DNA of 36,946 nucleotides from Candidatus Stygibacter australis. GTDB lineage: Bacteria > Cloacimonadota > Cloacimonadia > Cloacimonadales > TCS61. The notes under the pieces are model-generated. The model did not search any database, was not told the origin of the DNA, and worked only from the letters and a program-made list of their open reading frames with translations. The DNA is taken from contig JAVCDJ010000270.1 of the NCBI GenBank assembly GCA_030765845.1, forward strand, positions 1 to 36,946, written 5' to 3'. Below are positions 1 through 36,946 of this stretch, piece after piece (position 1 is the stretch's first letter; each line of letters starts with the position of its first letter). The position numbers and the translations under genes are program-made.

Positions 1-1044
1 CTTCTGCATGATGTGGAACTGGAGATGGATGAGACCTTTCAGAAATTGGTGATGATGATCCCTGAATCATTTCAGTATCCTGCTGAAACCGGCTGCTGCA
101 TTAAAATAGGTAAACATATATATCAATCCTTAGACTATCAGTCAGGTAAAAAAGAGCTTAAAAGCAAGATATATTCTGGACGGGAACTGGTGGGGGAAGT
201 GAAAGTTTGTTTGTTAGAGCGCGAACTGGAATTTCTGACAGAAGAATATGACTTATTAAATTCCATAGCAGGAGCTACAGGGGCAATCTACCGTAAACTG
301 CAATCAGAAGAGGAAAAACAGGAGATAGAAGAACGGCTGCGTCAGGCAGACAGACTTGCTACTATCGGACAACTGGCTGCGGGAATAGCACATGAGCTTA
401 ATGAACCTCTTTCCAATATCCTGGGTTATGCCCAGCTTGTGGCAGCAGAATTGCAGACTGGCAGTTCCATGAGCAATGATCTGGAAAAAATAGTCAGTTC
501 ATCATTACATGCCCGGGAGATAGTGCGTAAATTACTTCTTTTTGCGCGTCAAATGCCTATGCAGCGAAGCCAGGTGAATATCAATGAAGTGATCAGTGAA
601 AGTCTGCAGATAGTAGGCAGCCGCATCCGCAAGCATTCCATCAGTTTAAAGCTTGATCTGGCAGATGATCTGCCAGAGATCACTGCAGATACTTCGCAAT
701 TAAAACAGGTGATCATTAACCTGCTGGTGAATGCTGAGCAGGCAATGCCAGGCGGAGGACTTCTGGAGATCATAACCAGAACAAGAAGTAATGAACAAAT
801 CAAGATCAAAATAAAGGATAATGGTGTGGGCATGAACCGCAGCACTCAAAAAAAGATATTTTTGCCCTTCTTTACCACCAAAGAATTAGGTGAAGGAACA
901 GGACTTGGTCTTTCTGTAGTGCATGGAATTGTGAAAGCTCATGGCGGTACGATCAAAGTGAGATCAATCATCGATGAAGGCACTACTGTGATCCTTAATT
1001 TCCCGATCAATTATAATAAAGGACAAAATTATGCCAAAAAGTAA
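1..1044 (+). CDS. Sensor histidine kinase, 5'-truncated by window edge
   Basis: Two-component sensor kinase, expected to autophosphorylate on His and pass phosphate to the regulator that follows. The frame is open through base 1; a GTG at 13 is the first possible start, but the conserved sensor region is already under way, so the true start probably lies upstream. Numbering from that GTG: a small sensor domain at about 1-95, a short coiled-coil linker, the H-box around His127 (AHELNEPLSN), the N-box (INLLVNAEQAM), G1 (DNGVGM), the F-box (FLPFFTTK) and G2 (GTGLGLSVV). No membrane segment is visible, so a cytoplasmic kinase is likely, though the missing N-terminus could change that. It overlaps the response regulator by 14 bases, which indicates co-translation. 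Its sensor domain resembles the N-terminus of the protein at 5662-8820. The kinase assignment is secure; the signal is unknown. Confidence 0.93.
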   Translation, partial: LLHDVELEMDETFQKLVMMIPESFQYPAETGCCIKIGKHIYQSLDYQSGKKELKSKIYSGRELVGEVKVCLLERELEFLTEEYDLLNSIAGATGAIYRKLQSEEEKQEIEERLRQADRLATIGQLAAGIAHELNEPLSNILGYAQLVAAELQTGSSMSNDLEKIVSSSLHAREIVRKLLLFARQMPMQRSQVNINEVISESLQIVGSRIRKHSISLKLDLADDLPEITADTSQLKQVIINLLVNAEQAMPGGGLLEIITRTRSNEQIKIKIKDNGVGMNRSTQKKIFLPFFTTKELGEGTGLGLSVVHGIVKAHGGTIKVRSIIDEGTTVILNFPINYNKGQNYAKK

Positions 1045-2353
1045 AACCGCTATCCTGATAGTTGATGATTCTGCTGATACCCGGGAAATGATCAGACGAC
1101 ATCTGCACCCGCACTACCCTATTGTGCTTACAGCTTCCAGCGTGGATGAAGCAGTAGAGATCATGCAGAGCCGCACGTTTGAGCTGGTGATAACTGACCT
1201 TAAGATGCCAGGGGCAAGTGGTCTGGAATTAGTGCATTATGTGCGGGAGAATTATCATAATACAGGTTTGATGATGGTCACTGGATATGCAACAATAGAA
1301 GGCGCTGTAGAGGCGATGAAGCAGGGTGTTGGGGAATATCTCCCCAAACCTTTTACCGGTGAAGAACTGCTGACCCTGGTGCAGAAAGAAATAAAAAAAG
1401 TGCAAACCAGACAAAGCCTGGAAAGCGAGACTCCTGCCAGTGACAAATATGGCTTGATCGGCAGCTCTGAAGCACTTCAGGAAATATTCCGGGTAATAGA
1501 AAAAGCATCTCGTACTTCAGCAACCGTTTTGATAACCGGTGAAAGCGGAACAGGCAAAGAACTGGTGACCCGAGCAATACATTATCAAAGCAGGCGGAGT
1601 TCTGCTCCCTTTGTACCGGTAAATTGCACTGCTATTCCACATGAGCTTCTGGAAAGCGAACTTTTTGGCTATGTGAAAGGTGCTTTTACGGGTGCAGATA
1701 CTACGCGAGCCGGCTTTTTCCAAACCGCAGAAGGTGGCACAATATTTCTGGATGAGATAGGTGATTTGAGCCTGATGATGCAGTCTAAATTATTACGGGT
1801 TATCCAGGAAAAAGAAGTTTATCTGGTAGGTTCACGCAAACCGGTAGCAGTTAATATCAGAATAATCTCAGCTACGAATAAAAATTTGCGCAGCCTTGTA
1901 GGAGCTGGTTTATTCAGGGAAGACCTTTATTACCGACTGAATGTGATCAATATCGAGATCCCTCCTTTGCGGAAACGAGGAAATGACATCCTGCTGCTGA
2001 TCAACCATTTTCTGCGAAAACACTCCCTTGATATGGGTATTAATTTGCCAGTTGTGCGGGAAGATACCCTGGCACTACTCCAGCAATACCCCTGGCCCGG
2101 AAATGTGCGCGAACTTGATAACCTCATTCAGAGACTGGTGGTGATGCATACTGGCGAGAGTATCAAACCTGCTGATCTGCCGGATTATATGAGAAAAGGA
2201 AGCTATAACCCGCAAAGTAATCTGCAGCGTACTCTGGCGAAGATGGAAAGCGATTATATAAGAAAAGTACTGGAGCAGACCGGGAACAATAAATCAGAGG
2301 CAGCACGAATACTGGGAATTGACCGAAAGACGCTGCGCAGCAAACTGGATTAG
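1031..2353 (+). CDS. NtrC/AtoC-family sigma-54-dependent response regulator
   Basis: Enhancer-binding transcription activator of 440 residues, the usual length for the family. The receiver domain (about 5-122) has the acidic pair DD at 12-13, phospho-acceptor Asp56 (ITDLKMP) and the conserved Lys (LPKPF). The AAA+ domain (about 140-370) has Walker A GESGTGKE near 171, the sigma-54-contacting GAFTGA loop near 217 and Walker B FLDEIGDL near 239. A Fis-type helix-turn-helix closes the protein (NNKSEAARILGIDRKTL), with the stop directly after the last helix. Because GAFTGA is intact it should activate sigma-54 promoters. A sigma-54 promoter lies 138 bases downstream, ahead of gdhA, with a candidate palindromic binding site between. 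The partner kinase is the overlapping upstream gene. I infer gdhA as a target; this is not shown. Confidence 0.96.
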   Translation: MPKSKTAILIVDDSADTREMIRRHLHPHYPIVLTASSVDEAVEIMQSRTFELVITDLKMPGASGLELVHYVRENYHNTGLMMVTGYATIEGAVEAMKQGVGEYLPKPFTGEELLTLVQKEIKKVQTRQSLESETPASDKYGLIGSSEALQEIFRVIEKASRTSATVLITGESGTGKELVTRAIHYQSRRSSAPFVPVNCTAIPHELLESELFGYVKGAFTGADTTRAGFFQTAEGGTIFLDEIGDLSLMMQSKLLRVIQEKEVYLVGSRKPVAVNIRIISATNKNLRSLVGAGLFREDLYYRLNVINIEIPPLRKRGNDILLLINHFLRKHSLDMGINLPVVREDTLALLQQYPWPGNVRELDNLIQRLVVMHTGESIKPADLPDYMRKGSYNPQSNLQRTLAKMESDYIRKVLEQTGNNKSEAARILGIDRKTLRSKLD

Positions 2354-2370
2354 GCGGTACATAAATCACC

Positions 2371-2391
2371 AGTGGGGAATATTTACCCACT
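2371..2391. promoter_or_regulatory. Palindrome, candidate activator site or regulator-gene terminator
   Basis: AGTGGG (2371-2376) and CCCACT (2386-2391) form a perfect 6-bp inverted repeat with a 9-bp AT-rich spacer. It lies about 100 bp upstream of the -24 element of the gdhA sigma-54 promoter, within the usual range for enhancer-binding-protein sites. A moderately T-rich stretch follows, so it might instead be a weak terminator of the regulator gene. Confidence 0.45.
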
Positions 2392-2490
2392 TATTTACTT
2401 TTTGACGATTATTACAATCATTAATATCTTAACTTCTATTTATCTCTATTTATAGTAATTTAGCTGATATTATATATTATTTATTCCATT

Positions 2491-2506
2491 TGGCACATCT
2501 CGTGCA
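2491..2506 (+). promoter_or_regulatory. Sigma-54 (-24/-12) promoter of gdhA
   Basis: TGGCACATCTCGTGCA matches the RpoN consensus TGGCACG-N4-TTGCA, with the invariant GG (2492-2493) and GC (2504-2505) at exactly the canonical spacing. Transcription should start near 2516-2517, leaving a leader of about 30 nt before the gdhA ATG. The upstream 100 bp are very AT-rich, consistent with the DNA bending such promoters need. The adjacent GAFTGA-containing regulator is the obvious activator. Confidence 0.85.
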
Positions 2507-2536
2507 TAATGTCTTATTAAGAGAAAAAAAATTACT

Positions 2537-2541
2537 GGAGG
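2537..2541 (+). promoter_or_regulatory. Ribosome binding site fixing the gdhA start
   Basis: GGAGG five bases before the ATG at 2547. The frame is open further upstream to an ATG at 2490, but that codon overlaps the sigma-54 promoter and lies upstream of the predicted transcript start, so 2547 is the credible start. Confidence 0.85.
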
Positions 2542-2546
2542 TAAAG

Positions 2547-3833
2547 ATGGATTCAAAGGCTTTTAATCCATTTAGAATGGCACAGGAACAGTTTGATAAG
2601 GTTGCAGATATACTGAACCTTGATCAGGGCTCACGGGAACTGCTCCGCAATCCGATGCGTGAGTATCATTTTAGTATTCCGGTTAAAATGGACGACGGAA
2701 CAACTAAAGTATTTAAGGGATTTCGCGTACAGCATAATGATGCACGCGGACCAGCTAAAGGCGGGATCAGGTTCCATCCTCACGAGACAGCAGACACAGT
2801 GAAGGCTTTATCAACCTGGATGACCTGGAAATGCAGTGTAGTAGATATTCCTCTGGGAGGCAGTAAGGGTGGAGTGATCTGTGATCCTCATAATTTGAGT
2901 GCACGTGAACAGGAACAGATCTGCCGTGGCTGGGTACGCCAGATTGCCTATAATGTGGGACCACTGCGAGATGTTCCGGCTCCAGATGTAATGACCAATG
3001 GTCAGCACATGCTTTGGATGCTTGATGAATATGAAACGATCCATGGCAAAAAATTCCCTGGATTCATCACAGGTAAACCAGTAGGGATGGGTGGCTCATT
3101 AGGTAGAACTGAAGCTACTGGTTATGGAGTAGTATTCACATTAAGAGAAGCTCTGCGTGAGCTGGATATCAATCCTGCTGAAACTACAGCCAGTGTTCAA
3201 GGCTTTGGCAATGTAGCTCAATATGCAATTGAACTTTATACTCAGATGGGTGGAAAAGTGATTTGCGTATCCTGCTGGGATCAGAACGAACAGAAATCAT
3301 TCTCCTTCAAAAAAGAAACTGGAGTCGATCTGGAAGAATTAAGAAGTATAACAGATAGATTTGGTGGAATTGATCAAGCCAAAGCAAAAGAATTTGACTA
3401 TGAAATACTCGATGGTGAAGCCTGGCTTTCTCAGGAAGTGGACATCCTAATACCTGCTGCCATGGAAAACCAGATCCGTAAAGATAATGTAAATAGCATT
3501 AATACAAAAGTGAAAGTGATTGCCGAAGGTGCAAATGGACCTACAACCCCAGAAGCAGATGAAGTAATTCACAAAAACGGCATCTTCGTTATTCCAGATT
3601 TTCTGGCTAATGCCGGTGGCGTTACCTGCAGTTATTTTGAACAGGTGCAGTGCAATATGAATTATTACTGGGAAAAAGATGAGGTGCTCAGCAAGCTTGA
3701 TCTTAAGATGACCTCCGCCTTTTTGGATGTTTCCAGACTTGCCAGAACAAAGGACTTATACATGCGAGATGCAGCATATATCATAGCGATCAATAGAGTT
3801 GCTCAAGCATGTAAAGATAGAGGTTGGGTTTAG
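2547..3833 (+). CDS. gdhA: Glutamate dehydrogenase
   Basis: Cytoplasmic enzyme interconverting glutamate and 2-oxoglutarate plus ammonia with NAD(P). The 428 residues fit the hexameric small-subunit class. The substrate-binding and catalytic lysines are Lys71 (PAKGGIRFHP), Lys95 (TWKCS) and Lys107 (PLGGSKGG), with the 12-residue interval between the last two typical of the family. A Rossmann dinucleotide domain follows, with the glycine-rich turn in the QGFGNVAQYA segment; the C-terminal part holds NAGGVTCSYFE. I cannot settle NAD versus NADP preference. It has its own sigma-54 promoter and lies between a sigma-54 regulator and two ATP-grasp proteins. In an amino-acid fermenter it would supply 2-oxoglutarate and reducing power from glutamate, and so would also use glutamate released by histidine breakdown (hutI is in this window). 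Confidence 0.97.
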   Translation: MDSKAFNPFRMAQEQFDKVADILNLDQGSRELLRNPMREYHFSIPVKMDDGTTKVFKGFRVQHNDARGPAKGGIRFHPHETADTVKALSTWMTWKCSVVDIPLGGSKGGVICDPHNLSAREQEQICRGWVRQIAYNVGPLRDVPAPDVMTNGQHMLWMLDEYETIHGKKFPGFITGKPVGMGGSLGRTEATGYGVVFTLREALRELDINPAETTASVQGFGNVAQYAIELYTQMGGKVICVSCWDQNEQKSFSFKKETGVDLEELRSITDRFGGIDQAKAKEFDYEILDGEAWLSQEVDILIPAAMENQIRKDNVNSINTKVKVIAEGANGPTTPEADEVIHKNGIFVIPDFLANAGGVTCSYFEQVQCNMNYYWEKDEVLSKLDLKMTSAFLDVSRLARTKDLYMRDAAYIIAINRVAQACKDRGWV

Positions 3834-3868
3834 GCTGCCCAATTAAAAAAGCAAAACTTCATGTTAGT

Positions 3869-3898
3869 GGAATGGTACCGCTACCCCGGTACCATTCC
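3869..3898 (+). promoter_or_regulatory. Perfect 11-bp hairpin between gdhA and the ATP-grasp genes
   Basis: GGAATGGTACC (3869-3879) and GGTACCATTCC (3888-3898) are exact inverted repeats around an 8-base loop. There is no T-run on the 3' side on either strand (TTC then eight A on +), so it is not a standard intrinsic terminator. It may cap the gdhA transcript, lower read-through or be an operator; it ends 16 bases before the GGAGG (3915-3919) of the next gene. Confidence 0.6.
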
Positions 3899-3925
3899 TT
3901 CAAAAAAAATGATCGGAGGAGTTGA

Positions 3926-5665
3926 ATGGAATTCACAGGTGATCAGAGGAAATACTCAAGAGAGAATAGAACCCGAACATTTGATTTTCTGGGCAAAGGT
4001 GAACCTGGAGGTAAAGCTGCCGGACTGATAAAAATACAGGAACTTCTTGATAAGCAGCTTAATCAATCTGAAGATACTGAGATCACAGTTTCCATTCCCC
4101 GAATGACAGTTATCCTCACTGATATCTTTGATCAATTTATGAAGCAAAATGATCTCTATCCCATAGCCTTGAGTTCATCTGATGATGCCTTTATTGCTCA
4201 TACCTTTCAAAAAGCCAGTCTGCCGCCATCCATAGTAGGAGACCTGCGGAATTTAATCACCGGGACAAAGATCCCTCTGGCAGTGCGTTCATCCAGTCTC
4301 CTGGAAGATTCGACTGCGGAGCCCTTTGCGGGAGTTTATGCCACCAAAATGCTGCCCAATAATCAGCAGGACATCGAAAGCCGGTTTCATAAGCTCACTG
4401 AGGCAATAAAATATATTTATTCCTCTCTATTCTTTTCAGATTCACGTGATTATTTCCAAACAATTGGCAGAAAAGTGGAAGAGGAAAAAATGGCAGTGAT
4501 CATTCAGGATGTGGTCGGCAACCGCTATGGGGATAATTTCTATCCCCTCATTTCAGGGGTGGGGCGCACCTATAATTATTATCCAATGCAGAACTCCCGA
4601 CGTGAAGACGGAGTTATCAATCTGGCACTTGGTTTAGGCAAAACAATCGTGGATGGTGGAACAGCATGGATATATTGTCCGCACTCACCACAATCACCAC
4701 CGCCTGTTAACAGCAATAAGGACATGCTTGATAACAGTCAGCGGGAATTCTGGTCTATCAAGATGGGCGAGATCAAGGAATTTAATCCCATTTCAGAAAT
4801 AGAATTCATGCAAAAGAACTCGATTGAAAAAGCCGAAGAGGATGGAATAATCTCATTACTTTGCTCCACATATCAGTATGAGAATGACAGCTTTATCTCA
4901 GGCATCCCTGAAAAAGGTGCCAGATTAATTGACTTTTCACCGATTTTAAAATATAATAAAATCCCCTTAAACGAAACTTTAAAAAAACTTCTACATCTCT
5001 GCCATGAAGAATATCAATCTGATGTCGAAATTGAATTTGCTTTAGAAAATAATATCAATGAAACCACTGGCAAGCCTGAATATCATCTGGGATTCCTGCA
5101 GGTGCGAACTATGCTGGCATTAACTGGAAATACAAGCAGAATTTGTGCAGATCATCCTCAATCAGAGATTCTGGCAGAAAGCAATTCCGTATTGGGAAAT
5201 GGCTCACGGGAAGATATATTTGATATTGTCTATGTGAAACCTGACACATTTTATGCAGTGAACAGCCGGACAATTGCCAGTGAAATTGCTCAAATAAATC
5301 GTGAACTTACCAAGGAGAAAAGACCCTATTTATTAATCGGATTTGGCAGATGGGGATCCTCTGATCCCTGGCTGGGCATTCCTGTAACCTGGAGCATGAT
5401 CTCTGGTGCCAAGGCAATTATAGAAGCTACCCTGCCCCAAATGAAACCTGATCTAAGCCAGGGTTCGCATTTCTTTCATAATCTGATCGCTTTTGGTATC
5501 TTTTATCTTTCTATCCAGGAAGAAAAAAAGAAATCTATTGACTGGAAATGGTTAAATACTCAAAAAAATATTACAGAAACAGAGCATGTGAGTCATATTC
5601 GCTGCTCACACAATATTGAAGTAATTGTAGATTGCATCGCAAATAAAGGAGTTATCTTAAAATGA
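3926..5665 (+). CDS. PEP-synthase-like ATP-grasp (PPDK_N) protein, no PEP-forming domains
   Basis: A 579-residue protein related to the N-terminal, ATP-binding part of PEP synthase and pyruvate phosphate dikinase. Visible family marks are GEPGGKAAGL (26-34), AVRSSSLLED (119-128) with PFAGVY following, EKMAVIIQDVVG, DVEIEFALE near 366 and the closing LQVRTM near 390. After this comes a conserved-looking module with GRWGSSDPWLGIPV (about 472) and QGSHFFHNL (about 511). The TSGG-x-TCH phosphohistidine domain and the TIM-barrel PEP/pyruvate domain of true PEP synthase are absent, so PEP synthesis is not expected. The start is fixed by GGAGG at 3915-3919. Its stop overlaps the start of the next gene (ATGA), so the two products are probably made together and may form a complex. 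Function unknown; an ATP-dependent phosphotransfer or regulatory role is inference. Confidence 0.85.
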   Translation: MEFTGDQRKYSRENRTRTFDFLGKGEPGGKAAGLIKIQELLDKQLNQSEDTEITVSIPRMTVILTDIFDQFMKQNDLYPIALSSSDDAFIAHTFQKASLPPSIVGDLRNLITGTKIPLAVRSSSLLEDSTAEPFAGVYATKMLPNNQQDIESRFHKLTEAIKYIYSSLFFSDSRDYFQTIGRKVEEEKMAVIIQDVVGNRYGDNFYPLISGVGRTYNYYPMQNSRREDGVINLALGLGKTIVDGGTAWIYCPHSPQSPPPVNSNKDMLDNSQREFWSIKMGEIKEFNPISEIEFMQKNSIEKAEEDGIISLLCSTYQYENDSFISGIPEKGARLIDFSPILKYNKIPLNETLKKLLHLCHEEYQSDVEIEFALENNINETTGKPEYHLGFLQVRTMLALTGNTSRICADHPQSEILAESNSVLGNGSREDIFDIVYVKPDTFYAVNSRTIASEIAQINRELTKEKRPYLLIGFGRWGSSDPWLGIPVTWSMISGAKAIIEATLPQMKPDLSQGSHFFHNLIAFGIFYLSIQEEKKKSIDWKWLNTQKNITETEHVSHIRCSHNIEVIVDCIANKGVILK

Positions 5666-8600
5666 CCGATGAACTGCATATTAAAAGTATTTTAAATAAC
5701 CTCAATGAACGGAAAAAAGAGCTGAATTGCATCTACCAGATCAGTGAGATCCTCAATAAAGTTGACCAGCCATTAGCAACCGCGCTGCGAAAAGTGATCG
5801 AACTGATGCCATATGGCTGGCAATATAGTGATAACTGTACGGTTCAGATAATATACGATGACGAAGTGTTCCATAGTCCACAATTCGTCAAAAGCGATCT
5901 ATGGCAGGAAAGTGATCTGATCATTGATGATAAATGCGTAGGTAATGTGAAGGTATTTTATAATGATGCCAGTCTCGAATTTCTGGCTGAAGAACAGCAG
6001 CTTTTGGATACAATCTGTAAAAAACTTTCAATTTTCCTACACCGCATCCTATTAAAGAAGTTATTATTCGATCTGGAGCATGCTTCAGATAACCAAAAGC
6101 ATAAGCCTGAATGGAAAACAATAATTGAACTGCTGCGGCACACAGATTCTGATAATTATCTGCGTATTGCCCGTAAATTAATGAACTATCTATTCTGGAT
6201 AGGCAGAACAGAATCACAATGCCATCCAGATTCCATAGAATGCAGTACAGAAAATATTGAACCAGAAGGACTGCTGTTCTCAAACAAACCCATAGACCGC
6301 CAGGATAAAGAAACGCTTCTTGAACAGAGCAAACACATCTTTCAACTGGCAGAGAATAATCTTGATGATGTTGAAATACTCCTTAACATCCAGAAATGGC
6401 TTCAGGAAGATAAATTGAACTTTCTTACGCAGACACTGGAAGATATGGCAACTTCTCTCAGCGACATTCAAAATGCTTTAGAGAGGTATTTCTACCTTAA
6501 TCTTGATAAAATTGAGCTCTCATACTATACTAAAAAGAATCTAAGTGTTTCTCTTATTCTGCGTTTCTTTACTGATCAACTGCAATTCATCAATATTGCC
6601 AAAGATTTTGTTGATATCAATTATTTCCGGGAACTTACCAGACACATGATCTTCCCGGCAAACAGTCATGGCAAGCTGGGCGGTAAGAGCGCCGGGATAT
6701 TTCTGGCAAAAAGCATAACTTCTACCATGTTTGGGAATAAACTGCATGACATCAATATCTGCTACCCAAACACCTGGTACATTACCTCAAATACTATGCA
6801 CCGTTTTCTTTATTACAATAATCTTGAAGAGATCATTGAGCAGAAATATAAAGAGATTGAACAGGTACGCTCTGAATATGCCAATATTATTCAGCTTTTC
6901 AAAAACTCCTATTTCCCACCGGAGATCATCAAGGAATTTAATCGGGCAATCGAAGATTTTGGGGATAATCCTATTATAGTGCGTTCATCAAGCCTTCTCG
7001 AAGACCGTGTAGGAGCAGTATTTTCCGGTAAATATAAAAGCCTGTTCCTCGCTAACCAAGGCACTCGGATCGAAAAGATCAATGCTTTAGCTGATGCCGT
7101 TGCTGAGGTTTATGCCTCAGTATTCTCCCCTGATCCCATTGAATATCGCCGCGAACGTGGCTTACTGGATTTTCACGAGGAAATGGCTATCATCATCCAG
7201 CAGGTGGTTGGCAAAAAGGTCGGTGATTATTTCCTCCCTGCCTTTGCCGGAGTGGCTTTCAGTCACAATGAATTCCGCTGGTCACCACGTATCAAACAGG
7301 ATGACGGGCTCATCCGCATAGTTCCGGGATTAGGAACTCGAGCTGTTGACCGGCTCAGTGATGATTATCCCATATTGATAGCACCCGGACAACCAGACCT
7401 GCGTGTAAACATAACTCCTGATGAAGTCTGCCGTTATTCACCTCACAAAATTGATGTTATCAATCTTAAAAAGAACACATTCGAAACCATCGAGATCAAA
7501 AAGCTGCTGAAAGAGTATGGCGATGAATATCCTATGGCAGATAAAATCCTCTCATTCTACGAAAATGGTGACATCCGCAATCTCAATAAATTCCAGATGA
7601 ATTTTGCCAGCTCCGATCCCATAGTAACTTTTCATGGTCTTAATCATACTTCTAAAAAATATGTAAGCTTGATTGGTGATATTCTCACTTTATTGAAACG
7701 CAAAACTGATGCTCCGGTAGATATTGAGTTTGCCTGTGATGGTGATGATTTCTATCTGCTACAATGCCGGGCACAAAGCTCTAAAATATCTGAACAGGTT
7801 GCTGCCATTCCCAAAGATGTCCCCCAGGATCAAATACTCTTTAGTGCAAACCGCTTTATAGCAAATGGCTATCTTCCCGAAATCACCCATATCGTATATG
7901 TTACTCCCCAGGGCTACAGCAGTCTCACCACGCTGGAGGATATGAAAAGCGTGGCAAGAGCAGTAGGTAAGATCAATAAACTGCTTCCCAAACGTAAATT
8001 TATCCTCATGGGTCCCGGACGCTGGGGCAGCCGCGGTGATATAAAACTGGGTGTAAGCGTCACTTATTCTGATATTAATAACACTGCTGTGCTTATCGAA
8101 ATCGCTCGCAAAAAAGGTCACTTCACTTCCGACCTGTCCTTTGGTACTCATTTCTTTCAAGACCTGGTGGAATCTAATATTCTCTACCTGCCATTGTATC
8201 CTGATGAAGAAAATAATGTCTTTAATAACAGATTCCTGAATTCAGCAGAAAATATTCTGCCTGATATTGCCCCTGAATTTGCCTATCTCTCTGATACTAT
8301 CCGTGTTATCGATATCCCTGCCACGTGTGATGGCAAAGTATTGAAAATACTTATGAACGCTGACCTTGATGAAGCATTAGCACATTTTGCACCCAGAAAC
8401 TCAGCCAGCTCCGTTTCTTCAAATGTGATGATGCCAGCGGAAACCGTTACAGAAAATCACTGGCTCTGGCGCCAGCGTATTGCAGAAAAAATCGCCAGTA
8501 TGATCAAAGCAGAACTTTTTGGCGTACAAGCCATGTATATCTTTGGCTCAGTAAAAAATGCCAATGCCGGACCTGCCAGTGATATTGATCTGCTGCTGCA

Positions 8601-8820
8601 TTTTACCGGTGATGACCAGCAGCGCAGAGAATTACTTAACTGGCTGCAGGGCTGGAGCCTGTGCCTTTCTGAAATGAACTACCTGCGTACCGGATATAAA
8701 ACTGATGGGCTGCTCGATGTCCACCTTATTACTGATAAAGATATTGCAGCAGAATCCAGTTATGCAGTTAAGATCAATGCTGTCACTGATTCGGCAAAAC
8801 CCCTGAAAATGGAGGATTAA
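5662..8820 (+). CDS. Sensor / PPDK_N ATP-grasp / nucleotidyltransferase fusion
   Basis: A 1052-residue multidomain protein. Residues about 35-135 form a sensor domain resembling that of the histidine kinase at 1-1044 (shared QY near the start, VGnVKV and LEFLaEE at the end). Residues 140-330 are mostly helical (NYLRIARKLMNYL near 167). The PEP-synthase-type ATP-grasp region runs from GKLGGKSAG (337) through IVRSSSLLED (about 438), MAIIIQQVVG (about 508) and VDIEFACDG...LLQCRA (686-705). Then GRWGSRGD (about 786) and FGTHFFQDL (about 827) match the sister protein. Residues about 942-1035 are a polymerase-beta-type nucleotidyltransferase with Gly962-Ser963, Asp974/Asp976 (SDIDL) and a third acid Asp1019 (LLDVHL), so the catalytic triad looks intact. 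Phosphohistidine and PEP-binding domains are missing. The ATGA overlap with the previous gene gives coupling. A sensor-controlled modifying enzyme is my inference; the target is unknown. Confidence 0.85.
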   Translation: MTDELHIKSILNNLNERKKELNCIYQISEILNKVDQPLATALRKVIELMPYGWQYSDNCTVQIIYDDEVFHSPQFVKSDLWQESDLIIDDKCVGNVKVFYNDASLEFLAEEQQLLDTICKKLSIFLHRILLKKLLFDLEHASDNQKHKPEWKTIIELLRHTDSDNYLRIARKLMNYLFWIGRTESQCHPDSIECSTENIEPEGLLFSNKPIDRQDKETLLEQSKHIFQLAENNLDDVEILLNIQKWLQEDKLNFLTQTLEDMATSLSDIQNALERYFYLNLDKIELSYYTKKNLSVSLILRFFTDQLQFINIAKDFVDINYFRELTRHMIFPANSHGKLGGKSAGIFLAKSITSTMFGNKLHDINICYPNTWYITSNTMHRFLYYNNLEEIIEQKYKEIEQVRSEYANIIQLFKNSYFPPEIIKEFNRAIEDFGDNPIIVRSSSLLEDRVGAVFSGKYKSLFLANQGTRIEKINALADAVAEVYASVFSPDPIEYRRERGLLDFHEEMAIIIQQVVGKKVGDYFLPAFAGVAFSHNEFRWSPRIKQDDGLIRIVPGLGTRAVDRLSDDYPILIAPGQPDLRVNITPDEVCRYSPHKIDVINLKKNTFETIEIKKLLKEYGDEYPMADKILSFYENGDIRNLNKFQMNFASSDPIVTFHGLNHTSKKYVSLIGDILTLLKRKTDAPVDIEFACDGDDFYLLQCRAQSSKISEQVAAIPKDVPQDQILFSANRFIANGYLPEITHIVYVTPQGYSSLTTLEDMKSVARAVGKINKLLPKRKFILMGPGRWGSRGDIKLGVSVTYSDINNTAVLIEIARKKGHFTSDLSFGTHFFQDLVESNILYLPLYPDEENNVFNNRFLNSAENILPDIAPEFAYLSDTIRVIDIPATCDGKVLKILMNADLDEALAHFAPRNSASSVSSNVMMPAETVTENHWLWRQRIAEKIASMIKAELFGVQAMYIFGSVKNANAGPASDIDLLLHFTGDDQQRRELLNWLQGWSLCLSEMNYLRTGYKTDGLLDVHLITDKDIAAESSYAVKINAVTDSAKPLKMED
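8811..8815 (+). promoter_or_regulatory. Ribosome binding site for the TTG-start small gene
   Basis: GGAGG lies inside the last codons of the fusion gene, five bases before a TTG at 8821. It is what makes the TTG credible as a start. Confidence 0.7.
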
Positions 8821-8979
8821 TTGAAAGACCCTCCTCCAAAAACAGAGAAGGATAAAAATAAACTACCTGCCCCCAAAAAACAGACTTTTAAAGGATTATG
8901 TATTAATTGCGATCACAGATTTACCTGCACACTCCCGCGTCCCGAATCCGGGGTCTGGTATTGCGAAGAATACGAATAG
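8821..8979 (+). CDS. 52-residue four-cysteine (zinc-ribbon-like) small protein
   Basis: A short gene starting with TTG directly after the TAA of the fusion protein, preceded by GGAGG at 8811-8815 and ending at TAG 8977-8979. The first 24 residues are charged and rich in Lys and Pro, probably disordered. The rest is a compact module, CINCDHRFTC followed 12 residues later by another Cys (VWYCEEYE), giving Cys27, Cys30, Cys36 and Cys48: a likely zinc site. My recollection, unchecked, is that similar short 'GLCxNCxxRxTC' proteins occur as hypotheticals in other anaerobes. It is the last gene before a strong terminator, so it is co-transcribed with the ATP-grasp pair. A small partner or adaptor is possible, but its function is unknown. 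Confidence 0.75.
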   Translation: MKDPPPKTEKDKNKLPAPKKQTFKGLCINCDHRFTCTLPRPESGVWYCEEYE

Positions 8980-9002
8980 TCCTTATCAGATTTCTCATTA
9001 TC

Positions 9003-9039
9003 AATTGTGAAAGCAGTTAACTGCTTTCACAATTTTTTT
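9003..9039 (+). terminator. Intrinsic terminator of the gdhA/ATP-grasp region
   Basis: A perfect 14-bp stem, AATTGTGAAAGCAG (9003-9016) with CTGCTTTCACAATT (9021-9034) and a TTAA loop, merging into seven T (9033-9039). It lies between convergent genes and works best for + strand transcripts; there is no T-run on the other side for hutI. Confidence 0.92.
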
Positions 9040-9056
9040 CTGTAATAACGTTATAT

Positions 9057-10334
9057 TTAGTGAAAAATAATCTTATTAGATATATCTGACCAGATGATCT
9101 TTCCTTTTTTGATTACTTTGGAGACATTATTTGAACCAAAGTGGTAGGGTAGAAATTTATATGAAGGCATATCGAGGATGATAATATCTGCCTGCTTGCC
9201 AATTTCCAGAGAACCTATTTTATCTGCTCTTTCCAGAGCAGCAGCGGCATTGATCGTGGCAGCAGTTATTGCTTCAGCAACTGTCATTTTCATTTGCAGG
9301 CAGGCAAGCGTGATGATGAACTGCATACTATCACAATTGCAGGAGCCGGGATTATAATCAGTAGCCAGGGCCACAGCCACTCCGGCATCGATCATATCAC
9401 GCGCCCGGGCATAGCTTTTCATACCCAGAGAGAAGATAGTGCCGGGCAATAAAGTGGCGATCACACCCTGATCTGCCATGGCTTTGATACCAGCATCTGA
9501 GCAGGCACCCAGATGATCAGCAGAAATGGCTTTCATTTCCGCAGCCAGCTCTGCCCCACCTATGGGCTTGATCTCATCTGCATGCATCTTGAGCTTAAAA
9601 CCATTTGCTTTGGCAGCCTGCATCAATCTGCGAGACTGTTCAATATTATACACATGCTCTTCGGTGAAAATATCAAAGTATTCTGCCAGTTCTGCTTTTG
9701 CTACATAAGGCAGCATCTCTTCTATCAGAAGCTTGATATAGCCTTCATGGTCATCTTTAAATTCCACCGGAAACTCGTGAGCACCCATAAAAGTGGGAAC
9801 AATATCCAGCGGAAGACTGTTATTTAGTCGCTTGATAACTCGCAGCATCTTAAGTTCGCTTTCTGTAGAAAGTCCATAACCACTTTTGGCTTCGAGAGTT
9901 GTAGTGCCACAAGTGATCAGTTTTTTGATCCGCTGGCGCGCAAGCTGATATAATTCTTCTTCACCTGCCTGACGCACGGAATTTATACTCGAGCGGATAC
10001 CACCGCCGGATTGGGAAATTTCCACATAAGTCCTGCCGGTAATTCTCATTTCAAATTCATTTTCGCGAGTGGCATAAAAAACCGGATGAGTATGGGGGTC
10101 CACGAATCCCGGCATCACAATGCCATTATCAGCATCAATATGCTCATTAAAATCATATTTAGCTAAAATTTCTGCTTCTTTACCGTATTCAATAATATTC
10201 CCATCGCTGACAGCAATAGCAGCATCGTATATTATCCCCAGATCATTCATTTCACTGCCAGTCCGGGCGCGATTGGCACCCTTAAGGGTGAGTAATTCTT
10301 TGCAGTTACTGATAATTAGATCTACTTTTTTCAT
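9057..10334 (-). CDS. hutI: Imidazolonepropionase
   Basis: Third step of histidine degradation: hydrolyses 4-imidazolone-5-propionate to N-formimino-glutamate in the cytoplasm. It is an amidohydrolase-fold enzyme with a single catalytic metal, of 425 residues (family about 400-425). The metal-binding motif is His81/His83 (GFVDPHTHPVF). Other family marks are RTYVEISQSGGGI, LEAKSGYGL, a further His in KMHADE, and the late Asp in ATDYNPGS. The ATG at 10334 follows GAGG; the longer open frame to 10409 runs into rph and lacks a ribosome site. It is the last gene of a seven-gene run, 7 bases after rph. No other hut gene is in the window. It fits an organism feeding glutamate to gdhA. Confidence 0.95.
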   Translation of the reverse strand: MKKVDLIISNCKELLTLKGANRARTGSEMNDLGIIYDAAIAVSDGNIIEYGKEAEILAKYDFNEHIDADNGIVMPGFVDPHTHPVFYATRENEFEMRITGRTYVEISQSGGGIRSSINSVRQAGEEELYQLARQRIKKLITCGTTTLEAKSGYGLSTESELKMLRVIKRLNNSLPLDIVPTFMGAHEFPVEFKDDHEGYIKLLIEEMLPYVAKAELAEYFDIFTEEHVYNIEQSRRLMQAAKANGFKLKMHADEIKPIGGAELAAEMKAISADHLGACSDAGIKAMADQGVIATLLPGTIFSLGMKSYARARDMIDAGVAVALATDYNPGSCNCDSMQFIITLACLQMKMTVAEAITAATINAAAALERADKIGSLEIGKQADIIILDMPSYKFLPYHFGSNNVSKVIKKGKIIWSDISNKIIFH

Positions 10335-10341
10335 AATTTCC

Positions 10342-11037
10342 TCAACGTGTTTCCAGAGCTTCTTTCTGACTTTCCACCAGATTCTGGATACCGGTTTCAG
10401 CAAGGTCAAGCATTTTGTTCAATTGCTCGCGACTGAATGTTTTTCCTTCGGCAGTACCTTGTATTTCCACCAGTTCACCAGTTTCCAGCATCACCACATT
10501 CAAATCTACCTGAGCCTGTGAATCCTTTTCATAATCAAGGTCAAGAACAAATTCATCATCCACTAACCCTACTGAAACTGCAGCTACGAGATACTTTATC
10601 GGGAATTCTTTGATCATTTTTGCTTTGAGCATGAAATTGAAGGCATCATACAATGCCACGCAGGCACCAGTGATAGAAGCAGTGCGAGTACCTCCATCCG
10701 CCTGCATCACGTCACAATCTATTTTAATTGTATAGCCTGGTATTTTTTTCAGGTCAACCACTGCCCGAAGTGACCTGCCGATCAGTCTTTGGATCTCTGC
10801 TGTACGTCCACTCACTTTACCTTTATTTACTTCACGACGTGCCCGGGGTTTGGAGCTGCCCGGCATCATGGAATATTCCGCAGTAAGCCAACCCTGCTCA
10901 GTGGATTTTATAAAAGGAGGAACCGTTTCCTCTATGGCAACGGCACAGATCACTTTTGTATTTCCTGTTTCGATCAGGACAGAGCCTGCCGGATATTTAA
11001 GAAAATTTCGACTGATCCTGGTTTCTCTTTTTTCCAT
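10342..11037 (-). CDS. rph: Ribonuclease PH
   Basis: Phosphorolytic 3'-to-5' exoribonuclease that trims tRNA 3' ends, acting as a hexameric ring. The 231 residues match the family closely: [15 protein letters not shown] near the N-terminus, [14 protein letters not shown], the basic segment with [20 protein letters not shown], and the phosphate/catalytic region [19 protein letters not shown]. The C-terminal part ([17 protein letters not shown]) is also typical. I place the start at the ATG at 11037, preceded by GAGG; an upstream ATG at 11061 would overlap dprA and adds eight non-conserved residues. The N-terminus lacks the short leader before the first Arg-rich strand seen in many relatives. 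It lies 10 bases after dprA and 7 before hutI. Confidence 0.96.
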
Positions 11038-11047
11038 ATTTACCTCT

Positions 11048-12145
11048 TTATTTGATTGCAAAAATATTGTTTCCTGGTGCTTTTCCGATAAAACCCTTCA
11101 GCTCAAGACTGAGAATAATAGTTGATAACTCGCTGATCTTAAGTTTGCTAAGAACCAGTAATTGATCAAATTGCACCTCTTCAGATTGACTGACCAGAAT
11201 TTGATATATTTTCTTTTCCAGGTCATTCAGGCTGTCCATTTTGATATTATTGTCTGAGAGATTTGTTTTGCTGATGCCCATCACTTCCAGAATATCGCTG
11301 CTTTGCAGAACGGGAAAGGCACCTTCTCGGATCAGATGATTTGACCCTGCAGAAGTTTCACGGTTTATATCAGCAGGTAAAGCAAAGACCGGACGATTGT
11401 GATTTTGAGCATATCTGGCAGTGATCAGAGAACCGCTTTTGATCCCACCTTCGACTACCCAGGTAGCCTGGCTGAGACCACTGATGATCCTGTTGCGGTT
11501 GGGGAAATTCCAGACATTCGCCACTGAGCCAGGCAGATATTCTGAGATCAAAGCACCATTTTGCCTGATCTCTTCTGCCAGCTCTCGATGCCGAGGGGGA
11601 TATATCTGTTCTGCTCCGGTACCCATCACGGCAATCGTTCTGCTGCCATTATCAAGAGCTGCTCTATGAGCAACGGCATCAATACCGTAAGCCATTCCAC
11701 TTACAATCACCATTTGCTGCCGGACAAGTTCCCCAGTGATCTTTTTGCACTGGGTGATAGCATAACTTGATGGCTTGCGGGTGCCAACTACAGCCAGGCT
11801 TTTGGTGAAATCGCTTTCCTGAAGATTGCCAAGATAGAAAAGCCAGGCAGGTGGATCAGGGATAGTTTTCAAGATAAAAGGATATTCCTCATCAAAAAAT
11901 GTGACGAATTTGAGTTCATGCTGCTGAATAAGACCGGCAATTTTATTCCAGTCAGGTGGATCAGACATTTGCTGAAGTGATACCAGCATATTTTCTGACA
12001 CGAAAGTAAATTCTGCCAGCGGAGAATCACTGTCATCTATCCATATTTGTGGATCACCAAGTGCTTTCACTATCTTGATCGCCCGTACAGAGCTGATACC
12101 ATTTATAGATGTTAGCTTGATCCAGGCGCGTATTTTGTTCAGCAT
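11048..12145 (-). CDS. dprA: DNA-processing protein A (Smf/DprA)
   Basis: Binds incoming single-stranded DNA during natural transformation and loads RecA. The 365-residue protein has an N-terminal helical region resembling a helix-hairpin-helix/SAM segment (1-75), the Rossmann-like DprA core (about 115-290) and a C-terminal winged-helix (about 305-365). Core motifs are AVVGTRKPS (118-126), [14 protein letters not shown] (147-160), [10 protein letters not shown] (175-184), [12 protein letters not shown] (214-225) and [14 protein letters not shown] (233-246). There is no strong ribosome site before the ATG at 12145, so it may rely on coupling to obgE 30 bases upstream. Competence genes other than this are not in view, and DprA is also found in species not known to be transformable. 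Confidence 0.95.
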
Positions 12146-12175
12146 TATTAATTCAGTTTTATATCTTTTCCGGCA

Positions 12176-13228
<1,053 letters not shown>

Positions 13229-13990
13229 TTACCAGCCACCAGAGGCACCACCGCCTCCAAAGCCGCCACCGCCACCTGAGAATCCACCGAAACCACCACC
13301 AAAGCCTCCGCCGCTGCGACCACCGCCACCGCGTCCGCCCATCATGGAGCCCAGGAATAACCAGGGTAATAATCCACCTCTACCTCTTCTGCGAGATAGG
13401 ATCATGAATAAGATAAATATTATCATGCCCACTGGGAATCCACCACTTTTCTTCTTCCTTGCCTGGTTCTGCTGGTATTTTGCCAGTTCTTCTGAGCTGA
13501 TCTCATAAGTACTAGTTACCAATCCAGTAGCAGCAGCGAGTCCTGCGTGGATACCTTCATAAAAATTGCCCTGCCGAAACTGTGGCACGATGATCGTATT
13601 AATAATATAGCTGCTTTTGGCATCTGTGACAATATCTTCCAGTCCATAGCCAACTTCCAGCCGAACTTTGCGGTCATTAATACTCACCAGCAGTAAGATT
13701 CCATTATCCCTGTCTTTTTTACCAAGCTTCCATTTTTCCACAACCTTCATGGAATAATCTTCTATTGTTAAGCCAGAAAGATCTATAACTGTTAGAAGAG
13801 CGATCTCAGCAGAAGTGGCAGACATGGTGTTACGCAAGAGCTGCTCAAGGTCACTTTCCTGGCGTGAGGTTAATATATTGGCATTGTCATTCACCATCAT
13901 TTTGAGATCGGGTATCTTAACTGCTGCCTGCAAAAAAAAGGCAAACAGAAAAAAAACTGCTATTATAACTAATTTAGTTTTATGATTCAT
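13229..13990 (-). CDS. TPM-domain (YgcG-like) membrane protein with Gly-rich tail
   Basis: A 253-residue exported and membrane-anchored protein. An N-terminal hydrophobic signal (about 6-22) is followed by a TPM domain (about 25-165: MVNDNANILTSRQESDLEQLL, LEVGYGLEDIVTD), a transmembrane segment (about 187-200, GMIIFILFMIL), a basic RRRGRGG stretch, then an extremely Gly/Ser-rich tail ending GGGGASGGW. This matches the YgcG layout, and the tail is typical of that family. TPM domains are linked to membrane-protein turnover and phosphatase-like folds, but the biochemical role of YgcG proteins is unclear. It lies 12 bases after a second TPM gene, which lies 12 bases after lemA, the usual association. 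Confidence 0.9.
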   Translation of the reverse strand: MNHKTKLVIIAVFFLFAFFLQAAVKIPDLKMMVNDNANILTSRQESDLEQLLRNTMSATSAEIALLTVIDLSGLTIEDYSMKVVEKWKLGKKDRDNGILLLVSINDRKVRLEVGYGLEDIVTDAKSSYIINTIIVPQFRQGNFYEGIHAGLAAATGLVTSTYEISSEELAKYQQNQARKKKSGGFPVGMIIFILFMILSRRRGRGGLLPWLFLGSMMGGRGGGGRSGGGFGGGFGGFSGGGGGFGGGGASGGW

Positions 13991-14002
13991 TTATCGCTCC
14001 GA

Positions 14003-14671
14003 TCATTTATCTAATTGGACAATGTTATCATCTAATTCATTAATATCATCATCAGCTCTGGGGAAATCCTTTTCCAGCAATTCTCCACATTCCAGAATTG
14101 CTTCACTGAGCTTTTCTGTCAGTTTGCCGGTTTTGATTCCCAGGGTTATTTTATCCACTATCTGCTGCCATCTACTTTGATCAACTTTTTGGGCAATACC
14201 AAAATCCGCCAGCAATTGCACTCTGCGTTCCAGAACCGAAATAAAGATCAAAATCCCGGTGCCATCTTGAGTGTGACCTACACCTGACTGGGCAAAATGC
14301 TGCCAGGCACGACGGTCAACCCAGCTCTGCATGATTTTGCGGGGAACTATCAGCCGGTCAATTACCGGAATATTTGCCAGGAAATAGACGATCAATATGA
14401 CAAGAAATGTACTGAAAAGATAAAATCCCGTCAAATAGTAAACATGATAACTCCAAATTAATCCCTGCAGCCAGCTTTGCAGTTCGCTGGAAAAGGTGAA
14501 TATCACAACGGAGTAGATCAATCCCGCCAGAACTGCCAGAAGCAATTCATAAACAGCATAATCATAGCTCTGTGGAATAATCGCAGTAGCTATTTCACCA
14601 CTGGTTTTTGCCTCTGCCTGCTTAACTGATTGAGCGATCTGCTTCTGTTCAGCTTTGCTTAATTTAAGCAT
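14003..14671 (-). CDS. Second TPM-domain membrane protein
   Basis: A 222-residue protein with a TPM-type domain interrupted by membrane segments. The N-terminal part (LSKAEQKQIAQSVKQAEAKTSGEIATAII) leads into two or three hydrophobic segments (about 42-61, 75-100), and the rest of the TPM-like domain follows (about 135-200), including DGTGILIFISVLERRVQLLADFGIA. The acidic C-terminus ends in DDDINELDDNIVQLDK. It lacks the Gly-rich tail of its neighbour at 13229-13990. Pairing of two different TPM proteins behind lemA suggests they act together at the membrane. The exact role is unknown. Confidence 0.85.
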   Translation of the reverse strand: MLKLSKAEQKQIAQSVKQAEAKTSGEIATAIIPQSYDYAVYELLLAVLAGLIYSVVIFTFSSELQSWLQGLIWSYHVYYLTGFYLFSTFLVILIVYFLANIPVIDRLIVPRKIMQSWVDRRAWQHFAQSGVGHTQDGTGILIFISVLERRVQLLADFGIAQKVDQSRWQQIVDKITLGIKTGKLTEKLSEAILECGELLEKDFPRADDDINELDDNIVQLDK

Positions 14672-14683
14672 AAATACCCCTGA

Positions 14684-15280
14684 CTAAAATTCTACAGTGG
14701 GAGCTGTATCTGCTCCTGCTGCTGCCTGGAAATATGGCTTGGCATTGAATCCGAACATGTTTGCCAGCATATTGGTGGGGAAAATCCTGATAAATGAATT
14801 ATACACCCTTGCTGCTTCATTAAACCGGCGACGTTCTACTGCTATCCTGTTTTCTGTGCCTTCCAGTTGACTTTGCAATTGCAGGAAGTTCTGATTAGCC
14901 TTAAGATCAGGATATTGCTCCTGTACCACCATCAAACGCTGTAAGGCACTGCCTAACTGGCTTTGTGCCTGCTGGAACTTGGCAAACATAGCTGGATCAT
15001 TTAATACGCTTTCATCTATATTTACCATTCCTCCAACTTTTGCCCTGGCTTCGGTAACCTGAGTGAATGTTTCCTGTTCATGTTCCGCATAGCCTTTCAC
15101 GGTATTAACCAGATTGGGGATCAAATCCATTCTGCGCTGATATACATTTTCTACCTGACTCCATTTCTCTTTAACATTCTCATCCATTACCACCATACGA
15201 TTATAGTTTCCCTTCACCCAACTATATACTCCCAATATTATTACAACGATCACTATCAGTATAATAAGACTTTTTTTCAT
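14684..15280 (-). CDS. lemA: LemA family protein
   Basis: A 198-residue protein with one N-terminal membrane segment (about 4-22) and the helical-bundle LemA domain. Family marks are VKEKWSQVENVYQRRMDLIPNLV (about 37-58), the KGYAEHE segment and the C-terminal YN-x-x-I-RIFPTN motif. LemA proteins are bacterial, membrane-anchored and of uncertain function; they often neighbour TPM or M48-type genes, as here. A strong AGGAGG precedes the ATG, and this is the first gene of a run of seven closely spaced genes extending to hutI. A promoter is expected in 15290-15440; TTGACT on the - strand near 15338-15343 is a possible -35 box without a convincing -10. Confidence 0.93.
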   Translation of the reverse strand: MKKSLIILIVIVVIILGVYSWVKGNYNRMVVMDENVKEKWSQVENVYQRRMDLIPNLVNTVKGYAEHEQETFTQVTEARAKVGGMVNIDESVLNDPAMFAKFQQAQSQLGSALQRLMVVQEQYPDLKANQNFLQLQSQLEGTENRIAVERRRFNEAARVYNSFIRIFPTNMLANMFGFNAKPYFQAAAGADTAPTVEF

Positions 15281-15442
15281 TTCAATATCCTCCTTGATAT
15301 CTTTTCACTTAAGAAAAATTAATTGGACTTAAAGTCAAGGAAAAGCATAAATTATTTGACGGATATATCTTTGTTACTAATCTTTACTATGTCTTAGTTT
15401 CGGAATTACTGGTTTAATTCCGTTATCCGGGAGGTTAATTAG

Positions 15443-16132
15443 ATGAACATAACTAAATTATTTTTTATTCTGGCTTTGATTATGTCAGTATCACTGGTCT
15501 ATGCAAATGGTGGTCTTTTTGGCTGGAAAGGGGTTCATGGCTCAATGGGCAGACTCTCAATCGCCACTCAAAGTATGGATCTCAGCACCTTAAACGATGA
15601 GATCGAATTTAATTTTGAAGTCACATATCCGGAAACATTTATCAATTATGGAGCTCAATACCTTTTTCTAACAGATAATGTGGCACTGGGAGCAGAAGGC
15701 TATCTGATCAGTAATGGCAGTCATACTGATGGAATTTACATGTACCAAACTTCAGCTAATGCTGCCTTCTTTGATCTGGGATATGTGCTCTATTCCAATT
15801 ATTATACTGCACTTACCCCCTGGGTAGGGATCGGTCTGGGAAATCTTACCTATTCAATGACCAGCGTTGATAATTCCTGGGTTCAGGCAGTTGATCAGGG
15901 AATACCCTATGTGTTTTCTGCCACAAAGCAGAATCTTATGATGAATTTTGGTATTTCGTGGGATGCTGTCTATCGCGCAACTTCTATTGGTCTCCATGCC
16001 TCATATATGATGCCTATTGGAACTGGTGACTGGCAGATCGCTGACGAAGTTATGGAAGAAGGTCCTGATACTACTCTGGACGGATTAAGGATTGGGATAT
16101 CAATAGGTTTTGCTGATATTGATATGTGGTAG
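15443..16132 (+). CDS. Exported outer-membrane beta-barrel-like protein
   Basis: A 229-residue protein with a cleavable signal peptide (about 1-21, ending VYA-NG). The mature part alternates polar and aromatic residues in short strands (ALGAEGYLIS, AAFFDLGYVLYSNYY, PWVGIGLGNLTY, MNFGISWDAVY, IGLHASYMMPIG, LRIGISIGFADIDMW), the pattern of a small outer-membrane barrel. I do not recognise a specific family. A GGGAGG-type ribosome site precedes the ATG. A chalcone-isomerase-like exported protein begins 28 bases downstream, so both may be made together and act in the envelope. Function unknown; lipid or small-molecule binding is speculation. Confidence 0.7.
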   Translation: MNITKLFFILALIMSVSLVYANGGLFGWKGVHGSMGRLSIATQSMDLSTLNDEIEFNFEVTYPETFINYGAQYLFLTDNVALGAEGYLISNGSHTDGIYMYQTSANAAFFDLGYVLYSNYYTALTPWVGIGLGNLTYSMTSVDNSWVQAVDQGIPYVFSATKQNLMMNFGISWDAVYRATSIGLHASYMMPIGTGDWQIADEVMEEGPDTTLDGLRIGISIGFADIDMW

Positions 16133-16160
16133 AATTTCATTTATATAAGGGAGAACTAAA

Positions 16161-16712
16161 ATGAAAAAGATGATGATTATTTTGCTTGTTGTGATCATGG
16201 CATTGCCAGTTTTTGCTATGAAGGTCGGTGGAGTGATATTGCCTGATAAACTCGAAATCGGGAATGAAGATTTGACACTGAACGGAGCAGGATTACGTAA
16301 GAAAGTGATAATTAAGGTATATGCCTGTGGATTATATCTTCCTCAAAAAAGCAATTCATCCGAAGAGATACTGGCTTCTGATGAGGCGATTGCTATTCGT
16401 ATGCACTTTATTTATAAAAAAGTTGATCAGGAAAAACTGATCACTGCCTGGAATGAAGGTTTTGCCAATACTGGTGCTTTGCAGGAATTTGCCATTGAAA
16501 CTTCCAGATTTAATGCCCTTTTTAATGAACCAGCTAAAAAAGGTGATGTTTATGATATAGTTTACCTGCCGGAAACCGGTGTGCAGGTGATCAAAAATAA
16601 AGTAGTTCTGGGCACAATAGAGAATTCTGATTTTAGAAGAGCAGTATTCTCCATCTGGCTGGGTGATGATACTGCCTTACCAAAATTAAAGGAAGACCTG
16701 CTGGATAAATGA
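16161..16712 (+). CDS. Exported chalcone-isomerase-like protein
   Basis: A 183-residue protein with a signal peptide (about 1-19, ending PVFA) and a bacterial chalcone-isomerase-like domain: VGGVILPDKLEI, LNGAGLRKKVIIKVYACGLYL, a central RMHFIYKKV strand, GDVYDIVYLPETGV and the closing FSIWLGD segment. The GAGLRKK-...-KVYACGLYL signature is the clearest mark. Bacterial members have no known flavonoid substrate and generally lack proven isomerase activity, and some relatives bind fatty acids; periplasmic location is inferred from the signal. It overlaps the next gene by four bases (ATGA), giving coupling to a cytoplasmic metallopeptidase-like protein. Confidence 0.82.
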   Translation: MKKMMIILLVVIMALPVFAMKVGGVILPDKLEIGNEDLTLNGAGLRKKVIIKVYACGLYLPQKSNSSEEILASDEAIAIRMHFIYKKVDQEKLITAWNEGFANTGALQEFAIETSRFNALFNEPAKKGDVYDIVYLPETGVQVIKNKVVLGTIENSDFRRAVFSIWLGDDTALPKLKEDLLDK

Positions 16713-17395
16713 TTAGAGACGAAATTAAGCTTGCAGGGCTTGATCTGATCATTAAACGAAAAAAAGTTAAGAATATAAATCTGCGGTTTATAACTGCTGG
16801 TGAACTGCGGGTTACTGCCCCAATCCATACTACTGAAAGTAGAATTGATCAAGTACTGAAGAAGAAACTTAACTGGATTCTTAAACATCATAAACTCCTT
16901 ACTCACCAGGCATCATTGATAGAGATCAATCCCGATATATTCGTTTTTATGGGTAAGGAATATAATATTGAATATAATTTCCTCTTATTAGATGGCGTAG
17001 AAATTGATCACGAAAATCGCAAATTGATTGCTGGTTTTGGAATTAAAATAAATTTATACTATGATCAAATATATCAGTCCATGGCAAAAACATATCTGAA
17101 ACCAAGAGTTTTTGAGATTGCTAGGGAATATGGATTTAGCTTAAACAAAGTATTTATCAGAGGACAAAAAACTGTCTGGGGTTCCTGCAGCTCAAAAGGT
17201 AATATCTCTTTGAACTGGAAGCTCATGATAGCTCCAGATTTCGTAATTGAATATCTGATATTTCATGAACTGCTTCACACGCGACATCCCAATCATGGAG
17301 AAATCTATAAAAAGGAACTGCGTCAAATATATCCCCGTACAGATGAAGCTGAATTATGGCTAAAGCAGCACAGTCAATTGCTAAAGATGTATTGA
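16709..17395 (+). CDS. YgjP/DUF45-type SprT-like metallopeptidase
   Basis: A 228-residue cytoplasmic protein of the YgjP (DUF45, WLM-related) family. The N-terminal half carries the characteristic RFITAGELRVTAP segment, and the second half has the FIRGQKTVWGSCSSKGNISLNW motif (about 149-170) and the zinc site HELLH at 186-190 with a third His at 196 (HPNHGEIY). All metal ligands and the catalytic Glu187 are present. Some family members are encoded with restriction enzymes, but no such genes are here. Substrate unknown. The start overlaps the stop of the previous gene. The MBL-fold gene follows 16 bases later. Confidence 0.9.
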   Translation: MIRDEIKLAGLDLIIKRKKVKNINLRFITAGELRVTAPIHTTESRIDQVLKKKLNWILKHHKLLTHQASLIEINPDIFVFMGKEYNIEYNFLLLDGVEIDHENRKLIAGFGIKINLYYDQIYQSMAKTYLKPRVFEIAREYGFSLNKVFIRGQKTVWGSCSSKGNISLNWKLMIAPDFVIEYLIFHELLHTRHPNHGEIYKKELRQIYPRTDEAELWLKQHSQLLKMY

Positions 17396-17411
17396 ACTAT
17401 TACCTGTTACT

Positions 17412-18221
17412 ATGATCTCTGAAGTAACTCAAACTGGTAGAATAGTTCAAATCAGGGCAAAAACCCTCGATGTGAATGCCTATATCATTCACTATCCGGA
17501 ATATCTGATCGTCATCGATAGTCTGCTGCTGCCAGGTGATAGCCAAAAACTCGCTGACCTCGCTGAATCATATAATAAACCTGTAAAGTACCAGATAAAC
17601 ACCCACTTCCACAGTGATCACTGCCTGGGTAATCGTTATCTTAAAAAACAGAATACAACCCAGATCAACCAAAAAGATTACTGGGATACAATTATCAGTG
17701 AAAGAGCAATGATCAAACCCAGGCGGAATAAACCAATTAACCACGGACGACTTACTAAACCGGAAATAACTTTTACTGATGAATATATATTGGATGATAT
17801 TATCCTGCTCTCCACCCCCGGACATTCACCTGACAGCATCTGCCTCTATCTCCCCTCTGAAAAAGCTCTCATCTCTGGCGATACGATCTTAAATAATGCT
17901 GTTGGCAAATACAGTCTCCCCTACTTTTTTTGGGGAAGTGCCCAGGATTTGATAGTCAGCATGGAAAAGCTTCTTGCTCTCGATATTAATATCATCTACA
18001 GTGGACACGGCTTCCCTCTGCAGGGCACTGCCAAAATCCACTCTGACCTCACTTACCTGAGAAATCTAACCGCGGAAGTTAATAAACACAAATCACAGCA
18101 ACTCACCAGCAAGCAGTTAGCAGAGCAGATCCCCATCTCCTCCTGCCTGAACTCATCCCTGCAACCAGCTGTACCCCAGGTTCACGAATTAAATATCCGC
18201 CAGCTAAAATCTGAACACTGA
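17412..18221 (+). CDS. Metallo-beta-lactamase-fold hydrolase
   Basis: A 269-residue MBL-fold enzyme. Metal ligands are visible as His65, His67, Asp69 and His70 (THFHSDHC), a further His in STPGHSPDS (about 137), the Asp in LISGDTI and the late His in IYSGHGFPL. The overall shape (a thioester- or glyoxalase-II-like hydrolase with a C-terminal helical tail) does not fix a substrate; no RNase J/Z or lactonase-specific insert is evident. It has no signal peptide. There is no strong ribosome site before the ATG at 17412. The 3' end overlaps the oppositely oriented trmO by 18 bases, so the two transcripts converge. Confidence 0.9.
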   Translation: MISEVTQTGRIVQIRAKTLDVNAYIIHYPEYLIVIDSLLLPGDSQKLADLAESYNKPVKYQINTHFHSDHCLGNRYLKKQNTTQINQKDYWDTIISERAMIKPRRNKPINHGRLTKPEITFTDEYILDDIILLSTPGHSPDSICLYLPSEKALISGDTILNNAVGKYSLPYFFWGSAQDLIVSMEKLLALDINIIYSGHGFPLQGTAKIHSDLTYLRNLTAEVNKHKSQQLTSKQLAEQIPISSCLNSSLQPAVPQVHELNIRQLKSEH

Positions 18222-18686
18222 TCCCCAGTCAAACGTAGCTGAATCTTCATACCATTGGGGCCAGGAACTGCACCAATCTGGAACTGATACGTTTCTAATG
18301 CGGTCACATGACGGGTGATAAGGCTTGATATCGATAATCGGAGTGCCATTTTCTGCATCAATATATGCAACCCTGATTATACCATTTTCGTGATCGACAA
18401 CCAGCACTTTCACTGCTGTGAGAGCTATGGGATTAGGTCTATGGGGTGATCTTGTGGCAAACACACCAATATTATCTGGAGCAGCTTTATAGGGAGTTTT
18501 GCAGTTTAAAGTACTTCGAGCTGATTGATTGTCATTATAATGACACCACCAGAAAACCTGCAGATAACTGAAACCTTCAATTTCAGTCAAACCGGAGATG
18601 TATTCGGATTTGATTTTCAACAGGTAACCATTCTTATCAATTATCACTTCTCCTATGGGATGGATCTCAATGATATTTTCATTCAT
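18204..18686 (-). CDS. trmO: tRNA (adenine-N6)-methyltransferase TrmO (TsaA family)
   Basis: Methylates N6-threonylcarbamoyladenosine at position 37 of certain tRNAs using S-adenosylmethionine. The 160-residue protein has only the TsaA/YaeB beta-barrel domain, shorter than the E. coli enzyme, which carries a C-terminal extension. Signature segments are EIHPIGEVI at the start, GLTEIEGFSYLQVFWW, FATRSPHRPNPIALT (about 95-108) and the DIKPYHPSCDR motif near 138. Because family members lacking the C-terminal part exist widely, the tRNA role is likely but not certain. Excellent ribosome site (AAAGGAGG) before the ATG. It is a single gene converging on the MBL-fold gene. Confidence 0.85.
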   Translation of the reverse strand: MNENIIEIHPIGEVIIDKNGYLLKIKSEYISGLTEIEGFSYLQVFWWCHYNDNQSARSTLNCKTPYKAAPDNIGVFATRSPHRPNPIALTAVKVLVVDHENGIIRVAYIDAENGTPIIDIKPYHPSCDRIRNVSVPDWCSSWPQWYEDSATFDWGSVFRF

Positions 18687-18822
18687 ATTGCCTCCTTTAT
18701 TTTGGAGAATAAATATTATCTGAGAAAAATAGTCAAATCATTATAAAGTCTCTTGTTTTAGACATAATTGGAACAAATCATGCTCCATAAGAAGTGATGA
18801 AAATTATATCTTAGGAGGATAG

Positions 18823-21800
18823 ATGCGTAGGATTTTTATTATATTTTGTTTTGTAGCTTTGCTGCTTAGCTTAAATGGGAAGCAGGTCCAATTTGACGGA
18901 TTGTTATACGATGAGGGATTGAACGTCACATCTCAAAGCCCTGCTGGTGTGGAATTAAGCTATTCATTGAAGGGATTTGATATCAGTGATATTGAAATTA
19001 ATGGTAAGGTCTGGGATCAGATCGTGGTAGCAGGAAAATTGCTTCCTGGAGCTGAGGGAAGACCCGATGTTCCTAATATTTCCACTTACATTGCTCTACC
19101 TCAGGGTGCCAGGGCAAGTGTAAAGATAGTGGATTATAGAACCGAAACGTTTACAGGTCTGGATATAGCACCCGCACCACGGATTCCTCTGGAAACAGAA
19201 GATGGTCTGGAATATCCAATTGATTCTGTTATATATGAAAGCAGCAGTTATTATCCTGCCGATCAACTTGTAATCGGTGATAATGATCTTGTTCGCGGTG
19301 TAGATTGTATGCCGATTGCGATAAATACATTCAGGTATAATCCGGTTACTCAGGAATTACTGGTAGTCCGTGATATTAAACTGGAGATTACATTTACTGG
19401 TGGTAATGGACATTTTGGTGAAGACAGACTTCGCAGTCGCTGGTGGGAACCGATCAACACTTCTTTTTTTATCAATCACGAAAGTCTGGCTGAAGTGGAT
19501 TTTAATCGTCAAAGTCAGCATAGAACCCTTGATTATGAATATTTGATCATTTGTCCTGATGATGGAGATTTCATCACCTGGGCAGATACAATTGCTGTTT
19601 TCCGTAATAAGCAGGGTATCCGCAGTGGTGTGGTTACTACTTCAGATATTGGTGCCAATACTTACACTGCGATCCAAAACTATATTAATGATGCTTATAA
19701 TGACTGGGATATTCCACCAGTAGCTTTCCTGCTTCTGGGAGATTACGGCTCTGCTGGCGCTACAATAACGTCACCTATGTGGAATAATTATTGTGTTTCT
19801 GATCTGATCTATGCTGATGTAAATAATAATGACATGCCAGATATGGCACATGCCAGAATAACAGCCAGAAACGTTGATGAGCTGGAAACCATGATCAATA
19901 AAGCACTTGATTATGAGGTTAATCCTCCCACTAATCCTGGTTTCTATGATAATCCTGTTTCCGCTGGTGGCTGGCAGACAGAACGCTGGTTTATCCTCTG
20001 CTCCGAAGCGGTTTACGGTTTCTGGGCAAATGAACTGGGCAAAGAACCTATCCGGGAATATGCTATTTATGCTGGTACTCCAGGCACGGTGTGGTCAACA
20101 GCCACAAATACTGCTACTGTAGTAAATTATTTTGGACCAAACGGATTAGGCTACATCCCAGCAACTCCTAATGTTATCACTGACTGGGGAGCAAATGCAA
20201 CCCGCGTCAATCAGGATATCAATAATGGCTGCTTCATGATCCAGCATCGTGATCATGGTGGCGAAGACGGCTGGGGAGAACCTTCCTACTCAAATAATAA
20301 TCTTAATGCTCTGGAAAACGAAGATCTGACTTTTGTTTTCTCAATCAATTGCCTCACTGGTAAATACAACTGGGGCCAGGAATGTTTCACGGAAGCTTTT
20401 CATCGTCACTCTCAGGGTGCATTAGGTTTAATTGCTGCATCAGAAGTTTCTTATTCATTTGTTAATGATACCTACACCTGGGGTATGTACGACTATATGT
20501 GGCCCAATTTCATGCCAGATTATGGTGAAGAAGGAGAAGAAATGCTTCTTCCCTGCTTCGCAAATGGGTATGGAAAATATTTCCTGCAGCAGAGTGACTG
20601 GCCCTATAATACAGATAATAAGGAAGTTACCTATAACCTCTTTCATCATCACGGTGACGCATTTACACGCTTATATTCCGAAGTTCCTCAAGATCTGACT
20701 GTAATGCACGATCCTGTCCTGGTTTCTGGAGCAAATTTCTTTACTGTTTCTGTAGATGTTGGAGCACTCATCTGTCTTAGCATTGATGGTGAAATTCTTG
20801 CTACTGCAGTGGGTATTGGCGAGCCACAAACTATAACTGTGGAACCCCAAATGCCCATGAATACGATGGATATAGTGATCACAAAGCAGAATTTTTACCG
20901 TTATGACACTTCTGTTTTGATCATTCCTCCTGATGGAGCATATATTGTATATAATGATGTCGAAGTAGATGATACAGCAGGTAATGATAATGGACAGGCT
21001 GATTATGATGAAACTATCCTGCTTGATCTCACTTTTGAAAATATTGGAAATGACGAAGGTATTGATGTGGTTGCCACTATATCATGCGAAGATGATTATA
21101 TAGATATCACAGAACCGGAAAGTCTGGTCGGCATGGTGCCTGGTGATACTCTCTGGACTATGCAGGATGCATTCGAATTGGCTATTGCTGATGATATACC
21201 TGATCAGCATCGTGTACTCTTCACTCTGAATGTCACAGATACCAATAACGAATACTGGACCTCTTATTTCTCAATGGATTTCAATGCCCCGCAATTAGTG
21301 GCTTCTGGTTATCTGATAGATGATCTTGAGTTTGGTAATGGTGACGGGATTTTTGATGCTGGTGAGACCATAGATTTCATCATAACTACAGAGAATCAGG
21401 GTCATTCTTTAAGTCCTGATGCCATCAGTTCTATTTTCTGCTCAAATCTGGATATCACTATTGATAATTATTCATACCCCTTAGGTGAAATAGCCGTCGA
21501 TGAACCGGTTAATGCTATATACACAATCACTGCAGACAGCTCAATGCACGTGGGTACTCAAATAGTATTAAATTATTCTGTAGATGCAAGTAATTATTCT
21601 ATTAACAGAGACTTCCGCACTTCTATCGGCATCACTTCCGAGGACTTTGAATCTGGTGACTTTTCCAGTTTTGACTGGACTTTCGAAGGAGATGAAGATT
21701 GGATGATCGATACAGAACATCAAGAAGGTGAATATAGTGCCTGCTCCGGAGACGTGATGGATAATCAAAACTCTGCTCTGGTTATGGAAGTAGATTTCCT

Positions 21801-23088
21801 CTCTGATGCTACTCTCAGCTTCTTCAAAATGATATCGTCTGAAAATGGCTTTGATTACCTCCGCTTCTATATTGATGATGAATTAATGGACGAATGGAGT
21901 GGTAATGTGGACTGGAGTGAAGAAAGCTATTATGTTCGCTATGGCTCTCACACTCTCAAATGGGATTATCAAAAAGATGGTGGAACTTCATCAGGTGATG
22001 ATTGCGCCTGGGTTGATTACATTATCTTCCCTCCAATAGGAACTCCTGCTCCTCCGGTTCTTCATGTTGATCCGATTATGTTAAATCTGGAAGCTGATCA
22101 GTATTCCATTTTAGAAGAACCTATAGAACTCAGCAATATTGGTGGTGGCACTATTCTCTATTCAGTTAGAACCGAAAATCCTACTACCAGAAATGTTGAA
22201 GAGTGCTATATTACCAATTCTACTACTATATTCGAACCAGGTGAAACTACTACCTGGTCTTTCACCATTTATAATAACAGTGAGGATAATGAATGGGTGC
22301 AAGGCTTATCCATACAATTCCCTGAAGGTGTTGTTGTGGAAGATGCAAATAATTTTTATATTACCAATGACCGCGTTCTGGAATGGGATGAAACCGTTGG
22401 TAATGGTGCACTGTTGAACTGGTTTGGTGTTACCCAGGCTGGTTATGGCGTGCTTAGAAGCGGTGAATTCGTTTCTGCCAATGTAGACGTTACTATCAGT
22501 GAGAACTTCACTGGTGTGATGCAGCTTGATTACTCCATTTTTGGTGATGGATATGGATATGAACCTCATGAAGCCTATGGCATACTGGAACTCACCTATC
22601 CTCTTTCATGGATAGCTCTTGACCTGCAAAATGGTGCCCTGAACAGTAATGAAACTGACCCGGTTATGATTTCTATAGATGCTACAGATCTCGAAGAAGG
22701 TACTTATCTTTGTGATATCGTGATCAGCTCAGAAGATATCTATGCTGATGTACACCTGCCGGTTACACTTGAAGTTGTTTTCACTGATGAAGATCAGGAT
22801 GTGATCCCGGAAGTTACCAAACTTCTTGGTTGTCATCCCAATCCTTTCAATCCGGAAACTACTATCAGCTTCCAGATAAGTGATCCTGCTCAGGTTAAAC
22901 TGCAGATTTACAATGTTCGTGGACAGCTTGTGAAAACTCTGGTTAATGATCTCCAGCAGCCAGGACATTATGATGTTATCTGGAATGGTTTGGATAGCAA
23001 TAATCAATCTGTATCTTCTGGTGTTTACTTCTATAAAATGCAGGCTGATAATATCCAGCAGACAAACAAAATGTTATTATTGAAATAA
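18823..23088 (+). CDS. Secreted gingipain-like C25 cysteine protease with C-terminal sorting tail
   Basis: A 1421-residue exported protease. A signal peptide (about 1-20) precedes a gingipain-type propeptide (about 30-215) and a C25 catalytic domain (about 235-625) beginning YEYLIICPDDGDFI. The likely catalytic dyad is His478 (IQHRDHGGEDGWG) and Cys510 (FSINCLTGK). Ig/CARDB-like segments follow (about 700-925), then a jelly-roll-like domain (about 940-1065; DFESGDFSSFDWTF ... CAWVDYIIFPP), more beta-rich repeats, and a final FlgD/T9SS-type domain (about 1340-1421) with HPNPFNPETTISFQI, YNVRGQLVKTLV, a W-NGLDSNNQ turn and SGVYFYKM. That tail is the known sorting signal of type IX-like secretion, so surface display or release is expected. 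AGGAGG precedes the ATG; the gene stands alone and is followed by a terminator. Likely role: extracellular protein breakdown feeding amino-acid fermentation. Confidence 0.9.
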   Translation: MRRIFIIFCFVALLLSLNGKQVQFDGLLYDEGLNVTSQSPAGVELSYSLKGFDISDIEINGKVWDQIVVAGKLLPGAEGRPDVPNISTYIALPQGARASVKIVDYRTETFTGLDIAPAPRIPLETEDGLEYPIDSVIYESSSYYPADQLVIGDNDLVRGVDCMPIAINTFRYNPVTQELLVVRDIKLEITFTGGNGHFGEDRLRSRWWEPINTSFFINHESLAEVDFNRQSQHRTLDYEYLIICPDDGDFITWADTIAVFRNKQGIRSGVVTTSDIGANTYTAIQNYINDAYNDWDIPPVAFLLLGDYGSAGATITSPMWNNYCVSDLIYADVNNNDMPDMAHARITARNVDELETMINKALDYEVNPPTNPGFYDNPVSAGGWQTERWFILCSEAVYGFWANELGKEPIREYAIYAGTPGTVWSTATNTATVVNYFGPNGLGYIPATPNVITDWGANATRVNQDINNGCFMIQHRDHGGEDGWGEPSYSNNNLNALENEDLTFVFSINCLTGKYNWGQECFTEAFHRHSQGALGLIAASEVSYSFVNDTYTWGMYDYMWPNFMPDYGEEGEEMLLPCFANGYGKYFLQQSDWPYNTDNKEVTYNLFHHHGDAFTRLYSEVPQDLTVMHDPVLVSGANFFTVSVDVGALICLSIDGEILATAVGIGEPQTITVEPQMPMNTMDIVITKQNFYRYDTSVLIIPPDGAYIVYNDVEVDDTAGNDNGQADYDETILLDLTFENIGNDEGIDVVATISCEDDYIDITEPESLVGMVPGDTLWTMQDAFELAIADDIPDQHRVLFTLNVTDTNNEYWTSYFSMDFNAPQLVASGYLIDDLEFGNGDGIFDAGETIDFIITTENQGHSLSPDAISSIFCSNLDITIDNYSYPLGEIAVDEPVNAIYTITADSSMHVGTQIVLNYSVDASNYSINRDFRTSIGITSEDFESGDFSSFDWTFEGDEDWMIDTEHQEGEYSACSGDVMDNQNSALVMEVDFLSDATLSFFKMISSENGFDYLRFYIDDELMDEWSGNVDWSEESYYVRYGSHTLKWDYQKDGGTSSGDDCAWVDYIIFPPIGTPAPPVLHVDPIMLNLEADQYSILEEPIELSNIGGGTILYSVRTENPTTRNVEECYITNSTTIFEPGETTTWSFTIYNNSEDNEWVQGLSIQFPEGVVVEDANNFYITNDRVLEWDETVGNGALLNWFGVTQAGYGVLRSGEFVSANVDVTISENFTGVMQLDYSIFGDGYGYEPHEAYGILELTYPLSWIALDLQNGALNSNETDPVMISIDATDLEEGTYLCDIVISSEDIYADVHLPVTLEVVFTDEDQDVIPEVTKLLGCHPNPFNPETTISFQISDPAQVKLQIYNVRGQLVKTLVNDLQQPGHYDVIWNGLDSNNQSVSSGVYFYKMQADNIQQTNKMLLLK

Positions 23089-23108
23089 ATTTCCCTCCCT
23101 ATAGAATG

Positions 23109-23145
23109 TACCCCAGTCATGCTCATGGCTGGGGTATTTATTTTT
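23109..23145 (+). terminator. Intrinsic terminator of the C25 protease gene
   Basis: TACCCCAGTCATG (23109-23121) pairs with CATGGCTGGGGTA (23124-23136) with one G-T wobble and a 2-base CT gap (the innermost pairs will open to form the loop), followed by TTTATTTTT. It begins 20 bases after the protease stop. Confidence 0.88.
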
Positions 23146-23158
23146 GGGGAATGTTATT

Positions 23159-23203
23159 GTAAACACTGTGAACATGGTTAACATAGTTAACTGCGTTTAC
23201 GAA
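23159..23203. repeat. Five-unit 9-bp-period array, consensus GTNAACNNN
   Basis: Five consecutive nonamers: GTAAACACT, GTGAACATG, GTTAACATA, GTTAACTGC, GTTTACGAA. The first six positions are conserved (GT-x-AAC, with GTTTAC as the last, complementary to the first) and the last three vary. The array sits between the protease terminator and the end of the ABC permease gene; GTAAAC and GTTTAC at its ends can also pair. Confidence 0.7.
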
Positions 23204-23213
23204 ATTTAGTTTT

Positions 23214-24005
23214 CTAATCTATATATCTGCGGAAAAGTTCTACAAAGACGAGATTGATTATGATGTGGAAAATGAGTGCGATCAGCATGATGATCAGCAG
23301 ATAGAAAAATACCTTTTCCATCTGAAAGAGAATTCTGGCATTATTGAGTAGAAAACCAATACCGTCTTCGCAACCAATATATTCACCAAGTACTATCACC
23401 TTGAGGGCAAGTCCTGTACCGATCAGAAAGTTACTGCGAAATACTGGTATCAAAGCAGGGATATAGACATAACGGATCACTTGGGGCATACTGCCGCCAA
23501 ACACATATACCACTTCCTGCTGTTCTCGGTTCACACCCCTCAGCCCTGTGGAAGTATTGATTGCCATAATGGGAATAGACATGGCGATGATCATGGCAAT
23601 GGGCACTTTGTCTCCCACTCCGAAAATTATCAGGAAAATAATTGCCAGTATGGTGCCGGGAATCACCTGAAATAGTGAGAGGATGTTTTCTGCATATTCA
23701 AAAACTGACATGATATAAGCAATAATACCAAGGGCAGAAGCAACAAGAAAAGCGATAACAAAACCGGTGAGTAAACGAAACATGGTTAATTGCAGGTGAT
23801 GAAGAAAATCTGCATCAATCAATTTACCTGCTTTTGAGATGACCTGCCAGGGATCGGGAATAATATAGTCAGGGAAAATCAGTGAAAGCAGCAGCCAGAT
23901 AGCGATAAAAACAATGAAGCCAGTGAAGTTATTTTTAATCAGCCCGATAAAAAGCTGGAGGAGGCTTGGCGATTCCGCTTTTTTCAAAATAGTGCTCCAT
24001 GGCAA
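23214..24005 (-). CDS. ABC transporter permease (NitT/TauT-type)
   Basis: A 263-residue inner-membrane permease of the nitrate/taurine/aliphatic-sulfonate class. About six hydrophobic segments are visible (about 27-46, 75-98, 107-128, 132-150, 185-205 and 232-255). The conserved EAA-type loop for ATPase contact is around VVYVFGGSMPQVIRYVYIPALIP. The start is uncertain: the ATG at 24005 has no ribosome site and overlaps the substrate-binding gene by 71 bases. A TTG at 23987 preceded by GGAG is an alternative, and the first 25 residues are not membrane-forming. Its partner binding protein lies immediately upstream. No ATPase gene occurs in the window, so it must be encoded elsewhere or be shared. 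It is the last gene of the glmS-ispF-U32 run. Confidence 0.88.
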   Translation of the reverse strand: MPWSTILKKAESPSLLQLFIGLIKNNFTGFIVFIAIWLLLSLIFPDYIIPDPWQVISKAGKLIDADFLHHLQLTMFRLLTGFVIAFLVASALGIIAYIMSVFEYAENILSLFQVIPGTILAIIFLIIFGVGDKVPIAMIIAMSIPIMAINTSTGLRGVNREQQEVVYVFGGSMPQVIRYVYIPALIPVFRSNFLIGTGLALKVIVLGEYIGCEDGIGFLLNNARILFQMEKVFFYLLIIMLIALIFHIIINLVFVELFRRYID

Positions 24006-24819
24006 TTTGCAGTTCTTTGCCTGAAATTAATTTAAAAGTTTGCAGCTCCAGAGAGCGCATGATGACACTGGGATTATAACTGAGTCTTCCTCCTGCCAGG
24101 GATTGAGCTTTTTCAGGATCCTGCTCTATCATCTGGCATGCCTTTTGCAATTCTTTAATGAGCTCCGGGATAAATTCATCTACATCAGCATCTGGATTGG
24201 AAAACAAACACACCTGAGGATAAAAATCTGAACCGGTTATTTGAAACCACTTATCATTGAGATCAAAAGAGAAGAAGAATTTACTGTCATCCACGATCTG
24301 CAGCGCAGAGGATACAGGCATCACGGCATTTGCTATCTTGCCCTGGCGCATTAATTGCAGCATGGATTCAAAAGGCAGATAGCCAATTTCCAGATCATTA
24401 TCAATATCAACACCCTCCTGCTCAGCCAGCCAGAGTGACATCTTTTCTATGGGACTGCCTTGAAAAGGGAAATACAGCTTTTGTCCCTTGAGATCAAGAA
24501 AGCTGTCATATAGTGAATCTGCTGTAACCAGATAATTTAAACCAGAAACCCAGGAAGCGATCATCTTGATGGGAACTCCTCTTTGGGCAAAGCTTTCGCC
24601 TACAGCATATCCTGTCATCAGCAAGGGAACTTTGCCAGATAGAAATAAAGAATGAGCCTGGGCATGATTGGTGAACAGCTTCACTTCCAGATCAGGAATG
24701 TTGTCTGCTGCAATCAGCAGTGGTAATGAACTTGGATTATCTGGAGCCATGATCGTAATCGGTTCAGCAAAGAGGAAAACAGTTATTATTAAACTTAGTA
24801 TTATAATAGTTTTTTTCAT
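23935..24819 (-). CDS. ABC transporter substrate-binding protein (SsuA/NMT1-like)
   Basis: A 294-residue periplasmic binding protein with a signal peptide (about 1-18, ending LFA). The mature region reads as a two-lobed NMT1/THI5/SsuA-type domain: PITIMAPDNPSSLPLLIAADN, a GKVPLLMTGYAVGESFAQRG turn, KGQKLYFPFQGSP in the second lobe and NAVMPVSSALQIVDD. No lipobox Cys is visible after the signal. Ligand unknown; aliphatic sulfonates, thiamin precursors and other small molecules are all possible. Its start overlaps the stop of the U32 gene by four bases (ATGA), and its 3' end overlaps the permease gene. Confidence 0.85.
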   Translation of the reverse strand: MKKTIIILSLIITVFLFAEPITIMAPDNPSSLPLLIAADNIPDLEVKLFTNHAQAHSLFLSGKVPLLMTGYAVGESFAQRGVPIKMIASWVSGLNYLVTADSLYDSFLDLKGQKLYFPFQGSPIEKMSLWLAEQEGVDIDNDLEIGYLPFESMLQLMRQGKIANAVMPVSSALQIVDDSKFFFSFDLNDKWFQITGSDFYPQVCLFSNPDADVDEFIPELIKELQKACQMIEQDPEKAQSLAGGRLSYNPSVIMRSLELQTFKLISGKELQIAMEHYFEKSGIAKPPPAFYRAD

Positions 24820-26792
24820 TTAAGTCCTGCTTTGAAATTGAAATTTGTCGCTGGCTGTTCCGGAGCAGAGTTTTGAAAATTCTTATAAACCCGATTAAAA
24901 ATATTTGAGGAAGGATTATACCATGAGAAATCAATCAGGAAGCGTCTGAATCCCTTATCAAGAAGTCTTTTATGAAATTGCAGTAATGATACGGGATGCT
25001 CTGGCAGGATGACCGTGATGCCATCTCTAACCTGCTTACGAAAATTCTGACGCTGATCACTGAACAAGTCATCATCATTGAGTGCCACCGGCATCCGTGA
25101 ATAAAAAAGCTCAGGATAATATAGCAGGGGAACGATACCTCGATGATCTTTGCCGGAAATCAAGTTCGGGAAGTCATTTTCCAGAGGATAAACCCAGTTT
25201 GATATATGCTCATTTTGCAAAAATGCTGCTGCTGCATCATTGAGCACATACACATTTTCACTGGTGAACAGCCTGATTTTGGATTGCGGGTCAAAAAGCA
25301 GTTTTTGACTCACGTGACTAAGCATGAACTGGCTGATGCCGGCTTCAAATAATCTTTTGATCTCTTTTTGATAAAAGGCAATATCATTTTCCGAGATGAA
25401 ACGTGGTAATTGAATTATCAATTTATCTGAGATATTTTTCAGAAAGGGAGTATTGAGTTTAAATGCTTTCATTTCTTGCATACCAAGATTCAGGATGAGT
25501 TTATCAATTTTATCCAGAAACAGCTTTCTGAGCCATTTTATTTCATTTATCCTGACGAATAATTCTTCTCTGGCAGCTGGTTTGCCATATAATAATCTAT
25601 TGAGAATGTCCTGCCGGCGCTTTGAGGAGAATTTATAAATACTGGCTTTCATCTCATTTTGCAGTTTATTAGGGAATCTTCTACTTTTGAGACCGACAAG
25701 GAAAACTTTGTCACCTTTAGAACATTTTATTTCCGGGTCTGTTATGGTATAATTCTCTCCCGCCTTAGAGATAGCTTTTATTTTGATGGCTTTGCTGTCA
25801 CGCCCATCAGATGAGAGTATGCGCAATCGATCTCCAGCCTGGATATTATGCTCTGCTTTGATGATCGCCTGTGGACGGGAGGAGATCACTTCCCCGGCAT
25901 ATATTCCGGTATAGGGCAATTCAGAGATAGCATCTTTGATGTTTCCACCCATAAAATAGGCTGTTTTCTCACGACCCATATCATGCTCAAGCATTTGTTT
26001 GCTTTCACTGGGATCACCTTCTCCATCAATAAGTAGACGATATGCCTTCGCTGCCTGATATACATATTCAGCTGGTTTCATCCTGCCTTCGATCTTAAAG
26101 GAGCTTATGCCCAGCTTGATCAGTTTCTTGAGTTGGGTTGTCTGCTGGTTATCTTTAAGATTAAAAAAATAACTTTCATTTCCATCCTGCAGATATTTTC
26201 TGCGGCAGGGTTGACGGCAATTTCCCCGGTTTGCACTCATTCCTCCCAGATAGCTGGAAAAAAGGCACATCCCGGAAAATGAATAACAAAGCGCTCCATG
26301 GATAAAAAACTCTAACTCAATACTGGTTTTCTTTTTGATCTCCTGCAGCTCATTAAAAGTGAGTTCTCTTGCCAGTATCACCCTTTCCAAACCCAGTTTC
26401 CCGCAATAATCTGCACCCAGCGAGTTATGATTTCCCATTTGAGTGCTGGCATGAAGCTTGAGCCTGGGAAAATAGTTCTTTGCCAGGTGATAAACACCCA
26501 GATCCTGAATTATAATGGCATCAACCTGCAATTTTTCTAAGGTCAATAGCACATCAAATAGCTCAGTTAGTTCGCTGTTTTTGATAATTGTATTTAAAGT
26601 AACATAGATTTTTATGTTTTTTGCCCCAGCTTCTTCAACTATTGATCTCAGTTGAGAAACCGTGAAATTGCTGGCACGTTCCCGGGCATTAAAGCGTCTT
26701 AATCCCAGATACAGAGCATCTGCTCCTGCTTCCATTGCCGCATAAAAGGCTTCTATATTGCCTGCAGGAACAAGTAATTCAGGTTTTTGCAT
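24816..26792 (-). CDS. U32 family peptidase (RlhA/YegQ-like)
   Basis: A 658-residue member of the U32 'collagenase-like peptidase' family. The TIM-barrel-like N-terminal domain starts KPELLVPAGNIEAFYAAMEAGADALYLG and contains the family's four-Cys cluster at about 169, 176, 192 and 196 (HGALCYSFSGMCL, NRGNCRQPCRRKY). A long C-terminal region follows, with FKIEGRMKPAEYVY and a second beta-rich domain. Characterised relatives such as RlhA and UbiU/UbiV carry out hydroxylation steps on RNA or ubiquinone using an iron-sulfur cluster held by such cysteines, so proteolysis should not be assumed. The ATG at 26792 shares a base with the ispF stop (TGATG) and follows GAGG. Its stop overlaps the next gene. 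Confidence 0.92.
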   Translation of the reverse strand: MQKPELLVPAGNIEAFYAAMEAGADALYLGLRRFNARERASNFTVSQLRSIVEEAGAKNIKIYVTLNTIIKNSELTELFDVLLTLEKLQVDAIIIQDLGVYHLAKNYFPRLKLHASTQMGNHNSLGADYCGKLGLERVILARELTFNELQEIKKKTSIELEFFIHGALCYSFSGMCLFSSYLGGMSANRGNCRQPCRRKYLQDGNESYFFNLKDNQQTTQLKKLIKLGISSFKIEGRMKPAEYVYQAAKAYRLLIDGEGDPSESKQMLEHDMGREKTAYFMGGNIKDAISELPYTGIYAGEVISSRPQAIIKAEHNIQAGDRLRILSSDGRDSKAIKIKAISKAGENYTITDPEIKCSKGDKVFLVGLKSRRFPNKLQNEMKASIYKFSSKRRQDILNRLLYGKPAAREELFVRINEIKWLRKLFLDKIDKLILNLGMQEMKAFKLNTPFLKNISDKLIIQLPRFISENDIAFYQKEIKRLFEAGISQFMLSHVSQKLLFDPQSKIRLFTSENVYVLNDAAAAFLQNEHISNWVYPLENDFPNLISGKDHRGIVPLLYYPELFYSRMPVALNDDDLFSDQRQNFRKQVRDGITVILPEHPVSLLQFHKRLLDKGFRRFLIDFSWYNPSSNIFNRVYKNFQNSAPEQPATNFNFKAGLK

Positions 26793-27274
26793 CAATCCTC
26801 ACTAACCAGCATCACAATCGCCTGGGCTGTCATACCTGCTTCACTGCCAGATATTCCTAATCCTTCTTCAGTAGTGGCTTTCACGGAGATATTATCTATA
26901 CTAGTTTGCAGATCAGCAGCCAGATTGGAGCGCATATCATCAATGTACGGTCTTAGTTTGGGACGCTGAGCACAGATAGTTGCATCAAGATTATTTATCT
27001 GATATTTGCATTTGATCATAATATCATATACTTTGCGTAATAATATTCTGCTGTCAATATCTTTGAACTCATGGTCATTGTCGGGAAATATCATGCCAAT
27101 ATCACCTTTGGCAAGTGCGCCCAGGATTGCATCAATGATAGCATGGATCAGCACATCAGCATCAGAGTGTCCTGCCAGACCTTTTTCAAAGGGTATTTTT
27201 ACTCCCCCCAGAAATAAATCCCTGCCAGTTTCCAGCCGATGTACATCATAACCTGTTCCAATTCGATACTTCAT
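26792..27274 (-). CDS. ispF: 2-C-methyl-D-erythritol 2,4-cyclodiphosphate synthase
   Basis: Fifth enzyme of the non-mevalonate (MEP) isoprenoid pathway; a cytoplasmic homotrimer with one zinc per active site. The 160 residues are the usual length. The zinc ligands are Asp10 and His12 (GTGYDVHRL) and His44 (HSDADVLIHAI). Other marks are GALAKGDIGMIFPD and the C-terminal ATTEEGLG segment. The presence of ispF implies the MEP pathway in this organism. It begins six bases after the glmS-like stop and ends overlapping the U32 start, so it is embedded in an operon of unrelated functions. The ribosome site before its ATG is weak, suggesting coupling with glmS. Confidence 0.98.
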   Translation of the reverse strand: MKYRIGTGYDVHRLETGRDLFLGGVKIPFEKGLAGHSDADVLIHAIIDAILGALAKGDIGMIFPDNDHEFKDIDSRILLRKVYDIMIKCKYQINNLDATICAQRPKLRPYIDDMRSNLAADLQTSIDNISVKATTEEGLGISGSEAGMTAQAIVMLVSED

Positions 27275-27280
27275 AATAGT

Positions 27281-29989
27281 CTAATCCACTGTAATTGATT
27301 TTGATACGTTTTTGGGCACATCAGGATGCACACCATGATCAATAATTCCAATTCTCTTTAGATATTCCATTTTCCTGATACTCATCTTAAGCGCCAGTAT
27401 CTGCAATACCACACTTGCTGAAAAAGCAGTCATAATAGCATCTCCTGTCCTGGGCAGGGGGATATAACCCCAGCCATAATAACCTGCATCATGAGGATTG
27501 GATCTGGCATTTTCCATAAGAGCATCATTTTCTTCTGCGATCACAAAGGTGTCTGCCCCGCGTATCTTATGCGTATTGATCTGTGAAATAGTGAGATTCA
27601 CATCTCGCAGATCAGGACCAGTGATATAAATAAGCGGATAATCACGGTAAAGACTATCAAATATGTCATGTTCACTATCATAATCTTTGATCAGCAGATT
27701 AGCTTCCTCACTCAGATTATAGGGATCAATTCTTTTGAAAAGATAGGATGGGAGATTATTGTTCATCTTGATAACTTCATCCGTCGTAATATTCCTTTTT
27801 ATAGCTTCACGATATAAATTTTCCAGACGTCTGGTCATTTCCTTGATCAGGGCTTTCACGTTTTTAACGCCATATACGGTATTTTTTCCCAAAATAGTAT
27901 TTGGTCCATGTTTAAATTCCGAGGCTTCCCCGCCTTCAGTATGGCTAAGTACGGTTTCTCTGATCTTAAGGGCACCTTCCTTGGCAACACCTGTCATCTT
28001 AGTTGCCAGGATGTGCATGGACGGTTCAAGATATACCTTACTTGCCACAAATTCGATCTGTTCCTGGGTTGTCTGGATAGTGTCAGCTATCAATTGAGGA
28101 ATTCTGCTGATAGTACTGAGTCTTTTTTCAATATCCTTTCTGGAAACATCTTTCATAAGTTCCGGGAATTTCTCCAGCTTCATGAAAGCAACTTTGATCG
28201 CCAGATAATAAAATAATACGATCTGGTTCATAAAACTCTTTGTGGCTGGAACTGCCATCTCAGGCCCACAGAAAATTGGTATAGAGATATCACTCTTTTC
28301 CTGTCCCAGAGTTGAATTGATATTATTTACCAGAACAACCAGCTTAACCTTTTTACCTGACCTTTCCACATCATTAAAGATATCGATCAGATCTTTGGTC
28401 TCACCACTCTGTGAAACGCCAATGATCACATCATTATCCCTGAGGCTATAGGAATATTGTCCCCGGTAATCTCCTGGAAGTACTGGTATTATCGCTTGTC
28501 TGGCAATATCATTAAAGAAAAGTCCAGCCACTTTTGTAGCATGGAACGATGTACCGCAGGCAATTGTATAAATGCTGCCCTTCTTCTTAATTGTATTCTC
28601 CACAAGCTTCAGGAAACTATTAACTTCCTGGTCAAATTCCTGAACGTCAATTTCTTCTGCTATTGAATCAAGCGCTTTTGCCAGTAACTGCTTACGTTTG
28701 TCAAAGTCCCTGCCCATCAGTTCCAGAAATACGTTTTTATCTCCGGAAAAGAAATATTTACGGTCAAACTTCTCTTTGAATAGTTCAGCATAGATTTTGG
28801 GATACTGCTCAATTGCTCTTTTATAAAAATCTTCTCCCCGGGAAGAATTGATATATTCACTGAAAATCTTCTGCTGATTTTCTAATATATCTTCTTTGGT
28901 TATCTGATTTCTTAAATCAGATAATTCATCAAATAACTGAGCATTACGGATAAAATCAAGCATAAAGTGAGAGGTATTTGAGCCACCCTGAAAGAGCTTA
29001 ACAAGCTTACCAGTAGTTTCCACCTCCGCGTGTATCTCCTGCTCCATAAAATAATTATATTGCGCTTGTAATTCTGTATCCTCTGCCCTCAATCGTGATC
29101 TTACCGGTTCCTTTTCTATCGCATCACCTGCTTTGAACATTTCGTCCGGCAGATTGGGTCTTTTTACACGTAGATCCCTGAAAGCATAAGCCTGATATTG
29201 ATCCTTATGATATTCAATAAATTCACCTTCGCGCATATTTACCAGCATTTTGGTGAATTTAAGTACTGCAGTCAGATCAGATGAAGCCAGACAAAAACTA
29301 TTGTCATCCCTTTCGCCAATCCCAAAATAGAGACTACTGCCTGCTTTGATGGCATAACTGTATTCCGTGAAAGGATCTACTATCACAGCAGCATAACTGC
29401 CTACCATACGCTTAGATGCCAGTACGATTGCTTTTCGAAGACATATCCTTCTAAAATCTATGTCCTGCTGCTTATCAAGAGTATATCTGTTCAATTCATT
29501 ATCAAAATAATGCTCTATCGTGTGAACAAGCATTTCACCATCATTATCGCTTTCCACGTTATGACCTTCTGATAAGAGGAATTTCTTGAGTTCCTGACAA
29601 TTCGTGATATTGCCATTATGGGCTCCATACAATTCCTGCTTACAGGTTACCCAGTGTGGTTGCGCATTTTTCTGATTAACGTCTCCAAAGGTTGCCCAGC
29701 GTACCTGACCACAAAATATCTGTCCCTGCTCTTCTTCTATTCCCAGGGTCTTCACAAGTATACTTGGTGCTCCCACATCTTTCATCAATCTGATGTTCTT
29801 TTTATCATCCTGAAAAACTGCCCCAGTGGAATCATAACCGCGATATTCAAGTGCTCTCAGCAGGATTGATGCCCATTTTCCCAATTCAATAGTTACCTTG
29901 CTGGTACTCATCCCCAACACACCGCATCCAATACCGAAAACTGGAACTGGGATTCTAACCTTTAAGTGCTGTAGATCATATCGCTGCAT
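27281..29989 (-). CDS. glmS: Enlarged glutamine-fructose-6-phosphate aminotransferase (GlmS-like)
   Basis: Makes glucosamine 6-phosphate from fructose 6-phosphate and glutamine for cell-envelope amino sugars. At 902 residues it is about half again as long as ordinary GlmS (about 610). Parts in order: glutaminase domain (about 22-300) with Cys22 (GCGVLGM), RALEYRGYDSTG, RWATFG in place of RWATHG, and AHNGNITN; a long, largely helical insertion (about 310-460); SIS1 (about 465-620; ACGTSFHATKVAG, GVSQSGET, PATKSFMNQ); and SIS2 (about 650-900; EGALKIRETVLSHTEGGEASEFKHGP) with a roughly 95-residue insertion, ending in DVPKNVSKSITVD. The nucleophile Cys is normally residue 2; here 21 residues precede it, and AGGAG before the ATG at 29989 supports that start, so processing is implied. 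An open frame continues to 30049 but lacks support. Confidence 0.88.
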   Translation of the reverse strand: MQRYDLQHLKVRIPVPVFGIGCGVLGMSTSKVTIELGKWASILLRALEYRGYDSTGAVFQDDKKNIRLMKDVGAPSILVKTLGIEEEQGQIFCGQVRWATFGDVNQKNAQPHWVTCKQELYGAHNGNITNCQELKKFLLSEGHNVESDNDGEMLVHTIEHYFDNELNRYTLDKQQDIDFRRICLRKAIVLASKRMVGSYAAVIVDPFTEYSYAIKAGSSLYFGIGERDDNSFCLASSDLTAVLKFTKMLVNMREGEFIEYHKDQYQAYAFRDLRVKRPNLPDEMFKAGDAIEKEPVRSRLRAEDTELQAQYNYFMEQEIHAEVETTGKLVKLFQGGSNTSHFMLDFIRNAQLFDELSDLRNQITKEDILENQQKIFSEYINSSRGEDFYKRAIEQYPKIYAELFKEKFDRKYFFSGDKNVFLELMGRDFDKRKQLLAKALDSIAEEIDVQEFDQEVNSFLKLVENTIKKKGSIYTIACGTSFHATKVAGLFFNDIARQAIIPVLPGDYRGQYSYSLRDNDVIIGVSQSGETKDLIDIFNDVERSGKKVKLVVLVNNINSTLGQEKSDISIPIFCGPEMAVPATKSFMNQIVLFYYLAIKVAFMKLEKFPELMKDVSRKDIEKRLSTISRIPQLIADTIQTTQEQIEFVASKVYLEPSMHILATKMTGVAKEGALKIRETVLSHTEGGEASEFKHGPNTILGKNTVYGVKNVKALIKEMTRRLENLYREAIKRNITTDEVIKMNNNLPSYLFKRIDPYNLSEEANLLIKDYDSEHDIFDSLYRDYPLIYITGPDLRDVNLTISQINTHKIRGADTFVIAEENDALMENARSNPHDAGYYGWGYIPLPRTGDAIMTAFSASVVLQILALKMSIRKMEYLKRIGIIDHGVHPDVPKNVSKSITVD

Positions 29990-30014
29990 ATTATTCTCCT
30001 CAGATATATAAAGA

Positions 30015-30038
30015 TACCCGATGCATACACATCGGGTA
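30015..30038 (-). terminator. Hairpin between khpB and the glmS-like gene
   Basis: TACCCGATG (30015-30023) and CATCGGGTA (30030-30038) are perfect inverted repeats with a 6-base loop. Read on the - strand, the stem is followed by TCTTTATATATC, a weak U-rich tail, so it probably ends the rpmH-to-khpB transcript. It also lies in the leader of the glmS-like gene and could be an attenuator. It is not the glmS ribozyme, whose larger conserved core is not visible. Confidence 0.6.
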
Positions 30039-30075
30039 CTTCTTATCAATTAGCTGCCTGTATTGTCAATTAATA

Positions 30076-30774
30076 TCAGGCTCTATTTGGTTTATTATTT
30101 CTTACCGGACGCCGATTATTGCGAGATTGTGAAGTATTGGGTATTGGTTTTTTACCAACCACAGAAACTACCACTCGCTTTGCTTCACCGCGACCGATGG
30201 TCATGGTCTGCAACTTTGGTTCTTTTTCAATATGCTGATGAATGATTTTCCTTCTGGTTGCATTCATTGGCTCAAATGTATAGCTCCGCTCCGTCTTTTT
30301 AACCCGTTCACAAACAACCTTCATTTTCTCTATTAACTGCTGATTCTTACGTTCACGATAACCATCAACATCCATATCAAGATGCATTGATTTTCGCTCC
30401 TGCTTATTGATCATTTGATTTACGAGATGCTGAAGTGCATCCAATATTCTGGCTTCTTTACCAATTAAAAATCCTGCTTCCTTTACTCCGCAAACTTCCA
30501 CATAAAAAGTATTGCTCTTTTCCTCTACTTTTACACTCTCAAAATCTACATTCATCTGTTTAAGAACTCCCATAGTGTAATTCTTAATTGAATCACAGAT
30601 ATCTGAAAGCACAAATTTGATCACGGTCGGCTGAGATGAAAATAGTCCCAGAAAACCTTTCTTCCCTTCATCTACTACCTCGAATTTGAAATCTTCCAGT
30701 TGAAGATTAAATTCCTTCATAAATCCACTGATTACTGCTGACGTGGACTTTCCTTCTCGTTGAATTGTCTTCAT
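30076..30774 (-). CDS. khpB: KhpB/Jag RNA-binding protein (Jag-N, KH, R3H)
   Basis: A 232-residue RNA-binding protein of the SpoIIIJ-associated (Jag/KhpB) family. The Jag-N domain occupies about 1-50 (GKSTSAVISGF, EGKKGFLGLF), the KH domain about 75-155 (FLIGKEARILDALQHLVNQM) and the R3H domain about 160-215 (ATRRKIIHQHI, GRGEAKRVVVSV). A basic Asn/Arg-rich tail follows. The KH loop reads GKEA instead of the usual GxxG with two basic residues, but the helix after it is standard. It lies 14 bases after yidC, the classic arrangement, and is the last gene of the rpmH cluster. KhpB proteins bind many transcripts and affect cell elongation in other bacteria. Confidence 0.95.
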   Translation of the reverse strand: MKTIQREGKSTSAVISGFMKEFNLQLEDFKFEVVDEGKKGFLGLFSSQPTVIKFVLSDICDSIKNYTMGVLKQMNVDFESVKVEEKSNTFYVEVCGVKEAGFLIGKEARILDALQHLVNQMINKQERKSMHLDMDVDGYRERKNQQLIEKMKVVCERVKKTERSYTFEPMNATRRKIIHQHIEKEPKLQTMTIGRGEAKRVVVSVVGKKPIPNTSQSRNNRRPVRNNKPNRA

Positions 30775-30788
30775 AAATTTTTCCCTTA

Positions 30789-32432
30789 TTAACTAAATTT
30801 TCTGCGTATTGTCCGTTGCTGTAACATTGACATTATGTTGAATACTGTCCAGTAAAGTACAAGTCCTGATGGAAATGACTTAAATAAAAAGAACATCATC
30901 AAAGGCATAACATACATCATCATTTTCTGACTTTGCAATTGTGCCTTCTGCTGATCACTCATCTCTGCTAATACTGATTTCTTGGGCTGCATCATATATT
31001 GCTGCAAAAACATGAATATTGCCATTAAAATCGGCAGGATCAGATACGGGTCAGGTTCTGAGAGGTCTTTTAACCAGAGAAATCCAGCTTGACGCAAGTC
31101 AATGGAATATCTGATCACAGGATATAGGGCAAAAAAGACCGGCATCTGGAATAATACAGGTAAACACCCTCCCAGTGGACTTACTCCATGTTCCTTGTAT
31201 ATCTTCTGCATTTCCTTATTCATTTTTTGAGGATCACTTTTGTACTGTTCGCGCAATACTGATATTTGCGGTTGGATCTTCTGCATTTTTGTACTGCTTT
31301 CAAAACTCTTATGAGTGAGTGGATAAAGAATAATCTTTATCAGAATTGAAAACACTATTAAACACAGACCAAAATTAGGTATCACCTTATGGAACTGCTT
31401 GAACACCCAACTGAATAATCTACTGATCGGTTTGATAAATCCCTGACCAAAGAATATCCCGTTGCCCGCATAATATGCCGAACCAAATCCTTCACCCATT
31501 GCATCCATTTTATCAGCTATAACCGGTCCCAAATAAATTTCATAATGTGACTCAAGTACCGGCTTAGGACTTCTGCCATACATTCTGAATGCTGGTGAAT
31601 CGTTATTGTTATAAGCAAACACATGAAATAAACTACTCAATTCATCTTTCATGATCCCGATAACAAAGAACTTTGACCGCATTGCAGCCCAGTCAATTTT
31701 GCCATTTACTTCCTGATTCTTGCTCAGTTTCTGTAAAGTAAGCCGTTCTATCTTGTTATCTACTTCAAAGATCAATTGATAATTCTGCTTCTTGCGCTTA
31801 AGATATCGCTCAGTATCTGCAATGCCATCATCGAACTTAAAAACATAATCAAATTGTTCCTGATTGCTCGATACTGATAATCCCATCTCCATCCGATAAT
31901 CATCTTTCAACCTGAATGTTTTTTGGATTGTGCCAAAACTTCCACTGCCGGTGAAAGTCACTGTTGACTTATCCTGCTTATCCCAATCATACATTTGAGG
32001 AACACCACTAAGCTGATTTCCTGTCAGATCGGCATAATCTATCCCCATAAGATTACCATTTTCTCTTAACATCTCTACGCGGGTTTCCTTATCTTGAAGA
32101 AAATAATCCTTAAGCTCAATAGAATTTATCACTGCACCCTTATTAGAAAAACTTATCCTGACCTTCTCATTCTCAAGAATTATTGATTCATTAAGGTCAA
32201 TATCAGATTCGATTTCTTCCTGCAGATTCGTTTCTTCCAGAGGGGCTGGCTGGGTGGGATTATAGTCATCAGGTAATACTGGCTGAGATGCATTCTCAAC
32301 TTCTGGCTGCGCTGGACTTGCTGACTCAATTCCTCGCTGTGCAGCTGCACTTGATGGCTTCCAAATAAATTCACTGCTTATCCAGAATACTGCTAGTATC
32401 AGGATAAAAGCCCATATTGTTCTCTTGTCCAT
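30789..32432 (-). CDS. yidC: Membrane protein insertase YidC
   Basis: Inserts and folds inner-membrane proteins, alone or with SecYEG. It has 547 residues with the Gram-negative layout: an N-terminal membrane anchor (about 6-24), a Pro/Glu-rich linker, a large periplasmic beta domain (about 75-335), then the five-helix insertase core from FKQFHKVIPNFGLCLIVFSI onward. The core includes the LYPLTHKSFESSTKMQKIQP loop, GGCLPVLFQMPVFFALYPVI and the final hydrophobic helices ending VLYWTVFNIMSMLQQ. The periplasmic domain supports a diderm cell. AGGAG precedes the ATG. It lies 28 bases after yidD and 14 before khpB. Confidence 0.97.
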   Translation of the reverse strand: MDKRTIWAFILILAVFWISSEFIWKPSSAAAQRGIESASPAQPEVENASQPVLPDDYNPTQPAPLEETNLQEEIESDIDLNESIILENEKVRISFSNKGAVINSIELKDYFLQDKETRVEMLRENGNLMGIDYADLTGNQLSGVPQMYDWDKQDKSTVTFTGSGSFGTIQKTFRLKDDYRMEMGLSVSSNQEQFDYVFKFDDGIADTERYLKRKKQNYQLIFEVDNKIERLTLQKLSKNQEVNGKIDWAAMRSKFFVIGIMKDELSSLFHVFAYNNNDSPAFRMYGRSPKPVLESHYEIYLGPVIADKMDAMGEGFGSAYYAGNGIFFGQGFIKPISRLFSWVFKQFHKVIPNFGLCLIVFSILIKIILYPLTHKSFESSTKMQKIQPQISVLREQYKSDPQKMNKEMQKIYKEHGVSPLGGCLPVLFQMPVFFALYPVIRYSIDLRQAGFLWLKDLSEPDPYLILPILMAIFMFLQQYMMQPKKSVLAEMSDQQKAQLQSQKMMMYVMPLMMFFLFKSFPSGLVLYWTVFNIMSMLQQRTIRRKFS

Positions 32433-32460
32433 TAATTCACTCCTGATCAGTTATTGCAGA

Positions 32461-32679
32461 TCAGGGAAGCGGATCATAACCTCCGGGATGAAATGGGTGA
32501 CATCGCAAAATTCGGCTGGTCGATAAATATAATGCCTTCAAAAAATTATATTTCTGAAATGCCTGCTGTGAATAAACACTACATGTTGGCTCGTAACGGC
32601 AACTCGAAGGTAATATCGGTGATATATATCGACGATATATTCTGATTATACCAATCATCAACTCATTTAAAAATTTCAT
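32461..32679 (-). CDS. yidD: Membrane protein insertion efficiency factor YidD
   Basis: A 72-residue small protein that helps YidC-dependent membrane insertion. Family signatures are IIRIYRRYISPILPSSCRYEPTC near the N-terminus and RCHPFHPGGYDPLP at the end; the conserved Cys residues are present. The ATG at 32679 overlaps the rnpA stop (ATGA), the usual coupling; the longer open frame to 32730 would lie inside rnpA and adds unrelated residues. Confidence 0.96.
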   Translation of the reverse strand: MKFLNELMIGIIRIYRRYISPILPSSCRYEPTCSVYSQQAFQKYNFLKALYLSTSRILRCHPFHPGGYDPLP

Positions 32680-32996
32680 TCTTCGAATGCCTGTAAATTC
32701 CTGCCTAAATCCTTTGATATTCCTGCCCAATCAGATGTTCCAGATGATTCCTTTGCTATGATTACCAGTTTCCCGAGGGGCAATTGCTCGGGATGTTCCC
32801 TTAGATAAGCTCTCACTCGACGCTTCACTTTGTTACGCCATACCGCTTTTCCCACTTTTCTGCTTACTACTATTCCTACCGCTCTCTCTTCACTGTCTTC
32901 TGTTTTTCGCCTAAGAAAAAGAAAGAGAGTTCCATGACGTCGTTCATGTTTTGCATACACCTCATGGTACTCTCTTGTCGATCTTATAAAGCGCAT
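32676..32996 (-). CDS. rnpA: Ribonuclease P protein component
   Basis: Protein subunit of RNase P, which removes 5' leaders from tRNA precursors. It has 106 residues, the normal size. The RNA-binding signature GIVVSRKVGKAVWRNKVKRR is intact, with basic and aromatic residues around LFLFLRRK. The ATG shares its A with the rpmH stop (TAATG), and the gene's end overlaps yidD. The RNA subunit gene is not in the window. Confidence 0.96.
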   Translation of the reverse strand: MRFIRSTREYHEVYAKHERRHGTLFLFLRRKTEDSEERAVGIVVSRKVGKAVWRNKVKRRVRAYLREHPEQLPLGKLVIIAKESSGTSDWAGISKDLGRNLQAFEE

Positions 32997-33136
32997 TAAT
33001 CGCTTACAGTTAAACGTGTTCTTCCTTTTGCACGACGACGAGACAATATCTTTCTGCCGCTCTTCGTTGCCATTCTGGCGCGGAAACCATGCTTATTCAC
33101 TCGTTTTCTGTTATGTGGCTGATAAGTTCTCTTCAT
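32996..33136 (-). CDS. rpmH: Ribosomal protein L34
   Basis: A 46-residue, very basic protein of the large ribosomal subunit. It reads [18 protein letters not shown], then [21 protein letters not shown], ending LTVSD, an unmistakable L34. GGAGATGGC precedes the ATG, and its stop overlaps the rnpA start by one base. It is the first gene of the rpmH-rnpA-yidD-yidC-khpB cluster. Confidence 0.98.
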
Positions 33137-33228
33137 GCCATCTCCTTCTGTCTTTTCTATCTTCTTTTTCTGCTAATTACCTATAAACTATGAAGTTGTA
33201 AATTCCTTAGCCTATCTCTCTCTGTCAA
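33137..33228 (-). promoter_or_regulatory. Candidate promoter and purine-rich leader of rpmH
   Basis: On the - strand a TTGACA (33228-33223) lies 86 bases before the rpmH ATG, but no good TATAAT is found 16-18 bases after it; GCTAA occurs 11 bases downstream. A nearly all-purine stretch of about 35 bases (33140-33175) leads into the ribosome site. The -35 call is tentative. Confidence 0.3.
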
Positions 33229-33242
33229 GCTATATTTTTCAG

Positions 33243-34496
<1,254 letters not shown>

Positions 34497-34618
34497 TTAA
34501 TGTCGCTCCTTTCACGCTTTTTAGGGAAACTCGTTTTTACACACTCGAATTTCCTGAAAGACTTTTTTAGCTGCCCCATATTTGTCAAAATAATTCTTTA
34601 TATGATTTTTTCCCCTGA
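34497..34618 (-). promoter_or_regulatory. Leader of purA with a candidate -35 box
   Basis: A 122-base gap between the FapA-like gene and purA. On the - strand TTGACA (34588-34583) occurs with GCTAA 11 bases further on, the same arrangement as ahead of rpmH; no standard -10 is seen. No convincing hairpin terminator was found for the upstream gene. Confidence 0.3.
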
Positions 34619-35842
34619 TCATTGCACCAGGGCAAACTCCGTCTCATCTGTGCCCGTATCAATCTTCCAGCTCAAATTAAATATTCTCAAAGATACTCCA
34701 GGATTGAATCCTTCATGACTTATAATTTTATTCTGCTCACGATTATGGCTCAGGAAATCAGGGATAACTTTTGAGAATTTGATCTCAAGCTGACTAAGCT
34801 CCTTCACCAAAGGGTCATCCTGATACGGTTCTGATGGATCCCAGTCCTTCTTTCTCAATTCCTGGCTGAGCTGGATCATCATTCCCTTGATAAATGGTGC
34901 AATACTCACTTCAACTATTGTTTTTTCCTTATCTTCACTGCCTATCAGATCACTACTTACCGAAATCCCAGCCTGGATATTACCTCCAGAGATCTCACTA
35001 CCCACAGCCCCCTTCACATTACCATTACAAAAAACCTCACAATTTTGCAGTTTCTCCCGAAATTCCAGATCGCCTTTGCAGATCAATAGCGAATCCTCAC
35101 AGCTCTCTGCCAGTAAATTTCCTGCTACAACCACTCCTTTTGCACTGCAATCCTCTATCTTGCCTGCCACATTTAGATTACCATTCACCACCAGATCGCT
35201 CTTAAATATGCTCCCTTCCAAAGTAAGGCTCGTTTTCACTTCATAGCCGGTCTCCACGATATCCTGCTGCAGGAAAATATTATCAATAATACTGATCTTC
35301 TTCCCATTTTCAACCAGCGCATAGCCATCACAAATGGCAACTATCAGATTCCGACGCGTATCAAAATCTACGTTCTCACCCAAAAATGTGTCCAGAAAGT
35401 TCTTATCCGCTGCCAGGTCTCTTATCTTTCGGTCAAATATATTCTTGCTCTGCACAGCTCCTGTACCTGTAGATACTTTTGCAAGTTTCTCTCCTGCTGT
35501 GATGAAGCGAACCCGTGAAAGATCATTTAAGGAATATAACCGTTGGGACAATAAACAGTCTAAAGGTTCCACCAGTATTTCTACTTCAGGTTCAAAGGAT
35601 GTGTCATCAGCTATGGCTACCGGAAAATATACTCCTGGCTCTCGCTTTATTCCCTTTGCTTCTGCATCTGCACGGGCATTCTCAAATCCATATTTGATCT
35701 CTGCCTCTGCCAGCAAGTCAGCTATTGCCTTCTCACTCACAAGAGAAGCATCTTCCTCTATCCGCAGTTCCGCCAGATTTCCATCAGCCGATACACGTAA
35801 GATAATCTTACCGTCTTCTGTCTTAAAAGTTTCTTTCTTCAT
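34619..35842 (-). CDS. FapA-like (DUF342) polymer-forming-type protein
   Basis: A 407-residue protein resembling the FapA/DUF342 family. The first 165 residues are mixed alpha/beta (ETFKTEDGKIILRVSADGNLA, PGVYFPVAIADDTSF). The centre (about 170-305) is a right-handed beta-helix-like stack with recurring short turns: SLTLEGSIFKSDLVVNGNLN, GKIEDCSAKGVVVAGNL, LICKGDLEFREKLQ, VFCNGNVKGAVGSEISGGNI. The C-terminal part (about 310-380) is helical. No signal peptide or membrane segment is seen, so it is probably cytoplasmic. Family members have been linked to surface organisation, polysaccharide or flagellar regulation in other bacteria; I cannot assign a role here. It lies between a membrane HExxH protein (38 bases upstream) and purA. 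Confidence 0.75.
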   Translation of the reverse strand: MKKETFKTEDGKIILRVSADGNLAELRIEEDASLVSEKAIADLLAEAEIKYGFENARADAEAKGIKREPGVYFPVAIADDTSFEPEVEILVEPLDCLLSQRLYSLNDLSRVRFITAGEKLAKVSTGTGAVQSKNIFDRKIRDLAADKNFLDTFLGENVDFDTRRNLIVAICDGYALVENGKKISIIDNIFLQQDIVETGYEVKTSLTLEGSIFKSDLVVNGNLNVAGKIEDCSAKGVVVAGNLLAESCEDSLLICKGDLEFREKLQNCEVFCNGNVKGAVGSEISGGNIQAGISVSSDLIGSEDKEKTIVEVSIAPFIKGMMIQLSQELRKKDWDPSEPYQDDPLVKELSQLEIKFSKVIPDFLSHNREQNKIISHEGFNPGVSLRIFNLSWKIDTGTDETEFALVQ

Positions 35843-35880
35843 CGTTTTTGTCCCGCCTGTTTACGATTAATTTCTGCTTA

Positions 35881-36540
35881 TTAAAAATTTCTCCATAACC
35901 TGCTTAGAGTCAAGTAATTATTTTCAAAGGCTGTCCCCTTTTCCAGTACCTTAAAAAATCCATGAAGATTATCTCCCAGAAAATATACTATAAAAAGCAA
36001 TACAAGTCCATTCATTATGATCAGAAATACGGTGCTGAAAATATAACCACTTTTTACAATATCGGTCTGCTGATATGAAAATTGCTGCACCAGGGTAATA
36101 ATAAAAAATAAGTATGAAATAACTATCAGATGATCAAAATATACCTGATATCGCTGGTCAATAAATAATGATATTATCATAAATAGTGCCGTATAAAGTG
36201 GAAAGAAATACGGACTTAAACTCGTCAGCCAGTTGCTGTTTCCCTTATAGCTTACTGCTCCTCCATTCTTAGTGGCATTAAAACTCTCTATCCGATTGAA
36301 GGTTATTAAGGCAAATATCAGATGCGTTAGCTCATGGGCAAATGTCTCCCAAAAATCCATCCATTTATAGAGAATTGATAGATATAAGATCACAAATATC
36401 ACTCCCGAAATGAGCACATTTATATAATCACTGAAATTCAACTCACTGAAAATAGTTTTATATTGACCGATAATATTTATAAAGAAAATAATTAAGAATA
36501 ATAAAAGCACATATTTGAATATCCGCCCCACAACCTGCAT
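35881..36540 (-). CDS. Membrane HExxH protein (M50-like putative metalloprotease)
   Basis: A 219-residue integral membrane protein with about six hydrophobic segments (about 8-26, 40-60, 68-82, 104-124, 134-150, 165-190). The zinc-binding motif HELTH is near residue 69 (WETFAHELTHLIFAL), inside or beside a membrane helix as in M50/site-2-protease relatives, and is followed by GGAVSYKGNSNWLTSLSPYFFPL. I do not see the second motif (NxxPxxPLDG) of classical site-2 proteases. Function unknown. A GGGAG site precedes the ATG. It is the first gene of its run and lies next to a FapA-like gene. Confidence 0.7.
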   Translation of the reverse strand: MQVVGRIFKYVLLLFLIIFFINIIGQYKTIFSELNFSDYINVLISGVIFVILYLSILYKWMDFWETFAHELTHLIFALITFNRIESFNATKNGGAVSYKGNSNWLTSLSPYFFPLYTALFMIISLFIDQRYQVYFDHLIVISYLFFIITLVQQFSYQQTDIVKSGYIFSTVFLIIMNGLVLLFIVYFLGDNLHGFFKVLEKGTAFENNYLTLSRLWRNF

Positions 36541-36946
36541 ATTATCTCCCGTTTCATTCTTAAGATGATATTAACTGCATTCAGTCTCACCCGTCAAGAT
36601 AATCTGCTTCATCAAAAACCTATAGGTCATATAAGTTCTATACGACCTATATGTCCTATATCCCCTACAAATTTCCCCAAAAATCATAGAATTCTCAGCA
36701 GAACTACTGTACTATTACCATCCTTAAGGAAGAACAACATAGAACTATCTAACAAAAAAATGTCACTACGTGCTTTGTTGTTCATCCTATTTTCTGTTCT
36801 AAAGGCTGAGGGAAATTGTATTTTTTCTTAAATTGCTGTTATGAGGGGATTTGTGAGTTGTCTTGTCGATGATTATATTTAATTTCTGCTATTTTGGCAC
36901 ATTATGCGTGAGTTGATCATCAAATGCGTCTTTTTCGCTAAAAATA
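36541..36946. other. Non-coding 3' margin
   Basis: No credible gene in these 406 bases. The one longer open frame (36565-36831, +) runs straight through the repeat array and has no ribosome site. The stretch holds the upstream region of the HExxH gene, a 9-bp-period array (36619-36672) and AT-rich DNA to the end. Confidence 0.6.
36619..36672. repeat. Six-unit 9-bp-period array, consensus CCTATANNN
   Basis: Six consecutive nonamers: CCTATAGGT, CATATAAGT, TCTATACGA, CCTATATGT, CCTATATCC, CCTACAAAT. Positions 1-6 are near-constant and 7-9 vary, the same period and layout as the array at 23159-23203 but with a different core. Confidence 0.7.

Follow-up and report, generated by a model that had tools for sequence, protein, structure and literature searches.

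Most bacteria match ammonia assimilation to carbon supply through P-II, often with GlnD and GlnE. In the type VII toxin-antitoxin system MntA/HepT, MntA AMPylates its partner protein (PMC7641770). PspR, a PPS-like protein of haloarchaea, shows by precedent that a PEP-synthase-like protein can serve as a regulator (PMC10948481). The window, by which is meant the whole stretch of DNA analysed (36,946 nucleotides), carries a 1052-aa protein with likenesses to these systems. Its locus is a candidate for the control of ammonia assimilation in a clade where no P-II, GlnD or GlnE was detected, and its set of proteins is inherited together with one type of glutamate dehydrogenase (GDH). P-II (PF00543) was not found in the window genome; of 99 genomes from the window's phylum 3 have it, and none of these bears the 1052-aa protein. 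No GlnD/GlnE-type domain was found in 40 genomes, the window genome and 39 relatives, PF08335 being searched genome-wide. It was also observed that many of the 96 phylum genomes from which P-II is missing are without the 1052-aa protein as well.

A single ORF encodes the protein and overlaps the upstream ORF of a sister protein by 4 bp. Its parts are as follows.

5662-8820, forward strand: the 1052-aa protein, from the ORF call, profile search, alignment and an AlphaFold model
5662-6066, forward strand: GAF-like sensor domain, residues 1-135, common to the histidine kinase of the operon; Foldseek match 6ob8
6109-6651, forward strand: helical linker segment, residues 150-330, conserved and without a Pfam match
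6673-7827, forward strand: PPDK_N-type ATP-grasp, residues 338-722, with conserved K342, R441, E689, Q701 and R703
7828-8406, forward strand: unnamed GRWG domain, residues 723-915, with GPGRWGS at 784-790 and an invariant His830, without a Pfam or PDB match
8449-8817, forward strand: nucleotidyltransferase (NTase) domain, residues 930-1052, with G962, S963, D974, D976, D1019, H1021 and S1033

The Pfam match to PPDK_N (PF01326) at residues 338-722 has an E value of 3e-58, and the match to Polbeta/NTP_transf_2 at residues 942-991 (E 5e-6 to 2e-5) is above the Pfam gathering cut-offs. An earlier note on this DNA had described three modules in one chain, a sensor, an ATP-grasp region and an NTase. 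All three were confirmed with their key residues in place: VRSSSLLED at 440-448, LQCRA at 700-704, G962-S963, D974/D976 and D1019. The helical segment and the GRWG domain had been overlooked. The N-terminal sensor is real, since the same domain is found in the upstream histidine kinase and since GAF-type sensor kinases (6ob8) are among the Foldseek matches, where they were assigned to the N-terminus. Homologues in many phyla retain the architecture over its full length, at 44-54% identity, so it is more than chance. The note had also proposed profile searches and a structure prediction of the full chain. The searches mapped PPDK_N and Polbeta/NTP_transf_2 and gave no match to PF00391 (PEP-utilizers). 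The AlphaFold model (pLDDT 74) led Foldseek to rifampin phosphotransferase and PPDK for the core, but residues 785-841, the most conserved stretch, are low-confidence in it and a domain-only model was therefore used for the GRWG domain. The claim that the phosphohistidine and PEP-binding domains are absent stood as far as known domains at E≤1 are concerned. PF00391 has no match in the contig carrying the gene, although three other genes of the genome match it; the PEP/pyruvate-binding TIM barrel has no Pfam match in the protein, and no rifampin-binding domain was found there.

The catalytic positions K342, R441, E689, Q701 and R703 are conserved in the homologues, and motifs place the first three of these at Lys22, Arg117 and Glu297 of rifampin phosphotransferase (PMC4844700). 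Given this conservation, it is plausible from the sequence that the ATP site of the core is active. The GRWG domain is among the best-conserved parts of the chain and contains SFGTHFFQDL around His830. This domain recurs in the 579-aa sister (GFGRWGSS ... SQGSHFFHNL, with His515), and GRWG and the histidine are invariant in an alignment of 34 sequences. The domain model built from the sister is confident (pLDDT 90) and gave no PDB match at E≤0.001 in Foldseek, the best E being 0.05; the domain has no Pfam match and no convincing PDB sequence match. It is a conserved domain beyond what the earlier sequence reading recognised. A divergent phosphohistidine domain around His830 was considered as SFGTHFFQDLVESNILYLP is by eye like GGRTCHAAIIARELGIP of PEP synthase. 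This was dropped as the PF00391 search, a profile-profile alignment (hhalign) and Foldseek of the domain model all came back empty.

The neighbouring genes are as follows.

13-1044, forward strand: sensor histidine kinase (HK), C-terminal 343 aa, HisKA/HATPase_c, with its N-terminus on contig C255
1031-2353, forward strand: NtrC-type sigma-54 response regulator, with Response_reg, Sigma54_activat and HTH_8
2547-3833, forward strand: glutamate dehydrogenase GDH1 (gdhA), 428 aa from ATG, ELFV_dehydrog; the ORF may start at a TTG at 2490
3926-5665, forward strand: sister protein, 579 aa, with PPDK_N (28-396) and, by alignment, the GRWG domain
8821-8979, forward strand: cysteine-rich 52-aa protein with a TTG start, conserved in some relatives only

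The order HK, NtrC-type regulator, GDH, sister, 1052-aa protein recurs in relatives, and the regulator upstream of GDH is conserved in several of them. Contig C255 ends in the same 106 bp with which the window begins (1-106, an exact match), so the HK continues there and is extended by about 240 residues; the sensor domain is common to it and the 1052-aa protein. The sister has neither sensor nor NTase, and its ATP-grasp residues and invariant His515 are intact. The 52-aa protein, whose gene abuts that of the 1052-aa protein, had been suggested as a partner. It is a weak candidate, since among the loci examined only those of close relatives and a handful of others have it (six loci with relatives).

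The linkage to GDH was assessed at loci found through the 1052-aa protein alone and having at least 3.5 kb of upstream flank. At 41 of these 44 loci, in several phyla, the gene has GDH1 as its neighbour on the same strand. The GDH-linked records are from Cloacimonadota-type genomes, Marinimicrobia, Ignavibacteria, Bacteroidetes, Spirochaetes and Deltaproteobacteria, one record from the last having GDH downstream of the 1052-aa-type gene. The window's phylum was sampled with 99 genomes; among the matches listed, the fused protein was present in 22 of the 23 genomes with GDH1 (68% identity or more) against none of the 76 without it, recalling that the collections are mostly MAGs in which absences may be gaps and that the Fisher P values for co-occurrence ignore phylogeny. 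The lone GDH1 genome without the fused protein is 77% complete. A second GDH family (33% identical) has paralogs of 982-1018 aa with PPDK_N and GRWG in its vicinity in 34 of the 57 genomes listed (hand tally) and directly adjacent at five loci; one of the paralogs has a weak receiver-like N-terminal match. Given these paralogs, PPDK_N-GRWG proteins are companions of GDH in general. The GDH linkage of the 1052-aa protein is real and old, and at five loci it is kept despite erosion or loss of the NTase. The fusion claimed earlier is supported, and its linkage to gdhA and a two-component system is old and strong, gdhA and signalling genes being kept beside the gene across phyla. What had been overlooked is a metallophosphoesterase (MPE), which is the best clue to mechanism.

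The MPE was assigned to PF00149 by Pfam and its likely metal-ligand residues (D9, H11, D37, N85, H191, H239 and H241) are conserved. It is found at most 1 kb from the fused gene in 36 of 49 loci, in both orientations: genomes of the window's phylum have it downstream of the fused gene and on its strand, and in other phyla the two genes are convergent. Neither in the window nor in its closest relatives does the MPE directly adjoin the 1052-aa gene; the window genome has it at 3317-4153 of C255, in divergent orientation to the HK and some 0.8 kb upstream of where the window starts. In the phylum sample the MPE is present in 28 of the 32 genomes with the NTase against 1 of the 67 others, the NTase being scored as absent among the matches listed, with strong matches sorting first. 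In the sole MPE genome counted as having no NTase, an NTase fragment adjoins the MPE. No MPE was detected in four genomes with an intact or nearly complete NTase (G099, G076, G095 and G064) or in G024, which has a truncated gene only; NTase genomes with no detected MPE mostly involve contig ends or fragmented assemblies. At one locus (L191, 3011-4230) a 69-aa NTase fragment, probably a broken NTase gene, was seen next to an intact MPE.

The NTase is also found without the core, as sensor plus NTase (314-324 aa, four genomes) or as NTase alone (127-146 aa, six genomes). All ten of these genes are directly followed by an MPE of about 280 aa, none is beside GDH, and their genomes (loci L064-L067 and L068-L073) are without GDH1. 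The NTase and MPE are a separable pair.

The two are also lost together. The MPE is missing genome-wide from G107, G117, G118 and G119 and from seven other genomes (G159, G175, G194, G259, G320, G348 and G412). The NTase is absent from G117, has lost the second acidic residue in G107 and G119 and is degenerate in G118; in most of the other seven it is among the lowest-scoring matches and its C-terminus is eroded. The earlier note would have been refuted by degraded acidic residues in close homologues. The NTase active-site residues are conserved in most homologues, and G962, S963, D974, D976 and D1019 (GS...DxD...D) are invariant in the 54 that bear the MPE; the acidic residues are lost in a minority, which also lacks the MPE. 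Ser1033, in the motif TS(F/Y/W)AxKIxAxTDxA, was counted in 64 sequences. All 54 sequences with the MPE keep it and 9 of the 10 without have lost it, a more frequent loss than that of the catalytic residues. In a tree built from the core without the NTase, the MPE state switches 7 times; Ser1033 goes in the same direction as the MPE in 6 independent pairs (5.7 on average; p 0.03). Read most simply, these sequence patterns point to NTase and MPE working as a pair to which Ser1033 is important, as a modification site, a docking site or part of the active site. Two loci (L021 and L022) are without an NTase, yet the MPE is present in their genomes; in G114 it adjoins a second, NTase-bearing copy of the protein. 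At least one genome (among L021, L022 and L123) has two copies, one without an NTase and one with an NTase beside the MPE.

The above results suggest, with a probability of roughly one half, that the 1052-aa protein is a sensor-controlled regulator of GDH1, that its NTase attaches a nucleotidyl mark to one of the proteins of the module and that the MPE removes this mark. The GAF-like sensor would read the same signal as the HK of the operon, and this signal would control the ATP-grasp/GRWG core, which together with the sister would act on GDH1. The C-terminal NTase would attach the mark, an NMP, to GDH, to the sister or to its own C-terminus, and the partner MPE would take it off. Here we infer a regulating rather than a merely accompanying role of the core, a protein as substrate of the NTase, the MPE as eraser, and what the target may be. 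Since the GDH linkage follows the core and the MPE follows the NTase, this target may lie within the module (GDH, the sister or the 1052-aa protein itself) or outside it. GDH as the simple target of the NTase, as first suggested, has the proximity of gdhA in its favour, but NTase-MPE pairs occur in genomes without GDH1 and the GDH linkage survives loss of the NTase, so the target need not be GDH1. The same observations, of pairs that stand alone or with the sensor only and are separable, and of GDH linkage persisting without an intact NTase, would be expected if two functions had been joined, the core and sister regulating GDH while the NTase and MPE, under the same sensor, act outside the GDH module on RNA, a small molecule or another protein. 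This is less likely, as the NTase is mostly fused to the GDH-linked core across phyla, and the stand-alone cases seen all belong to one family, that of the window, and resemble fused forms that have split.

It is unlikely that, instead of regulating, the core catalyses a metabolic step, as a phosphotransferase or ligase of the ATP-grasp type with a substrate from glutamate or ammonia metabolism; the GRWG domain would then be the acceptor-substrate site and GDH a pathway neighbour. The ATP-grasp residues are intact in both the 1052-aa protein and the sister, the nearest structures, rifampin phosphotransferase and the HpeI kinase subunit, act on small molecules (PMC4844700, PMC12167813), and the invariant His830/His515 could be a phosphate carrier. 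However, the sensor domain, the receiver-type paralogs and the two-component partners point to signalling, and two separate GDH families have PPDK_N-GRWG partners. A captured toxin-antitoxin-like (MNT) or defence module is very improbable. The similarity to the MntA antitoxin family NF047752 is weak (21.4 bits against a curated cut-off of 60 bits, on which membership was rejected), the partner is the MPE, and synteny with gdhA is conserved over phyla, unlike mobile toxin-antitoxin loci; no HEPN partner was seen among the conserved neighbours (GDH, sister and MPE), the HEPN profile having been run on some neighbours at most.

To return to the regulator of GDH1 with its writer and eraser, NTase and MPE are paired whether the NTase is fused, joined to the sensor only or free-standing, and the two have disappeared together several times, which points to a nucleotidyl mark that can be reversed. 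More tentatively, the locus could provide nitrogen control independent of P-II, in which the sensor/ATP-grasp/GRWG protein and its sister govern GDH and the minimal NTase and its MPE eraser set its state by reversible nucleotidylation, possibly at the NTase's own Ser1033. If true, this would be an undescribed kind of writer/eraser pair around a domain fold without known relatives. The eraser, if it is one, would come from a superfamily for which the literature searched gave no such role, and the open-access literature gave no account of the architecture, of GDH nucleotidylation by a PPDK-like protein or of an MPE as a de-AMPylase.

The 1052-aa protein can now be compared with the known systems. 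It shares with PEP synthase, PPDK and rifampin phosphotransferase (RPH) the PPDK_N ATP-grasp and the conserved Lys, Arg, Glu and Gln-x-Arg positions, and its best Foldseek matches are 5hv3 (E 8e-12), 5hv6 (TM 0.70 by target length) and HpeI (9goj). It differs from them in being without PF00391, PEP-binding and rifampin-binding domains and, compared also with two-component kinases such as HpeHI, in adding the sensor, the GRWG domain and the NTase; as it has no His domain it is not a member of this family. PspR differs in that it keeps the His domain and binds DNA, and its abstract reports neither an NTase nor a link to GDH (PMC10948481). In being a minimal NTase (about 120 aa) and in its GS...DxD, the NTase resembles MntA of MntA/HepT, but its score is far below the family cut-off and thus it is not an MntA; it has the MPE as partner instead of HEPN and a C-terminal TSFAxKIxAxTD motif. 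With GlnD and GlnE it shares a sensor and an NTase in a nitrogen-assimilation setting and the GS...DxD...D active site. The protein is without the GlnD/GlnE Pfam domain (PF08335), HD or ACT domains, and no P-II was found, so it is not a member of that family either; its NTase is of the minimal single-domain type and the putative eraser is a separate MPE. By analogy, the 1052-aa protein may work as GlnD and GlnE do, by reversible nucleotidylation.
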